A stretch of 62,428 nucleotides of DNA from Thermoplasmata archaeon. GTDB lineage: Archaea > Thermoplasmatota > Thermoplasmata > WALJ01. Below the pieces are notes generated by a model that had not been told where the DNA came from, searched no databases, and saw only the letters and a program-made list of their open reading frames with translations. Below, in pieces: positions 1-62,428 of the stretch. The stretch covers positions 1 through 62,428 of the forward strand of contig JALTFR010000015.1 of the NCBI GenBank assembly GCA_027006785.1, read 5' to 3'. The translations under genes and the position numbers were made by a program. The stretch's first letter is position 1, and each line of letters opens with the position of its first letter.

Positions 1-384
1 GCTGAGAAGTGCTGCATCGGTACCGTTCTTAGCCGCACCTTCGAACTCATTTTCACCAACATCTCTGGGAACCACTATTCCATAGTACGTCCTGTTGTCT
101 GCAAACATGGTGAAGTTGGAGATGAACATTCCGTTTGGAACCTTGAGACTGAATGATACCCATAGAGATTCACTGTGCGGGTTGCTCACCTTCTCCACAA
201 CCTCCGTCACCGCATAGTTCTCGGTTATGGTGGAATTCACATAGAGTCCATCCAGTTCCGGAAGCGGCGTATACTCCGAGTAAGCAGAGGTGTTAGCAGG
301 CATTACTGAGGATAGCAGCAAAAGCGAGGCTATCAGAAGGAAACAGATGGTATAGACAGGTCTTCTTTCCTTTTTCTCCTCCAT
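1..384 (-). CDS. VIT-domain secreted/membrane protein, N-terminal part (truncated by window edge)
   Basis: Only the first 128 codons lie in the window; the frame stays open at base 1. The protein starts with a basic segment and a hydrophobic signal sequence (about residues 8-25, CFLLIASLLLLSSVMP), then runs into a VIT (vault/inter-alpha-trypsin) domain. Diagnostic signs are the alternation VNSTITENYAVTEVVEKVSN, the KVPNGMFISNFTMFADN stretch and a terminal NEFEGAAKNGTDAALLS. Such proteins usually carry a VWA domain next, but that part is outside the window, so function beyond a surface-exposed adhesion or scaffold role is inference. The start at 384 was chosen because an AT-rich box (about 407-419, read on the minus strand) lies about 26 nt upstream, which suggests a leaderless transcript. 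An ATG at 399 in the same frame is the alternative. Confidence 0.75.
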   Translation of the reverse strand, partial: MEEKKERRPVYTICFLLIASLLLLSSVMPANTSAYSEYTPLPELDGLYVNSTITENYAVTEVVEKVSNPHSESLWVSFSLKVPNGMFISNFTMFADNRTYYGIVVPRDVGENEFEGAAKNGTDAALLS

Positions 385-486
385 GGTATTCCATTCCATG
401 TGCCGCTATAAGTATTTTTCCTGTATCATAATGCATAAGTGCAAAGAACCGGGAAAGGTTTAATAGAGAATGGCAATCGTACAGGC

Positions 487-3462
487 ATGCAGTCAGAAGC
501 GGAGAAGGATATGGGTAGTGAGCTCGATAAGATAGATGAAATGGGCGATCTGTTCTCTCCATCGCATGACCTGATGCCATTCAAGATAAGGGACATTCTT
601 CTAGTGGCCAGCCTTTATGATGCCTTCATACTCGAGGAGGACCGCGGTCTTTCCGAGCAGATATTCGGAGAATACCTCAGCCTGGGAATATCCTCCCCCC
701 CACGGGTGAAACTCGTTCCGAGCACGGAAAAGGCACTGGCGGAGATGAAAAAGAAGCGCTATGACCTCGTCATAACGATGACACACCTCTTCGATTCCGA
801 CCCTGTGGAGTTCGGAAGGAAGATAAAGAGCATACAGCCGGATGTTCCTGTTGTCCTGCTTGCAACCGAGGCAGGAGAGCTGAGAATGTATCACAAAGCA
901 GGGAAAAATGAGGGCATAGACAGGGTATTTCTATGGACCGGGGATTCGGCGCTCTTCCTTGCCATAATCAAGCTCTTCGAGGACATGAAGAATGTTGACC
1001 ACGACACGAAGCACGGGAGCGTGAGGGTGATACTTCTAGTTGAGGACTCGCCGCAGTATTACTCCATATTCCTTCCACTGATGTACAGGGAGATCATGAC
1101 ACAGACGCAGATGCTCATAGAGGAGAGCGCCAACGAACAGGAAAAGATGTGGAGGAAGAGGGCAAGGCCAAAGATAATGCTGGCCGAGACATACGAGGAT
1201 GCCATATCGATATACAGAAAATACAGAGAGTACATCCTAGGGGTGATAACAGATGTCACATACCCGAGAAAGGGAAAGCGAGAGGAGAAAGCGGGTTTCA
1301 GACTCATATCGAACATAGACCCTGACACTCCGGTTCTCGTTCAGTCTTCCGACCCAGAACACAGAAAGGAGGCGGAGGACTTCGGGGTTCCATTCATAGA
1401 CAAGAACTCTGACAACCTCATGTATGAGTTCAGAACCTTTCTGAAGGAAAAACTTGGATTCGGAACCTTCGTTTTCAAGATGCCAGATGGTGAAGTGGTT
1501 GGTGAGGCATCCAATCTCAGGGAGTTCATCGAGATGATAAAGAAGGTCCCTGCGGAGTCTATCATATATCACGGGAGAAAGAACCAGTTCTCGGCATGGC
1601 TTCTGGCCAGAGGGGAGATAGAGCTCGCCCGTGAACTGAGGCCGAAGAAGATATCGGATTTCAGGGACGGGGAGGAGATGCGCCAGCACCTCATCGAGTT
1701 CTTCCAGAGCGCTGAGATGAAGAAAAGCAGGGGGGTCATAGCGGATTTCTCAACAAAGGCCTTCATATACGACGGAAGCATAAGCCGGTACGGCGGCGGC
1801 TCCCTTGGAGGGAAGGGCAGAGGTATAGCCTTTCTATCATATCTTTTCCAGAAAACGAAGATAAGCGAAAGATATGCGGAATACGGCGGGATAAAGATAC
1901 CATCATCACTTATAATAGCAACAGATGAATTTGACACCTTCATAGATCGTAACAATCTGCACGATGTCCGGAACAAAGGTCTATCCGATACAGAGATAAT
2001 GGAGGTTTTCCTCGAGGGAAAGCTCTCAGATGACCTGGTGAATGCTCTTAAAGAATACCTTACATATGTCAGGGAACCGATAGCGGTACGCTCCTCAAGC
2101 CTTCTGGAGGATTCTTACAACCAGCCTTTCGCCGGAATCTACTCTACATATGTCCTCCCGAACAACGGCAGGGGTGTGAAGACAAGGCTCAAACATCTTA
2201 CCGATGCCATAAAGCTGGTCTATGCCTCTACATATTTCAAGCGCTCCCGGGCATACATAAAGACAACACTGCACACGACTGACGAGGACAAGATGGCCGT
2301 GGTTATCCAGAAACTTGTAGGTAACCGCTTTGACGGTTCTTTCTATCCTCTCTTCTCGGGCGTTGCCCAGTCATACAACTTCTACCCGCAGAAGCCCCTG
2401 AAAAGGGAGGACGGAATAGTTAACATGGCCGTTGGGCTAGGAAAGATAGTGGTTGAGGGTGGAAATTTCCTGACATTTTCACCCATAAGACCTCAGGTCA
2501 TACTCGGATTTGCAAATACCAGAGAAATACTTGAAAACTCACAGGAGATATTCTATGCCCTCGATATGGAGAAAAAAGACTTCAATCTGCTGGAGGGTGA
2601 GGACGCAACCATAAAGAAGATGTACATCTCGGACGCCGAAAAGCACAGAGGTGTTATGAGGTGGGCTGCCAGCGTATACGACCCGGCCGACGACATACTC
2701 AGAGATTCGTATGACACCGAAGGATATAGGATAATAACCTTCTCTCCAATCCTCAAATACGATATGTATCCTCTGCCTTCCATGCTGAAGGACATTCTGG
2801 GAATATGCCAGATGGCCATGGGAGGAGCGGTGGAAATAGAGTTCGCAGCAAGATTGAAGGACGAGAAGCCTGAACTTTATATCCTCCAGATAAGGCCTGT
2901 GATGACCATGAAGAGGCAGATAGATGTTGAGTACTTCTCACCCGAGAATATAGACAGATACCTCGTGTATTCCAGCCGGTCGCTCGGAAACGGGGTTCTG
3001 AACAATATAAGAGATATTGTCTTCGTCCATAGAGGGCGCTTTGAGCGCAGTAAAACACCGGATATAGCCGCGGAAATAGAGAAAATGAACGATATGCTGG
3101 ATGGCGTACCCTACATACTGATAGGCCCCGGCCGCTGGGGTACGAAGGACAGGTGGCTTGGAATCCCGGTTGAATGGAACCATATATCGAACACAAGAGC
3201 AATTGTGGAGACCCCTATGGAAGAAATCAGGGTTGAATTCTCTCAGGGCTCACACTTCTTCCATAACATAGCATCTCTTAACATCCCGTACCTGACAGTC
3301 GGATACAGAAGTGAAAAGAACCACATAGACTGGAAATGGCTGGAAGATCAGGAACCCGCACATGAGAGCTCTCATGTAGTGCACCTACATCTGAAAAATC
3401 CACTGGAAGTAAGGGTTGACGGAAACTCCGGAAGGGGAGTGATTCTCAAGGATAGCCCCTGA
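487..3462 (+). CDS. PEP synthase/pyruvate phosphate dikinase-like ATP-grasp protein with N-terminal receiver-like domains
   Basis: The 991-aa protein has two response-regulator-like folds in its N-terminal third: one around residues 35-135 (KRYDLVITMTHLFDSDP) and one around 185-325, starting VRVILLVEDS and containing LGVITDVTYP. From about residue 430 it matches the nucleotide-binding domain of PEP synthase/PPDK (COG0574): GGGSLGGKGRGIAFLSYL near 435 and EPIAVRSSSLLEDS near 530. A conserved IGPGRWGTKDRWLG block lies near 878. The phosphohistidine and PEP-binding domains of true PEP synthase are missing, so it may phosphorylate another substrate; that is inference. The ATG at 487 is preferred over 439 because a box TTTAATAG lies about 24 nt upstream and the extra 16 residues look non-conserved. 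It stands alone and is divergent from the VIT protein. Confidence 0.8.
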   Translation: MQSEAEKDMGSELDKIDEMGDLFSPSHDLMPFKIRDILLVASLYDAFILEEDRGLSEQIFGEYLSLGISSPPRVKLVPSTEKALAEMKKKRYDLVITMTHLFDSDPVEFGRKIKSIQPDVPVVLLATEAGELRMYHKAGKNEGIDRVFLWTGDSALFLAIIKLFEDMKNVDHDTKHGSVRVILLVEDSPQYYSIFLPLMYREIMTQTQMLIEESANEQEKMWRKRARPKIMLAETYEDAISIYRKYREYILGVITDVTYPRKGKREEKAGFRLISNIDPDTPVLVQSSDPEHRKEAEDFGVPFIDKNSDNLMYEFRTFLKEKLGFGTFVFKMPDGEVVGEASNLREFIEMIKKVPAESIIYHGRKNQFSAWLLARGEIELARELRPKKISDFRDGEEMRQHLIEFFQSAEMKKSRGVIADFSTKAFIYDGSISRYGGGSLGGKGRGIAFLSYLFQKTKISERYAEYGGIKIPSSLIIATDEFDTFIDRNNLHDVRNKGLSDTEIMEVFLEGKLSDDLVNALKEYLTYVREPIAVRSSSLLEDSYNQPFAGIYSTYVLPNNGRGVKTRLKHLTDAIKLVYASTYFKRSRAYIKTTLHTTDEDKMAVVIQKLVGNRFDGSFYPLFSGVAQSYNFYPQKPLKREDGIVNMAVGLGKIVVEGGNFLTFSPIRPQVILGFANTREILENSQEIFYALDMEKKDFNLLEGEDATIKKMYISDAEKHRGVMRWAASVYDPADDILRDSYDTEGYRIITFSPILKYDMYPLPSMLKDILGICQMAMGGAVEIEFAARLKDEKPELYILQIRPVMTMKRQIDVEYFSPENIDRYLVYSSRSLGNGVLNNIRDIVFVHRGRFERSKTPDIAAEIEKMNDMLDGVPYILIGPGRWGTKDRWLGIPVEWNHISNTRAIVETPMEEIRVEFSQGSHFFHNIASLNIPYLTVGYRSEKNHIDWKWLEDQEPAHESSHVVHLHLKNPLEVRVDGNSGRGVILKDSP

Positions 3463-3475
3463 GGTTCATTGCTCA

Positions 3476-3856
3476 TCATCTGGTTTCCGATTTCCCTGCT
3501 TCCTCCAGAGCACCCTTTCCTGCCTCTAAAAATGCCCTTCTGACACCTCCTACGCCCAGTTTGACACCCCCGAATATCCTTGAGACAATTATCAGGGTGT
3601 TCTCCATGTCATTTCCCCTGAGAAGCTCTAAAAGTGCCTTTCCGGGAGAACCTACCTCTCCGTCATCATGGGCCTTTTCAATGACATTTCCATCCTGAAC
3701 TATCCTGTATGCCCAACAGTGATGCCTCGCCTTCTTGTACCTCTTTCTCTGATCCTTCACAGCATCTTCGGCCTCTTTAACGGAGGATACCCTGTAAAGA
3801 TGGGCGTAGAACTTGGATTTTCGATCCTTGTAGAGCGCTCCTGAAATGACATCCAT
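3476..3856 (-). CDS. IMPACT/YigZ family protein (UPF0029)
   Basis: A 126-aa protein with the full signature of the IMPACT N-terminal domain: SKFYAHLYRVSSVKEAEDAV, then KARHHCWAYRI, then DDGEVGSPGKALLELL and VSRIFGGVKLGVGGVRRAFL. Family members (E. coli YigZ, eukaryotic IMPACT) are linked to translation control or nucleotide binding; the archaeal role is not established. It is shorter than YigZ (about 200 aa) and lacks the C-terminal ferredoxin-like domain, as many archaeal homologues do. A box GAAGTTTTATG sits about 26 nt upstream of the ATG, pointing to a leaderless message. It is convergent with the PEP-synthase-like gene, with only 13 bases between the stops. Confidence 0.85.
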   Translation of the reverse strand: MDVISGALYKDRKSKFYAHLYRVSSVKEAEDAVKDQRKRYKKARHHCWAYRIVQDGNVIEKAHDDGEVGSPGKALLELLRGNDMENTLIIVSRIFGGVKLGVGGVRRAFLEAGKGALEEAGKSETR

Positions 3857-3895
3857 ATCTGCCCATCATCCGGACTCACATAAAACTTCCGTTGA

Positions 3896-3924
3896 ATTAA
3901 AAGGAAAAGTAAAGGGTTTCAAAA
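3896..3924 (-). terminator. Pyrimidine-rich putative terminator after the 882-aa surface protein
   Basis: Read on the minus strand just after the TGA, the sequence is AAACCCTTTACTTTTCC then TTTTAATT. There is no clear hairpin. The C-run followed by T-tracts recurs after several other genes in this window and fits archaeal oligo-T termination. Confidence 0.5.
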
Positions 3925-3929
3925 TGGTC

Positions 3930-6578
3930 TCAGAAGGATGAGCCTCCGCCCTCATTCTCTTCCAGCGTGAAACCGGGCTCCGATTCCGGGATTTCATTCT
4001 CATCCGGCACAGTGAACCCCGGCTCTATTTCCTCTTCACTCACGTCAAGGTCTTCTCCGAGTTCTTCCCCCTCTAGGACACTATGTTCTTCTCCGCTCTC
4101 AACGACTGCGTCCACCGGTTTTTCTCTGGATAGGCTCATCTCTTCCTTTCCCTTCGCCTCCTTGCGCGGCTTTTTCTCCTTATCATCCTTCATCACGCCA
4201 AGCCCTATTATCAGCACGATGAATATGAGGAAGAGTATGAACAACATCAGGAAACCTGTGCTGTTGCTGGTAACTATGGTGAATGCGTTTGTTTCTCCGT
4301 TATATGGAAGTCCCGGACTTGTTGTCCTCAGGGTCAGAGGTTCAACGAATGCCCTGCTGTCCCCGTATGAGTCCGAATATCTGATAAAAACATCCTCTTC
4401 GTAGGGCTTTCCCTTCACCATGTTTATGTTGCTCATCATCTTGAAACTCACGTTCAGACTCTGACCGGGAGCAAGGTTATCTGTCTTTATGAGCCATATC
4501 TCAGCACTGGGTGGATTGTAAACTCCGCGCATATAGAGGTCGAGGCCGACGATATCCTTTGCATCGTTTATGTTCAGCTGCTCGAGAGTTATATGGTTGC
4601 TTGTTACGTTCCTTGAACGGGATTCTCCATAATGGGTGTAATTGTACGAGGATATCGAATCCACAAAGCCGTCTATGACCTCCCAGTTAGAGCCAAAATC
4701 TCCTGGCAGCATGACGAATACGTTTCTTGCCGTGTCATCCCCTTTATTCTCTATTGTTAGATTCATATAGAATATCTTACCGGGCTCGACATCTCCGGTA
4801 ACTACAGAGCTTATCATTGGAATCGGGCCGATTCCTCTTATCTCAACAGAAACCGGTATTGTTGTGTTGAAGTACCCGGTCGTAACAGCGTTCCTTCCGC
4901 TTAGACTGATATACGTGGTGTACATTCCGGGATGAATGTTCGGGTCTACGTCAACGTGCCAGAACATCGTTGCGTTTCCACCTGCAGAGATCGATGAATT
5001 GGAGAGCACATGGGCATTTTCCACACTCGTAAGGCTGTGGTCCGTGGGATTGAAGAAAGGAGTCCCCGAGCCAACCTTGAGGCTTGCTTTCAGTTCAAGA
5101 AAGTCAACCATCTCGAAGTTATGTATGACAGATGAGATTTCAACGTTCATGAGACTGTCATTACTGGTATCAAAGAAAGCATGCCCGGTCTCATCATTCT
5201 TAATGGAAGAAGCGCTCATGTCTGTGTGGTTGTCAATGACATCAAGCATGACATAGGGGCCTGCTATCCACGCTGACCAGTTGGTCCATCCGCTTCCATC
5301 GTTAAACCTCATTTCAGGCATTAGGGGCGATGAAGCACTGCTGTTGCCCCCCCACTGCATCTGGACATCCACATAATGCGTTGCACGGTTAGTGGCACCG
5401 TTGTCGAAGTACGTGGCACTCCATGTAAATAGTATCTTATGTTCTCCAGGCTGGATGTACGGATTCAGAGCAACATACCATGTTCCTTCGGCTGTTTCAC
5501 CCACACCCAGAGAGTCTATATGAACCTCTGATACCCTGACCGGCTCCTGAGAGTTGGAACTCGCATTCCCCTCATAGTAGGCAGCAGGTTCGAAGAAAAA
5601 TGTGCCGTCATAAGCGAGGTCTATGGCCATGTCTCTGAGCGGAACGTTTCCTGCGTTTGTGAAGTTCACACCCATGGCAGGTATGGACTGATTGCCCTGA
5701 ATAACGGTTATGTTATGCCCTGTGAGACTGGCAGTTATCACAGGTGTAAACTCGACTATTATATGGAAAACACCGTTCTGAATCCCTATTGCACTGTGAT
5801 TATTGGTATATTGCAGTTCATAGTTCAAATCATATACCCCGGGGCTTACATTCCTTTCAACATCTATTCTGTAGCCCAGAGTGGCAGGAAGGCTTCCCGG
5901 CACCCATGCGCTTTTCTGGTCGAAACTTATTCCGGTCGGTATGTGTGAAACGTTCATGTGTACATCGCTTATTCCATTACCCTCATCCGTGAGAAGGATG
6001 TTCAGAGGTGTGAATTTCTCTCCTGCATAGACCGCTGCAGGGTCGTGAACGACCACATCGTATATCTTGAACTCCACCCAACCATTGAAAGTGTACTGAT
6101 TGTTATCGCCTGAGTCAGTGAACCTCATGCTGACATAGAGCCTGTATGTGCCCGTATGTGCATTTGGAGATATGTCAAACTGCAAGGGACCAAACACATG
6201 CCTCTGTCCCTCGGATATGTTTGTTCCTCTGCCTCCGTCCTGTCTGTGATCCCAGTGCGATATCGGTGATGGTACAACTATGTTTCCTGTCGTATCTCTT
6301 ACATCTGTGGAGACTATAAGAGTACAGTCATCCGCATCATCGGTATCGCTGCCTCCATTATCGTTCGTTATCGTTATGTTGAATGAGACGTTCTGTTCTC
6401 CGGGCGAATAGTATGCCTCCCTGAGGCCGTCATCGGTTATCTTTAAGTTCCATCTGTTGCTCTCGCTGTAGTTTGGATATGCACTTACAGACGGTAGTGC
6501 GGCAAAGAGCGCTGCTATCATAACAATGCCCATCAACATGGCAATTTCCTTCTTCATATATCTTTTATCGTCTTTCAT
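3930..6578 (-). CDS. Large type I membrane-anchored surface protein with repeated Ig-like (NEW3/CARDB-like) domains
   Basis: An 882-aa protein with a signal peptide (residues about 8-33, IAMLMGIVMIAALFAALPSV then SAY) and one C-terminal transmembrane helix at about 773-795 (FLMLFILFLIFIVLIIGLGV). A short cytoplasmic tail of basic then strongly acidic residues follows. The ectodomain is a chain of beta-sandwich repeats of the COG1361/NEW3 type, recognisable by recurring patterns such as VTFTNAGNVPLRDM, INPGEH-like turns (VDPNIHPGMYTTYISL, LNPYIQPGEHKILFTW) and LTIENKGDDTARNVFV. Many N-x-S/T sequons suggest N-glycosylation. No catalytic motif is visible; a structural or S-layer-associated role is inferred. 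A GGAGG site 8 nt upstream supports the first ATG, with a TATA-like AAAAGTATATTTA at about 6630-6643. Confidence 0.8.
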   Translation of the reverse strand: MKDDKRYMKKEIAMLMGIVMIAALFAALPSVSAYPNYSESNRWNLKITDDGLREAYYSPGEQNVSFNITITNDNGGSDTDDADDCTLIVSTDVRDTTGNIVVPSPISHWDHRQDGGRGTNISEGQRHVFGPLQFDISPNAHTGTYRLYVSMRFTDSGDNNQYTFNGWVEFKIYDVVVHDPAAVYAGEKFTPLNILLTDEGNGISDVHMNVSHIPTGISFDQKSAWVPGSLPATLGYRIDVERNVSPGVYDLNYELQYTNNHSAIGIQNGVFHIIVEFTPVITASLTGHNITVIQGNQSIPAMGVNFTNAGNVPLRDMAIDLAYDGTFFFEPAAYYEGNASSNSQEPVRVSEVHIDSLGVGETAEGTWYVALNPYIQPGEHKILFTWSATYFDNGATNRATHYVDVQMQWGGNSSASSPLMPEMRFNDGSGWTNWSAWIAGPYVMLDVIDNHTDMSASSIKNDETGHAFFDTSNDSLMNVEISSVIHNFEMVDFLELKASLKVGSGTPFFNPTDHSLTSVENAHVLSNSSISAGGNATMFWHVDVDPNIHPGMYTTYISLSGRNAVTTGYFNTTIPVSVEIRGIGPIPMISSVVTGDVEPGKIFYMNLTIENKGDDTARNVFVMLPGDFGSNWEVIDGFVDSISSYNYTHYGESRSRNVTSNHITLEQLNINDAKDIVGLDLYMRGVYNPPSAEIWLIKTDNLAPGQSLNVSFKMMSNINMVKGKPYEEDVFIRYSDSYGDSRAFVEPLTLRTTSPGLPYNGETNAFTIVTSNSTGFLMLFILFLIFIVLIIGLGVMKDDKEKKPRKEAKGKEEMSLSREKPVDAVVESGEEHSVLEGEELGEDLDVSEEEIEPGFTVPDENEIPESEPGFTLEENEGGGSSF

Positions 6579-6733
6579 ATTCTTTCCCTCCTCGGGAATC
6601 CATTTTTCTGGAGATAGATTTCAGAGGCAGTAAATATACTTTTTGGTACTTTATTGTTCATTCGAAAAGACACATGAAGATACAGACGAGATGTTGAGTG
6701 GCGAAGGTCGGGGATGAAAGACCTGACCGATTC

Positions 6734-6742
6734 CTTTTTATC
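6734..6742 (+). promoter_or_regulatory. TATA box for a leaderless queH transcript
   Basis: CTTTTTATC is centred 24-25 nt before the GTG at 6762. This spacing would put the transcription start on the start codon. It supports the shorter QueH start over the ATG at 6714, which has neither a good SD site nor a TATA box at the right distance. Confidence 0.5.
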
Positions 6743-6761
6743 GCTCCGGCAATCCGTTCCC

Positions 6762-7310
6762 GTGAGAGTCCTCATACACATCTGCTGCGCTCCCTGCTTC
6801 ACCTATCCGCACAAGGCACTGTTAGAGGAAGGGCATGAGGTGGTGGGCTTCTGGTACAACCCGAACATACAACCCTTCGAGGAGTATAGGAGAAGGCTCC
6901 AGACCCTCCAGAGATACCAGTTCCTGACAGGTGCGGAGATAATCTACAGGGACGAATATCCCCTGGAGGAGTTCATGACAGGGATGATTCACTGGATGGA
7001 CGAGGGAAAATCGAGGTGCGAGTACTGCTACCGCGAGAGGCTGGAAAGGACGGCGAAGGAGGCAAGGGAGATGGGATTCGATGCCTTCTCCACCACGCTT
7101 ACCCTCTCGAAATACCAGCCGATAGCACTTATAAAGAAGATAGGGATGGAGGCGGGAAAGAAATACGGAATAGAATATCTGCACAGGGATTTCAGGGTCG
7201 GGTGGAAGGAATCCATAAGGATATCAAAGGAGCTCGACCTTTACAGGCAGCCATACTGCGGCTGCGTATTCAGCGAAAGGGACAGGTATTACAGGAAACT
7301 GGTGGATTGA
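6762..7310 (+). CDS. queH: QueH-like epoxyqueuosine reductase family protein (DUF208)
   Basis: With the GTG start the 182-aa protein opens MRVLIHICCAPCFTYPHKAL, the usual beginning of QueH with its adjacent Cys pair plus CxxC-like third Cys. Further family marks are VVGFWYNPNIQPFEEYRRRL, SRCEYCYRERLERTAKEARE, FDAFSTTLTLSKYQP, the DFRVGWKESIRISKELDLYR block and the terminal QPYCGCVFSERDRY. Bacterial QueH reduces epoxyqueuosine to queuosine at tRNA position 34, using Fe-S/metal bound by these cysteines. Archaea normally make archaeosine rather than queuosine, so the substrate here is uncertain. It is followed by the RluB-like gene with one base between stop and ATG, so the two are surely cotranscribed. 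Confidence 0.85.
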   Translation: MRVLIHICCAPCFTYPHKALLEEGHEVVGFWYNPNIQPFEEYRRRLQTLQRYQFLTGAEIIYRDEYPLEEFMTGMIHWMDEGKSRCEYCYRERLERTAKEAREMGFDAFSTTLTLSKYQPIALIKKIGMEAGKKYGIEYLHRDFRVGWKESIRISKELDLYRQPYCGCVFSERDRYYRKLVD

Positions 7311-7311
7311 G

Positions 7312-8088
7312 ATGGCATACGAGAGGCTTCAGAAATACATGGCGAGGTGCGGCATCGCTTCGAGGCGCAAATGCGAGGAGATAATCATGGAGGGCAGGGT
7401 GGAGGTGAACAACTCCATCGTGCGCGACCTGGGGATAAAGGTGGACCCTGAGGTTGATGTGGTAAAGGTTGACGGGGAGCGAATATATGCGAAGCAGATA
7501 CACTACTATGCCGTGAACAAGCCCATCGGATATGTTTCCAGCAATAAGGACCAGTACGGAAGGCCCCTTGTGGTTGACCTCATACCCTCGAGGACGAGGC
7601 TCTTCACTGTCGGAAGGCTGGACATAAACTCCTGGGGCCTGATAATCGTCACGAATGACGGGGATGCGGCGCACAAACTATCGCATCCGAGGTTCGCACC
7701 TGAGAAGGAATACCATGTTCTGATAAAGGGATGGCTGGATGAGAAGGAGAAGAAGGCCCTGGAAAGGGGAATAGTGCTCGAAGAGGGAAGGACAGCACCT
7801 GCGAAGGTGGAAATACTCTGGAGCAAGAAGAACAGGACCCTCGTGTCAATAACCGTGAGGCAGGGATGGTATCGCATGGTCAGGAGGATGTTCATGGCCA
7901 TTGGAAAGGATGTGAAGGACCTGTGCCGGGTGAGGATTGGGAACCTGAGCCTGAAGGGGATAGAAGAGGAGGGTATGTGGAGAGAGCTTTCGAAGGAAGA
8001 GATAGAGTCCTTGCTTGCATCCGGGAAGAATAGCGGTGGGAAGAAAAACAGCAGAGGAAAGGGTGGAACTAAGGGAAAAAAGAAGTGA
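7312..8088 (+). CDS. RsuA/RluB-family pseudouridine synthase with S4 domain
   Basis: A 258-aa protein with an N-terminal S4 RNA-binding domain (residues 3-60, ERLQKYMARCGIASRRKCEE). A catalytic pseudouridine synthase domain follows, containing VNKPIGYVSSNKDQYGRP and GRLDINSWGLIIVTNDGD. The Asp of GRLD is the catalytic nucleophile, and the late motif RQGWYRMVRRMFMAIGKDV is typical of RluB/RluE/RsuA. The C-terminus is a Lys/Ser/Gly-rich basic tail of about 25 residues. This family is predominantly bacterial (16S/23S rRNA modification); archaea mostly use guide RNA/Cbf5 and TruD/Pus10. Together with the preceding QueH-like gene it suggests lateral acquisition of a bacterial RNA-modification pair. 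Target RNA is unknown. Confidence 0.9.
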   Translation: MAYERLQKYMARCGIASRRKCEEIIMEGRVEVNNSIVRDLGIKVDPEVDVVKVDGERIYAKQIHYYAVNKPIGYVSSNKDQYGRPLVVDLIPSRTRLFTVGRLDINSWGLIIVTNDGDAAHKLSHPRFAPEKEYHVLIKGWLDEKEKKALERGIVLEEGRTAPAKVEILWSKKNRTLVSITVRQGWYRMVRRMFMAIGKDVKDLCRVRIGNLSLKGIEEEGMWRELSKEEIESLLASGKNSGGKKNSRGKGGTKGKKK

Positions 8089-8176
8089 TCGTTACCCATA
8101 TGTTGCATGCAACAGCCATTCTTATATCGGTTCTAGAGGTAGTTGTTATTGCCTGCTGAGGCAGGAGGAAAAGAAA

Positions 8177-8437
8177 ATGGAAAACGAACAGAACGGAACC
8201 GAAAGCAATGAGGTCTCATTCGAGACCGTGAAAGCCGAGATAAAGGAGTTCGGAAGGAACAACTTCATAGAGATCGCAAGGAAGAGGGCGGTGAGCGCAG
8301 ATGGCTCGACAGAGTTCATCAGCGTCAGCCGCGGCTACTATGCGAGGGACGGTAGCAGGAAGTTCAAGCGCTCCCTGACAATACCGGACGACACCGAGAC
8401 GAAGGAGTTCATGGCAGAGATGATACGGAATCTCTGA
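8177..8437 (+). CDS. Small conserved-looking archaeal protein of unknown function
   Basis: An 86-aa soluble protein. The ATG at 8177 is preceded by GCAGGAGGAAAAGAAA, a strong SD site, and by a TATA-like TCTTATATCG at about 8119-8128, so the start is well supported. After a short acidic N-terminus it has a compact region (SFETVKAEIKEFGRNNFIEI) and a two-strand core (STEFISVSRGYYARDGSRKF) followed by a C-terminal helix (KEFMAEMIRNL). This beta-rich-plus-helix plan resembles PC4-like or other small nucleic-acid-binding folds, but no specific family is recognised. It stands alone between the RNA-modification pair and an AT-rich patch. Confidence 0.75.
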   Translation: MENEQNGTESNEVSFETVKAEIKEFGRNNFIEIARKRAVSADGSTEFISVSRGYYARDGSRKFKRSLTIPDDTETKEFMAEMIRNL

Positions 8438-8440
8438 AAC

Positions 8441-8465
8441 AAACCCATTTCTTATCCTTTTTAAC
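8441..8465 (+). terminator. C-run/T-run putative terminator after the 86-aa protein
   Basis: AAACCCATTTCTTATCC followed by TTTTTAA begins three bases after the TGA. No stem-loop. Same layout as the terminators after EF-2, the C11 peptidase, the S8 peptidase and Alba. Confidence 0.45.
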
Positions 8466-8502
8466 AGAAAAAACCATATACTTTATTTGATATGAGGGTG
8501 TC

Positions 8503-9060
8503 GTGCATACCGGAAAGATAGATGCGGACATGGAAAAAGGAAAAATACTAGCAAGAGGGGTTACGAGCAAACAATATTTGAATTCTCAAGAAGGTCAGAG
8601 AAATGCTTTTTTTAAGTTTTTATTCGCTACTATTCTGTCAATTTTTGTTATCTTATACATGTTTTTACCTATAATATGGGGGCCTAAAGAAGTAGCAGGT
8701 TTGGTTCTTATGCTCTTTGTATTGTTTTTCAGTATTTTGGGTATGTGGACATATCGTCCATCTGGTTGGAATGACCTTAATGTAATCTATGAGAACGGGC
8801 TATCTGCAATAGATGCATCTTTTCTTCCATTTTCCGAGGTAAAGGTGATTGGTGAGGGGAGAGTTCCAGACAGAAATGATAAGTCAAGATTCATAGTGGC
8901 GGTCTCTAAGGATGGGAACTGGAAACACAATGTCATATATGAGGAAGCCGATTTTTTGAACGACTTTTACGAGGAGGCTCGACACCTCCTGAAACAGAAA
9001 TGCCCTGATGTCCCATGGGTTGAGATGGAATGGCTTGAGTGGAAGAAAAAGAAGGTTTGA
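8503..9060 (+). CDS. Small membrane protein with two transmembrane helices, unknown function
   Basis: 185 aa beginning at a GTG. A TATA-like CATATACTTTA at 8475-8484 lies about 24 nt upstream, so a leaderless transcript is likely; an ATG at 8530 is the alternative. Two hydrophobic helices (residues about 41-59, FLFATILSIFVILYMFLPI, and 64-84) form a hairpin. A cytoplasmic beta/alpha domain of about 90 residues follows (PFSEVKVIGEGRVPDRNDK) with a C-terminal Trp/Lys-rich end. The layout resembles bacterial PH-like or YcxB-like membrane proteins, but no family is assigned. Codon use (many ATA, TTT, TTG) is more AT-rich than flanking genes, which together with the broken gene behind it suggests recent acquisition. 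Confidence 0.7.
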   Translation: MHTGKIDADMEKGKILARGVTSKQYLNSQEGQRNAFFKFLFATILSIFVILYMFLPIIWGPKEVAGLVLMLFVLFFSILGMWTYRPSGWNDLNVIYENGLSAIDASFLPFSEVKVIGEGRVPDRNDKSRFIVAVSKDGNWKHNVIYEEADFLNDFYEEARHLLKQKCPDVPWVEMEWLEWKKKKV

Positions 9061-9062
9061 AA

Positions 9063-9236
9063 ATGAAATATAAAAATGTTATCACTCTTCTTCTTGGAAT
9101 AGGGGCTGTCATCGGTTCCATAGCAAGGCTCTTCTTTTATAGTGGTGAGAACAACTAGATTGCATCTGGACTTATCTTTATTCTCGGAATATTTCTGATA
9201 TACAGAGCATGGAGAGGGGAGAAAAAAGGCGGATGA
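9063..9236 (+). pseudogene. Small two-helix membrane protein interrupted by an in-frame TAG
   Basis: Starting at ATG 9063, two bases after the preceding stop, codons read MKYKNVITLLLGIGAVIGSI and on to SGENN, then TAG at 9156-9158. The same frame then continues with IASGLIFILGIFLIYRAWRG and ends EKKGG-TGA at 9234-9236. Both halves are transmembrane helices, and together they make a typical 56-residue helical hairpin protein, so one nonsense change (for example TTG to TAG) has probably broken the gene. TAG is used as a normal stop elsewhere in the window (Dph2, L18a, the HTH gene), so recoding as pyrrolysine is unlikely though not excluded. A sequencing error is also possible. Confidence 0.6.
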
Positions 9237-9340
9237 CCTATATAGGTTCTCCGGCCACAGTACAAAGAATGGCGCTTGGTTATATGCTTTGATGGATTTT
9301 GGACGAGGCAGGACCATTTCTTACCCTTTTTGAAAAAGAT

Positions 9341-9349
9341 ATTTATATC
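9341..9349 (+). promoter_or_regulatory. TATA box for a leaderless transcript
   Basis: ATTTATATC is centred about 23-25 nt before the ATG at 9368. It decides the start of the polytopic membrane protein, ruling out the longer reading that begins at 9299. A C/T-rich stretch just upstream (9312-9331, ACCATTTCTTACCCTTTTT) may terminate transcription from the previous unit. Confidence 0.55.
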
Positions 9350-9367
9350 CCTTTCATATCTCCGTTC

Positions 9368-10195
9368 ATGAATGAAACCGAGATGATGTACATAGCCATC
9401 GGGTTCATCCTGGCACTCACGGGTTTCGGAATACTTGCGATGCAGGTGTTTCAGGCATGGAAGGACGAGAAAAGGAAGATAGAGGAGGACTTCACGCTGT
9501 CGAAGCAGTATGAGCCGAAGATGAGCATGGGAAAGATGATGGTCTTCATAGCTATGGGAAGCACCCCTGTGGTATTCGTGCTCCTCACGACCATGCTTCT
9601 CTGGATCTCGGAAGAGAGCGTTTCACTTCCCGTTGCCAGCGACCTTGTTGCAAAGTTCATAATGCTCATGGGTGCCACTGCACTCATAGGCAACATAGCG
9701 AGGATACCGAATGCGAAGAATGCGGTGAGGGATATCGCATATTACCCTGCGTTTCCGGATGATGTGAAACAGGCTATGAACGCCGAAAAGGACCTTAACA
9801 AAAGGTATGCGATAATGGAGAAATATGTGGAAGAGAAAGGGCTCAGTAAGAGCGACCAGTATTTCGGCAGGTATCTCATATTCAATACACTCCCCGAGAC
9901 GAACAACCTATACATACTGCTTATAACGATACAGCTCCTGGTTTTCACGGGACTGATGGGAGAAACCGGAAATGTTCAGGACATAAGCCCTGAGCTCTCA
10001 TCAACGATGTTCACAACAGGGGTTCTCTTCGTTATCCTGACGATACCGTCCATATTCTCCATGAAGAAGTCCGCGGACATGGAGATGGGCGGCGAGAACT
10101 ACGCAAAGAAGGTGCTCACGGCAGTATATGGCTTCGTTCCGGGAATAATCGGCCTTGGTATAATGACATACGCCATGCTGCCCATCATGGGCTAA
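9368..10195 (+). CDS. Polytopic membrane protein, unknown function
   Basis: A 275-aa protein with about six hydrophobic segments: residues 6-28 (MMYIAIGFILALTGFGILAM), about 57-80, 89-112, 180-200, 213-235 and 247-272. A charged cytoplasmic loop of about 60 residues between helices three and four carries FPDDVKQAMNAEKDLNKRY. No catalytic or transport motif is recognised. The soluble loop with KSDQYFGRYLIFNTLPETN gives it an asymmetrical three-plus-three plan. It is expressed from its own leaderless promoter, with mfnA starting 29 bases behind its stop under a separate TATA box. Confidence 0.75.
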   Translation: MNETEMMYIAIGFILALTGFGILAMQVFQAWKDEKRKIEEDFTLSKQYEPKMSMGKMMVFIAMGSTPVVFVLLTTMLLWISEESVSLPVASDLVAKFIMLMGATALIGNIARIPNAKNAVRDIAYYPAFPDDVKQAMNAEKDLNKRYAIMEKYVEEKGLSKSDQYFGRYLIFNTLPETNNLYILLITIQLLVFTGLMGETGNVQDISPELSSTMFTTGVLFVILTIPSIFSMKKSADMEMGGENYAKKVLTAVYGFVPGIIGLGIMTYAMLPIMG

Positions 10196-10224
10196 AGCCT
10201 TATTTAGAACGCACATTTACAGCT

Positions 10225-11349
10225 GTGAACGAAAAGGCCCTCGGCATGGAAGAGGTGGAGAGAAGGCTCTCCGATGCGCTCCACAGGGATTTTCTCTTCG
10301 AGAAAGGCAGGGTTCTAGGCTCCATGTGCTCAAAACCGGAGGAGATAGCGGTGAAGTACCACGCCCTCTTCTCCGAGGCGAACCTTGGGAACAGAGGCCT
10401 TTACCCCGGAACCGCCATGCTCGAGGATGAACTCATTGCGGATATATCCGAGTTGATGCACCTTAGGGACGGCTGGGGGCAGTTCGTGGGAGGAGGCACG
10501 GAGGCGAACATAACCGCCATGTGGATCGCCCGCAACCTCTCGGGAAAAAGGAAGATACTGGCGCCGGAGAGCGCTCACTTCTCAATGCGAAAGGCGGCGG
10601 ACCTTCTTGCCATGGAACTCGTGGACATACCGCTGACGGAAGAGTATGTCATGGATACGGATGCGCTGAGCGCTGCCATGGACGATGATGTCGCGGCGGT
10701 GATGGCCGTTGCAGGCACGACGGAACTGGGGGCCGTTGACCCGATAGCCGAGATATCGGATATCGCAGAGGATACATTCCTTCATGTGGATGCGGCCTTC
10801 GGCGGAATGGTCCTTCCGTTCCTTGAGGACATGGGAATGTGGAAAGGGGACTGGGACTTCAGGGTTGAAGGCGTTGATTCGCTATCGGTTGACCTGCACA
10901 AGATGGGCATGGCCACGGTGCCCTCGGGAATACTGCTTCTCAAGGACAGGAGATATGTGGACTCCATATCGGTGGAATCACCGTATCTTACTACAAAGCG
11001 CAACATAGGGCTTGCCGGGACAAGGCCCAGCGGCTCGGTGGCAGGGGCCTATGCGGTTGTTAAGACACTCGGAAGGGAGGGCTACAGGGAAATCGTCAGG
11101 AAATGCATGGAGAACACGAGGTACCTCGTTGAAAGGATGGGTGAGATAGGGTATGAGCCCGTGATAGAGCCGATCATGAATGTGGTGGCGTTCAGGACTG
11201 ACAGGGCGGAGGAGATAAGAGCGAAGATGGACGAGATGGGATGGAAGATATCCTCCGTCAGAAAGCCTCCCGCGATACGCATGGTCGTCATGCCCTATGT
11301 CACTAAAGAAGTAATAGATGGGTTCACGGAGGCGCTCCATGGAATATGA
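10225..11349 (+). CDS. mfnA: L-aspartate/L-tyrosine decarboxylase, MfnA family (PLP-dependent)
   Basis: A 374-aa group II PLP decarboxylase. Visible motifs: GQFVGGGTEANITAMWIARN (cofactor phosphate region), the HVDAAFGGMVLPF Asp that pairs with the pyridine nitrogen, and SVDLHKMGMATVPSG with Lys226 as the Schiff-base lysine. In euryarchaea outside methanogens this enzyme acts chiefly as aspartate 1-decarboxylase, making beta-alanine for coenzyme A; in methanogens it also makes tyramine for methanofuran. The start is a GTG with CCTTATTTAGAAC about 24 nt upstream, so probably leaderless. Its last codons overlap the start of dph2, so the two genes are cotranscribed. Confidence 0.9.
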   Translation: MNEKALGMEEVERRLSDALHRDFLFEKGRVLGSMCSKPEEIAVKYHALFSEANLGNRGLYPGTAMLEDELIADISELMHLRDGWGQFVGGGTEANITAMWIARNLSGKRKILAPESAHFSMRKAADLLAMELVDIPLTEEYVMDTDALSAAMDDDVAAVMAVAGTTELGAVDPIAEISDIAEDTFLHVDAAFGGMVLPFLEDMGMWKGDWDFRVEGVDSLSVDLHKMGMATVPSGILLLKDRRYVDSISVESPYLTTKRNIGLAGTRPSGSVAGAYAVVKTLGREGYREIVRKCMENTRYLVERMGEIGYEPVIEPIMNVVAFRTDRAEEIRAKMDEMGWKISSVRKPPAIRMVVMPYVTKEVIDGFTEALHGI

Positions 11350-12307
11350 TATGGGCCCTGCTGTGGAGTGGGCTGTGAAGAACGGATATGCCAAGGTGCT
11401 GGTTCAGGTACCCGATGGATTGATACCTGTTGCAGGCGAGATAGCCTCTGAATTCGAGAAAGAGGGCATGGAGGCAGTGGTCTGGATGGGGGGGAACTTC
11501 GGTGCTTGCGATGCCGCTGACCCTCGGATTGCAGGATGCGATGCCCTGATCCACATCGGCCATGCAGAGATGCCTAATCTTGAACTGGATTATCCTGTGT
11601 ATTTCCATGAACTCGGGGATGAGAGCGATGTCATCCCTGCGCTCCGCAACGCCCTGAACGAAGTGGAAGGGCCTGTGGGTCTTCTCACAACGGTCCAGCA
11701 TGTGCATAAACTCCAGGATGTGAAGGATTTTCTGGAAAGAAAGGGGATAGTGGTGTACATCGGAAACCCGACGGGCAGAGTGAAGTATCCGGGGCAGGTG
11801 CTGGGCTGCAACTTCTCCCCTGCGCTCATGGTAAGATCAAAGGTGAATATGTACATCTACATCGGCACAGGCCGTTTTCACCCTCTTGGCGCAGCTATGG
11901 TCACGGGAAAGAAGGTGCTTGCGGTTGACCCGCACACGGGAAGACATGAAATAATAGAAAGTGGGGAGCGCTTCCTAAGGGTTCGATATGGACTAATAGC
12001 GAAGGCAATGGACTTTAAGAGGGCTGCGATACTTGTCAGCACGAAACCCGGGCAGAACAGGATGGGGATCGCAGAGCAACTGAAAGAAAAGGTGAAAGAG
12101 ATGGGGAAGAGCGCGGACATACTCATCATGGACAAAATATCACCCCAAAGCCTTCTCGGTTCCGGATACGACATCTATGTCTCGACCGCATGCCCGAGGA
12201 TAGCGCTCGACGACCATATGAACTATGACAGGCCGATCCTCACGGTGCGTGAGTTCGAGGTTGTCCTAGGAACAAGAAAGGAATGGGCCATGGACTGCAT
12301 GCTATAG
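11339..12307 (+). CDS. dph2: Dph2, diphthamide synthase radical-SAM-like (3-amino-3-carboxypropyl) transferase
   Basis: A 322-aa protein with the three conserved cysteines that bind the 4Fe-4S cluster: Cys57 in NFGACDAADPRI, Cys157 in GQVLGCNFSPAL and Cys285 in STACPRIALDDH. Archaeal Dph2 works as a homodimer and transfers the aminocarboxypropyl group of S-adenosylmethionine to a His of EF-2. The target EF-2 is in this same window with its His603. ATG 11339 was chosen because it overlaps the mfnA end by 11 bp and the protein then starts at the family position (VKNGYAKVLVQVPDGL); the upstream residues lack conservation. The stop overlaps the convergent biotin-ligase-like gene by 6 bases. Confidence 0.92.
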   Translation: MEYDMGPAVEWAVKNGYAKVLVQVPDGLIPVAGEIASEFEKEGMEAVVWMGGNFGACDAADPRIAGCDALIHIGHAEMPNLELDYPVYFHELGDESDVIPALRNALNEVEGPVGLLTTVQHVHKLQDVKDFLERKGIVVYIGNPTGRVKYPGQVLGCNFSPALMVRSKVNMYIYIGTGRFHPLGAAMVTGKKVLAVDPHTGRHEIIESGERFLRVRYGLIAKAMDFKRAAILVSTKPGQNRMGIAEQLKEKVKEMGKSADILIMDKISPQSLLGSGYDIYVSTACPRIALDDHMNYDRPILTVREFEVVLGTRKEWAMDCML

Positions 12308-12952
12308 GGGTGTGCATCTTCCAGAGCTTAGCCTTTTGAGGCCCGCATCAGTCCTTAAAAGCAGTGCTCCTTCATCGTCTATGTCCTCGGCCACACCTTC
12401 CAGCACTTCTCCGTCCTCCACTCTCACCCTTTTTCCGAGGTTGCATGACAGGAAGCGCCATAAAGGAAGTGCATCGGAGCGCTCCATTATTCTCTTCAAA
12501 GACTGCAGTATGGCCTCGGCAAGCATGTAAAGGTCCTTCTCCATGCCAAGTTCATCCAGTAGGGTTGTGCTTGAATGGGTATTCTCTCCAAGCTCAGCAG
12601 CATGGAAATTGGAGTTGATGTATATGCCGAGAGCAGCGATATCTCCCTTTTTATCGAGGCGTATGCTCGCTATTCTCTTCTCGTGTACAAGAACTTCGTT
12701 CGGCCATTTCAGGCACGGACTGAGACCGGCATATATTAGAACATCCGCCACTGCCAGAGCTCCTGTAAGGACGGTCCTGAGCCCCTGTTCCTCCATCAGA
12801 AGCACGGACATCCAGAGCCCCCCCACAGGATAGATTTCACCCCCATTATCTGAGGATTGCGTTTCTGCCATAACTATCTCCCACTCTCTGAGTTCGTCTG
12901 CGTGCTCCAGGACGTAGGAGTTGGTCGATTCGGTCTCTTTCAACTCTATCAT
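12302..12952 (-). CDS. Biotin protein ligase-like protein (BirA/LplA fold) with degenerate nucleotide-binding loop
   Basis: A 216-aa protein of biotin protein ligase type: start IELKETESTNSYVLEHA, GGLWMSVLL strand, CLKWPNEVLVHEKRIASIRL with the catalytic Lys of KWPN, and a C-terminal SH3-like domain (EGVAEDIDDEGALLLRTDAG). No N-terminal HTH, as in other archaea. Oddly, the loop that should read GRGRxGRxW after the QT/QS motif is ETQSSDNGGEIYPVGG: the arginines are gone and the loop is shortened. That loop holds biotinyl-AMP, so activity may be weak, leaky or changed. No biotinylated carrier gene is visible here. Start at 12952 fits a TATA box (GAAATATCC) about 25 nt upstream. Confidence 0.82.
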   Translation of the reverse strand: MIELKETESTNSYVLEHADELREWEIVMAETQSSDNGGEIYPVGGLWMSVLLMEEQGLRTVLTGALAVADVLIYAGLSPCLKWPNEVLVHEKRIASIRLDKKGDIAALGIYINSNFHAAELGENTHSSTTLLDELGMEKDLYMLAEAILQSLKRIMERSDALPLWRFLSCNLGKRVRVEDGEVLEGVAEDIDDEGALLLRTDAGLKRLSSGRCTPL

Positions 12953-13137
12953 GTTGTTCCCGTACTGCCGGATATTTCGCATCAGAGCCATCTGAGGACG
13001 TGCCAGATGCGAGATTGCGATGGAAATCAAAAGAGAAGAGTGCTGCCGATATATAAAGATGATAGTCATCGGAGCGCCAGAGGAGAAAGCCTTATTGCAC
13101 AAAGATTTAAAAAGATGGCAGTAATGGCTTCCGGTCC

Positions 13138-14658
13138 ATGAAAGAAGATAGAGGCAGGTGGTTCGACAAGCCAGGGGCAAAGCATCCGCTCACGGTTGAG
13201 GGCGACTGCTCCAAGCTCCCTTTCAACCATGCTCTGGAAATGGAGTATTTCCTCGTAACGAACCATGGAAAGAAACTTGGCCACGGTGCCGTTGAAAAGA
13301 TATACAGCAGGATAACAGACTCCGACCTGGCAAGGATACTGCAGAGAAGGATGCCGGAAGAATACAAAAGAAAGGTTCTGAAGATTTACTGGGGAACCTC
13401 AAAAGGTTCGACTTACGATGCTCTGAAGGTGGATTACAACGTGAGAGGGAAAAAGGTCAGCAACGAGCTTGTTTCCATAGACAGAAATGTCGTGGAATGG
13501 CCTGTTCTGGAACTCGCAACCCCTCCTGCTGATTCTTTCTATGAGCTCGCATGGTGGACGTCTGCCCTTATAAGCCTGATAGTCGAAAGGCTGGACGAGA
13601 TAAACCTGAAAGTGTACCTGATGGCAGCAGGCTCCAGTCCATTCGAAGACCTTCAGGAGGCCATGAAAGGGGAATCTTTCCCCACATGTGGAGACCACCA
13701 TCACATAGGAATACTAATGGATCCGAATGACGAGATGCAGAAAAAGACACTCTCCAATTTCTATCACCTGATGCGCCTTTTCCTTCCCCAGATAGCCATA
13801 CTCTCTGCAAACTCTCCATTCATAGACGGAAAGATGATGGGGCATATCCGCTACGGAGACCCGGACGCACCGTTCATAGGGAGCGTGAGAAGCCTGAGGA
13901 TTATGCACAACAAAAAACACCTCTGCAACTTCAGTGCTCAGGAATATGTCCCCTATCTGGAAAAGGGATGGCAGGGGCCGGAATACTTCATAAATGAGTT
14001 CAAAAGACAGAATAACTCGTTCAGAACAAACACACATTTTCTGGATATGGACCCTTGGTCTCCCTCCAATCATACGACAGAGATAAGAATATCTGATTCC
14101 CAGCCAAGTGTGGCGCGTAGAATAGGCATAGCGATGATAATTCAGGCCGTTGCGCTCAAAGCCATGAAGATGGCGAAAGAAGGTCAGATAGACCCGGCGA
14201 TAAATTCAGCCATGAAAACACCGAACCGGGATCTTTTTGATATGAAAAAAGTGGCAGTACAGGGGGGAAACTGGTTCAAACCAAAGAAGATGTCCATATT
14301 CTCAAAGAGAGGGGGGAAACTGAAATATTCAAGATTTGCGGACCCGATATTTTCGGATACCACCCTTGAAATGCTCAATTTCCTGAATCCCGAGTTCAAA
14401 GAGATGAAGGTCATACATTCTCTCTTCCTTAACCCGATAAGGTCCTCGGTCTATGCCTGTGATGGCAACGGATGCTCTCCAGCGCAGTACTGGATGCTGG
14501 ATTATGTGCGCAGCGGCGAGGACATGGAAACAGTGGTCAAGCACATGATAAAGGCCACAAGGAACGGGAGAAATATGTGGTATGACCCTCTCGTGTACCA
14601 CCCTATAACCTGTAAAGAGGCTCTCGGAGGTAAGAAACGTGCTTCTCGTAAAAGATGA
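13138..14658 (+). CDS. GCS2-type carboxylate-amine ligase-like protein
   Basis: A 506-aa protein with landmarks of the glutamate-cysteine ligase family 2: VEWPVLELATPPADSF (equivalent to the metal-binding E-L-xTPP strand), CGDHHHIGILMDPNDEMQ, LRLFLPQIAILSANSPFIDG, GHIRYGDPDAPF with an Arg of the substrate site, and HTTEIRISDSQPSVARRIGI. Family members join the carboxylate of glutamate or related compounds to an amine using ATP. It is longer than usual (about 370 aa) by a C-terminal part of about 130 residues (from about PNRDLFDMKKV) that I do not recognise. A box AGATTTAAAAAG about 27 nt upstream suggests a leaderless start. It overlaps the next gene by 20 bases, so the products probably act together. 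Substrate unknown. Confidence 0.75.
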   Translation: MKEDRGRWFDKPGAKHPLTVEGDCSKLPFNHALEMEYFLVTNHGKKLGHGAVEKIYSRITDSDLARILQRRMPEEYKRKVLKIYWGTSKGSTYDALKVDYNVRGKKVSNELVSIDRNVVEWPVLELATPPADSFYELAWWTSALISLIVERLDEINLKVYLMAAGSSPFEDLQEAMKGESFPTCGDHHHIGILMDPNDEMQKKTLSNFYHLMRLFLPQIAILSANSPFIDGKMMGHIRYGDPDAPFIGSVRSLRIMHNKKHLCNFSAQEYVPYLEKGWQGPEYFINEFKRQNNSFRTNTHFLDMDPWSPSNHTTEIRISDSQPSVARRIGIAMIIQAVALKAMKMAKEGQIDPAINSAMKTPNRDLFDMKKVAVQGGNWFKPKKMSIFSKRGGKLKYSRFADPIFSDTTLEMLNFLNPEFKEMKVIHSLFLNPIRSSVYACDGNGCSPAQYWMLDYVRSGEDMETVVKHMIKATRNGRNMWYDPLVYHPITCKEALGGKKRASRKR

Positions 14659-16075
14659 GTACGGTGAGACGCACACCTTCGTTATGGTGGATGCTCACAC
14701 CCACATAAACGTGGAAGGGCTTAAGGGCCTCCTGCCAAGCGAATTCGTAAGCAGATACCATAAAGCCGTCAGAGAGCTCGCTGTCGAGCTGAGGGATAAC
14801 AGGGAGAAATACCGATATTCTTTTCCATGGGAGCTTGACGGGGAGTCTCCCGATTTCTATGACTTCTGCCAGAGGGATGTGTACGGCCTCGTACACGGGG
14901 AGGACCTTGTGGGCGATATAACGAAATACCTTGGCTTCGATTTCTTCATAACCTTTCCTTCTGACACACAGGACCCACTTCCCAGAGATTACCGCAGAAT
15001 AAATGAATCTGTAAGGCAGGCCCTGACCGAGAAATCTCCCAGCAGGAAACCGCACAATAACCTGCGTTTCTTTGGCTTCGGAAGGGTGGACCCGAACCAC
15101 AGCGATGCTCTGGACACGGTTGACAGCGGAGCCCAGATGGGGCTCAAGGGATTCAAACTCCATCCGAAATCCGAGAGCTTCAAGATAAACTCAAAGAATG
15201 TGAGGAATGTCCTTAAAAGGCTGGCTGAGCACGACATACCTGCAATATTTCACACACAGGATGAAATGGGGGAGCAGCTGCATAAGGCAGTGGCGAAGAC
15301 CGTTGAAGAGCTGGTTCAGGAGGACAAACTCGACCTGATACCTCGCCTGAAGGTCATAATCGGTCATGCTCCATGGAACGGTTCAGAGAACCCCCGGCTA
15401 TTCGAGGCGCTCTCCCATCCGAACATATTCGGGGAACTCTCAACCCTGAAACCGGACAGCTATGATACGTTTTTCTCCAACGCACAGTCTATAGACTATG
15501 ACATGATGTTCGAGGCACCCGGGCTTGAAAGCCTCTCTAAAAAGGAGGTTGAGGAGATGTACTTCCTTGCCTTCGGCTATTCGAGGCACAATTACTGGTC
15601 ATCCAAAATAGCCTTCGGTACAGATAACCCGTACCCGCCCGCACATGGTATGAAGCCGCTCATGAGGTACCTGATGGGATGGGATTTCCCGGGAAATCAT
15701 TCCGACCTTTCGAACATTTTCGGTATAACTGCTCTGAAACTGATGCCCCATATAGCCAGACCCGGAAGCGAGATAAGCGGAAAGGTCTCCTCTGCAAAAC
15801 AGTTCCATGAAATTGCCATGGAAGAGATGGAGGAAAAAAGCACGCGCATCATCGGCATAGACCTGGTGATAGAGAGTTTTCCCGTATCAAGAGTGAATGG
15901 TATGGTAATCACATACCTGACGAACGGAAGGAGAGAGTCTGTCTTTTTCAACTCACTTTTCAACCCAGGAGAGCCGAAGAACCTGATAAGAGGAAATATG
16001 TTCGATTTCAGCAGGAACAAGATTTATCCCGGTGGAGAAGGCATAGTGGACGAGATAGAGAAGAACATAAGCTGA
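14639..16075 (+). CDS. Amidohydrolase (PF04909-type) coupled to the GCS2-like ligase
   Basis: A 478-aa metal-dependent hydrolase of the amidohydrolase_2 type. Motifs in order: DAHTHI at about residues 18-23 (metal ligands), QMGLKGFKLHPKSESF about 165-180, IPAIFHTQDEMG, LKVIIGHAPWNGSENPRLFE, and SKIAFGTDNPYPP with the late catalytic Asp. The C-terminal about 120 residues beyond the barrel look like a separate domain. A GGAGGT site 7 nt before the GTG at 14639, inside the ligase gene, supports this start and translational coupling. Known relatives act on amides or as decarboxylases; the substrate here is not apparent. Pairing with an ATP-dependent ligase suggests a make-and-trim pathway. Confidence 0.85.
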   Translation: MLLVKDEYGETHTFVMVDAHTHINVEGLKGLLPSEFVSRYHKAVRELAVELRDNREKYRYSFPWELDGESPDFYDFCQRDVYGLVHGEDLVGDITKYLGFDFFITFPSDTQDPLPRDYRRINESVRQALTEKSPSRKPHNNLRFFGFGRVDPNHSDALDTVDSGAQMGLKGFKLHPKSESFKINSKNVRNVLKRLAEHDIPAIFHTQDEMGEQLHKAVAKTVEELVQEDKLDLIPRLKVIIGHAPWNGSENPRLFEALSHPNIFGELSTLKPDSYDTFFSNAQSIDYDMMFEAPGLESLSKKEVEEMYFLAFGYSRHNYWSSKIAFGTDNPYPPAHGMKPLMRYLMGWDFPGNHSDLSNIFGITALKLMPHIARPGSEISGKVSSAKQFHEIAMEEMEEKSTRIIGIDLVIESFPVSRVNGMVITYLTNGRRESVFFNSLFNPGEPKNLIRGNMFDFSRNKIYPGGEGIVDEIEKNIS

Positions 16076-16084
16076 TTGGTTATG

Positions 16085-16093
16085 CTTATATAC
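16085..16093 (+). promoter_or_regulatory. Promoter TATA box of the S12-S7-EF-2 operon
   Basis: CTTATATAC sits 50 nt before the rpsL start. A transcription start near 16114 would give a short leader holding the AAAAGGAGTGATAAT Shine-Dalgarno site, unlike the leaderless promoters elsewhere in the window. Confidence 0.5.
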
Positions 16094-16139
16094 CAAAAGA
16101 GTTTAGGCGGCTTACTCAAAAGATAAAAGGAGTGATAAT

Positions 16140-16568
16140 GTGGCAAACGGATTATACGCTGCACGTAAGTTCAAGCATGAACGCCAGAAGTTCAGATGGA
16201 GCGATAGATACTACAAGAGAAGGCTCCTGAAGCTCCGTGAGAAGGCTGACCCTCTGGAGGGTTCCGCACAGGCCAGAGGCATAGTCATTGAAAAGGTCGG
16301 AATAGAGGCCAAACAGCCGAACTCCGCCATAAGAAAGTGCGTTAAAGTGCAGCTCATAAAGAATGGAAGGCAGGTCACCGCATTTGCAGTGGGTGACGGT
16401 GCCATAAATTTCATAGATGAACACGACGAGGTTATGATAGAGGGAATAGGGGGAAGGCTGGGCAGGTCATACGGAGACCTTCCCGGAGTCAGGTTCAAGG
16501 TGATAAAGGTGAACAATGTCTCCCTCAGGGAACTCGTCAGAGGAAGGAAGGAGAAGCCAGTGAGGTGA
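16140..16568 (+). CDS. rpsL: 30S ribosomal protein S12 (uS12)
   Basis: A 142-aa archaeal S12 with hallmarks [40 protein letters not shown] and the loop [18 protein letters not shown]. It sits at the decoding centre of the small subunit. The start is a GTG preceded by AGGAGTGATAAT, a good SD site. It is the first gene of the S12-S7-EF-2 operon, five bases ahead of S7. The upstream archaeal neighbours RNA polymerase, L30e and NusA are absent here, so the ancestral str-type cluster is split. Confidence 0.97.
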
Positions 16569-16572
16569 TGAT

Positions 16573-17397
16573 GTGAGCGAAGAGAACAAGCCCACGGAAG
16601 TTCCTAAGGAAGAGCCTGAAAAATTGGAGAAAACCGGTGAAAAGGAGGAAGTCCGGTCTGAAATGCCCGAGCCTCAGCCGGATAAAAAGGAAATTTCAGA
16701 ACCCGAGAAGAAACATAATGCACAGTCCATTGAAGAAGAGGAGAAAACAGAGACCGCTTCTCCTGCAAAGCCCTCTGTTCCGTCTGATATTCCGATAAGC
16801 AAAGAAGAGAGAATAGAGCTTCTTTCACATGTGAACATACCTCCGCTCTTCGGAAAATATGACCTTTCGGAGGTTCAGGTCAATGACCCTTCACTTGTAA
16901 AGTACATAAATCTCTCACCGGTTGTTCTCCCTCATACTGAGGCGAAATACACCCGCAGGGAGTTCGGAAAGCACAGGATGAACATAGTAGAGAGGCTTAT
17001 GAACAACATGATGAGGACCGAGAAGTACACCGGAAAGAAGGTCAAGACATACAAAGTGGTGAAGAGAGCATTTGAGATAATAGAGAAAAGGACCAAAAAG
17101 AACCCGGTACAGGTACTGGTTGACGCTATTGCCAATGCTGCCCCCATGGAAGAGATTACGAGACTGCAGTTCGGAGGAATATCCGTTCAGAAGGCTGTGG
17201 ATACATCTGCTGCAAGAAGGCTTGACATCGCCCTAAGAAATATCTGCAAAGGTGCCGTGAAGAGCACATACAAAACGAAGAAGCCCATAGAACAGTGCCT
17301 TGCAGATGAGATAATCCTGGCATCGAGAGCGGACCCGGCAAGCATGGCAGTGAGCAGAAAGGAAGAGATAGAGAGGGTAGCCGCCTCATCCAGATAA
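16573..17397 (+). CDS. rps7: 30S ribosomal protein S7 (uS7) with a long acidic N-terminal extension
   Basis: 274 aa. The core from about residue 90 on is canonical archaeal/eukaryotic S7: LFGKYDLSEVQVNDPSLVKY, GKHRMNIVERLMNNMMR, KKNPVQVLVDAIANAAP and EITRLQFGGISVQKAVD. The family is usually 190-215 aa. The extra about 75 N-terminal residues are almost only Glu, Lys, Pro and Ser, with repeats like KEEPEKLEKTGEKEE, and look disordered. The GTG start at 16573 follows GAGGTGATGAT, a fitting SD site, and no internal Met with an SD is visible in the tail, so the extension seems genuinely translated. It assembles the 30S head. Confidence 0.95.
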   Translation: MSEENKPTEVPKEEPEKLEKTGEKEEVRSEMPEPQPDKKEISEPEKKHNAQSIEEEEKTETASPAKPSVPSDIPISKEERIELLSHVNIPPLFGKYDLSEVQVNDPSLVKYINLSPVVLPHTEAKYTRREFGKHRMNIVERLMNNMMRTEKYTGKKVKTYKVVKRAFEIIEKRTKKNPVQVLVDAIANAAPMEEITRLQFGGISVQKAVDTSAARRLDIALRNICKGAVKSTYKTKKPIEQCLADEIILASRADPASMAVSRKEEIERVAASSR

Positions 17398-17414
17398 GTT
17401 AAAAGGTGTTGATA

Positions 17415-19625
17415 ATGGGCCGTAAAGAGGATAATATAAAGAAAGCTCAGGAAATCATGAGAAAACCTGAGAAGATAAGGAACATAGGCATAGCCGCACA
17501 TATAGACCATGGAAAGACCACCCTGTCTGATAACCTGATTGCAGGTGCGGGCATGATGTCGGAGGAGATGGCTGGAAAGCAGCTTGTTCTTGACTTTGAC
17601 GAACAGGAGCAGGCAAGAGGAATAACCATCAATGCAGCCAATGCATCAATGGTTCACGAGTTCAAGGGAGACACATACCTCATCAACCTGATAGACACGC
17701 CCGGGCACGTTGACTTCGGAGGAGATGTCACGAGGGCCATGAGGGCAGTGGACGGAGCCATAGTGGTCGTATGCGGCGTTGAGGGAATAATGCCTCAGAC
17801 CGAGACGGTCATAAGGCAGGCGCTCAAGGAAAGGGTGAAGCCAGTCCTTTTCATAAACAAGGTTGACAGGCTGATAAACGAGCTGAAAGTGACGCCTGAG
17901 GAGATGCAGCAGAGGTTTGTGAAGATAGTCACAAATGTGAACAGGCTGATAGCCCGCTATGCGCCCGAAGAGCACAAGAAAGACTGGCAGGTGAAAATCG
18001 AGGACGGTACCGTGGCATTCGGTTCAGCGTATCATAACTGGGCCATATCCGTTCCCTTCATGAAGAAGACGGGCATAACCTTCAAGGATATATACGAGTA
18101 CAACAGCAAGGAGGAGAAGTCCGCCATAAGGGAACTGGCAAAGAAGTCACCTATACACGAGGTCCTTCTGGACATGGTCATAGAACATCTGCCCAGCCCC
18201 ATAGTGGCTCAAAAATACAGGATACCCAATATCTGGAGGGGCGATCTTGAATCGCCCATAGGAAAGGCCATGACACATGCCGATCCAGATGGTCCCGTAG
18301 CCATGATGGTCACAAAGATAATCCTCGATCCACATGCGGGAGAGGTGGCTGTGGGAAGGCTGTTCAGCGGTACAATCAAGAAGGGAATGGAGCTCAGGAT
18401 AGTTGGAATGCCCAAAAAGAACAGGGTGCAGCAGGTATCATTCTCGGTAGGGGCTGACAGAGTTCAGGTAGAGGAGATAGTTGCAGGGAACATAGTTTCA
18501 CTGGTCGGTATGAAGGACGCCATAGCAGGTTCCACACTGACCAGTGATGAAGACATGGAGGCCTTCGAAGAGATGAAGCACTACTCCGAACCCGTGGTCA
18601 CGGTTGCCCTTGAGGCAAAGCACATGAAGGACCTGCCTAAACTCGTTGAAGTTCTGAGGGCAGTGTCTAAGGCGGACCCGTCCATACAGGTTCAGATCAA
18701 TCAGGAAACAGGTGAGCACCTGATGTCCGGTATGGGCGAACTGCACCTTGAAATAACGATATACAGGATAGAGCACGAGCATGGTGTTGAGGTGAAGGCA
18801 TCACCGCCCATAGTCGTGTACAGGGAATCCGTGGAGCGCAACAGCGGAGCGCCCTTTGAGGGCAAATCACCCAACAAGCACAACAGGTTCTACATAGTTG
18901 TGGAACCGCTTGAAGAGGCTGTGGTGGACGCAATACATGAGGGAGACATACCCAGTGACGAGAAGATAAAGAACCCCAAAGAACTGGCCAAAAAGCTGGA
19001 AGAACTCGGAATGAGCAGAGAAGAGGCAAAAGGAGTGAAGGCCATCAGGGGCCAGAACATGTTCCTGGACATGACAAAAGGTATCCAGTACCTTCACGAG
19101 ACAATGGAACTCTGCATACAGGCCTTTGAGGAGGTCGTGAACAGAGGGCCTCTGGCCAATGAGAAGCTCATGGGTGTAAAGGTCAAGCTGATGGATGCCA
19201 AACTTCACGAGGATTCCATACACAGAGGGCCGGCACAGGTCATACCTGCTGTAAGGAACGGCATATATGGAGCAATATGCAACGGCAACAGGATACTTCT
19301 CGAGCCCATGCAGAAGGCCTTCATAGATGTCCCACAGGAGCTCATGGGAACGGTCACCCGTGAGATGCAGCAGAGAAGGGGGACCATACTTGACATACAG
19401 CAGGACGGGGCGACCTCGAAGATAATAGCGAAGGCGCCTGTGGCCGAGATGTTCGGTTTCGCAGGTGCCATAAGGAGCGTTACCGGCGGGAGAGCGCTCT
19501 GGTCCACCGAGAACTCGGGCTTCGAGAGGGTCCCGAGGGAACTCCAGGACAAGATAGTCAGGGAGATAAGGACCAGAAAGGGACTGAAGCCGGAGCCCTA
19601 CGACGCTGCGTACTACTCCGAATAA
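17415..19625 (+). CDS. fusA: Translation elongation factor EF-2
   Basis: A 736-aa archaeal EF-2 that translocates the ribosome using GTP. GTPase motifs: [15 protein letters not shown], switch [14 protein letters not shown] and NKVD. Domain IV carries [16 protein letters not shown], in which His603 is the site modified to diphthamide; dph2 is also in this window. ATG 17415 was chosen because it follows AAAAGGTGTTGATA, a usable SD site, and gives the normal archaeal N-terminus [14 protein letters not shown]. It is the last gene of the S12-S7-EF-2 operon; EF-1 alpha and S10, which follow EF-2 in many archaea, are not here. Confidence 0.98.
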
Positions 19626-19635
19626 ACCACTTAAC

Positions 19636-19655
19636 AACCAACCCATTTTTTTATT
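19636..19655 (+). terminator. C-run/T-run terminator after EF-2
   Basis: CAACCAACCCATTTTTTTAT lies 11 bases behind the EF-2 stop. An eight-base T tract follows a C-run without a stem, as expected for archaeal factor-independent termination. Confidence 0.55.
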
Positions 19656-19668
19656 GTTCTGTTCTGCA

Positions 19669-20628
19669 TCAGCGTATTATGTGCGTTCCTGTTCCGTCCT
19701 TGATAGCGCTCTCCAGGTTCTCGGGTGATGTGATTATCACCTTCTCGCCGCCGTTCTCAAGGAAGTCAATGGCAGCCTCTATCTTCGGCCCCATGCTCCC
19801 TGCCGGGAACTGCCCTTCCTCGTAATATGCCTTTATCTCGTCAAGGCTGACCTTTCCAAGGGCCTTCTGGTCCTCCTTTCCAAAATTGACGAAGACATTG
19901 TCCACAGCGGTGAGTATGATGAAGAACTTTTCACCGATAAGTCTGGCGATGAGCGCGGATGCCCTGTCCTTGTCTATGACCGCATCCACTCCCTTGTATC
20001 CGTCTTCGGTCTCTATGACGGGTATTCCCCCGCCGCCTCCGACGATGATTATCTCTCCCGGCGACTTTCCGAATATGAGCCTCTTTATCGCCTCCTTCTC
20101 CACGACACCCACGGGTTTCGGCGACGGCACGACCCGTCTCCATCCACCTCTCGCCTTATCCTCCTTCATCACCCAGCCCTTCTCATTCATGAGCGCTCTG
20201 GCCTCATCTTCGGAGTAGAATGAGCCGATGGGCTTCGTCGGGTTCTGGAAGGCAGGGTCCTTCCTATCCACGACCACCTGAACTATGAGCGAGGTGACGG
20301 CGCGGTACATTCCCCTGCGGTGCAGTTCGTTGGTGAGCGCCTGCTGTATCATATACCCGATGAGCCCCTGTGATTCTGCGACGCAGACATCCATGGGCAT
20401 GGGCGGTATTCCCTGCTTGGCGGCGATCTCGTTCTGAAGAAGTATGCTGCCCACCTGCGGGCCGTTGCCATGGGTGAAGACCACATCGTAGCCCAGTTCC
20501 ACCATGCTGGCTAGATGCTTCGCGCTCTCCCTCGCATTCCTCATCTGGTTCTCGTAGGTGCCCGAGTCTCCGGGCTTCAGCAGTGCGTTTCCGCCAAGAG
20601 CAACGAGCGCTGTCTTCATGTCATTCAC
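19669..20628 (-). CDS. arcC: Carbamate kinase
   Basis: A 319-aa amino acid kinase-fold enzyme. Motifs: TALVALGGNALLKPGDSGT, VVFTHGNGPQVGSILLQNE, then EIIIVGGGGGIPVIETEDGY, GVDAVIDKDRASALIARLIG and FPAGSMGPKIEAAIDFL, the last characteristic of carbamate kinase. It transfers phosphate between carbamoyl phosphate and ADP, either making ATP from carbamoyl phosphate or supplying carbamoyl phosphate. No arginine deiminase or ornithine carbamoyltransferase gene is nearby. CTTTTATACACC about 31 nt upstream serves as its own promoter. An ATG at 20619 is an alternative start. Confidence 0.95.
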   Translation of the reverse strand: MNDMKTALVALGGNALLKPGDSGTYENQMRNARESAKHLASMVELGYDVVFTHGNGPQVGSILLQNEIAAKQGIPPMPMDVCVAESQGLIGYMIQQALTNELHRRGMYRAVTSLIVQVVVDRKDPAFQNPTKPIGSFYSEDEARALMNEKGWVMKEDKARGGWRRVVPSPKPVGVVEKEAIKRLIFGKSPGEIIIVGGGGGIPVIETEDGYKGVDAVIDKDRASALIARLIGEKFFIILTAVDNVFVNFGKEDQKALGKVSLDEIKAYYEEGQFPAGSMGPKIEAAIDFLENGGEKVIITSPENLESAIKDGTGTHIIR

Positions 20629-20683
20629 CGAAGAAGGGAAGACAAAATAGGGGGTGTATAAAAGGGTTTGCGGCCATTCCTGT

Positions 20684-21088
20684 TCAGTTCAGCCTTTTCA
20701 CCATCTTCACGGCGCTCTCCACCGCTTCCCTCGCCTTCTCTATCCTGGCCTCTGCCTGAAGCCTTGACTGTCCGTGGCCGGATATTCCAAGGGCAACGGG
20801 CTTCCCGGTCTCCACCATTATGTCCTGTATCTTCCTGGCCGCGTTGTTCATGACTATCTCGTCGTGGTCCGTCTCCCCCTCTATAACACATCCGAGAGCG
20901 ACGGCGGCATCCACATCGTCTATTATCTTCTTAACCGCCAGGGGTATCTCGAAGACTCCGGGTACCTTCACTTCCTTCACGACATCCGCTCCGAGGAACT
21001 CGGCATGCGCTCTCGCCCTCTCGAGCATCATCATCGTTATGTCGTAGTTGTACTCGCTCACCACTATTCCCAGTCTTATCTTTTCCAT
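20684..21088 (-). CDS. ribH: 6,7-dimethyl-8-ribityllumazine synthase
   Basis: A 134-aa lumazine synthase, the penultimate step to riboflavin. Motifs: LGIVVSEYNYDITMMMLERA, VKVPGVFEIPLAVKKIID, AAVALGCVIEGETDHDEIV (with the catalytic His environment) and KPVALGISG with a GH near 104. Length matches the archaeal type. AAAGGAGGTCAAAAT gives a strong SD site. It is the last of four genes in the ribB-ribL-ribC-ribH operon, 14 bases behind ribC. Confidence 0.96.
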   Translation of the reverse strand: MEKIRLGIVVSEYNYDITMMMLERARAHAEFLGADVVKEVKVPGVFEIPLAVKKIIDDVDAAVALGCVIEGETDHDEIVMNNAARKIQDIMVETGKPVALGISGHGQSRLQAEARIEKAREAVESAVKMVKRLN

Positions 21089-21102
21089 ATTTTGACCTCC
21101 TT

Positions 21103-22019
<917 letters not shown>

Positions 22020-22733
22020 TTTTCCACGCCTCTATGATTTCCTTTCCTTCTATAAATACATATCCGTGCTCCTCCGCATATCTCCTGGCATCCTCCTTGG
22101 AGAGAGCGTTTCCGCCGTCACCCATCATCTCGCATATCGTTGTGGAACCGGATAGCCCTGCCATGAGGGACAACGCCGTTGTCAGTTCGGTATGCCCGAA
22201 CCTCGTATCGAGGAGACCGTCCCTTGCGTTCAATAGATGAATATGTCCCGGAGAGCGGAATTCCTTTCCGAAGAGCGCTCTGCTCTCATCCTCGCCCTTG
22301 TTATCAATCTCCTTTATGAACTCGCCGAGGCGGGAGACAGTGAGCGCTCTGTCCCTGTCCGTTATCCCTGTGAATGTCCTTCTGTGATTTATCGTGAGCC
22401 CAAAAGCGCTCCTCTCATCGTATGCGAGGTCATTCGCCCTCATGCCTTTCAGCCAAGGATATTTCTCCTCTGCCATCTCGATTATCTCGGCGAGATAGGG
22501 AATCCCGAGTCTCTTCCATGCCCACGGGGGTAGGGTGGTACATATCAGCCCACCTGCATCCTTTCTCAGTGTCCTTATGTCTTCCGCCCTAACAAATTCC
22601 GAGGCTATCACCATGTCGGTCTCCCTTTCCCTGTTGTCCGCATCGTATACAAGCACGATCTTTCCTTTTTTAAGGTCGGAGAGCGCTCTCTCAAGTCTTT
22701 CCATGGCTCAGCCATCAAGGAGTAAATAATAGT

Positions 22734-22754
22734 TTTTTGGTAAGTAACCAAAAA
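22734..22754. promoter_or_regulatory. Inverted repeat upstream of the riboflavin operon (candidate operator)
   Basis: TTTTTGGT-AAGTA-ACCAAAAA: eight-base perfect arms around a five-base spacer, centred on 22744. It lies about 17-20 bases upstream of the ribB TATA-like box. A regulator of riboflavin genes in archaea (RbkR family) is known to bind short palindromes at such places; whether this is one is inference. It could also help terminate the upstream giant gene, whose stop is at 22773. Confidence 0.4.
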
Positions 22755-22772
22755 TGAGTAATTAAGGGGTTT

Positions 22773-25700
22773 TTACCACTCTATACTTATGTCACAGGGC
22801 TCTTCCACATAGACCCAGTATGCGTTCCCGGATATCATGTAGTCCGATGCGCCCATGTGGTATGTGTTCCCGCTGGCATCCAGGCCCTCCAGGTACTTCC
22901 AGTCAAGGCCTGCAAGTGCGGATGAGACCTTCATATCGCTTCCGCTGGGGAATCCTATGAGGTTCCAGCCTTTGTTCAGGTGTATCACAGTGCTGGTTAT
23001 GGGCGCATTGTATGAGCCTTTCAGCGTATCCCCACTTATCACATGCACATAGATACCCATGGTGTTGTCCACGAGCGGGAACCCTGCGTTGAACTTCGCA
23101 TCCCTCTCCTTGTTATAGGTATACCACTGGCCATTGACATACACCATAGCCCTGTCCCATTCCACGGAATAGAGGGCGTCCTCTATGCTCATCGGCTCTG
23201 TGGCCCAGGGAAGCGTCAATGCGTTCCATCCCTCATGTACGGCCTGGGAGGAATATGTGTACGGTGCCTGCCTTACGGAGAACTCGCCGAAGGAATCGGT
23301 CTCCGCAAATATGTTTCCTCCGGACTCAACCCAGCCTGTCTGGCAGACCTGCCATTGACCTGTGTATCTGTTGAAGGTATAGAGCCTCATGTCGTGCTCA
23401 TCCACCCCATCTGGAACATCTTCTGATGTGTAAGCCATCCTTATGTCCGCATTCACGAGGGAGACATCTATATTTGAACTGGGCACTATCTGCAGCTTTC
23501 CTGCTTCCCTGATGATTATCAGCCTACCATCGGACACAGGATGTGCCAGTTGCATGTCTACACTAACTCCGGTATCGGAAACCGGGTTTATGCTAGGTCC
23601 TTCAGGCATATCCATATCCGTTATTATCTCCATTGAGGGCGTGTAGCCACCTCCGGCATAGAATGCGTCCATTGAATCGAAAACCATTCCATCCACCACT
23701 ACATCCACGACATATATTCCTGAGAGCCATGATGTGTCCATCCTTCCCGTGAATACGGAATCTCCGGCGCTACTATCGCCATGCGTTCCGTCATCGTAAA
23801 GTGGCAGCGCTATATGCTGTGAAGACCTGAGCCCTCTTACCACAAGGGAAACCGATGATGCATGGTATCCGCTGTACATGGATAGCTCTATCGTACTGAT
23901 GCCGCCATTTCCTGACCTTACCTTAGAGGATGGCTCTGATATGTGGAGAGCGCTCACCGGATCTTCAAATCCCCATCCTGCTTTCACGAAGAAACTGTCA
24001 TCTGACTCTCCCGGCCCGTAGCCGTCCTTTTCAGCCCTTGCATGCACCACATATTCCCCAGCAGGGGCATCATCTCCGAAGGAGTAGGTCCCGGTGTAGA
24101 TTCCAAAGAATTCCTCTGATACAGGTACGCTCACATTGTTTCCCTCGGGATCGGTGACCCACACGGTCAGGCTCGCGTTACCAACCTTGTATCCATCGGA
24201 CAGCACCTTTACGGCTATCCCTGCTTCGTCATCAATACCCTTTATGTAAAACTCGCTGTCGGTGCTCACCTTCACCATAAGGTTGTGTTGAGGGCCGTCC
24301 ACCTCCATGTCCTTCGAGGCCATGTTGTTGTCCAGATTGCTTTCTGCCGGGTTGCTGTCGCTTACCACCACTATTATTGTGTGATTGCCCTGTATGTCAA
24401 ACCAATCCATGTATGCGGTCCATTCGTAATACACGGTTTTTGAGCCGCCTGCAGGAACATAGACATCGTATTCCCTGTAGATCATATTCGAATCGTCCAC
24501 ATCATCTATGTAGAATGAGACAGTTGCCTCAGCATCTGCCCTTCCAATATTGTGCACCTCTGCGCTTATGTTCACTGTGTCCCACATACACACACATCCA
24601 CATCCATCTTCGTCGTAGTATGAAATGTCTTCCGGAGATATGGAAAGGTCAGGATGTCCGGAAACGGATATGGTGACAGAGGCGGAGTTGTTGGAATAAT
24701 CTCGGTCTTCAGGGTTTACATTCTCCACCTGAACTATGATCGTGTGGTTTCCTTCAACGGCGCTCCACGGTGCATTGACTGTCACCTCTCCGTTCGCAGG
24801 TACGGGGACATCGTCTTCCCTGTAAATCAGGTTATTTTCACTTACTTCGTCGAGGTAGAAGGAGACGGTGCATGTGGCATTCTGAGCCTTATGAGATAGG
24901 TTCTGTATCTCTCTTTGCTCCGTAATGGTGGCATCGTCCATATATGCATCTCCGCCGCATCCGCTCTTTCCACCAGTGTCTCCGAATATGAGTTTGTTCA
25001 TCTTTTCATCCGTAATGCGAGTGCCCCTGTATATCTCATTTCCATTGACGCTGAGGACATATTCTTTTCCCTCCACATTCAAGTCAAGCCGGTACCAGGT
25101 GTTGGAAGAAAGAGTGAAAAGGTCATTTCCGACATAACTGAAGTTATCCAGCATATCTATGTTAAAATTATCATCCAGCACAGCACCCATTTCATAAGAT
25201 GGATTATGTGGGCCGCTCATATTTCTCAGTTCCAAAAGCCTGAAATCCTGATATTCCTGAGATTTCTCAGGAAGATATACCCATACCTCTGCATTGAAGT
25301 TGTTCGAGAAATTGAATGTTCCCTGAATATGTGGACCTGTGTTTGTATTCGGGTCTGACTGAGAATGTGCACAATAATCAGGAGAATGACTCAATCTGTC
25401 CGTAACTTCCATCACTCCTGAAGGTATCCAATCACTGACATACCATTTATCGAATGTTCCGTCATCGAAATTGTCTGAGAAAAGGATTTCACTTTCGGTT
25501 GAGTTATCCCAGATATCATGGTCACCGTGTATTGTAGCAGATATCGTCATGTTGTCCCCGGCTTTCGGGGAATTATCGGAAAACGATATGTCGGAGACCG
25601 AGAGGTCAACATCAGATGATCCTACGGAGACGGTTCTCTCTGCAATGTTGTTTGAAAGGTCTCGGTCATCCGGATTGACATTCTCCACTTTGACGATTAT

Positions 25701-27413
25701 GCTGTGCTCTCCTTTAACGGCGCTCCACGGTGCATTGACTGTCACCTCTCCGTTCGCGGGTACGAAGACATCGTCCTCTTTGTAAATGAGGTTCTCAGGG
25801 CTGACATCGTCGAGGTAGAAAGAGACTGTGCATGTGGAGTTCTGGGCCTTGTGCACATGTGTTTGATGAGGAGAGTAATCGGTGACTGCCACATCGTCGA
25901 AGTACACATCTCCCCAGCATCCGCTGGAACCGCCGAAATCACCCATTCCAGTCATATTCACAGGCCTATCGTCATATCGGGTGCCGTTGTATATGGGATT
26001 GCCGTTTATGAGAATCTGATAGTTGATTCCATCTATCTCTATTCCCAGTTTATACCATGTTTCCGGCTGGAAAGAATATACATCATATGCCCACCTGCTG
26101 TTAACCTCAGGAGACTTTTCTTTTTCAAATATTGCAAGAGTGTAATTGTTATCATACAGATAGGCCTTTATCGCATATGTGGTCCTGTTGGCAACCACAC
26201 TGTATGGTGGGTCCGGAGGGTCGTTCAAGCCATTTATCAGAGACCTGATCTCCAACAATGACATCCGCTCTACATCCTGTGTCCTTTTTGGGAGATATAC
26301 CCAATCCTCAACGAGAACATGGTTCGTATCCTTGAAATCACGGGCTATGAATGGTGCAGTATTGGTATCCGGGTCTGATTGAGAGTGAGCACAGTAATCC
26401 GGTGAATGGCTGAGGTTCCCTGTCACTTCCATAACTCCATCGGGGTTCCATCTTCCGATGAACCACTTGTTAAAAGTACCGTCATCAAAATTGTCTGAGA
26501 AAAGAACGCTGCTGTTTCTGCTGTCCCATACATCATAGTCTCCGTGAATTGTGGCAGATATCGTCAGATTGCTGCCCGCCTCTGGAGAAGTATCAGAGAA
26601 GGAGATGTCCGAATCCGATATTGACACATCGGCATCTTCTGATGTCGGAGAAATATCTCTGATGGTTATGTCATCCCAGTATGCATCACCCCAGCAGCCG
26701 CCGCTTCCCCCTATATCACCAAGAATAAGGATATTGAATGGATAAGAGGTGTTTATGTCCACATTTTCCTGAAATATTAAGTTATCGTTAATATATACGG
26801 AATAGTTCGTACCACTAATCTGTATATCAGTTTTGTACCATGTTTCGGGCTGAAGTTCATAGATGTTCTGCGCATAGATGATGTTGCCCTCTTTATTGGA
26901 TATATGCTTCCAGACATCTATATTGTAATTGTCGTCCCTTAAGCCAATATTCATCCGGTTGAAACAATTGCTATCATTGCCCCATCCATCGAATCCACCC
27001 TTGATGTAAAGAATATCGAAAAGCCTAAAACCTTCAAATTCTTGAGACTTCTGCGGTAGGTAAAAGTAACCCTCAACAGAAAGATTGTGAGTTTCGTTGA
27101 ATTGCGCCGCTATATTCGGTGCCGTATTTGTGTTCGGGTCCGATTGAGCATGTGCAGAGTAGTTTGGCGAATGGCTTACTGCATCCGTGGCTTCCATCGT
27201 CCCATCTGGATTCCACTTATTGATTCTCCACTTATCCAAGGTTCCGTCATCGAAATTGTCCTGAAAAAGAATATTTCCATTCGAATCTTCGACCGTTCCT
27301 GCCACATTTGACCTACCTCCACCCATAGACCATACCGGTATAGCGCTCAGTACCATTAAAAATGCGACAAAGAGCGCAATCACCAGCATTTTGCTCTCTA
27401 ATTTTCTGGACAT
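22773..27413 (-). CDS. Giant secreted LamG/CARDB surface protein with C-terminal GWNLI module
   Basis: 1546 aa with a signal peptide (LVIALFVAFLMVLSAIPVWS). Three concanavalin-like segments begin with DNFDDGT near residues 51, 308 and 648. The second and third each sit inside a split CARDB fold: the CARDB strand (ISFSDTSPEAGSNLTISATI) comes before, and the rest (CTVSFYLDDVSPENLIYKED, VTVNAPWSAVKG) after. An uninterrupted CARDB follows at about 905-1040, then Ig-like segments, then the C-terminal two-lobed module from about 1390 (GWNALTLPW, VDNTMGIYVH, GWNLIGFPS) ending SIEW. There is no transmembrane helix, so attachment must be non-covalent or by partner. GGAGGATTTTC supports the start. Probable adhesin or substrate-binding surface protein. 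Confidence 0.82.
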   Translation of the reverse strand: MSRKLESKMLVIALFVAFLMVLSAIPVWSMGGGRSNVAGTVEDSNGNILFQDNFDDGTLDKWRINKWNPDGTMEATDAVSHSPNYSAHAQSDPNTNTAPNIAAQFNETHNLSVEGYFYLPQKSQEFEGFRLFDILYIKGGFDGWGNDSNCFNRMNIGLRDDNYNIDVWKHISNKEGNIIYAQNIYELQPETWYKTDIQISGTNYSVYINDNLIFQENVDINTSYPFNILILGDIGGSGGCWGDAYWDDITIRDISPTSEDADVSISDSDISFSDTSPEAGSNLTISATIHGDYDVWDSRNSSVLFSDNFDDGTFNKWFIGRWNPDGVMEVTGNLSHSPDYCAHSQSDPDTNTAPFIARDFKDTNHVLVEDWVYLPKRTQDVERMSLLEIRSLINGLNDPPDPPYSVVANRTTYAIKAYLYDNNYTLAIFEKEKSPEVNSRWAYDVYSFQPETWYKLGIEIDGINYQILINGNPIYNGTRYDDRPVNMTGMGDFGGSSGCWGDVYFDDVAVTDYSPHQTHVHKAQNSTCTVSFYLDDVSPENLIYKEDDVFVPANGEVTVNAPWSAVKGEHSIIVKVENVNPDDRDLSNNIAERTVSVGSSDVDLSVSDISFSDNSPKAGDNMTISATIHGDHDIWDNSTESEILFSDNFDDGTFDKWYVSDWIPSGVMEVTDRLSHSPDYCAHSQSDPNTNTGPHIQGTFNFSNNFNAEVWVYLPEKSQEYQDFRLLELRNMSGPHNPSYEMGAVLDDNFNIDMLDNFSYVGNDLFTLSSNTWYRLDLNVEGKEYVLSVNGNEIYRGTRITDEKMNKLIFGDTGGKSGCGGDAYMDDATITEQREIQNLSHKAQNATCTVSFYLDEVSENNLIYREDDVPVPANGEVTVNAPWSAVEGNHTIIVQVENVNPEDRDYSNNSASVTISVSGHPDLSISPEDISYYDEDGCGCVCMWDTVNISAEVHNIGRADAEATVSFYIDDVDDSNMIYREYDVYVPAGGSKTVYYEWTAYMDWFDIQGNHTIIVVVSDSNPAESNLDNNMASKDMEVDGPQHNLMVKVSTDSEFYIKGIDDEAGIAVKVLSDGYKVGNASLTVWVTDPEGNNVSVPVSEEFFGIYTGTYSFGDDAPAGEYVVHARAEKDGYGPGESDDSFFVKAGWGFEDPVSALHISEPSSKVRSGNGGISTIELSMYSGYHASSVSLVVRGLRSSQHIALPLYDDGTHGDSSAGDSVFTGRMDTSWLSGIYVVDVVVDGMVFDSMDAFYAGGGYTPSMEIITDMDMPEGPSINPVSDTGVSVDMQLAHPVSDGRLIIIREAGKLQIVPSSNIDVSLVNADIRMAYTSEDVPDGVDEHDMRLYTFNRYTGQWQVCQTGWVESGGNIFAETDSFGEFSVRQAPYTYSSQAVHEGWNALTLPWATEPMSIEDALYSVEWDRAMVYVNGQWYTYNKERDAKFNAGFPLVDNTMGIYVHVISGDTLKGSYNAPITSTVIHLNKGWNLIGFPSGSDMKVSSALAGLDWKYLEGLDASGNTYHMGASDYMISGNAYWVYVEEPCDISIEW
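24756..24797 (-). repeat. 42-bp exact repeat, copy 1 (inside LamG/CARDB gene)
   Basis: Identical to 25716-25757. The offset is 960 bp, exactly 320 codons, so the two copies are equivalent points in consecutive in-frame CARDB/LamG units. It encodes part of the VTVNAPWSAV strand. Confidence 0.85.
25716..25757 (-). repeat. 42-bp exact repeat, copy 2 (inside LamG/CARDB gene)
   Basis: Identical to 24756-24797 at a distance of 960 bp. Exact identity inside otherwise diverged 320-residue units points to recent unit duplication or gene conversion. Confidence 0.85.
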
Positions 27414-27570
27414 GAAAATCCTCCATTTGAGTATAGTGTTTCTTCATATAAGTAATTTTCGTTATTCTTGTACAAGGGTACTCTAAAAATTCCTGATGTG
27501 GCCGAAATCAAAGTAAAAAGGCATAAAAATATGTTGCAGTATTTTTCAATCTGGCCGATGCTATCGCCAC

Positions 27571-27849
27571 TCAAACGATTCCGTATTTCTTCTTGAAATA
27601 CTCAGGTGCTCTCTTCTTCAACTCACTGCGCATGACCCTTCGAATGGTCACCTTCATTTTCGGACCAACGAAGAATTCCATGGCATCGGCCGTTCGCTCC
27701 GTGAGCTCGTCTATCTCCTTGGGACTTGCGGTTTGACCTATGCCCAGGTCCTTCGCCTGCTTTCTGAACACCATATCGAACATGCCACCAACAGCGGAGA
27801 TATGAGCACGAACGGCCATATGATAGTCCTCGACATCTATCTGTTCCAT
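27571..27849 (-). CDS. Small soluble protein, unknown function
   Basis: A 92-aa helical protein, MEQIDVEDYHMAVRAHISAV, with a basic C-terminal half (MRSELKKRAPEYFKKKYGIV). No recognised motif. ATG 27849 is chosen over a GTG at 27861 because GAGGAATGAT just upstream acts as SD site and the ATG follows the stop of the preceding membrane gene by one base. Coupled to that gene, it may be its cytoplasmic partner. The pair lies between two giant surface-protein genes. Confidence 0.7.
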   Translation of the reverse strand: MEQIDVEDYHMAVRAHISAVGGMFDMVFRKQAKDLGIGQTASPKEIDELTERTADAMEFFVGPKMKVTIRRVMRSELKKRAPEYFKKKYGIV

Positions 27850-27850
27850 A

Positions 27851-28174
27851 TCATTCCTCACTTTCGAGAGCCTTCATGCTGTCGGAGAATGTCTTCAAAT
27901 AATACCCTATGACAATTGCAACGAGGGACATGAGAAGTATTATCGTATGGTTTATCGCATGCCCTAAATCACTTCCGAAAAAATAGGCCCATAGACCTAC
28001 GATGGTATAGAGCGCAAGAAGAAAGGCCATAAGAGTTACAGACCAGATTATCTTCTGAATGATGCCGCCGCCCAGGTGCTCTGCAAGTTCAGCCCCATAC
28101 AGAGCTATCATTATACCTGCTATTATGCTTATCATCACCTGAATAAGTGGGAACACCACCCATGTGTCTTGCAT
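27851..28174 (-). CDS. Small membrane protein with three helices, unknown function
   Basis: 107 aa with three predicted membrane helices: about 8-28 (PLIQVMISIIAGIMIALYGA), 40-66 (KIIWSVTLMAFLLALYTIVG) and 74-93. A short charged C-terminal tail (SDSMKALESEE) follows. A box ATTAAATATTAG about 25 nt before the ATG supports a leaderless start. The next gene starts one base behind its stop. No family recognised. Confidence 0.7.
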   Translation of the reverse strand: MQDTWVVFPLIQVMISIIAGIMIALYGAELAEHLGGGIIQKIIWSVTLMAFLLALYTIVGLWAYFFGSDLGHAINHTIILLMSLVAIVIGYYLKTFSDSMKALESEE

Positions 28175-28370
28175 ATATTGCCCTTTGAGCTTCTAATATT
28201 TAATACCTCTGTGACAGATGTGAATATCTTTTGAATATCCTATCATTTTTTGAGAGAAAAATGACAAAAAAATGTCTGTTTATCAGCAACTTATCCTGCG
28301 ATGTTTAAAAGATAGTTCATGTATATTAAAAAAGAAAAACTTCAGAAAAAAAGGAAAGAACGGAGATAAC

Positions 28371-28379
28371 TTTAAATAC
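28371..28379 (+). promoter_or_regulatory. TATA box of the clostripain-like gene, within a 254-base divergent intergenic region
   Basis: TTTAAATAC at 28371-28379 would start transcription near 28400, giving a leader of about 28 nt with GAGAGGTGAT. The rest of 28175-28428 is AT-rich, with further TATA-like boxes (GTTTAAAAGATAG near 28309) and two GAATATC copies 11 bases apart near 28223. No gene is visible in it. Confidence 0.45.
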
Positions 28380-28428
28380 TGATAGAAATCATCATAAATG
28401 TGAATCACAATACAAGAGAGGTGATTTG

Positions 28429-31400
28429 TTGAAAGGAAGAAAAGAGAAGACAGTCAGTTTTATACTGATAGGAATCATGGTGCTGTCGGCTTTCTCCGCA
28501 TTCTCTATAGGAATAGGATACAACAGCAACACAGAAGTGAACGAGACGGCACCTGTGTTCGTTTCGGAGCACACCCTGCATTACAGCATTGACGGGAAAA
28601 CAGGCACGGTGCCCGGTACCTCCGGAGACATTGTTTCAGGAGTCAAATACGTGCAGGAGAACGGGAATATATATCTCACATATCAGGACTACAGCTCCAG
28701 ATGGGGCAATGTAAAGTACATGGAATACAAGGATGGCTCATGGTCAAGGCCTGTTACGGTTGGCCATGACTACGCTGACTTTACCAGAGACGGGGGGCGT
28801 TCATATATAACCTCATCCGACATGGGAAAGACATTCATCACTATAGCAGACGGTAGCGAGATGCAGACAGTTCAGATATCTGACGAAAGGGCCATAGCCA
28901 CGAGCGTCGGGGTTGTCGGAGGATATGTTACGGCATTCTGGGCGGACATACACGGCAATGTTTATTCTGCATCAGAGAACAACTGGTTCTCCACACCTCA
29001 GAACATATACCATACCGACAATTCCATATACAGACTTTCGTTCGATGGAAACCTGAACATAGCAGAGAGGGACGGTGGCCTGACGGTGAATACCGTCCTC
29101 TCGAAATCGGGAAGCGGATGGAGCATCGAAAGCCAGAACATCTCAAGCAAGAGCATGAGAAGTACCCCTTCCGAAGAGACTGATGACATAGCCAGCGAGT
29201 TCCATCAGAGGCAGAATGAGACCGGAAGGTGGCTGATGATAGTCTACCTCAACGGAGACAACAACCTTGGAGATACCGGTGGACTAAGCGGTGGAGAGTA
29301 CGATGTCGGAGATTTGAATGAGATGGAGAGCGCATACGACAACGCCGATGTGGGGAAGTTCGACATAGTTGTTCTATGGGATCACAAGGGCAGCGATGAC
29401 CCGAATACCCATGTTCTGTGGATAAGGAATGACACCACCGGAAAAGAGACCACAGATTCCACCGATACTGTGAAATCTCCTAAACTTGATAATTACTATC
29501 CGCTACTTGCAAATGATGGAGACCACGAGCTCTATATGAGCAATTATAGCGTATTTGTTAATTTCGTCGAGTGGGCGGTGCAAAACTTCCCCGCTGAACA
29601 TTACTTCGTCGATATGTGGGACCACGGCGGCGGTTATGACGGTGTTATATGGGATGACACCAACGGGGGAGATTCGTGGCCAAGGGACCACATAACAATA
29701 GAGGACATGCACAATGCCACACTGCAGATTCACAATGATCTTTATCCTACTCTTGGCAGGACCCTGGATATCATAGGCTATGACACCTGCCTGACCATGC
29801 ACGGAGGCATTCAGTACCATAACAAGATAATGTTCGACTATGTGGGAGCCTCAGAGCATACTGAAGGTGGATATGGATGGTCCTACGACACCGTCCTCAA
29901 AGAAATGGTCGAAACACAGGGACAGATAACTGCAGATAAACAGGCATACAACCTCGCATACCATGTCAATGATGATGGTGGAATAGTCACGTATGCCGTT
30001 GTGAACACCACCCTCTGGGATTACAAGTGGATGCCGGCATATAACGCCCTTGCACAGGCTATGAAGCACAAGGCAGGGACCGAGAACAAAGGAATAACCG
30101 ATGCGTTCAGCAATTCCGAGACAGCGGACAGCTCATACTGGAAGACAGCCCACGATTACTGGGACATGATAAACAACCACATCATAGGAGATGGAGAGAT
30201 ACACGATTCCAACATCCTGTATTGGGCACACAGATGTGTGGATAACATGACCCGCAATAGCGGTGCGTATTCATCCGGAAAGCTCATACCCTACTCTCAG
30301 GATACGGATACCAGCGGAAAGAAGCTGATGATGGCGGATGAGACCGATAAGGGTGCGGTCAACAGCCATGTAAATCAGGCATGGATATTCCAGGAGAATC
30401 AGTGGGACGAGATGATAAACCAGGTGGATGCCAAAGCTGATGTGAACAATGAAGAGCCTACAGTCACTCTGGATAACCCGCATGACGGAGATATAATCGC
30501 AAAGTCCGTGGGAACGGTTACCATAAGTGGAACGGCTTCCGACCCGGATGGAAGTGTACAGAAGGTCCAGCTGAAGATAGACAGAGGCTATTGGTTCGAT
30601 GTGTCAGGCACGGATTCATGGTCATACACATGGGATATAAGCAACGTTCCATGTGGGTGGCACCACATAATGGCCCGCTCCTATGACGGAACGGACTTCT
30701 CAACCGAGTGGCCGGGAATAGATGTTAAGATAATACCCAACAGTCCGCCGACAGTGAGCCTCGATTATCCGAAGGGCGGAGAGATAGTATCAGGAAATGT
30801 GAACATACAGTGGACTGCAACAGACCCGGATAATGACACGCTCAGCATGGACCTATATTACAGCAACGATGGTGGTAACACATGGAACACCATAGCCACA
30901 GGCGAGACAAACGATGGTTCATACGCATGGGATACATCCTCACTGCCTGATGGTGTGGATTACATGATAAAGGTGGTTGCAACGGACACAGTACCTCAGA
31001 GTTCCAACGCCAGCTCCGGATTCTTCTCCATAGACAACATACCTGATGACCAGTGGTATCTGCAGGTTCAGACAGGTTCATCCGGATACAACAACATGAG
31101 CATGGAACCTGTGGAAAATGCCCCCTCATTCATATCGACAAACATAACGAGCACAGGTGACTTCGTCCTTGGAAGATGGGTAAGCCATCAGTTCAGCTCA
31201 GACAAGAGCGTAGATGGCAACTGGACCTTCAACATATGGGGCAAGGTCAGCGATGCGAGCGCCGCGGCAGGCCATCTCTATGCAAAGATATATGCATATG
31301 ATGGAAACAACCTGAACCTCATATACTCAGGTTCAAACGACGAAGAGGATGTCTCATCATTTGGAACCTATCACATGTTCACCTGGACAGAACATGTGAA

Positions 31401-32937
31401 TGGAAAGATAAACGCTGGAGAGAGCATAGTCGTTGAGATACTGCTCAATGCGACCAAGGGTTCGAGCACGAGCTCATCATACACCTATGCCAACCACGAG
31501 AGCACAGAGTACGGTACACAGAGTGGAGACTATACGAACACAGAAGCAAGCGATGACTCATACGAGGCTCTCAGCGAATCCTCCGGTGGAACAGATGTCA
31601 CCATACTGAGCACAGACTTCGAAAATGGTCTTCCATCCGGATGGACCATAGACAACGAAGGCTCTGGTGGCGGATGGTCTGTCACAAGCGGAAGCACATC
31701 AAGTGGAGATTGGGCATATGATGATTCCGATGCCGCAGGAAGCAGTGCGACACAGGATGACTACCTGATAACTCCGATAATGGACTGCAGTTCATATTCA
31801 AGTGTGACACTGAGCTTCTATCACGATTATAGGCACTATAACGAGAACTCCGATGAAGGTGGATTTGTGGATGTCAGCAATGATGGCGGCCAGACATGGA
31901 CAAATGTGTATCATATATACAACAACGATGTGCAGGAGACAAAGAGCATAGACATATCCAACCTAGCAGCGGGCTATTCTCAGGTTCAGGTCAGATGGCA
32001 TTACATAGCCTCCTATGACTATCACTGGGGAATAGATGATGTCAGGATAAGCGGAGACAAGCAGAGCATGCTGGTGCACACATGGGAGTTCAACATAGGT
32101 GATGGTGGAACAGGCCTCGAGTTTCAGGTGGAGGCATACCACAACTCCAACTCAGACGGTGACGATTTCGCATTCTATTATTCCACAGATAACTCCAGCT
32201 TCACTCAGATGCTCACAGTGACAAAGACCTCGGACGACAACACGATACAGACCTATTCCTTGCCTTCAGACCTCACTGGAACCGTATATGTGAAGGTAGA
32301 GGACACCAACAGGGACCCGAGCAACGGAAATTCTGACAGCGTGTACATAGACTACATGGCGATAAAGGTGACCAAAGGCGCTCCAGAGATGACGATAGCC
32401 ATGGATGCACTATCCTATGAAAGCAATGTACTGCCCGTGATCTCAGAACCACCTATGATGACGGTGAACTTCCAGACAGGATGGAATCTGATATCCCTGC
32501 CATGGCTCACATCACCGACAAGCATAACAGATGCGCTCAATGGAATATCCTGGGATAGAGCAATGGTATATCAGAACGGGCAGTGGTACACCTACAACAC
32601 AGCAAGAGACTCAAAGTTCAACCTCGGATTCCCGATGATAGATAACACAATGGGAATATGGGTGCATGCATCATCGGACGGGCAGCTATCAGAGGAAGAG
32701 CCTTCTGTGAGCAGCACAAGCATACCGCTGCACGAGGGATGGAACCTTATTGGTTATCCAAGCAGTAGTGCAAGTGAGATATCCAATGTGATGTCGAACT
32801 TCGACGGCCAGTACGACATGATCCAGATGTACGACGGAAACAGCATAGTTACACTGTCAGCAACGGACAGCATGGAGTACGGCAACGGATACTGGGTGCA
32901 TGTGACCACACCGGGGACGCTTACTGTGAACTGGTAA
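28429..32937 (+). CDS. Secreted clostripain-like cysteine peptidase (family C11) with Ig-like, MAM-like and C-terminal GWNLI modules
   Basis: About 1502 aa. Signal peptide (ILIGIMVLSAFSAFSIGIGY), a beta-rich N-terminal region, then a C11 peptidase domain at about 260-640. That domain contains WLMIVYLNGDNNLGDTGGL, VVLWDHKGSDDPNTHVLWI, VDMWDHGGGYDGVIWDDT with the catalytic His (about 399), and DIIGYDTCLTMHGGI with the Cys (about 454). Two Ig-like domains follow (VTISGTASDPDGSVQKVQLK; NIQWTATDPDNDTLSMDLYY), then a MAM/choice-of-anchor-like domain (DFENGLPSGWTIDNEG), and finally the two-lobed module from about 1345 ending TVNW. C11 enzymes cleave after Arg/Lys. The TTG start at 28429 is spaced correctly from GAGAGGTGAT; TTG 28426 is possible. 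Likely digests extracellular protein. Confidence 0.88.
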   Translation: MKGRKEKTVSFILIGIMVLSAFSAFSIGIGYNSNTEVNETAPVFVSEHTLHYSIDGKTGTVPGTSGDIVSGVKYVQENGNIYLTYQDYSSRWGNVKYMEYKDGSWSRPVTVGHDYADFTRDGGRSYITSSDMGKTFITIADGSEMQTVQISDERAIATSVGVVGGYVTAFWADIHGNVYSASENNWFSTPQNIYHTDNSIYRLSFDGNLNIAERDGGLTVNTVLSKSGSGWSIESQNISSKSMRSTPSEETDDIASEFHQRQNETGRWLMIVYLNGDNNLGDTGGLSGGEYDVGDLNEMESAYDNADVGKFDIVVLWDHKGSDDPNTHVLWIRNDTTGKETTDSTDTVKSPKLDNYYPLLANDGDHELYMSNYSVFVNFVEWAVQNFPAEHYFVDMWDHGGGYDGVIWDDTNGGDSWPRDHITIEDMHNATLQIHNDLYPTLGRTLDIIGYDTCLTMHGGIQYHNKIMFDYVGASEHTEGGYGWSYDTVLKEMVETQGQITADKQAYNLAYHVNDDGGIVTYAVVNTTLWDYKWMPAYNALAQAMKHKAGTENKGITDAFSNSETADSSYWKTAHDYWDMINNHIIGDGEIHDSNILYWAHRCVDNMTRNSGAYSSGKLIPYSQDTDTSGKKLMMADETDKGAVNSHVNQAWIFQENQWDEMINQVDAKADVNNEEPTVTLDNPHDGDIIAKSVGTVTISGTASDPDGSVQKVQLKIDRGYWFDVSGTDSWSYTWDISNVPCGWHHIMARSYDGTDFSTEWPGIDVKIIPNSPPTVSLDYPKGGEIVSGNVNIQWTATDPDNDTLSMDLYYSNDGGNTWNTIATGETNDGSYAWDTSSLPDGVDYMIKVVATDTVPQSSNASSGFFSIDNIPDDQWYLQVQTGSSGYNNMSMEPVENAPSFISTNITSTGDFVLGRWVSHQFSSDKSVDGNWTFNIWGKVSDASAAAGHLYAKIYAYDGNNLNLIYSGSNDEEDVSSFGTYHMFTWTEHVNGKINAGESIVVEILLNATKGSSTSSSYTYANHESTEYGTQSGDYTNTEASDDSYEALSESSGGTDVTILSTDFENGLPSGWTIDNEGSGGGWSVTSGSTSSGDWAYDDSDAAGSSATQDDYLITPIMDCSSYSSVTLSFYHDYRHYNENSDEGGFVDVSNDGGQTWTNVYHIYNNDVQETKSIDISNLAAGYSQVQVRWHYIASYDYHWGIDDVRISGDKQSMLVHTWEFNIGDGGTGLEFQVEAYHNSNSDGDDFAFYYSTDNSSFTQMLTVTKTSDDNTIQTYSLPSDLTGTVYVKVEDTNRDPSNGNSDSVYIDYMAIKVTKGAPEMTIAMDALSYESNVLPVISEPPMMTVNFQTGWNLISLPWLTSPTSITDALNGISWDRAMVYQNGQWYTYNTARDSKFNLGFPMIDNTMGIWVHASSDGQLSEEEPSVSSTSIPLHEGWNLIGYPSSSASEISNVMSNFDGQYDMIQMYDGNSIVTLSATDSMEYGNGYWVHVTTPGTLTVNW
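32523..32561 (+). repeat. 39-bp exact repeat shared with the S8 peptidase gene, copy 1
   Basis: Identical to 37546-37584. It lies in the first lobe of the C-terminal module and is the longest exact run in a stretch of about 190 bases (32483-32674) that is roughly 85 percent identical to the S8 gene by hand alignment. Confidence 0.9.
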
Positions 32938-32946
32938 GTGGACACC

Positions 32947-32971
32947 AAAACCCCTTTCTTTTTCTGTTTTT
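32947..32971 (+). terminator. C-run/T-run terminator after the clostripain-like gene
   Basis: AAAACCCCTTTCTTTTTCTG followed by TTTTT begins nine bases after the TAA. No stem. One of the clearest examples of the recurring signature. Confidence 0.55.
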
Positions 32972-33052
32972 GAATATGGAAAAGTTTTTAAAGATTATGT
33001 ACATTAATGGTATTATACGGCCGATACCTTCGGTTACTATGGAGGAAAAAAC

Positions 33053-36000
33053 ATGGATGAAGTTCGAAAATATATGTTCTACATGCTTGCCATGCTCTTC
33101 GCCGTACTGATGCTCATTCCTGGAAGCAGTATCATGTCCGGGCACGGAGCGGCTGGACAGGATATGGTACTCGTTGACTCCGAAAGTGCCAATCTGATGG
33201 AAGCGATGGGTGCAGAGATATTCGTGGATTATGGAAACGGTTTCTACCTCATGAAAGCACCTGTCGGATTGAAGGAAAGGATTGAAGGGAGCGATATAAA
33301 GGCAGTTTGGATGTCCGAAAAACGCAGCATAGACCTGTATCCATCTTCATACAGGTTCAATCCTTCCAGAGGAGTGCCTGAGATTCCTTCAAACCTAAAA
33401 GGAGATTCAGATATCTACATCGTTCAGTTCGTTGGCCCTGTAAAGGCAGAATGGGTGAAGAAGGTCAGAGATTGCGGTGTTCTGGTGCTGGACGATCTTC
33501 CGAAATATGCCATGATTGCAAGGATGTCACCGGATACTGCAAATGTGGTCAGGAATATGCCGGAAATCGCATGGGTCGGGCAATACGAGCCCACATACAA
33601 GATCGCATCAGGCATAGATACGACTGGCAGTGAAAAGAAGATGCTCTCCGTGCTTCTTTTCAGAGATTCTAATGAGAATGCGCTGGCGGAATATCTCTCA
33701 AGAAGTGGAGTTACTGTTATGTCAATCCAAGACAGAAGCCTCATAATCTCCGCACAGGAGAGCCAGATACCGCTTATCGCAGGTCTGAAAAGCGTGGAAA
33801 AGATAGAGGCTTATCATCCCCCAAAACCGCTTGACCTTCAGGCGGACAAAATAATGCATGTCAGGGAGATGTGGTATCCGAACTACACAGGGCTCGGAAC
33901 AAGGTTCATAGGTATCGGCCAGGTCATAGGCATACAGGATACCGGTTTTGATGAAGGAGATGCTGATGCCGGGCCAAACGACCTCTTCCAGGGCCCTGTC
34001 GGAGACAGGGTCGTAAGATATAAGGACGAAACAAGTGGTTCTGACCCAGACGGTTGGCATAGTTTTGATCACGGAACCTTTTCCTGCGGTCTTATTGCGG
34101 GAAACGGCTGGTCGTGGGAGAAGGAATACGGGTGCAATGTCGATGACTATAACTGGGACTGTGCTGAGCCAGTGGGTGGTGCGCCGGGAGCAAAGCTATC
34201 AATAGATGGAATAATGAGTGGAGATAGTGGTACGCTCCAACCCAGCGCCTCATACTGGGATAAAGAATACGATGACGGCGCCAGAATATTCTCCAACAGC
34301 TGGGGAGATTATGTGGGTGATTATTATGCAGAATATTCGGCTATTACAGATGATGAGTGCAATGCGGACAACACAAGGTTGTATATCTTTGCTGCTGGCA
34401 ACCAGGGGCCTCAGAACGATACGCTTACCGATACATCCCAGGGAAAAAATGTTCTGTGTATAGGCGCGACTGAGAATTTCAGACAGGAAGGCAACAATGG
34501 GGTCCGGGCAGAAAGAGTGGCGGATTTCAGTTCCAGAGGAGGAAATTTTAGCGATACAAGAATAAAACCGGATTTAGTGGCTCCGGGAACAGCGGCTATA
34601 TCGCTCTCTGCAAGAGGGCAGTATGAAAGGGAAGGCAACAATGGAGGATATCATCCTTATGCCCTCTCAGGCATTGACCAGTATGACTGGAACAACAAGG
34701 CTCCGGGACAGGATGGAGCACCTGATTATCAGTGGGGGGAGGGCACTTCTGTCTCAGCGCCTGTTGCTGCAGGAGCCGCGGCGGTCATAAGGCAGTACCT
34801 CACAGATACCAGCTACAGCAATGACCCGAACTCGCAGATAATAAAGGCCCTTATGATAAACGGTGCCAGGAGGCTTCCGAACATCAACTATCCTGGATAC
34901 GATCAGGGCTGGGGTCGTATAGATGTGAAGAACTCTATCCTACCAGAGCCCCCAACAACCCTGCAATACACTGAAGATGTTATGCAAGATACCGGAACAT
35001 GGAATGCAGCATCTGATGGAGGCATGTCTCTGGATGTCTCATCGGCAGATATTCCCCTCAAGATAACCTTGGTATGGGTAGATACGACCGGCAAAAGCCT
35101 CAACAGGGACCTTGACCTGAAAATTACCGACCCGAACGGCCATGTCTATCATGGAAACGCATATGGCACCGATGGATGGACAGTTCCCGATGAGACAGTC
35201 GCAAACACTGCCGACACCTTCCTGGGAAGCTGGGACAGGGGCGACGGATACGATGGAGTGAACAATGTGGAGCAGGTGGAGGTCCGGCATCCTGCAACAG
35301 GAACATGGACCGTTGAGGTCATCGGACACAATGTACCTTCGGCCACACCGTTCGCTCTGGTCGTCAGGGCAGACATAGGGTCAATGAGGCCGCAGTATGC
35401 CGTGAATATGCAGATTCCGGATGCAGACACACTGAGAATAGCTCCAGGAGGCGCACTGGAACTTCCTGTGACGATAAGAAACTACGGGACAAGCACAGAT
35501 ACCATAGATCTGGAGGACAATGTGCCATATGGCCTGCATACAGAATACACCTATGGTGGAGATGAGAAGACATCCTATGTCCTTGATTCAGGAGAAGCGA
35601 GAACATTGATAATGACCATAAGAGCGAATTCCAGCCTTTCTCACGGAGCATACAGGTTCCATACATCTGCCATATCCTCTGGAGACTCGAGTGCCAGGTC
35701 GGTGCGGGATTTGAAAGTGGATGTCATAGACCCGAATGAAAGGACGCCGCCAACGGTGAAGGTGACCGATGAAACAGGAAATGAGCTGTATCCTGCGGTA
35801 ACAGCATTCACGGATGCAGATGGGAATTCATGGGTCTTCGTCGCCTATGTTGAGGAAAGGCCTGTTTCAACAGATGGGATATACGGTGGGGATACGGTAA
35901 TGGTAAAGTATGCTCCGATAGGCTCCGATGGTATGCCAGAAGCGTGGAACGGCCCGTATCAGCTGACTAAGCTTAATGAATTGCCCCGCGACCTGAGGAT

Positions 36001-37963
36001 AATTCATGGAAATGGTGGCACATATCGTGATAGAGTATGGGTCATATGGATTGGGAACAATCCGAATGCCTCTGTAAATTCTGGAGGCATATCAAATGGA
36101 ACGTGGGGAAGAATAGCTTGGGCAGACAAGGGCGACTATAGTTCTTGGACATGCCCCGCTACTGGAACTAACACAACAATAGATGAGAACGGCGGCTCCG
36201 AAACATACAATACCAAGAGGGTCAACAGCATACAATACAGACAAAGCAGCAGCGAACTTGTCTATATATTCGAACATCTCGACTTCGATAACAATGGAGC
36301 TATAGAGGCAGTCCACAATGCTTACTGCACTTCCACAGATGGAGGTGCATCATGGTCTGCGGCACAGGACTACGACCCTGGCGGTGACTACTTCTTCTTC
36401 CCCAACATAATGGATGGCGGAAATGATTACAATGATGTGGTCTGGAGCTTCGTCTATCACAGAGGAAGCAACGGAAACGACAGAGACCTCTCATGCATGG
36501 TCTATGACGGCTCATGGGGTGGAGACTCCGGTGGAGACACAAAGGAGACAGATGTGTTGGACAATGACAACAACCTGATGTTCCCTGTTGTTGCATACGA
36601 TAAGAGCTCCGGCTCAGCAAACAGGGTCTTCTTTGCAGTCTTGGACGATACAAGCAGAAAATACCAGATAAGCGTAGGGTATCATGAAGGGAGTGTCTCG
36701 TCCGGAATCCCACCTCCCGATACTAGCAACGCGTGGGGAAATGTCAAGGGCCCATTTGCCACGGAGGTTTTAGATGTGGACTATGACAAGAGACCATTGA
36801 TGAATATGATATCCACACCCGATGATGGAGGCATGTGGATACAGTATCTAGAAAGGTCAACGCCTCTCGGAGCGAATATAAAGGCCGTATATAGCAACGA
36901 CCAGTTCGACAGCGTGTCATACTATAATATAGCATCAAATTCCTACGCAAAGGGACATCAAATGAGCTCCTCCGTAGAGATTGGAGGCACTGACTATGTC
37001 TACACCACATATCACATGAGCAAGGGAGAATTGGATAACGCTGATTACGACATATATCTGGCAGTCTATCATTCCGGATTCGAGAACGATGCCGATAACC
37101 TGCCCCCTGAAATCCTCCGGCCAGCCGTCACTCCTGCAATCTATAACTCCTCAAAAGAAGCGTATGAGATAGACCTCGGCAGGAACAGTTCCTTTGAAAT
37201 CACTGCCACAGTTGACGACACTTGGACCGGAAACAGTGGGATATCCTCTGCAGAGTGGATGGAATCCGACACAAGTGTTACAGACCCGACAAGCCTTGAC
37301 TGGGACTCGGCATCTTCCATGAATCTCACTTCACACACACCGGTGGAAAAGATATCTGCTGAACTCAGTCCTTCATGGGAAGACGACACATACCACAGGA
37401 TATGGATAAAGGCAGAGGACTCGGCAGGCAACACAGCATACACATACATTGACCTCTTCGTTTCAAGAGCGCTGACCCCTGTGGAAGTGGACTTCCAGGC
37501 CGGATGGAACCTGATATCCCTGCCGTGGCTCACATCACCGACCAACATAACAGATGCGCTCAATGGAATATCCTGGGATAGAGCGATGGTGTATGTCAAT
37601 GGCCAGTGGTACACATACAACAAGGACAGGGATGCAAAGTTCAACCTCGGATTTCCTCGGGTAGACAACACAATGGGAATGTGGGTGCATACCGCGTCAG
37701 AGGGACAACTTTCTAAGAATACATCCCCCATAACCACACAAATCTTCCTGTCAGAGGGCTGGAACCTTGTGGGTTATCCCCGCGATACCGTAAAGACAGT
37801 TGGCGATGCGCTCTCCTCATTTAACGGCACTTACGACATTGTGGAGACATACGACCCTGCGCTCGGAGATATCATAGAACTGGCAGACAGCGACAACATG
37901 GAGGTCGGAAAGGCATACTGGATTCATGTTACCTCTACAGGAACGTGGAGCGTCGAGTGGTAA
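33053..37963 (+). CDS. Secreted subtilisin-like serine peptidase (family S8) with C-terminal GWNLI module
   Basis: 1636 aa. Signal peptide (MLAMLFAVLMLIPGSSIMSG), an N-terminal propeptide-like region to about residue 285, then a subtilase domain with Asp296 in GIQDTGFDEGD, His340 in SFDHGTFSCGLIAGNG, oxyanion Asn450 in AAGNQGPQND and Ser568 in EGTSVSAPVAAGAAAV, so the catalytic set is complete. A jelly-roll domain follows (LDLKITDPNGHVYHG to GTWTVEVIGHN), then a NEW3-like domain (VTIRNYGTSTDTIDLEDN), a long beta-propeller-like region (about 900-1370), an Ig-like segment and the two-lobed module from about 1479 ending SVEW. GGAGGAAAAAAC gives a strong SD site. It lies tandem to the C11 gene, both on the plus strand. 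Confidence 0.92.
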   Translation: MDEVRKYMFYMLAMLFAVLMLIPGSSIMSGHGAAGQDMVLVDSESANLMEAMGAEIFVDYGNGFYLMKAPVGLKERIEGSDIKAVWMSEKRSIDLYPSSYRFNPSRGVPEIPSNLKGDSDIYIVQFVGPVKAEWVKKVRDCGVLVLDDLPKYAMIARMSPDTANVVRNMPEIAWVGQYEPTYKIASGIDTTGSEKKMLSVLLFRDSNENALAEYLSRSGVTVMSIQDRSLIISAQESQIPLIAGLKSVEKIEAYHPPKPLDLQADKIMHVREMWYPNYTGLGTRFIGIGQVIGIQDTGFDEGDADAGPNDLFQGPVGDRVVRYKDETSGSDPDGWHSFDHGTFSCGLIAGNGWSWEKEYGCNVDDYNWDCAEPVGGAPGAKLSIDGIMSGDSGTLQPSASYWDKEYDDGARIFSNSWGDYVGDYYAEYSAITDDECNADNTRLYIFAAGNQGPQNDTLTDTSQGKNVLCIGATENFRQEGNNGVRAERVADFSSRGGNFSDTRIKPDLVAPGTAAISLSARGQYEREGNNGGYHPYALSGIDQYDWNNKAPGQDGAPDYQWGEGTSVSAPVAAGAAAVIRQYLTDTSYSNDPNSQIIKALMINGARRLPNINYPGYDQGWGRIDVKNSILPEPPTTLQYTEDVMQDTGTWNAASDGGMSLDVSSADIPLKITLVWVDTTGKSLNRDLDLKITDPNGHVYHGNAYGTDGWTVPDETVANTADTFLGSWDRGDGYDGVNNVEQVEVRHPATGTWTVEVIGHNVPSATPFALVVRADIGSMRPQYAVNMQIPDADTLRIAPGGALELPVTIRNYGTSTDTIDLEDNVPYGLHTEYTYGGDEKTSYVLDSGEARTLIMTIRANSSLSHGAYRFHTSAISSGDSSARSVRDLKVDVIDPNERTPPTVKVTDETGNELYPAVTAFTDADGNSWVFVAYVEERPVSTDGIYGGDTVMVKYAPIGSDGMPEAWNGPYQLTKLNELPRDLRIIHGNGGTYRDRVWVIWIGNNPNASVNSGGISNGTWGRIAWADKGDYSSWTCPATGTNTTIDENGGSETYNTKRVNSIQYRQSSSELVYIFEHLDFDNNGAIEAVHNAYCTSTDGGASWSAAQDYDPGGDYFFFPNIMDGGNDYNDVVWSFVYHRGSNGNDRDLSCMVYDGSWGGDSGGDTKETDVLDNDNNLMFPVVAYDKSSGSANRVFFAVLDDTSRKYQISVGYHEGSVSSGIPPPDTSNAWGNVKGPFATEVLDVDYDKRPLMNMISTPDDGGMWIQYLERSTPLGANIKAVYSNDQFDSVSYYNIASNSYAKGHQMSSSVEIGGTDYVYTTYHMSKGELDNADYDIYLAVYHSGFENDADNLPPEILRPAVTPAIYNSSKEAYEIDLGRNSSFEITATVDDTWTGNSGISSAEWMESDTSVTDPTSLDWDSASSMNLTSHTPVEKISAELSPSWEDDTYHRIWIKAEDSAGNTAYTYIDLFVSRALTPVEVDFQAGWNLISLPWLTSPTNITDALNGISWDRAMVYVNGQWYTYNKDRDAKFNLGFPRVDNTMGMWVHTASEGQLSKNTSPITTQIFLSEGWNLVGYPRDTVKTVGDALSSFNGTYDIVETYDPALGDIIELADSDNMEVGKAYWIHVTSTGTWSVEW
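37546..37584 (+). repeat. 39-bp exact repeat shared with the C11 peptidase gene, copy 2
   Basis: Identical to 32523-32561. Both encode ITDALNGISWDRA in lobe one of the C-terminal module. The second lobes of the two genes are much less alike, so the homogenised patch is local. Confidence 0.9.
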
Positions 37964-37983
37964 ACCCATTATCTTTTCTTTTT
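37964..37983 (+). terminator. C-run/T-run terminator after the S8 peptidase gene
   Basis: ACCCATTATCTTTTCTTTTT starts directly behind the TAA. It sits just before the TATA box of tiaS (GCTATTTATC, 37996-38005), so termination and the next promoter are packed within 45 bases. Confidence 0.5.
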
Positions 37984-38024
37984 ACATTGAAAAAGGCTAT
38001 TTATCACCTCTCTTCTCGGGTACT

Positions 38025-39332
38025 GTGCCCTATATAGCAGTTGACGACACCGATTCCGTGAAAGGTATGTGCACCACCTACCTTCTGACAGAGATAATTC
38101 GCTCCTTTCCTGAACTGGATGTGATAGGATATCCCAGACTGGCGAGATTGAACCCAAATATACCTTGGAAGACGAGGGGGAATGCGGCGCTCTCCGTCCG
38201 TCTTGGAAAGGGATATGGAAAAGGTGTGAAAATAGGGGAGATAGATGGAAGGGACATCATCGTATACGAGAGGGGCAGGGAAGAGGGGGATATTGAGGAG
38301 ATATTCTCTGTTGTGAAAGGTCTTGTAGAGGAACTGGCCTTCTTCGATGACGAGAAGACGAATCCCGGGCTTGCAGTCAGCCTGAGAAGGACCTCGCAGT
38401 CGTTCTACTGGAAGGCGGTGAGAAGGGTGGTATCGCTGGACGAAGCGATAGATGAACTTGATAAGGCCGGAGCGCTCTATGCTGGCTTCAAGAACGGGAG
38501 AGGGCTGATAGGGAGCGCTGCCGCTCTCTCATGGAGGCCGAAAAAAAGAACATACGAACTTATAGCGTACCGTCACAGGGAAAGATGGGGCACTCCCAGG
38601 GAGATAGATGAGAAAAGCGTCATTGAGATGGATCGCAGATTTCCGGACACATTCGATAACTACGACTACCACAACAGATACATGGCGATAAAGCCGCACA
38701 CTCCGGGCCCGATACTATACGGCATAAGGGGGATTGGGACCGGAAGCCTTGAGAGAGCGCATAGAATGGTAAGGGGTGAAGAAGCGGAGAGGTGGCTCAT
38801 ATTCCAGAGCAACCAGGGAACGGACGACAACATCGTTGAAAGTAAGATACGGAATGTCATGGAATATGAATCTGTGAAGCTTAGGGGGAGGGTAATGTCT
38901 GAGCCCCGAACCATAGAAGGAGGGCATGTGCTCTTCAGGATATCCGATAGGACAGGTGAGATGGACTGCGCTGCCTATGAGCCCACAAAGGAATTTCGCA
39001 ATATTGTGCGCTCCCTGATACCCGGTGATGTGGTTGAACTGTACGGGGGTGTGAGATCAGAGCCCTTCACATTGAACATCGAGAAGATGAGAGTGCTCCA
39101 CCTTGAAAGGAAACTAGTAAAGGTGCATAATCCGAAATGCCCGAAATGCGGAAGGACCATGAAGTCAACGGGCAGGGACGGATATTACAGGTGCAGGGAC
39201 TGTGGTATAAAGATAAAGGGTGGCGGTGAGTACAAAGAGGTCCCGAGGGACATAAAAGAAGGCTGGTATGAGGTGCCGGTCTGCGCCAGAAGGCACCTTG
39301 CGATGCCTCTGAAGATCATGCACGGACGATGA
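38025..39332 (+). CDS. tiaS: tRNA(Ile2) 2-agmatinylcytidine synthetase TiaS
   Basis: A 435-aa enzyme that attaches agmatine to C34 of tRNA-Ile2 using ATP, so that it reads AUA. Motifs: YIAVDDTDSVKGMCTTYL at the N-terminus, IGYPRLARLNPNIPWKTRGN, then an OB-fold domain (RTIEGGHVLFRISDRTGE) and a C-terminal zinc ribbon (CPKCGRTMKS ... CRDCG). GTG 38025 is the right start: the protein then begins at the family position, and GCTATTTATC is centred 25 nt upstream; the frame extends upstream only into the S8 gene. It is convergent with fibrillarin, with a 17-base overlap of the 3' ends. ATA codons are common in this genome, so the enzyme is needed. Confidence 0.95.
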   Translation: MPYIAVDDTDSVKGMCTTYLLTEIIRSFPELDVIGYPRLARLNPNIPWKTRGNAALSVRLGKGYGKGVKIGEIDGRDIIVYERGREEGDIEEIFSVVKGLVEELAFFDDEKTNPGLAVSLRRTSQSFYWKAVRRVVSLDEAIDELDKAGALYAGFKNGRGLIGSAAALSWRPKKRTYELIAYRHRERWGTPREIDEKSVIEMDRRFPDTFDNYDYHNRYMAIKPHTPGPILYGIRGIGTGSLERAHRMVRGEEAERWLIFQSNQGTDDNIVESKIRNVMEYESVKLRGRVMSEPRTIEGGHVLFRISDRTGEMDCAAYEPTKEFRNIVRSLIPGDVVELYGGVRSEPFTLNIEKMRVLHLERKLVKVHNPKCPKCGRTMKSTGRDGYYRCRDCGIKIKGGGEYKEVPRDIKEGWYEVPVCARRHLAMPLKIMHGR

Positions 39333-39963
39333 AGGCCATGTGGTCCTTCTCGTAGTTTCCGAGGTCAACGGCATCCTCTATTGTCAAATACTCCGAAAGG
39401 TGGTCGGCGACACTCTGAAACACATTCTTCGGCCTCTCTGAGACATCTATGCTCCTGGCCTTGACCATGAGAACGCCGCGCTTTGCGTTGAAATAGCCCA
39501 TGTTCTTCAGGAATATCTCCACCTGGTCCCGCTGGGCGATGTCCTGATAGACCGTAGAAACCTGAGGCGCTATGGCGCTGTACTCCTGCGGCATTCTGGC
39601 ATTTGCGAGTATCGGCATCAGGTTTCTTCTCCCTTCGGCCACCAGAAGAAGGTCCCTGAAGGAGCGCGGGGCGAATTCCACTGCATACACATCCCTCTTC
39701 GTTATCTCGGATATGTGACTCACGGTGGTACCACTTGCGGCCCCCAGGTATAGAACCCTGTCCCGTCTCCTTATGGGCATTGATTCAAGTCCGGAATGCA
39801 GGGCAGCCACGAGTTTGCTCCTCCTAGGTTCCCACTGCCTGTATTCAACCCCGTCCTGCTTGATGAGCCTCTCACCATAGACCTGCTGTCCCGGAACAGA
39901 ATTGACAGTATAATAGTGTCTTCCGTCGTGGAAGACCCCAGGATACTTCTCACGAAACTGCAT
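39316..39963 (-). CDS. flpA: Fibrillarin-like rRNA/tRNA 2'-O-methyltransferase
   Basis: A 215-aa archaeal fibrillarin, the methyltransferase of C/D box ribonucleoproteins. Motifs: YRQWEPRRSKLVAALHSGLE, the SAM site VLYLGAASGTTVSHISEI, VYAVEFAPRSFRDLLLVAEG and YQDIAQRDQVEIFLKNM. The ATG at 39963 shares bases with the TGA of the preceding gene (TGATG), with GAGGAAGAG as SD site. Its usual partner Nop5 is not adjacent; instead a 142-aa acidic protein precedes it in the operon. Confidence 0.96.
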   Translation of the reverse strand: MQFREKYPGVFHDGRHYYTVNSVPGQQVYGERLIKQDGVEYRQWEPRRSKLVAALHSGLESMPIRRRDRVLYLGAASGTTVSHISEITKRDVYAVEFAPRSFRDLLLVAEGRRNLMPILANARMPQEYSAIAPQVSTVYQDIAQRDQVEIFLKNMGYFNAKRGVLMVKARSIDVSERPKNVFQSVADHLSEYLTIEDAVDLGNYEKDHMAFIVRA

Positions 39964-40391
39964 CACTCTTCCTCTTCATCGCCTCTGCGAGCCCAGATAT
40001 CGTCCGGGATCTCATCGTATATGCTGCTCTCTTCCTCCGGAACCGAGAAATCCTCTTCCATACGATACTGTTTCTTGCCATTGAGTATATCTGCAATCTT
40101 CTCCCTGCGAAAGATCCAGTAGTGTATCCTCCACTCCCTTCCATCGTAAAGTGTGGTCTCCTCGCGCTCTGTCGTGAGTATCTCCTCATCCTCAAGCATG
40201 TAAAATACATCCCTGTCCTGAGGTTCAAGCATATTGTCAAGGATGCGATTGTTGAATCCGAAAAGGTTCATCACATGACGGGCCATTATCTCCGCTTCCG
40301 TCTCTTCCATGCCGTGTTCCCCTATGGCATCCTTTATGACCTTTCTGAGGACATCAACGGTGAGGGTTCTTTTTCCATCTTCTACATCCAT
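39963..40391 (-). CDS. Acidic protein of unknown function upstream of fibrillarin
   Basis: 142 aa, strongly acidic, especially at the C-terminal end (RRGDEEEE). The N-terminal half is helical (LRKVIKDAIGEHGMEETEAE then IMARHVMNLFGF) and resembles a small winged-helix plan, continued by FYMLEDEEILTTEREETTLY and WRIHYWIFRREKI. It reads like the euryarchaeal conserved proteins found next to Nop/fibrillarin genes; no function assigned. CTTTATATAG at about 40429-40438 is the promoter. GTG 40400 is an alternative start. It is coupled to flpA through a TGATG junction. Confidence 0.75.
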   Translation of the reverse strand: MDVEDGKRTLTVDVLRKVIKDAIGEHGMEETEAEIMARHVMNLFGFNNRILDNMLEPQDRDVFYMLEDEEILTTEREETTLYDGREWRIHYWIFRREKIADILNGKKQYRMEEDFSVPEEESSIYDEIPDDIWARRGDEEEE

Positions 40392-40484
40392 GACATTCAC
40401 CAGCGCTGTCTACTCTTCTCTCTCCTCACTATATAAAGTTTTTCAGAGACTGTACCTCTCATGTGCTTTTTTGCATTCCGAAAA

Positions 40485-40494
40485 TTTTTTATAC
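40485..40494 (+). promoter_or_regulatory. Promoter TATA box of albA with strong leader SD
   Basis: TTTTTTATAC at 40485-40494 puts the start near 40515. The short leader holds AAAGGAGGTAA (40523-40533), the best SD site in the window, consistent with high expression of a chromatin protein. Confidence 0.6.
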
Positions 40495-40537
40495 TGCATT
40501 TCTGTAAGTAGTAGTCCCAAACAAAGGAGGTAAAACA

Positions 40538-40810
40538 ATGACAGACGAAAACACAGTGTTCGTAGGACGCAAACCTGCCATGAACTATGTTCTGGCAGTG
40601 GTAACCCAGTTCAACAGTGGGTCAGACGAGGTTGTCGTGAAAGCAAGAGGCAGGGCGATAAGTAGGGCAGTTGACGTAGCAGAGATTGTCCGCAACAGAT
40701 TTGTGCCCGAGGCCGAGGTCGCAGACATCAGGATAGCGACCGAGCCTGTAGAAGAAGAGGGAAGGACAACAAACATCTCATCGATCGAGATATCCCTCAA
40801 AAAGCCATAA
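40538..40810 (+). CDS. albA: Chromatin protein Alba
   Basis: A 90-aa Alba: [20 protein letters not shown], then [20 protein letters not shown] and RNRF, with the IEISLKKP end. Length and all key blocks match the archaeal DNA/RNA-binding family. The Lys in GRKPAMNY corresponds to the acetylated, DNA-contacting lysine of Sulfolobus Alba. Single gene with its own strong promoter and a terminator directly behind. Confidence 0.97.
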
Positions 40811-40812
40811 AC

Positions 40813-40836
40813 ACCCCCCTTTCTTTCTATTTTTTG
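40813..40836 (+). terminator. C-run/T-run terminator after albA
   Basis: CCCCCCTTTCTTTCTATTTT then TT, starting five bases behind the TAA. A six-C run and six-T run, no stem. Confidence 0.6.
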
Positions 40837-40890
40837 ATACACACCCGACAGGCTTAATTACCGGTTTATGATGTACTGAGAGGTGATTGA

Positions 40891-41601
40891 TTGAAAGAGA
40901 TTGCCAGAGGAAAGGCCAAGACCCTGTATGAGTATGACGGAGACCACTACCTGATAGAGTTCAGAGACGACATAACCGCCTTCGATTCGGTAAAGCACGA
41001 TATCGTGGGCGATAAAGGATATTACAACGCACAGATATCGGCGAAACTCTTTGAACTGCTTGAAAATAATGGAGTGCCAACGCACTATGTGAAGATGCTT
41101 GAACCGAACAAAATGCTGGTGAAAAAGGTGGATATAGTACCTCTTGAGGTCATCGCCCGAAACATAGCTACGGGGTCAATCGTGCGCAACTATCCGTTCA
41201 AGGAAGGCACAGTCTTCGAGAGACCTATAGTCATGCTGGACTACAAGGACGATGCATACCACGACCCCCTGATGAACGATGACATGATACTGGCCATGGG
41301 CCTTACAACAGAGGAGGAACTGGCGAAGATAAAGGAAATGGCTCTCCGTGTCAACGATGTCCTGAAAAATTACTTCGAGTCCGTAGGCATACTGCTCCCG
41401 GATTTCAAGATAGAGATCGGCAGAGACGGTGAGGGAAAGCTGGTGGTGGCCGACGAGATATCTCCGGATTCCTGTAGGCTCTGGGACATGGAGACGAAGA
41501 AGTCACTGGACAAGGACAACTACCGCTTCGACAAGGGCGATGTCCTGGCAGCCTACAAAGAGGTCTACCGCAGGATGTTCGGAGAACTCCCCGGCGAGTG
41601 A
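40891..41601 (+). CDS. purC: Phosphoribosylaminoimidazole-succinocarboxamide synthase
   Basis: A 236-aa SAICAR synthetase of purine biosynthesis. Motifs: KEIARGKAKTLYEYDGDHYL, EFRDDITAFDSVKHDIV, PLEVIARNIATGSIVRNYPF, ADEISPDSCRLWDMETKKSL and DKDNYRFDKGD. The start is a TTG directly behind GAGGTGATTGA, which gives a good SD site and the family's normal N-terminus. It is followed one base after its stop by an M50-family protease gene. No other pur genes are nearby. Confidence 0.96.
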   Translation: MKEIARGKAKTLYEYDGDHYLIEFRDDITAFDSVKHDIVGDKGYYNAQISAKLFELLENNGVPTHYVKMLEPNKMLVKKVDIVPLEVIARNIATGSIVRNYPFKEGTVFERPIVMLDYKDDAYHDPLMNDDMILAMGLTTEEELAKIKEMALRVNDVLKNYFESVGILLPDFKIEIGRDGEGKLVVADEISPDSCRLWDMETKKSLDKDNYRFDKGDVLAAYKEVYRRMFGELPGE

Positions 41602-41602
41602 C

Positions 41603-42247
41603 ATGTGGGCTGAACCGACATACAAATCCAGAGGGCTCTTCAGTTTCAGCCGAAAGGAAATGCATGACATACTGATATCCATAGCAGTGCTGACGATATC
41701 CTTCGGGATAGCCTTCTCGGGAGGTGCCGGAAAGGCCATGCAGGACCCGTATTTCTTCATGGTCTACACACTGCCGGTGGCCTTCCTCTCGGTGTTCACC
41801 GCATTCTTTCTCCACGAGATGGGGCATCGAATAATGGCGAGAAAATACGGCTGCTGGTCTGAGTTCAGGATGTGGGAGAAGGGACTTCTTCTTGCCTTTG
41901 TAACAGCTCTGCTCGGTTTTGTCTTCGCAGCCCCCGGAGCAGTCTATATCTCGGGTATGATAAGCAGGAAGCAGAACGGAATAATCAGCGCTGCAGGTCC
42001 GATGACAAATGCCCTCATCGCTTTCAGTATGATGGCCCTCGCCATCTTCACAACGCCCTTCGTGGCAGGCATAGCGCTCTTCGTCGCCTGGATAAACATA
42101 TTCCTCGCAGGTTTCAACCTCATACCTTTTCCGCCCCTCGACGGGTACAAGGTCTTCCGCTGGGGAATCATTCCATATCTTGGGATGGTAGCGCTCATAA
42201 TCGCACTCTATGTGGCTCTTGGGTATATGAGAATCCTATTCCTGTAG
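41603..42247 (+). CDS. Membrane zinc metalloprotease, M50/site-2 protease-like
   Basis: A 214-aa polytopic protein with the zinc motif HEMGH (His71, Glu72, His75) in a membrane helix (SVFTAFFLHEMGHRIMARKY) and the second motif FNLIPFPPLDGYKVFRWG. The Asp of PPLDG completes the metal site. It has about six helices and no PDZ domain, like small archaeal M50 members. Substrate unknown. The ATG lies one base behind the purC stop; the two are surely cotranscribed. The stop overlaps the convergent amidotransferase by 12 bases. Confidence 0.9.
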   Translation: MWAEPTYKSRGLFSFSRKEMHDILISIAVLTISFGIAFSGGAGKAMQDPYFFMVYTLPVAFLSVFTAFFLHEMGHRIMARKYGCWSEFRMWEKGLLLAFVTALLGFVFAAPGAVYISGMISRKQNGIISAAGPMTNALIAFSMMALAIFTTPFVAGIALFVAWINIFLAGFNLIPFPPLDGYKVFRWGIIPYLGMVALIIALYVALGYMRILFL

Positions 42248-43042
42248 GCTCTCCATTTTAAAGGAGCCGTTCCTTTCAGCTATCAGGAGCTTTCCATCCC
42301 CTATGGGCTTCCAGTCATCCATGGAGGTTCGCTCCGATGCGATGGCGAACATTCCTTTCTTTCTCAGGTACTGCATCTGGTAATATGGGCGGTCCTTGTA
42401 GCAGAGGCTGTTCTTTCCCTTTCCGTCATACTTGCAAAAGGCATATATCCGCCCCCCGTCGGATAGGACCATATTCAGAGCACTGAAAGGTGCTCCGGAC
42501 CTCTCATCTTCAGGAATTTCCTTCCAGACATCGTATAAGTGCGCTATGACCGCTTTTATTGCCTCTTTCACATCTCCTTTTTCTTTGATATACTTCATAA
42601 GAAGCCAGAAGTATATTTCGCTGTCGTTCATTCCCCGGACCTTCTCGCCCCATTTTCCGAGAGATGCTTTCACCCTGTCCGGATGGTTTATCTGGCCGTT
42701 ATGGGCAAAGGACCAGTTCTCAAAGACGAACGGCTGGGTGTTCTCATATGAGCCCAGTTCTTCCGGAGGGAGCCCCATCGGGTTGCTGGCTTTTCTTATG
42801 TGTGCGATTGTTATCCGATGCTCATCGCCGCTTTTTGACATGAACAGCTCCTTCTCCTCGAATACGGGGTTCGGGCTCTTGAATATCTCGAGTTCCGGGC
42901 CGTACCATACAATTCCCCAGCCATCCTTCTGAAGCTTATCGGGACGGGCAGTGCTCTGATTGAGAAGTGAACATCTGTCAGATACAAGAAAATCGTGCGG
43001 GGAGCAGTTATCTGCAGAGATGCAGGCGAATATTCTGCACAT
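42236..43042 (-). CDS. Class II glutamine amidotransferase (YafJ/Gat-type)
   Basis: A 268-aa Ntn-fold amidotransferase. The start MCRIFACISADN puts Cys2 at the mature N-terminus, the required nucleophile. Other marks are QKDGWGIVWYGPELEIF, TIAHIRKASNPMG, SFAHNGQINHPDRVKASLGK, GMNDSEIYFWLLM and FAIASERTSMDDW. Substrate of the ammonia transfer is unknown; relatives such as YafJ stand alone and EgtC acts as gamma-glutamyl amidase. A TATA box (GATTTTTTATC, 43064-43074) is centred about 26 nt before ATG 43042, so the message is leaderless and longer readings are excluded. An ATG two codons upstream would destroy the Cys2 arrangement. Confidence 0.88.
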   Translation of the reverse strand: MCRIFACISADNCSPHDFLVSDRCSLLNQSTARPDKLQKDGWGIVWYGPELEIFKSPNPVFEEKELFMSKSGDEHRITIAHIRKASNPMGLPPEELGSYENTQPFVFENWSFAHNGQINHPDRVKASLGKWGEKVRGMNDSEIYFWLLMKYIKEKGDVKEAIKAVIAHLYDVWKEIPEDERSGAPFSALNMVLSDGGRIYAFCKYDGKGKNSLCYKDRPYYQMQYLRKKGMFAIASERTSMDDWKPIGDGKLLIAERNGSFKMESLQE

Positions 43043-43200
43043 ACACATGACAGAGAGAACGGAGATAAAAAATCTTGCTACTGCTTGCGAAGGGAGCAAG
43101 AGAAAGCACATATGGAAAAACATTAAACGACCATCCATGCTAGGAGAGAAGAGCGCCACCGCAAAAATTATGACTGCTCTATAAAAAAGAAAAGATGGAG

Positions 43201-44487
43201 CTAGTCCCTTTCGAGGACCATCGCCATCCCCTGTCCACCGCCTATGCAGAGCGTCGCCAGACCACGACTCAGCCCTTTTTCCTTCATCTGCATCGCAAGG
43301 CTGTAAACGATTCTCGCTCCGGTAGCGCCTATTGGGTGTCCTATGGATATTCCGCTTCCCATGAGGTTCGTCCTGTCTATATCAAGTTTCAGTTCCCGCA
43401 TGCACGCCAGTGCCTGAACTGCAAATGCCTCGTTCAATTCCACGAGCTCTATGTCATCCATTGTGAGATTGAGCTTCTTCAGAAGTTTGCGTGTTGCAGG
43501 TATCGGGCCGAGACCCATATAGGCAGGGTCAACACCTCCGCTGGCATATCCCTTTATCCTTGCGAGGGGCTCCTTTCCAAGTTCCTCCGCCTTTTCCGAT
43601 GAGGTCACGACAACAGCTGCAGCAGCATCATTGATTCCGGATGCATTTCCCGCCGTGACCGTGCCGTCCTTCTTGAAGGCGGGCTTCAGCCTGGCCATCT
43701 TCTCCATATCGGTCTCCATCGGCCTTTCATCCGTATCGAAGATGATCGGATCCCCCTTTCTCTGAGGTATCTTCACAGGCACTATCTCCTTGGCCATCCT
43801 TCCGCTCCTTATGGCCTCGAGCGCTCTCCTGTGGCTCAGGACACCGAGCTCATCCTGTTCCTCCCTCGTTATACCGTATTTTTCAGCGATATTCTCTGCG
43901 GTCATTCCCATGTGATATCCGTTGAATATCTCCCAGAGCCCGTCATGCACCATCGCATCGACAATACTTCCCTCGTACATGTCCATGCGGTATCCCCATC
44001 TCGCCTTAGGAAGAAGATATGGTGCGTTGCTCATATTCTCCATTCCTCCGGCAACGAATATCTCGCCATCCCCTGCCTTTATGGCCTGTGCCGCAAGGGC
44101 TACGGCCTTCATTCCGGATGCGCAGACCTTGTTCACCGTGTACGCATTTGTTTCCTCAGGCAACCCTGCATATATGGATGCCTGCCTCGCAGGGTTCTGG
44201 CCGAGCCCGGCCTGTATGACATTTCCCATGATGGTCTCATCGAAATATACCGGTTCCAGTTCATCCGGGTAATCGTAGTGCCTCTCGTTTATCTCGGTTC
44301 TTTCAAAGTCCCCGAAGATATCGGGCCGGAACGAGCGTATATCATCGCTTATAGCTGGCCTCAGGCCGGAGCGTATGATAGCTTCCCTTATGACCGTCCT
44401 TCCGAGCTCTACGAGTGGGACATCCTTCAGGCTGCCCCCGAACTTTCCCACTGCAGTCCTTGCGCCATCCAGTATGACCGGGTCCAT
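43201..44487 (-). CDS. Acetyl-CoA acetyltransferase (thiolase)
   Basis: A 428-aa degradative/biosynthetic-type thiolase: DPVILDGARTAVGKFGGSLK, VNKVCASGMKAVALAAQAIK with the acyl-accepting Cys122, AGNASGINDAAAAVVVTSSE, LNEAFAVQALACMREL, GSGISIGHPIGATGARIVYS and the catalytic CIGGGQGMAMV. Compared with standard enzymes, Cys is about 33 residues late because of an insertion at about 48-85 (FRPDIFGDFERTEINERHYD), between the first helix and the TIMGNVIQAG strand. It is a bacterial-like fatty-acid thiolase rather than the archaeal mevalonate type with a DUF35 partner. CTATATAACC at 44521-44530 is the promoter and GAAGGTTGATATC the SD. Confidence 0.93.
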   Translation of the reverse strand: MDPVILDGARTAVGKFGGSLKDVPLVELGRTVIREAIIRSGLRPAISDDIRSFRPDIFGDFERTEINERHYDYPDELEPVYFDETIMGNVIQAGLGQNPARQASIYAGLPEETNAYTVNKVCASGMKAVALAAQAIKAGDGEIFVAGGMENMSNAPYLLPKARWGYRMDMYEGSIVDAMVHDGLWEIFNGYHMGMTAENIAEKYGITREEQDELGVLSHRRALEAIRSGRMAKEIVPVKIPQRKGDPIIFDTDERPMETDMEKMARLKPAFKKDGTVTAGNASGINDAAAAVVVTSSEKAEELGKEPLARIKGYASGGVDPAYMGLGPIPATRKLLKKLNLTMDDIELVELNEAFAVQALACMRELKLDIDRTNLMGSGISIGHPIGATGARIVYSLAMQMKEKGLSRGLATLCIGGGQGMAMVLERD

Positions 44488-44612
44488 GATATCAACCTTC
44501 AATGGGGTCAGCGGGGAGCGCTATATAACCTTTACTTATCGTGTATGTGTAATTCGTCGTATGCCGAAGGGACAGCTACGGACAGAAAAGGTTATTTCCC
44601 AGCAGATAATCT

Positions 44613-44795
44613 ATGCGTGATATCATGGAAGAAAATACATCTGTGGAATCCGACATAAAGAAACTGAGAGAGGAGGTATGTGAACTCAGAAAGATGGTCA
44701 ACCTTCTTATCGGGCTTATGATGGAAGATAACGAAGAAGAATTCGTTGAAGAGGACAGCGGCCGGCCCGATAATATAAGCTCCCTCTATAACTGA
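44613..44795 (+). CDS. Small coiled-coil acidic protein
   Basis: 60 aa, or 56 from the ATG at 44625. A heptad-like helix (SDIKKLREEVCELRKMVNLL) is followed by an acidic tail (DNEEEFVEEDSGRP). The plan resembles small oligomerising subunits or antitoxin-like proteins, but no toxin-like gene is adjacent. A TATA-like GGTTATTTC near 44588-44596 supports a near-leaderless start. Function unknown. Confidence 0.6.
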   Translation: MRDIMEENTSVESDIKKLREEVCELRKMVNLLIGLMMEDNEEEFVEEDSGRPDNISSLYN

Positions 44796-44882
44796 ATACA
44801 GGCTGAAATGATATATTTATAATCAATACTGTAATACCAGAAATCTTTTATAGCGGCAATTGGTAAGGAGAACAGGGATATC

Positions 44883-45239
44883 ATGACCGGCTATGGCAAC
44901 CCATATTCCTGGTACGGCGGCAGAACGCCGAAAAGCATATGGATCGCCCCGGAGATGAGAGCCAGAATAATAAAAGAAGGCATAGAGCGGGCCGGGAGCC
45001 TGAATGCTCTCGGAAGACAGCTCGGATACCGATCTAGAAAGCATCCGGGATGGAGCGTACAGCAGATTCTTATCGGGGAACAGGCCTTTCCGATGGAGAG
45101 GCTTGAAAGGCTGGCGGAGTACATTGAGATACCTCTTGAGGAGATTCTGAGGTTTCAGGTGACCCCCGAGTACATAAATCCTGTGAACACCCGTCTGGCA
45201 CTGAAAGAATACGGACTTCTCTGCTACCTTATCAGATAG
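44883..45239 (+). CDS. Helix-turn-helix DNA-binding protein
   Basis: 118 aa. After an N-terminal SIWIAPEMRARIIKEGIERA helix, an HTH of Cro/XRE or homing-endonuclease-associated type follows: GSLNALGRQLGYRSRKHPGW, then SVQQILIGEQAFPMERLERL and AEYIEIPLEEIL. The C-terminal 30 residues (FQVTPEYINPVNTRLALKEY) may form an effector or dimer segment. A box CTTTTATAGCG at about 44845-44855 is the promoter; the SD (AAGGAGA) is rather far, about 13 bases. A direct repeat that could be its own operator follows the gene. Confidence 0.75.
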   Translation: MTGYGNPYSWYGGRTPKSIWIAPEMRARIIKEGIERAGSLNALGRQLGYRSRKHPGWSVQQILIGEQAFPMERLERLAEYIEIPLEEILRFQVTPEYINPVNTRLALKEYGLLCYLIR

Positions 45240-45253
45240 TTTCACTCACTTTC

Positions 45254-45273
45254 GAAACCATTTGAAACCATTT
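45254..45273. repeat. Tandem 10-bp direct repeat (GAAACCATTT x2), possible operator
   Basis: Two perfect head-to-tail GAAACCATTT copies 14 bases behind the HTH gene, in the 250-base region before the glycosyltransferase. Ten-base spacing places both on the same DNA face, which suits a dimeric or cooperative DNA-binding protein. Role is inferred. Confidence 0.4.
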
Positions 45274-45335
45274 AAGTCTTTGATAATACCCATATTTTAT
45301 GCTCTTTGACCCGGTTTTTAAATTTCACTTTTACA

Positions 45336-45354
45336 ATCCCCCTTTCTTTTTCTT
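45336..45354 (+). terminator. C-run/T-run putative terminator
   Basis: ATCCCCCTTTCTTTTTCTT, about 95 bases behind the HTH gene and directly in front of the TATA box of the 28-aa ORF. The distance from the HTH stop leaves room for an untranslated or unrecognised transcript in between. Confidence 0.4.
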
Positions 45355-45382
45355 AATATATGGGATTGACGTAGGCATAAAC

Positions 45383-45469
45383 ATGTACGATGAACCTGAT
45401 GACTGCTCATGGCAGGAAATGTATCACCTGATGGGGTGTAGCACGAGATATGAGCCGGAAGATGAGTGA
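45383..45469 (+). CDS. Candidate leaderless 28-residue protein
   Basis: ATG 45383 to TGA 45469 encodes MYDEPDDCSWQEMYHLMGCS then TRYEPEDE. It is acidic, with two Cys and two Trp/His-flanked segments that could bind metal. The main support is a TATA box (CTTAATATATG, 45352-45362) whose centre is 26 nt before the ATG, the same geometry as the leaderless genes here. Without conservation data it remains a candidate. The T-rich terminator just before the box separates it from the HTH gene. Confidence 0.4.
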   Translation: MYDEPDDCSWQEMYHLMGCSTRYEPEDE

Positions 45470-45490
45470 AGTGCATCCTGCGGAGAGGCC

Positions 45491-46612
45491 TCACCTCCTC
45501 TCCAGCACACTCCTGTAAATACCCTCGACCATCTCAACCACGTGAGCCCAAGTATATCTCTCTTCAACAAGCTTTCTTCCCCTTTTTCCCATCTCCTTCA
45601 TCATGGACTCGTCTTTTAGAAGTTTGTTCAACTTGTCCGATATGTCCTTTCCATCCATGGGCCTTGCAAGAAATCCATGCACACCATCCTCAATGACCTC
45701 ATTCACCCCCGGTATATCTGAGACGATTACCGGTTTTGCAGTGGCCATTGCCTCCATGGTGACTATTCCGAATGCCTCAAGCCTTGAAACCGATGGTAGT
45801 ACAAAGACATCTGTTGCAGCGTAGTACTCAGGAAGCCTGTCGTAGGGCACCTTTCCTGAGAATATGACCTTATCCTCAACCCCAAGCTTCCTGGTGTGTT
45901 TCTTCAGTTCGGCCTCTTTCGGCCCTGTTCCAACGATGACAAACTTTGCATCCACATACTTCGCCGAGTTTATCAGATATTCCACTCCTTTATGATATAC
46001 GAGCCTGCCCACATAGAGCACCATGTTCCCTTCTATGCCGAGCTCCTCCCTGACCCTATTTCCTGAGACCGACGGGTTGAACCTCTCCTCGTCCACCGCA
46101 TTGGGAACCACCCTTATGTCCCTGTGCCAGATGTCCCTGGATGTGCTCGCATAGCTGTTCGTGGTCGCTATGACCTCGTCCGTCATTGTCATGGTCTTTT
46201 TCCCATATGTCTTTCGGTAAATGCTGACCAGGTACTTCCCGCCCGGAATTGGTATCTCAAGGTCGCAGTGATATGTGAGAACGTGCGGTGTTCCTGACTT
46301 TCTTGCACCTTTTCCGGCATAATAGGGCTGAATCGGCGGGGGTGAATGGCTGTGTATTATATCCGCCCTCTCCTCGGCAACGACCTTTTTCATCGCCGGA
46401 GTTATAGGCGTTGAGAACTTCACACTGAGAGCCTTCACCCTTCTCACAGGTATGCCCATCACCGTTTCCCATTCAGGAAGCTTTGCATAATTGGATGTTA
46501 TGACAAGGACCTCATGCCCTCTCTTCATCAGGTACTTCGAGAGGTCCATCACATGGGTCTCCACTCCGCCGATATGAGGATGAAAGTAGGGGCTCACCTG
46601 CACTATCTTCAG
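45491..46612 (-). CDS. GT4-family glycosyltransferase
   Basis: A GT-B glycosyltransferase of about 373 aa. N-terminal IVQVSPYFHPHIGGVETHVM, HSHSPPPIQPYYAGKGARKS, VVPNAVDEERFNP, LYVGRLVYHKGVEYLINSAK and the donor-site EAFGIVTMEAMATAKPVIVS (E-x7-E). It probably builds cell-surface or lipid glycans using a nucleotide sugar. The normal family start would be LKIVQVSPY; that requires CTG at 46612, overlapping the SAH hydrolase stop and placed 8 bases behind GGAGG. A GTG at 46603 is the conventional alternative but lies 17 bases from the SD. It is the last gene of the operon. Confidence 0.88.
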   Translation of the reverse strand: MKIVQVSPYFHPHIGGVETHVMDLSKYLMKRGHEVLVITSNYAKLPEWETVMGIPVRRVKALSVKFSTPITPAMKKVVAEERADIIHSHSPPPIQPYYAGKGARKSGTPHVLTYHCDLEIPIPGGKYLVSIYRKTYGKKTMTMTDEVIATTNSYASTSRDIWHRDIRVVPNAVDEERFNPSVSGNRVREELGIEGNMVLYVGRLVYHKGVEYLINSAKYVDAKFVIVGTGPKEAELKKHTRKLGVEDKVIFSGKVPYDRLPEYYAATDVFVLPSVSRLEAFGIVTMEAMATAKPVIVSDIPGVNEVIEDGVHGFLARPMDGKDISDKLNKLLKDESMMKEMGKRGRKLVEERYTWAHVVEMVEGIYRSVLERR

Positions 46613-47832
46613 GTTCCTTCCCTCCAGTCGTTACCGTATCTTATCTGTCCCTCGGTAAGCGAATCTATGGATATTCCCATGGAATCGAGCTTGAGCCTTG
46701 CAACCTTCTCGTCTATCTCATAGGGCACCTGATAGACCCTTTTCTCCATGCTGTCGTGGTTCTCGGCGATGTATCTGGCAGACAGGGCCTGAATTGCGAA
46801 GGAAAGGTCCATTATCTCAACGGGATGTCCCTGGCCTGCCGCCAGATTTATCAGCCTGCCCTCGCCGAGCAGATAGACCTTTTTCCCGTTCTTAAGGGTG
46901 TATTCATCCACGAAGTCCCGGACCCTGCGCTGCCCTGTGGACATCTCCTCAAGGTCTTTTTTCGATATCTCATTATCGAAGTGTCCTGAATTCGCAAGCA
47001 CGCAGCCGTCCTTTATCACCTCAAAGTGCTCTCTTCTGACGATGTCCTTCATCCCTGTGGCAGAGACTATGAAATCCGCCTGTTTCACTGCGTCCATCAT
47101 CGGCATCATGCGGAACCCGTCCATCCTGGCCTCTATTGCCTTTATCGGGTCTATCTCCGTGACGATGACATCGGCGCCCAATCCCTTTGCCCTCATGGCG
47201 ATCCCCCGTCCGCACCATCCATATCCTGCCACAACGAAGGTCTTTCCCGCTATGAGAAGGTTGGTCGCCGTGAATATGCCGTCAAAGGTGCTCTGACCAG
47301 TGCCGTAGCGGTTGTCGAATAGGTGTTTCATGTATGCGTCGTTGACATCTATGACAGGGAATGCTAGATTGCCTTCCTTTTCAAGCGCTCTCAACCTGAC
47401 AACCCCTGTGGTCGTTTCCTCGTTCGCCCCCCATATCCCGTCTATGAGCTCTTTGCGTGTGGTATGCAGAAGGAATATCAGGTCAGCGCCGTCGTCTATC
47501 ACTATCTGCGGTTTTATGTCAAGCACCCTGTTGAGATTGGCATAGTACTCCTCATTGCTCTCTCCCTTTCTGGCATATGTCTCAAGGCCGTATTCCTCGT
47601 TGAGAGCCTCCGCCACTGAATCGTCGGTGGACAACGGGTTGCACGATGCCAGCCTGACCTTCGCCCCCGCTTCCTGCAGTGTCAGGGCGAGTATCCCTGT
47701 CTTCGCCTCCACATGCAGGGCCATCGCGATTCTCACACCTTCAAGGGCCCCGCTGTCCTTCAATTCCCTGCGGACGGCCTTCATCACATCCATGTGTTCC
47801 CTGGCCCATTCGAGCCTGAGGGTCCCTTTCAT
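46609..47832 (-). CDS. ahcY: S-adenosylhomocysteine hydrolase
   Basis: A 407-aa enzyme that splits S-adenosylhomocysteine to adenosine and homocysteine, with bound NAD. Motifs: IAMALHVEAKTGILALTLQE, LASCNPLSTDDSVAEAL, NAYMKHLFDNRYGTGQS-like (here DAYMKHLFDNRYGTGQSTFD), the NAD site VVAGYGWCGRGIAMRAKGLG, and the C-terminal INLAAGQGHPVEIMDLSFA. It recycles the product of SAM-dependent methylation (fibrillarin and others). It is expressed with transaldolase and transketolase, four bases behind the transaldolase stop. Confidence 0.96.
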   Translation of the reverse strand: MKGTLRLEWAREHMDVMKAVRRELKDSGALEGVRIAMALHVEAKTGILALTLQEAGAKVRLASCNPLSTDDSVAEALNEEYGLETYARKGESNEEYYANLNRVLDIKPQIVIDDGADLIFLLHTTRKELIDGIWGANEETTTGVVRLRALEKEGNLAFPVIDVNDAYMKHLFDNRYGTGQSTFDGIFTATNLLIAGKTFVVAGYGWCGRGIAMRAKGLGADVIVTEIDPIKAIEARMDGFRMMPMMDAVKQADFIVSATGMKDIVRREHFEVIKDGCVLANSGHFDNEISKKDLEEMSTGQRRVRDFVDEYTLKNGKKVYLLGEGRLINLAAGQGHPVEIMDLSFAIQALSARYIAENHDSMEKRVYQVPYEIDEKVARLKLDSMGISIDSLTEGQIRYGNDWREGT

Positions 47833-47836
47833 GCCA

Positions 47837-48481
47837 TCACTTCGGTACCTTCTCCCAGTCCTTCAGGAAGCGCTCTATTCCCTCATCGGTCTTCGGGTGC
47901 TTCACCATCTTCTCAAGGACAGGGAATGGAAGTGTCGCTATGTGGGCGCCGAGGAGCGCAGCATCCAGAGCGTGTATAGGGTTCCTGACGCTTGCCACTA
48001 TGACCTCTGTCTCAAAACCATAGTTGTCTATGATGTCCATTATCTGAGCGACCAGTTCCATTCCAACGCTGCCGATATCGTCCAGCCTTCCCACGAAGGG
48101 GCTTATGTATGTGGCTCCGGCCTTCATCGCAAGAAGGGCCTGATTTGCTGAGAAAACAAGGGTGACATTGGTCTTTATTCCCTCTGAGCTCAGCCTTTTA
48201 ACTGCTTTCAGGCCTTCAACGGTCATTGGTATCTTGATGACTATGTTCTCGTGTATCTTTGCGAGTTCCCTTGCCTCTTCAACCATCCCGTCGGCATCGA
48301 GGCTTATCACCTCGGCACTTATCGGACCATCAACTATCTCGCATATCTCCCTGACGACCTCCTTGAAGTCCCTTCCTTCCTTCGCTATGAGGCTTGGATT
48401 GGTTGTTACTCCGTCCACTATGCCCCATGATGCCGCTTCCCTTATCTGCTCCACATTCGCCGTGTCAAGAAATATCTTCAT
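47837..48481 (-). CDS. tal: Transaldolase, TalC/FSA-type small family
   Basis: A 214-aa class I aldolase fold: [58 protein letters not shown] with Schiff-base Lys83, and [20 protein letters not shown]. It could act as transaldolase or fructose-6-phosphate aldolase; with transketolase beside it, a role in the non-oxidative pentose phosphate route is most likely. ATG 48481 is chosen because AAGGAGGAATCAC precedes it and the upstream residues do not fit the family. Confidence 0.93.
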
Positions 48482-48492
48482 GTGATTCCTCC

Positions 48493-49431
48493 TTATTTCT
48501 GCTTCATTATCTCCTTCGCCGAAGAGACTATGTTCTCCGGCGTAAGTCCGTATTTCACCATGAGCTCGTTCCATTCTCCAGATTCGCCGAAGGTATCCGG
48601 TATCCCGACCCTCCTAACAGGCACCGGGTACTTCTCTCCAAGCGTCATGGCCACAGAGTTCCCGAGGCCGAATATGACGCTGTGCTCCTCCGCGGTGACT
48701 ATGGCCCCCGTCCTCTTCGCCGCCTTTATCGTCGTATCCTCGTCCAGAGGCTTCAATGTGCTCATGTTGACGACCATCGCATCTATTCCCTCCAGTTTCA
48801 GCATCTCTGCTGCCTTGAGGGCCTGTGATACCATTATGCCGGTGCCTATCAGTGCCACATCGCTGCCGTCCCTCATGATGGTGGCCTTTCCTATCTCGAA
48901 TGGGTCCTCTTCCTTTGTTATTGTCGGAACATCGGAGCGCCCCATCCTCATGTAGAACGGCCCGTCCGCCTCGATTATAGCCCTGGTCGCCTTCTTTGCC
49001 TCTATGGCATCGGCAGGCACGACTACCCTCATGTTCGGCAGCACCTTCATGAGAGCGATGTCCTCCGCTGTCTGGTGCGATGCACCGTCTCCGCCCACCG
49101 TTATTCCTGCATGGGACGCCACTATCTTTACATTGAGCCTCGGATAGGCTATGCTCTGCCTTATCTGGTCATAACATCTTCCGGTGGCGAAAACCGCAAA
49201 TGTGCTGGCCACGACCACCTTCCCGGATGCCGCAAGGCCAGAGGCCACGCCCATCATGTTCGCTTCCGCTATCCCGCAGTTGAAGAACCTCTCGGGAAAT
49301 TCCTTCTCAAAGTAACTGGTCTTTGTGGACGATGACAGATCTGCTCCAAGTACCACGAGGTCCGAGTTCTCACGGCCTATGTCCACAAGCGCCTTTCCGA
49401 ACGCCACTCTTGGGCTTGCCATCTCCCACAT
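48493..49431 (-). CDS. Transketolase, C-terminal subunit
   Basis: A 312-aa half of a split transketolase (pyrimidine-binding plus C-terminal domains). Motifs: [40 protein letters not shown] with the catalytic Glu, [20 protein letters not shown], and [20 protein letters not shown]. The ATG overlaps the stop of the N-terminal subunit (TGATG), with GGAGGTGGT as SD, so the halves are made in equal amounts. An ATG at 49422 is a less likely start. Together with the N-terminal subunit it exchanges two-carbon units between sugar phosphates. Confidence 0.95.
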
Positions 49432-50285
49432 CAGGGACCACCTCCGAATATGCGCTCCCTTTCGGCATCTATGTCCTGCAGTGCTATCCTGTATTCCTCG
49501 TCGTTGGGCGGCTTTCCGTGGAAATGCACCGAACCCTCCATAAAGGAAACACCCTTCCCTTTGACCGTGTGCGCCACTATCATCACCGGTTTCCCCTTGA
49601 CCTCTTTCGCCCAGTCAACAGCATCCACTATCTCCTTGAAATCGTGGCCGTTTATCTCCCTGACCTCCCATCCGAAGGCCTTCCACTTGTCAGCTATCGG
49701 CTCTATTGACATGACCTGTTCGGTCTCCCCGTCTATCTGAAGCCGGTTTCTGTCAAGGAAGGCTATCAGGTTGTCCAGTTTATAGTGGGATGCGAACATG
49801 GCAGCCTCCCAGACCTGCCCCTCCTCTATCTCACCATCTCCGAGCATGACATAGACATTGTAGAGCTTCCTGTCAAGCTTGGCCGCAAGGGCCATTCCGT
49901 TGGCTATTGAGAGTCCCTGTCCGAGGGAACCGGTGGACGCCTCTATTCCCGGAAGCTTTCTCATGTCAGGGTGGCCCTGAAGCCTTGAACCCACCTTTCT
50001 TAGAGTGAGCAACTCCTCGACAGGGAACACTCCGAGCTCGGCAAGGGTTGCATAAAGGGCCGGGGCTGCATGCCCTTTTGAAAGAACGAACCTGTCCCTG
50101 TCCTCCCATTTCGGATTCTCAGGGTCATAGTTCATGAGCTTAAAGTAGAGTGCTACGATGATGTCCGTTGCGGAGAGAGATCCCCCAGGATGGCCGGAGC
50201 CGGCCGCATACACCATCTCTATTATGTGGCGCCTTACAGCATTTGCTTTAAGCGAGAGCTCTCGTATCTCGTCAGGACCCAGCAT
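49431..50285 (-). CDS. Transketolase, N-terminal (TPP-binding) subunit
   Basis: A 284-aa half with the thiamine diphosphate site: [40 protein letters not shown] and [20 protein letters not shown], then [14 protein letters not shown]. Split transketolases are standard in archaea and some bacteria. GGTGAGAATTAA precedes the ATG as SD. It follows a small coiled-coil gene by 13 bases and is itself coupled to the C-terminal half. Confidence 0.95.
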
Positions 50286-50298
50286 TTAATTCTCACCA

Positions 50299-50532
50299 TC
50301 AGACTCTCTGGTTCTTTCCTTCAAGCTGATTGGCCTTCTGCTCATACCTTGACATCTCGGTCTTGAGCTTCCTTATCTTGAGGTCTATCTTCTTCATCTT
50401 CTGCTCCTCTTTGGCTATCTTCGCCTTGAGCTTTGCTGCCTTGGAGCGGAGCTTTGCAACGTCCTGCATCCTCTTGGCGCTCTTCGCCATCATCTTCGCA
50501 TTCTTCTTCGCAGCCTTTACATCGTCCACCAT
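50299..50532 (-). CDS. Short, highly basic coiled-coil protein
   Basis: 77 aa, almost entirely one long helix with about 25 Lys/Arg: KAAKKNAKMMAKSAKRMQDV, then KLRSKAAKLKAKIAKEEQKM and KKIDLKIRKLKTEMSRYEQK. It could bind nucleic acid or a partner by coiled coil; no family recognised. GGTGATTTC sits before the ATG and AGCTTATATGAG at about 50562-50573 is the operon promoter. Being the first gene of the transketolase operon makes it noteworthy. Confidence 0.75.
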   Translation of the reverse strand: MVDDVKAAKKNAKMMAKSAKRMQDVAKLRSKAAKLKAKIAKEEQKMKKIDLKIRKLKTEMSRYEQKANQLEGKNQRV

Positions 50533-50634
50533 GAAATCACCGACACTGTATCTCTCTCGCTCATATAAGCTTTTGTCTTCATCAGACCGTCATCTTTTAA
50601 TCCTAGCTGATTATCGGCGGACAAAGGTGAGCTT

Positions 50635-50865
50635 ATGAAGGCATACAGGATAAGCGGTACTATGAAGATGGGTGTGATAAATGATCACCCCTTTACCATC
50701 GAGATAGCTGCCAACAAGAAGGAAGAGGCCGTGGACAAGGCATATGCCATACTTGGCAGCAGGCATGGTGCCAAGAGGACGGAAATAAACATAACCGGCG
50801 TGAAGGCCATTAAGAATGAAGATATAGAGGACCCTGCCGTCAGATACATGGTCACAGGTGTGTAG
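50635..50865 (+). CDS. rpl18a: 50S ribosomal protein L18Ae (LX, eL20)
   Basis: A 76-aa archaeal LX protein: KAYRISGTMKMGVINDHPFT, EIAANKKEEAVDKAYAILGS and RHGAKRTEINITGVKAI, then DIEDPAVRYM. Matches the short archaeal form. It leads an operon with prefoldin alpha, FtsY and DUF89, the normal euryarchaeal arrangement. A CTTTTAATCC box at about 50592-50601 and AAAGGTGAGC leader SD precede it. The TAG stop is followed directly by the pfdA ATG. Confidence 0.93.
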   Translation: MKAYRISGTMKMGVINDHPFTIEIAANKKEEAVDKAYAILGSRHGAKRTEINITGVKAIKNEDIEDPAVRYMVTGV

Positions 50866-51303
50866 ATGAACGAGGACGAGCTGCAGCAGGCCATGAGCGC
50901 TCTCGAGATGTACAGGGACAACCTTGAACAGCTGCAGCAGCAGAGGAACTTCGTGGAACTATCTCTGAAAGAGTACGTTCTGGCTAAAAGCAGTCTGGAA
51001 GCCTTTGAAAATGCGGAAAAGGGAGACGAGGTCATGGTGCCTATAGGCGCTGGCATACTCGTCAAGATGTCAGTGCTGGATTCGGATAAGTTCATCGTGA
51101 ATGCTGGCTCGAACATATCTGTGGAGAAGGATTACAAAACTGCCATGGAAACCCTTGAATCACGTATGAAGGACATAGAGAGCGGATTAAAATCCATAGA
51201 TGAGAACATAGAGAGGATACAGGGCGAGTACGAGAAGCTGGCCCGGTATGTACAGCAGGCATACGAGGAATACCAGAGGTCTCAGAATGTTCAAGATCCT
51301 TAA
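50866..51303 (+). CDS. pfdA: Prefoldin alpha subunit
   Basis: 145 aa with two long coiled-coil arms (residues about 5-50, [20 protein letters not shown], and 88-140, [20 protein letters not shown]) around the beta-hairpin core [20 protein letters not shown] with [12 protein letters not shown]. It forms the hexameric chaperone with the beta subunit and passes unfolded protein to the thermosome. It starts directly behind rpl18a and overlaps ftsY by 17 bases. Confidence 0.94.
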
Positions 51304-52246
51304 GGAAAAACTGGGCAACATAAAGAAGAAGCTCGTCAAAGAGGTGGAGGTGGAGAGCGCTGAAGAGGCCTTTGCAGAGAAAGGGAAAAAGATAAATGAA
51401 GCGAACCTAGACGAGATACTCTGGGACCTTGAAGTTGCGCTCATGGAGGCCGATGTGGCCCTTCCGGTGGTTGAGGAGATAAAGGAGAACCTGAAGGAAG
51501 AGCTGCAGGACAAGAGGATAAGGAAGGGTGTTGACCCTGAGAAAGCGGTGGAACTGGCCCTCCGCAATGCGATAAAAAAGACCCTCACGTCCGAGAGGAT
51601 AGACTTTGACGAGTTCATAGAGAAGCACGAGAAACCCGTGGTCATAATGTTCGTTGGAGTCAATGGCACCGGAAAGACCACCGCGATAGCGAGGATTGCT
51701 CACCGGCTGATAAAGAACGGGAAATCAGTTGTTCTGGTCGCAGGAGATACCTTCAGGGCAGGGGCCATAGAGCAGTTGACCATACATGCCAATAACCTTG
51801 GAGTGAAGATAATCAAGCACCAGTCCGGCTCCGACCCCGCGGCGGTGGCCTACGATGCCATAGAGCACGCAAAGGCGAGGCACAAGGATGTGGTCCTCAT
51901 TGACACGGCGGGAAGGATGCAGACCAACACGAACCTCATGGACGAGATGAAGAAGATAAAGAGGGTGGCTAAGCCGGATATGATAGTGTTCGTCGGGGAT
52001 TCGCTGGCTGGCAACGATGCGGTTGAGCAGGCAAGGAAGTTCGATGAGGCAGTGGGAATAGATGCCGCCATACTGACGAAGATAGATGCCGATGCCAAGG
52101 GCGGCGCAGCCCTTTCCATAGCGCATGCCGTGGGCAAGCCCATAATCTTCATAGGGACCGGACAGGAATACGAGGACCTGCAGCCCTTCGACGAGGACTG
52201 GATGATAGACAGGCTTTTTGAGGGATTGGATGAAGGTTTATCCTGA
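51287..52246 (+). CDS. ftsY: Signal recognition particle receptor FtsY
   Basis: A 319-aa SRP GTPase. The N domain ([20 protein letters not shown]) is followed by the G domain: [77 protein letters not shown] and [15 protein letters not shown]. The closing block and lack of an M domain separate it from SRP54. The acidic A domain of other FtsY proteins is reduced to about 30 residues. ATG 51287 follows AGAGGTCTCAG. The end overlaps the DUF89 gene by 17 bases. Confidence 0.96.
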
Positions 52247-53093
52247 GTGCGCTCAGTGCCTTCTGAGAAGGATACTGTATGAGACCGAGCTGGGTCATGC
52301 AAGCATGGAACAGCAGTATGATGCGATGAAACTTGCGATAGACGCTCTTCACCGGGATTTTTCACCGAACATATGCTCGGCAGAGATAGCCACCGGTGTG
52401 CACAAAGGCGTTTACGACATACTGGGCAGGGACCCCTATGCAGAGGCCAAGGCAAAGAGCAACGAGATAGCCCTCCGCCTTCTTCCAAAGGCCAGGAAGA
52501 TGGTTGAAAGCTCCGAGAACCCGTTTAGGACCGCTGTCCTCTGCTCAATAATCGGGAATGTTCTGGACTTCGGTATACGAAACGACTTCGCGAACGCTGA
52601 TGTGCTTCTGGATAAGTTCGATTCCCTGTGTGAGCAGGGACTGGGACATGACGATACCGCAGAGATAAAGGAACTGGCCTCAGGAAAGGTTGTCTATCTC
52701 ACGGACAACTGCGGGGAGATAGTCTTCGACAGGCTTCTTCTTGAGCAATTGAGGGAGATGGGGGCCCAGATAACGCTTGTGGTGCGCGGGGAACCCATAC
52801 TCACCGATGCCACCATGGAGGATGTGGAGGAACTGGGAATGGAGGAACTGATGGATAAGGTGATGACGACGGAGCGCTTCGCGGTTGGCATACCATTCTG
52901 GGACATGCCGGAGGAACTGGATAAGGAGTTGGGGAGCGCTGACCTGATAATCGCCAAGGGAATGGCAAACTATGAAACCCTCAGCGAGACCGATTACCGG
53001 CCTGTCGCATACCTTCTGAGGACGAAGTGCAGGCCCGTCGCCTCGAGCATGGGTCTCGAGAAGGACATAAACGCTGCTAAGCTTTACCGATAA
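52230..53093 (+). CDS. DUF89 metal-dependent phosphatase (damage-control type)
   Basis: 287 aa. Family marks: [20 protein letters not shown] with two Cys, [19 protein letters not shown] (the metal-binding D-N-x-G-E), [20 protein letters not shown] and [17 protein letters not shown]. Members dephosphorylate damaged or excess sugar phosphates; ARMT1 in eukaryotes is a relative. The CxxC-containing archaeal subgroup is usually placed near ftsY or pfdA, as here. ATG 52230 follows GAGGGATTGG within ftsY. Confidence 0.9.
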
Positions 53094-53123
53094 ACATAAA
53101 TACTTATTGAAGTATATGCTTTT

Positions 53124-54866
53124 GTGAAGGAGATCAAAGGCCTCACCATAGCCATAACCGCCATGATACTGATATCTGCAGGGACATATGCCTTTGACAA
53201 TTTTACGGCCATCAACAGCTGGAAGGTGACATCCTACTCCGCAACGCTGGATTCGAACGGGACCTTCTACGAGCAATACGACTACCACATAAGCAAGGAC
53301 GGGAAGTATCACATGCTCTACCGCTCGTGGCACACGCATGTTGACTATGTGCCAAACGGCCAGTGCGTCATACCGGTGAACATGAGCGCCGAACCATCGC
53401 AGGGCCTTATCGGATATTCGCGCTCACATTCCGGTGAGATAAGGACATACGGTGGAATTTCGGACAGCTATCTCTATGAGAAGTCCAAGAACAATGAGGT
53501 AGGGTTCTATGCGCCCGGAGGTTTCAGGGCAGGGGATTATGTTCTGAACTACACCTATCAGATATACCCGAACATCTACTACGACGGCCATTACTACCTT
53601 CTGAAATTCGTTTTCAAGGACTCGGGCTGGGATTACGGGGACATACACATCAGGATATGGGACGGCGGCAACATAAAGGATGTCCGAGCACCCGCCTTCC
53701 TGCATGTGAAGAAGGACGGGAATTACTGGAACATAGACGGATATGACAGATATGGGATGGACATAGTGGGATACATAGTGATGACGAACATAAGCGGTAT
53801 GACCCATGCCGAGGTCAAGCATGTGGACGATGTGATGGAGGAGGTACATTCCTTCACGATGAAGGACAGGGCAGGGTATTACTCCCTCTATGTGCCATAC
53901 ATCGCTATAAAATGGACCATCTACCTCTTCCCTGCCTTCTTCATAGTCGCATACATAATGTTCGGGCGCGAGAGAAAGGTCTACGGTGTGGAGCGCAGGA
54001 GGGTAACGCCACCTGTAAGACGGAAGCCGTGGGTGGTCAACCTGGTCTTTTCAAGGGAATGTGAGGCCACGGACTGGAACGCATTCCTTGCAACCCTGCT
54101 GGACCTGAGGCGGCAGGGGAAGGTAGACATAAACGGGACCGAGATAACGATAAAGGACCACAATGTGGATGACATATACGAGAAAAGGGTGATGGATTTC
54201 CTGCAACTTGCGGCGATGGATGGAAAGGTTGGCCTGAAAAGGCTGAAGGAAACCATGAAGAACAGTTATCCCGCTGACGATGGATTCGTGGAGGAGATAA
54301 AAGAGGCCGCGAAGAAGATACGCGATGACAAGGAACTCGTTAAGATATGCCCGGAATTCCTGTGGACTCCGAAGAAGGTCATATTCAAGCTCATGCCGAT
54401 ACCGATAATCTTTGTGATGGCCTTTATCATTCCGGCCATGGCCTTCAGGAGATACGCCGTCTTCTACCTGCTCATAATGATGGATTCCCTGTTTCTCATG
54501 TTCGATCTCGGTGCCGCATATCTGCGGCCGTCCCTTCTGGGAAGATGGAAGAAGGAGCACTACCGTGAGAGGCTGGAGTGGGACAGCTTTGCGAAGACAA
54601 TATCGGACAGAAAGTTCATGAAGGAAAGCGGACTTCAGAACGGCTCTCTATGGGAGGACTGGCTCATATACGGCACTGCCCTCGGAATAAGGAACAAAGT
54701 TAAGAAGGCAATGGAAGAGGCAGGAATAGATGTGAGTGCTCTGTATCCGGACGATGAATATGTCTCAACGGTGGCATTCTTGTATGTCGGCGGAGTATCT
54801 TCCTCCGGAGGTACCGGGGGAGTGGGTGGCGGTGGATTCGGAGGAGGCGGTGCAGGGGCTAGATGA
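53124..54866 (+). CDS. DUF2207 membrane protein with Gly-rich tail
   Basis: 580 aa. A signal/anchor helix (LTIAITAMILISAGTYAF) is followed by a beta-rich extracellular domain (about 30-255, with GEIRTYGGISDSYLYEKSKN). A transmembrane helix lies near 265-287 (IKWTIYLFPAFFIVAYIMFG) and a cytoplasmic winged-helix-like region (AFLATLLDLRRQGKVDINGT) follows. Two more helices lie at about 423-470, and the protein ends in GGTGGVGGGGFGGGGAGAR, typical of this family in bacteria and archaea. Function unknown. GTG start with ACATAAATAC centred about 26 nt upstream: leaderless. Its 3' end overlaps the convergent aminotransferase by 8 bases. Confidence 0.88.
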   Translation: MKEIKGLTIAITAMILISAGTYAFDNFTAINSWKVTSYSATLDSNGTFYEQYDYHISKDGKYHMLYRSWHTHVDYVPNGQCVIPVNMSAEPSQGLIGYSRSHSGEIRTYGGISDSYLYEKSKNNEVGFYAPGGFRAGDYVLNYTYQIYPNIYYDGHYYLLKFVFKDSGWDYGDIHIRIWDGGNIKDVRAPAFLHVKKDGNYWNIDGYDRYGMDIVGYIVMTNISGMTHAEVKHVDDVMEEVHSFTMKDRAGYYSLYVPYIAIKWTIYLFPAFFIVAYIMFGRERKVYGVERRRVTPPVRRKPWVVNLVFSRECEATDWNAFLATLLDLRRQGKVDINGTEITIKDHNVDDIYEKRVMDFLQLAAMDGKVGLKRLKETMKNSYPADDGFVEEIKEAAKKIRDDKELVKICPEFLWTPKKVIFKLMPIPIIFVMAFIIPAMAFRRYAVFYLLIMMDSLFLMFDLGAAYLRPSLLGRWKKEHYRERLEWDSFAKTISDRKFMKESGLQNGSLWEDWLIYGTALGIRNKVKKAMEEAGIDVSALYPDDEYVSTVAFLYVGGVSSSGGTGGVGGGGFGGGGAGAR

Positions 54867-55923
54867 CCCTGTTTATCACTTCTGCAACCCTTCTCACATC
54901 CTCCTCTGAGACAAGTGGATGAACGGGAATGGATATGACCTCATCGACCAGCCTTTCGGTCACAGGCAGTTCTGCGGTGTATCCGAGTTTCTTCATTATC
55001 TCCTGCTGGTGTATCGCAATTGGATAGTAAATTCCGAATCCAATGCCCTCCTTTTTGAACTCCTCGACCAGAGCATCCCTCTTATTCGTCCTTATGGTGT
55101 ATTGATGGTATACATGGTAGGCCCGGCCATCAACAACAGGCTTTATCTCATCGGGCAAAAGGCTGTCATAGAGCGCTGCGTTCCTTCTCCTAACATCGTT
55201 GTGTGAATCCAGTTTCTTCAATTGCTCTATGCCGATGGCAGCCGCTATGTTGGTCATTCTGAAGTTCCATCCAAGTTCCGTGTGCCGATACCTCTCTGCC
55301 TGACCGTGGTTGTGCAGCATCCTTATCCTCTCAGCGAGTTCCGGCTCATTCGTGGTTATCATTCCCCCCTCTCCAGTGGTCATGTTCTTCGTGGGGTAGA
55401 AGCTGAATGCCGCAGCAGTGCCCATGCTTCCGACCTTTTTGCCGTTCCAGAGCGCTCCGTGGGCCTGACAGGCATCCTCAAGGACGGGGATGCTGTGTTC
55501 ATCCGCTATCTCCATTATTCTATCCATGTCTGCGCTCTGCCCGTAGAGGTGGACTGGCATTATGGCCCCTGTGTTCTCCGTTATCTTCCTCTCAAGGTCG
55601 TCAGGGTCCATGTTGAATGTGCCCTCATCCACATCGACAAATACTGGCCTTCCACCTGCCCGTATTACAGATGTGGCGCTCGCTATGAATGTGAAACTTG
55701 GGACCAGAACATCCTTTCCACGCACATCGAGGGCCTCAAGAGCTAGGATGAGTGCCTGGGTCCCGCTGGTGGTGGCCACCGCATATTTCGTTCCGATGTA
55801 ATTCGAGAACTCTCCTTCAAAACGCTTCACCCATTCTCCGTGAGCGAGCATTCCCGAGTCCATGACCCCGAGCACCGCTCTTTTCTCCTCTTCGCCTATG
55901 TCAGGCCTGGCTATAGGTATCAT
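54859..55923 (-). CDS. DegT/DnrJ/EryC1/StrS-family sugar aminotransferase (WbpE/WlbC-like)
   Basis: A 354-aa PLP enzyme: IPIARPDIGEEEKRAVLGVM, YAVATTSGTQALILALEALD, VPSFTFIASATSVIRAGGRP, DACQAHGALWNGKKVGSMGT and SFYPTKNMTTGEGGMITTN, where the Lys binds PLP. It transfers an amino group to a 3-keto sugar nucleotide. With the neighbouring oxidoreductase and acetyltransferase it would form a 2,3-diacetamido-2,3-dideoxy-uronic acid sugar, as WbpB/E/D do in Pseudomonas. ATG 55923 is behind GGAGGAATATC; the ATG at 55947 is unsupported. Confidence 0.93.
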   Translation of the reverse strand: MIPIARPDIGEEEKRAVLGVMDSGMLAHGEWVKRFEGEFSNYIGTKYAVATTSGTQALILALEALDVRGKDVLVPSFTFIASATSVIRAGGRPVFVDVDEGTFNMDPDDLERKITENTGAIMPVHLYGQSADMDRIMEIADEHSIPVLEDACQAHGALWNGKKVGSMGTAAAFSFYPTKNMTTGEGGMITTNEPELAERIRMLHNHGQAERYRHTELGWNFRMTNIAAAIGIEQLKKLDSHNDVRRRNAALYDSLLPDEIKPVVDGRAYHVYHQYTIRTNKRDALVEEFKKEGIGFGIYYPIAIHQQEIMKKLGYTAELPVTERLVDEVISIPVHPLVSEEDVRRVAEVINRVI

Positions 55924-55965
55924 GATATTCCTCCGGATATCCGGCATAAGGGCATGGCGTTCTGG

Positions 55966-56520
55966 TTATAAGTCCTTCGCCAGAGACTTCAGATAGGGAA
56001 ACTCCTTTCCACATGAGGGGCATTTCATTTCATCGTCCAGCCTTTCCCCGCACTCGCATACAAACCCGCTTATTCTGCCGGGATTTCCGAGAACGAGCGC
56101 ATGTGGCGGGACATCCTTCGTAACAACGGAGCCCGCGCCTATCATGGCATACTCCCCTACCTCTATGCCGCAAACGATGGTGGCGTTGGCACCTATGCTC
56201 GCCCCCTTTCTGACCTTCGTCCTGCACAGCCGCGACTCATCCCATAGCCATGCCCGGGGGTGTTTATCATTGGTGAATGTGACCGATGGACCTATGAAGA
56301 CATCATCCCCTATCTCAACCCCGTGATAGATGGAGACATTGTTCTGCACCTTAACTCTGTCTCCTATGCTTACATTGAGGTCAACATAGACACCTTTTCC
56401 GATGTTGCAGTCCCTTCCGATGACGGCACCCTCCCTTATCTGAGAATGATGCCATACCCTCGTCCCTTCACCGATCTCCGCTTTCTCATCCACTATTGCC
56501 GTATCCGATATGAAGGTCAT
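55966..56520 (-). CDS. Sugar N-acetyltransferase (WbpD/WlbB-like, left-handed beta-helix) with C-terminal zinc ribbon
   Basis: 184 aa. The hexapeptide repeats ([60 protein letters not shown]) form a left-handed helix typical of WbpD, the UDP-2-acetamido-3-amino sugar acetyltransferase. The end ([20 protein letters not shown]) adds a four-Cys zinc ribbon seen in archaeal and some bacterial members. It overlaps the oxidoreductase gene by 4 bases, so the three-step pathway is encoded in reaction-linked order. Confidence 0.92.
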
Positions 56521-57479
56521 ATCTCACCTCTTGCAATCCTCTCGGCCTTTAGTGCTATTTTCAGGGATTCAAGGGCGTCTTCGCCCGTTACCATCGGTTC
56601 CCTTCCCTCTCTTACGGAGCCAAGGAATTCCTCTATTTCAAGCCTTAATGGCTCCTGATACTTCAGATTTATCTCCTTTTTAGGAAATCCTACAAGCCTG
56701 TTATCCCTCTCGCTCCCATTCTTCACATAGAGTTCCATGGACTGAGTGAGGTAATCTATCTTAACGAATGCGCTGTCCAGGGTGACATACATCTCCCTCA
56801 CCTTCACAGGGGATGTCCAGTTCGTGACTATGCTTGCGGAGGAATTCCTCATCTTCAACCATATCTGTGCGTGGTCCTCGTATTTTGTGGTCTCAAAGAA
56901 GCTCATGGCCCTGGCATCCACATTGAGAACCTCGTCCTGCGTGAGATACCTTACGATATCTATATCGTGTATCCCGAGGTCGGTTATCACCCCGCTGGAA
57001 ATCCCAGCCCGTGGGTTGGGCAGCCCTATTCTCACGATGTTGAATCCGAGATATCTGAAACCATGGCTTGAAACCCAGCTGCGGAAGTACTGTATGACCG
57101 GGTTGAACCTCTCTATCTGGCCGACCATCAGGGTGTTGCCGCTCTTTTTGGCCGCATTTATTATGGAGATGGCCCCCTCCTCAGTATCTGAAATCGGCTT
57201 TTCCACAAGTACTGAAGTATCCTTCAATATCTCGGATGCAATTTTCTCATGCATATGGGTTGGCACCGCGATTGACACCGCATCAGGTTTCTCTCTCTCG
57301 ATCATCTCCCTGTAGCCAGAATATGATCTCGTATTGTATTTTTTTGCCAAATTGTCGGCAACTTTTGAATTTATATCTGATATACCGACAAGCTCGGAAT
57401 AGGGGAACTCAGAGTATACCCTGACATGGTGCTGTCCCATCTGGCCTGTGCCGATAACTGCTGTTCTGAGGGTTTCCAT
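56517..57479 (-). CDS. Gfo/Idh/MocA-family sugar-nucleotide dehydrogenase (WbpB/WlbA-like)
   Basis: A 320-aa NAD(P)-dependent oxidoreductase. N-terminal Rossmann motif [20 protein letters not shown], then [40 protein letters not shown] with the family's EKP, and [20 protein letters not shown] with the catalytic Asp/His helix. Likely oxidises C3 of UDP-GlcNAcA to the 3-keto form used by the aminotransferase. ATG 57479 follows CTGGAGTGAAACCC; GTG 57488 is an alternative. The UDP-GlcNAc 6-dehydrogenase (WbpA) that supplies its substrate is not in the window. Confidence 0.92.
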
Positions 57480-57554
57480 GGGTTTCACTCCAGAAATGCT
57501 GTGACCACACTACCAGGCCTAGTTTTAAAAAGTTTTTGGTTGAATCCTCTTAAA

Positions 57555-57564
57555 CTTCATATAG
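57555..57564 (+). promoter_or_regulatory. TATA box of the Alg7-like gene
   Basis: CTTCATATAG is centred about 26 nt before the ATG at 57587, giving a leaderless or nearly leaderless message. The same 107-base gap holds the minus-strand promoter of the oxidoreductase (CTTTTTAAAACT, about 57522-57533 read on the minus strand). Confidence 0.5.
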
Positions 57565-57586
57565 TACGTACCGGTGATACGGGGGC

Positions 57587-58582
57587 ATGGATGTCTTCAT
57601 TCCTATGCTCTCTGGCATTTTAGCATTCATAAGCACCCTTCTTCTGACGCCAAAGATAATGGAAAGGATGAAAAGAAATGGTTTTGTTGGAAAGGACGTT
57701 AACAAAAAAGGCAGGCCGGAGGTTCCTGAGATGGGAGGAATAGCCTTCGTGCTTGCCTTCATAGTTTCAATCGGGATGGCCGTCGGAGTGGAGAAGATAA
57801 TATCCAGTTTCAACGCAAATGCCGTTCTTGCCATAATGGGCGTTCTTTTCATTGCATCCTTCATAGGGATAATAGATGACCTGACCTCTCTGCCCCAGAG
57901 AATGAAAGCGGTACTTGTAGCATTTGCGGCCATACCCCTCATGCTGGTGCGCACCGGAAACACAAGCATTGCCTTTCCCTTTGGATACACCATAACATTT
58001 CCCTTCTACTTTTACTGGCTCATCCTCGTGCCGTTTGCTGTCACTGGAGCGGCCAATGCCCTGAACATGTCTGCAGGGTACAACGGACTTGAGACCGGAC
58101 AAATCGTCATAATAAGTGTATTCCTTCTATTTCTCTCCGCCTTGAACAGGTCCTCCGAATCCGCCCTTCTCGTATTCTTCACTCTGTTCGGAGGGAGCGC
58201 GGGCCTCTATTACTTCAACAGATACCCTGCGAGGACATTCGTGGGTGATGTCGGGACACTCAGCATGGGTGCAGTAATCGGTGCGGGCGTTGTTGTGGCG
58301 AAACTTGAATTTTACGGTATTATAGTGATATTACCAACATTCTTCGAGCTTATATCAACACTATACTACGGTAGGAAGCATGTGAACAGGAGGGAGGCCT
58401 GTATGAATCCTATAATACTGGATGATGGCCGGCTGAATGCTCCGGAGGGTACGAGCTGGTACACTCTACCATATCACATACTCAGCAAAAGGCCTCTGAT
58501 GGAGAACGAGCTGGTGAACAGGGTTCTTTTGATGTATATTCTCAGCGGCCTCCTGGCAATACTCCTTTTCCTTCTGCATTGA
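57587..58582 (+). CDS. UDP-GlcNAc:polyprenyl-phosphate GlcNAc-1-phosphate transferase (Alg7/MraY superfamily, AglH-like)
   Basis: A 331-aa polytopic enzyme with ten or so helices. Motifs: GRPEVPEMGGIAFVLAFIVS, FIGIIDDLTSLPQRMKAVLV with the Asp pair, NALNMSAGYNGLETGQIVII (matching the eukaryotic Alg7-type NxxN-x-GxNGLExG rather than the bacterial DGxDGL), and ARTFVGDVGTLSMGAVIGAG. It starts lipid-linked oligosaccharide synthesis for N-glycosylation by moving GlcNAc-1-P (or a related sugar phosphate) to dolichyl phosphate. Its position beside wlb-type sugar genes, a flippase and a GT2 supports an N-glycan locus. Confidence 0.92.
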   Translation: MDVFIPMLSGILAFISTLLLTPKIMERMKRNGFVGKDVNKKGRPEVPEMGGIAFVLAFIVSIGMAVGVEKIISSFNANAVLAIMGVLFIASFIGIIDDLTSLPQRMKAVLVAFAAIPLMLVRTGNTSIAFPFGYTITFPFYFYWLILVPFAVTGAANALNMSAGYNGLETGQIVIISVFLLFLSALNRSSESALLVFFTLFGGSAGLYYFNRYPARTFVGDVGTLSMGAVIGAGVVVAKLEFYGIIVILPTFFELISTLYYGRKHVNRREACMNPIILDDGRLNAPEGTSWYTLPYHILSKRPLMENELVNRVLLMYILSGLLAILLFLLH

Positions 58583-58617
58583 GTGATACTGTTATATATT
58601 GAAAATAAATCGCTAAG

Positions 58618-59844
58618 GTGCATCTACCGAAAAAAAGATTTATGAGGACAACGGCAGCCGTTGGGGTCGGTAACACAACAGGAAGGCTTATTGCATTCCT
58701 TTTTATGGTGATACTTGCAGGGGTTATGAGTGCCGATGCATACGGAAGAGTGAGATATGTATTGAGCGTTGCCACCCTGGCGTCCACAGCAGTGGCAGGG
58801 GGTCTGCCGAGCGCAATGACCCGTTTTCTTGCCAGAAATAAGGACAATCCGAGGGAAAAGGACACCTATTTCAGCAACATTACGCTGATATTCATCGTCT
58901 TTTTCATAATAACTGAGATTGCCGTTTACATCCTTGACCCGCATGAGCCCATCGTTCTGGTCGTTGTGCTTGGATATTCCATGCCTCTTCTCTACATGGG
59001 CATACTTAGAGGGCTTATGCAATACACGAAGTTCGCAAGCATGAGCCTTCTGAGGAACTCCATTAAGCTCCTGATACTCATCGTTCTAATATATCTCTCA
59101 GGGGTAACTGAGAACTATGCCCTGCTCATATACTCCTTCGGTGGGTGGGTGGCAATACTAATACTGGAACTCATCTATCCAGCGAAACTTCACCTGAGAA
59201 AGGAGTATATCTCAAAAGAGAAAATGAAGGAGATAACATTATTCTCGATTCCAGTTCTCATAACAACTCTGGCATTCGCCACCATAACTCAGGTTCCGAA
59301 CATAGTTCTTAGGAGATATATGGGATATGATTCGGTGGCTGTTTTCTCCATTGCATACACCGTTACTCTGCTCTATGCATTTGTTCCCTTCGCAGTTCTT
59401 ACAATAGCCATGCCAGAGATAGCATCGGTTAAAAGCATGGAAAGAAGAATCAACTTATTCCTGTCATCCTCTGCCCTGATAATAGTTACGGGAACGGTTC
59501 TGCTGATCCTGACTATCATCTTCGGAAAATGGGGGCTGCATCTGATATTCAAAGGAAAATATGACTCGGCATTCGATCCTCTCGTCATTCTGTCAATTGG
59601 AGCGATTCTGCTGGGCATAAGAAATGCATATTCCGCACTGTGGGAAGGGGGTGGCAGACCGATTTTCAGCATGTATGATACGATTGGAGGGGCACTCTCC
59701 ACCCTGATCTTCTCTTATATTCTTATACCGGAGTATGGCGTCTGCGGAGCAGCATGGTCCTTTGTTCTGGGTTCTGCGGTGTCAGTCAGTATAAGCACTT
59801 ATTTCCTTATACGCATGAAAAAAGGACATATTAAATTAAAATAA
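58618..59844 (+). CDS. Polysaccharide/oligosaccharide flippase (MOP superfamily, Wzx/AglR-like)
   Basis: A 408-aa protein with about 12 membrane helices, from AAVGVGNTTGRLIAFLFMVI on. Visible are the family's early NTTGRLIAFLFMVILAG, the STAVAGGLPSAMTRFLARNK loop and LLYMGILRGLMQYTKFASMS. It probably flips lipid-linked glycan outwards across the membrane. The GTG at 58618 follows TTATATATT (58592-58600) by about 22 bases, so the message is leaderless, although the Alg7-like gene lies just 35 bases upstream. Confidence 0.88.
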   Translation: MHLPKKRFMRTTAAVGVGNTTGRLIAFLFMVILAGVMSADAYGRVRYVLSVATLASTAVAGGLPSAMTRFLARNKDNPREKDTYFSNITLIFIVFFIITEIAVYILDPHEPIVLVVVLGYSMPLLYMGILRGLMQYTKFASMSLLRNSIKLLILIVLIYLSGVTENYALLIYSFGGWVAILILELIYPAKLHLRKEYISKEKMKEITLFSIPVLITTLAFATITQVPNIVLRRYMGYDSVAVFSIAYTVTLLYAFVPFAVLTIAMPEIASVKSMERRINLFLSSSALIIVTGTVLLILTIIFGKWGLHLIFKGKYDSAFDPLVILSIGAILLGIRNAYSALWEGGGRPIFSMYDTIGGALSTLIFSYILIPEYGVCGAAWSFVLGSAVSVSISTYFLIRMKKGHIKLK

Positions 59845-60726
59845 CTATCTGTTCATCCAGTAGCGCATGGTTTCACGAAATCTTTTCTTGTTGTACTCCT
59901 CTATCTCTTCATCATCCAGTCGAGGATATCGGTTAACCCATGCAGTGAAATAACCAATCATGAATGCCAGACCTTCTTTTATTCCTCTTTTTGTGCACCT
60001 ATTTATTCCTCTTAAAAAAGCAACATATGGAGAATAATGGATGTAGTATGCACTTATACCGGCTTTCTTATTCCCGAGCCACGCACCTCTTGCAGTTGAA
60101 GTTGGCCTCGTTTGATATGCCTTCGTCTCATCCATTATCTGAGTTTTGCATCCTCTGATAACGGCTTTTATATTTGAAATCACATCTGGTGAATATGTGG
60201 AAAGATAGCCGGCAGTGTCTTCAAAACACTTCCTCCTCCATATGCGCGCGGCCCCCCATGGAAGGTCCTCTCTTGTTGGGTCTTTTACATATTTTTTTCC
60301 ATTCCAAGAATATAATGTTCCGCTAACAATTCCTAGGTTTTTGTCCTCTTCCAGAGCATTCATCAGTACAGAGAAATATTGTTTATCTAAAATTATATCT
60401 GCATCTAGAAGAGCTATGTAGTCATAGTCTATATTCTCTTTTTCAGCAATGTAGATAGCCTGCTCAAAACCGTATCTGCATACCTCGCTGTAATGAATCC
60501 CTATATCCCATTCTTTCCTCTCAGGAAAGCTTACAACACGAATATAGGGGAATTTTCTAGCAGCATCTTTGAGAATTTTTGGGCTTTCATCTGTGCTATT
60601 GTCATCAACTATAACCCATAAAGACGGCTGAACATCCTGTGCATTGACAGAATCTATAAGACTGTTTATATTATCAGCTTCATTCTTAACTGGAGTGGTA
60701 AGTATATAGTTTCTTGAAGAGAGCAT
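59845..60726 (-). CDS. GT2-family glycosyltransferase
   Basis: A 293-aa GT-A glycosyltransferase: YILTTPVKNEADNINSLIDS, SLWVIVDDNSTDESPKILKD, YDYIALLDADIILDKQYF with the DxD metal motif, and DPTREDLPWGAARIWRRKCF. The C-terminal half has one or two hydrophobic stretches (GLAFMIGYFTAWVNRYPRLD). Acceptor unknown, presumably a lipid-linked glycan of this locus. A TATA-like GATATAG at about 60752-60758 (minus strand) precedes the ATG by about 26 nt. The region is visibly AT-richer than the rest of the window. Its stop is adjacent to the flippase stop. Confidence 0.9.
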   Translation of the reverse strand: MLSSRNYILTTPVKNEADNINSLIDSVNAQDVQPSLWVIVDDNSTDESPKILKDAARKFPYIRVVSFPERKEWDIGIHYSEVCRYGFEQAIYIAEKENIDYDYIALLDADIILDKQYFSVLMNALEEDKNLGIVSGTLYSWNGKKYVKDPTREDLPWGAARIWRRKCFEDTAGYLSTYSPDVISNIKAVIRGCKTQIMDETKAYQTRPTSTARGAWLGNKKAGISAYYIHYSPYVAFLRGINRCTKRGIKEGLAFMIGYFTAWVNRYPRLDDEEIEEYNKKRFRETMRYWMNR

Positions 60727-60782
60727 AGGATATCAGATAATTCAGGGACTATATCTAGATTGCCTTTTAGGGCGTGAAAACC

Positions 60783-60791
60783 TTTATATAC
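60783..60791 (+). promoter_or_regulatory. TATA box of the right-edge membrane protein
   Basis: TTTATATAC is centred about 26 nt before the GTG at 60813 and is one of the clearest boxes in the window. The message would be leaderless, starting on the GTG. It lies divergently back to back with the GT2 promoter. Confidence 0.6.
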
Positions 60792-60812
60792 GGTTCAAAC
60801 GTCATAAGCTAC

Positions 60813-62428
60813 GTGAAAATATCAAGAAGAACAGGGGTTGCATTCTTCTTTCTCGCTCTGCTGTCTTCTTTTCTAACGAGATACCCGATTTTCAAGGTTC
60901 ACAGCGGGGGATTTGACTCCGAGTTCATACTCTATCTCTCGAAATCCATTGCAAGACAGGGCACAGCAAGCTGGGTGGCCAATTCATCCTCGTATTTTGG
61001 CCTGCACAGGTTCTCATACCCTCTCGGTTCTGTTTTTTTATATTCCTCATTCATTCAGGTATCATCCTCTGAATCCGAATACATGATTCTTCTATACAAT
61101 ATGATTCTGGTTGTCCTCGCCGTTGCCTCAGCATTTCTTTTCGGACTTGTAATCAGAAAAAAAGACTATCTCTTCGCTTTCCTTGTAGCATATGTTTTTG
61201 GAATGTCCCCTGTGTTTATCCTCGTATCCTCGTGGACACTTTCTGCAAGAGGATTATTTATGATTGTTTTTTCCATCCTTATTCTCATCTCTTTTTCAGA
61301 AATAAACAGAGCAAAGAAGATTTTTATTATATCATTTTTTATTATTTTAATATTTTCAATACACAGGATGGCGTTTTTCCTTATCTTAACTCTTTTGCCG
61401 ACATATGTTGTTTATGCCTTTTATGTAAGAAAATCTGGATTGCACATAAAAAACCAGTCGCACATTTTAAGATATGTACCATTTATACTCATGATTTCAT
61501 TCGTTGTGCTCTTTACATATATTTTTTATAGAGGCTCAATGAGTATGTATGAAGTTCTTGAGCCATATATGTCGGGAAACCTGATAAGTGGAGGGTTTGT
61601 TGCAATAATAATCAATATCGGGGTGGCTCTTGCAGTATCTGGGGGAATCCCGGTCCTGTTCATTCTTATTTCTCTATGGACTCCGTATAAGACCGTTTTA
61701 AGCAATAAAAATATTTATATAATTATAATATATACATTATTTTCTATACCATTTTTGTTCTATAAAGACTATTTCAGGATATACTCGTCATTTACTCTCT
61801 CAATACTCGGCTCCTTCTTCATGTTACTTTTTATTCACAAAACAAGTAAAAATAATATATTTAAAATTGAAAAAAATCAAGTTATCGGTGTTGTTCTGGT
61901 GCTAACAATGCTATTCGGTGTAGTAATGCAGGGATACTGGAATGGATCTTTTACAAATAGAGCAGGAGATTACATGGACTACGAAGAAGAGTCCATTGTT
62001 CTGGCCACAAGAGACCAGTACGGAGACCGGATATTCACCACTGTTCCCATGGGAAGATTGGAAGTTGCCCATACAGACGGGGAAGAGACCATGATGCCAT
62101 TTATAAAACCTGAAGACCCCTATTATGAAGGAGTTATACAGGGATATCTAAAAGCACAGGACATCCATCTTCAGTTCAAACCTGAAATACGTTTCGGTAG
62201 ATTCTACCTCTTTTCTCCGAATACAAGCACAGAGGAACTTTACTCCGAATTCAGCAACTCAAGTTTCTATGACTACTATATGCTAAAAGACAGGGACAAT
62301 GGTACATTTGTGAACGATGTTAGAGAAAATTGCTATATGACGTATGACGGAAAGATGGATTCCATGACAATCTCAATCTACTACGCCGACACATCAAACC
62401 CGAAAATAGGAGGCAAGAAATTATCGAT
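60813..62428 (+). CDS. Large polytopic membrane protein, C-terminally truncated by window edge (candidate GT-C type)
   Basis: The frame from GTG 60813 stays open for 538 codons to the edge. I translated it fully and found no stop. It has about eleven hydrophobic helices over residues 7-380: FFFLALLSSFLTRYPIFKVH first, then MILVVLAVASAFLFG, then a long run ending VIGVVLVLTMLFGVVM. A hydrophilic outer C-terminal domain starts near residue 385 (DYMDYEEESIVLATRDQYGD). The first loop (HSGGFDSEFILYLSKSIARQ) looks like the first outer loop of membrane glycosyltransferases, and the domain order resembles oligosaccharyltransferase/PMT-type GT-C enzymes, but a WWD-type motif is not visible, so the assignment is tentative. 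AT-rich and ATA-rich. Neighbourhood fits glycan transfer. Confidence 0.7.
   Translation, partial: MKISRRTGVAFFFLALLSSFLTRYPIFKVHSGGFDSEFILYLSKSIARQGTASWVANSSSYFGLHRFSYPLGSVFLYSSFIQVSSSESEYMILLYNMILVVLAVASAFLFGLVIRKKDYLFAFLVAYVFGMSPVFILVSSWTLSARGLFMIVFSILILISFSEINRAKKIFIISFFIILIFSIHRMAFFLILTLLPTYVVYAFYVRKSGLHIKNQSHILRYVPFILMISFVVLFTYIFYRGSMSMYEVLEPYMSGNLISGGFVAIIINIGVALAVSGGIPVLFILISLWTPYKTVLSNKNIYIIIIYTLFSIPFLFYKDYFRIYSSFTLSILGSFFMLLFIHKTSKNNIFKIEKNQVIGVVLVLTMLFGVVMQGYWNGSFTNRAGDYMDYEEESIVLATRDQYGDRIFTTVPMGRLEVAHTDGEETMMPFIKPEDPYYEGVIQGYLKAQDIHLQFKPEIRFGRFYLFSPNTSTEELYSEFSNSSFYDYYMLKDRDNGTFVNDVRENCYMTYDGKMDSMTISIYYADTSNPKIGGKKLS

Follow-up and report, generated by a model that had tools for sequence, protein, structure and literature searches.

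A duplicated C-terminal module on unrelated secreted proteins of Thermoplasmatota and its possible role in surface retention

In archaea with a single membrane, what is known of the retention of large secreted enzymes concerns chiefly archaeosortase tails and simple membrane helices. Archaeosortase tails (PGF-CTERM, PEF-CTERM) are C-terminal and common to many unrelated exported archaeal proteins; each is a tripartite segment of ~25 residues, made up of a motif, a transmembrane (TM) helix and a basic end, and it is cleaved. The T9SS type A sorting domain (TIGR04183 / Por_Secre_tail) is likewise found at the C-terminus of many unrelated secreted proteins per genome, in this case as a folded domain. 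As far as we know, neither the T9SS machinery nor an outer membrane is to be expected in Thermoplasmatota. Reports on sediment members of Thermoplasmata include extracellular peptidases of the C11/C25 type (PMC6461988).

Here we describe a module that shares with both systems its C-terminal position on many unrelated exported proteins. In contrast to the archaeosortase tail, it is folded, 160 residues long and contains no TM helix. It was recognised in a 62,428-nucleotide stretch of a Thermoplasmata archaeon genome, which is referred to below as the window.

A two-lobed block at the end of three secreted proteins

Three secreted proteins of the window carry the block. The C11 (clostripain) protein P0001 (1503 aa; 28426..32937, plus strand, TTG start) has a signal-like N-terminus and Peptidase_C11 at residues 273-639, and the S8 (subtilase) protein P0002 (1636 aa; 33053..37963, plus strand, ATG start) has Peptidase_S8 at residues 288-621. 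The LamG/CARDB protein P0003 (1546 aa; 22773..27413, minus strand) combines three concanavalin-like lectin regions with CARDB and, upstream of the module, a choice-of-anchor X domain (NCBIfam NF041940; residues 1203-1240, 23694..23807, minus strand; E 6.8e-8, 32.1 bits against a curated cut-off of 25). All three have a signal-like N-terminal segment and end in a homologous block of ~160 residues, the GWN module: residues 1344-1503 of the C11 protein (32455..32934, plus strand; stop codon 32935-32937), 1476-1636 of the S8 protein (37478..37960, plus strand; stop codon 37961-37963) and 1387-1546 of the LamG/CARDB protein (22776..23255, minus strand; stop codon 22773-22775). With the C11 block as reference, identity is 60% and 47% for the other two, and 62 of the 163 alignment columns are invariant. 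The final residues are TVNW (C11), SVEW (S8) and SIEW (LamG/CARDB), with the stop codon directly after each; nothing in the way of an archaeosortase tail, and no TM segment, follows the module.

The original prediction, made from the letters of the window alone, had proposed just such a common C-terminal block on secreted proteins of unrelated function, with neither a TM helix nor a PGF-CTERM signal behind it. The alignment (47-60% identity), the profile, the signal-like N-termini and the diverse passengers described below bear this out, and the phenomenon proves wider than that first reading could see. The three modules match the profile far beyond chance, at E ~1e-87 to 1e-91, values that are self-matches since the profile was built from these same three; ten further copies of the genome that were outside the profile score E 1e-13 to 1e-71. 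The LamG/CARDB module lies outside the interval originally given, 32463-37960, and on the minus strand.

The suspected internal duplication was borne out as well. In the C11 protein, lobe 1 spans ~32455-32709 and lobe 2 ~32710-32934 (plus strand), and hhalign, given ten first lobes against ten second lobes, aligned 73 columns with a probability of 97.6 (E 4e-12). In other classes of the phylum the lobes are nearly identical to each other, as at locus L140 (NNISGCNLILKWNNSRNDFDVYVPGSPNNF versus DNISGCNILLKWNNSRNDFDVYVPGAPDF). Sequence and models together show the module to be an independent extracellular domain of ~160 residues that derives from duplication of a ~75-residue lobe. The AlphaFold2 model based on 34 natural modules reached pLDDT 97.2 and pTM 0.90, and that of an outgroup module from another class pLDDT 95.2 and pTM 0.89, with the same order of elements in both, a repeated series of strand pair, helix, strand pair and strand pair. 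The final strand is predicted to extend to the C-terminus. The last eight columns of the module carry 2.29 bits, against a module average of 2.20, and so are no better conserved than the rest; the conserved positions are core-like Gly, Trp and Leu, with aromatic residues frequent among them, and do not form an end motif.

Neither Pfam nor NCBIfam matched the three window modules, and in searches with 34 and 18 module relatives nothing rose above cut-off, sub-threshold hits being of the kind of a motif-level DUF1737. Among 34 module members there was no NCBIfam or Pfam match to sorting-domain models, TIGR04183 / PF18962 included. PDB chains gave no match by sequence, and Foldseek found none in the PDB at E <= 0.001 for either AlphaFold2 model (TM to query <=0.30 among the matches listed). 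A match to an already described domain, for which the original prediction had allowed, was thus found in none of Pfam, NCBIfam and the PDB. The only significant fold match was to a predicted BFVD model of protein A0A8D9C8P8 from an uncultured marine phage, labelled 'putative hemin binding protein' (E 8.9e-5, probability 1.00, TM 0.65 over the module); its fold is module-like but its identity is 14% and its structure is a prediction only. A search by sequence for viral or phage carriers returned none. Our literature search found no paper that uses the motif, and none of the words 'anchor', 'S-layer' and 'sortase' appears in the main text of the MBG-D genome paper.

Distribution, passengers and position of the module

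The genome to which the window belongs (1.33 Mb, 90% complete) contains 13 module matches. The module occurs in 23 of 41 close genomes, with the highest counts in G028 (112 matches), G018 (54), G027 (47), G025 (34) and G017 (27), and in 74 of 300 genomes of the class (E <= 1e-8); other classes of Thermoplasmatota have weaker, more distant two-lobed forms. A search of contigs found two close relatives only, and one near match is itself a Thermoplasmata archaeon MAG. Outside the phylum, a consensus query detected a complete two-lobed copy in each of two species, Aureibacter tunicatorum at a profile E of 2e-15 and Halobellus ramosii at 5e-10, and additional relatives in Flammeovirga and Methanohalobium.

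The passengers are diverse. Among 50 module proteins we counted NosD/beta-helix (14), S8 (7), BNR (4), CARDB (3), C25 (2), C11 (2) and GH18 (2), alongside LTD, pro-kumamolisin, amidase, phosphoesterase and GH35 parts. Within a family, modules on unrelated passengers have a median identity of 47.7% (42.1% within the same genome); between families the value is 28.8% for related and 29.3% for unrelated passengers. The S8 protein of the window illustrates the pattern: compared with L052, an S8-like protein encoded in that same genome, its passenger is 24% and its module 60% identical, while against the S8 proteins of family f16 the two values are 30% and 32%. Mapped onto a tree of 80 modules, the lineage labels require 18 changes, where the minimum is 14 and shuffling gives a mean of 52.6; the passenger labels require 21, where the minimum is 10 and shuffling within lineages gives 29.7. 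By these comparisons the module sequence tracks lineage and not passenger, and the identities and the tree together indicate that, inside each lineage, the module has passed by exchange or copying between exported proteins that are unrelated; some whole-gene duplication is apparent alongside.

Certain gene arrangements deserve mention in their own right. In the 5.2 Mb genome G028, two or three module genes stand next to one another in runs (L071, L102-L105), mostly coding for beta-helix proteins, and the paralogues L105:5883-8951, L103:7672-10593 and L104:6529-9351 have another C-terminal end, ...MxEGYQISTSxTTxFTFIG. On contig C17 of the window's own genome, L057:10376-14470 (plus strand) encodes an exported C11-like protein with apparent TPR-type repeats and no module, and it adjoins a module gene.

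In 74 of 81 clear module ORFs that have a stop codon, the module ends no more than six residues from it, and in a looser set this is so for 82 of 99 ORFs. Full-length module ORFs have a signal-like N-terminus (L101 falls just below threshold) and almost no further TM segments, as called by a simple hydropathy rule of our own and not by a trained predictor. Across the phylum the module is overwhelmingly C-terminal, but the strictly free C-terminus first proposed is not supported. Four archaeal copies (L047, L058, L068, L077), that of L058 in the same genome as the window, are followed by 68-83 residues that end in a TM helix and an Arg/Lys tail, and in L060, L083/L084 and L116 other domains follow. 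The Halobellus copy lies inside a haloarchaeal surface glycoprotein and the Bacteroidota copies inside LamG proteins, with a T9SS sorting domain (TIGR04183, E 1.3e-8) behind the Aureibacter copy. Placement inside proteins, one of the results that the original prediction had named as counting against it, does occur. Given the internal copies and those that precede TM tails, the module is not a universal free-end sorting tag.

The claim that the module always ends on Trp holds for the three window proteins and, in lineages f1 (18/19), f11 (3/3) and f16 (5/5), for 26 of 27 C-terminal copies, but not in other lineages: the terminal residue is Tyr in f6 and f12, and Leu, Asn, Gly or others in f14, f15 and f18. 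With a last residue that varies and a last strand of unexceptional conservation, the constant feature is a folded terminal domain and not a Trp-ended peptide.

Two further loci show unusual ends. The most divergent full copy in the window's genome, L059:8731-10392 (plus strand, contig C32), belongs to a protein with a lipobox-like signal (FSGC), for which an N-terminal lipid anchor is possible. On a Halobellus ramosii plasmid, L211:1394-6289 encodes a module-bearing surface glycoprotein without a membrane tail, and the gene downstream has a membrane tail but no signal peptide, so that the pair may be one split gene.

Alternative anchors and candidate partners

In the genome of the window, of which 87% is covered by our secreted-protein counts, the module is present on 10 of 43 soluble secreted candidates compared with 1 of 17 that have a C-terminal TM segment; most soluble secreted candidates longer than 550 residues carry it. 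The same genome encodes an archaeosortase, PGF-CTERM-type proteins (L187:6453-9041, L187:9096-10358, L179:4954-6420, L159:10282-11463 and L055:12293-13549) and PEF-CTERM-type proteins (L170 and L152, the latter at L152:13449-14933). Archaeosortase anchoring and the module therefore coexist in one genome. Where homologues of module passengers have no module, their C-terminus is formed by PGF-CTERM (L187, L155), VPEF-CTERM (L152, L160) or a membrane helix (L168, L058:15385, L171, L172). The module thus occupies the anchor slot of its passengers, a placement that does not by itself prove anchoring.

Other secreted proteins of this genome also stand out. L170:8281-10119 (plus strand, contig C27) encodes a secreted protein of 613 aa with two near-identical repeats resembling a distant lobe, each with an inserted DYNGDGQITAADVV loop that is dockerin- or EF-hand-like; the next genes encode a PEF-CTERM protein and the archaeosortase. 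Three large secreted proteins, L153:6268-9549, L192:4406-7645 and L207:2309-4531, have a common, different ending, WRIYIPxxTxxDxYxSxVxYxIxY, perhaps a second C-terminal class.

The original prediction had also expected the module to go with a specific membrane partner, and this part did not hold up. Among relatives of the class, PF09721 archaeosortase and module are both present in 22 genomes, the module alone in 2, archaeosortase alone in 3 and neither in 14; counted by family, the figures are 12, 1, 1 and 6. Some of these PF09721 and module calls (G007, G019) rest on weak matches, and the association (Fisher p 2e-6 for genomes, 1e-3 for families) is confounded by shared ancestry. In other classes just 12 of 36 module genomes have PF09721, and the near-complete genomes G050 and G144 have ~10 modules each and no PF09721. 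We accordingly rejected archaeosortase as an obligate partner at the level of the phylum, its association with the module being confined to the class. A PGF-pre-PGF gene lies directly after the module gene in Halobellus and Methanohalobium; this family (TIGR04213) is present in 2 of 41 relatives and absent from the window's own genome, and was rejected as the partner for Thermoplasmata. Beyond other secreted proteins, module genes have no recurring neighbour.

Proposed surface retention, rival explanations and known systems

What survives of the proposed role in targeting, anchoring or partner binding is a weaker form, an exchangeable surface-retention domain in Thermoplasmatota; the strict free-end tag and the specific membrane partner are not supported. 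Our preferred reading, to which we give a probability of roughly 0.45, is that the module is a swappable C-terminal domain that retains proteins at the surface by binding a common envelope component. An N-terminal signal peptide would export the carrier protein and then be removed, after which the folded module would bind non-covalently to a component present all over the cell surface, perhaps a protein of the S-layer or matrix or the glycan on it. In this way the cell would hold on to peptidases as well as beta-helix and lectin-like proteins without a membrane anchor, by means of a module that takes the position of the archaeosortase (PGF/PEF-CTERM) or membrane tail seen elsewhere in the same genome. 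Surface retention is consistent with the C-terminal placement (74/81), the unrelated passengers, the high copy number, identities that follow lineage and the alternative tails on homologues, as well as with the choice-of-anchor X domain that the LamG protein has ahead of its module and the single topology of two independent high-confidence models. That the target lies on the module's own cell, and what this target is, we infer from this pattern. Against retention stand the failure of archaeosortase, PGF-pre-PGF and gene neighbours as obligate partners, the redundancy of a second anchor in the four TM-tailed copies, and the internal placement outside the phylum, in Bacteroidota ahead of a T9SS sorting domain. 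The lineage clustering could also stem from repeated recent duplication within genomes, with no selection by a partner, and passenger labels do keep some signal within lineages (21 changes versus 29.7 when shuffled).

The internal copies and the outward-facing position that the module would have ahead of a membrane tail fit an ordinary adhesion or carbohydrate-binding domain, which would have become C-terminal by domain shuffling and would aim the enzyme at an external substrate (detrital glycans, cell debris or other cells) rather than at its own cell. The hydrolases, lectin-like and beta-helix proteins among the passengers, the internal copies in LamG proteins of Bacteroidota and in a surface protein of a haloarchaeon, and the many conserved aromatic residues all suit this explanation. 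We nevertheless consider it unlikely: a single lineage-diverging domain sits on passengers with very different likely substrates, a carbohydrate-binding module has no need of the strict C-terminal position seen in Thermoplasmatota, and no carbohydrate-binding fold or Pfam domain was matched.

Another explanation makes the module a passive cap, a very stable beta fold without a ligand that would shield large modular exported proteins from proteolysis or unfolding at the carboxy end. A rigid predicted fold whose last strand lies at the C-terminus, conservation at core-like Gly/Trp/Leu positions and not in an end motif, and host organisms that export many peptidases would all agree with this; yet TM-tailed and internal copies cannot be caps, and where homologues lack the module the slot holds a membrane or PGF-CTERM tail and no other cap, which makes the cap quite improbable. 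We regard as more improbable still that the module is a folded signal by which a dedicated exporter or sortase would recognise the C-terminus of its substrates, in the manner of the T9SS CTD. The many-to-few pattern, with one domain of fixed length at the end of dozens of exported proteins that are otherwise unrelated, and the in-class co-occurrence with PF09721 (Fisher p 2e-6) would be expected of such a signal, but the association is confounded by phylogeny and most module genomes outside the class lack PF09721 (12/36 have it), copies exist inside proteins and before TM tails, conservation of the last strand does not exceed that of the rest (2.29 vs 2.20 bits), and we know of no need for a second export step in one-membrane archaea.

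If surface retention is correct, the module, a folded domain that is exchangeable with archaeosortase and membrane tails and numbers ~50 to 110 copies per genome in some cases, without a library entry or a solved fold, would be a second general way to keep secreted enzymes at the cell, and it would bear on how sediment Thermoplasmata keep their exoenzymes. A broader and rather doubtful proposal is that of general non-covalent, domain-based anchoring, in which one fold would dock dozens of exported proteins to a single lineage-specific receptor, in parallel to and exchangeably with archaeosortase anchoring, and would co-evolve with that receptor. At the least, the module defines a protein family by which many hundreds of unnamed proteins could have their ends annotated.

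The comparison with described systems sets the module apart from each. Archaeosortase tails require PF09721, whereas across the phylum the module does not. The T9SS sorting domain has no sequence match to the module, and the Aureibacter protein, with the module inside and the T9SS domain at its end, has both, so that the two are distinct parts. Choice-of-anchor domains (NF041940 and similar) imply by their name a variable C-terminal anchor, the very slot that the module fills: the choice-of-anchor domain is the constant part, and the module would be an anchor-like end absent from the NCBIfam list.
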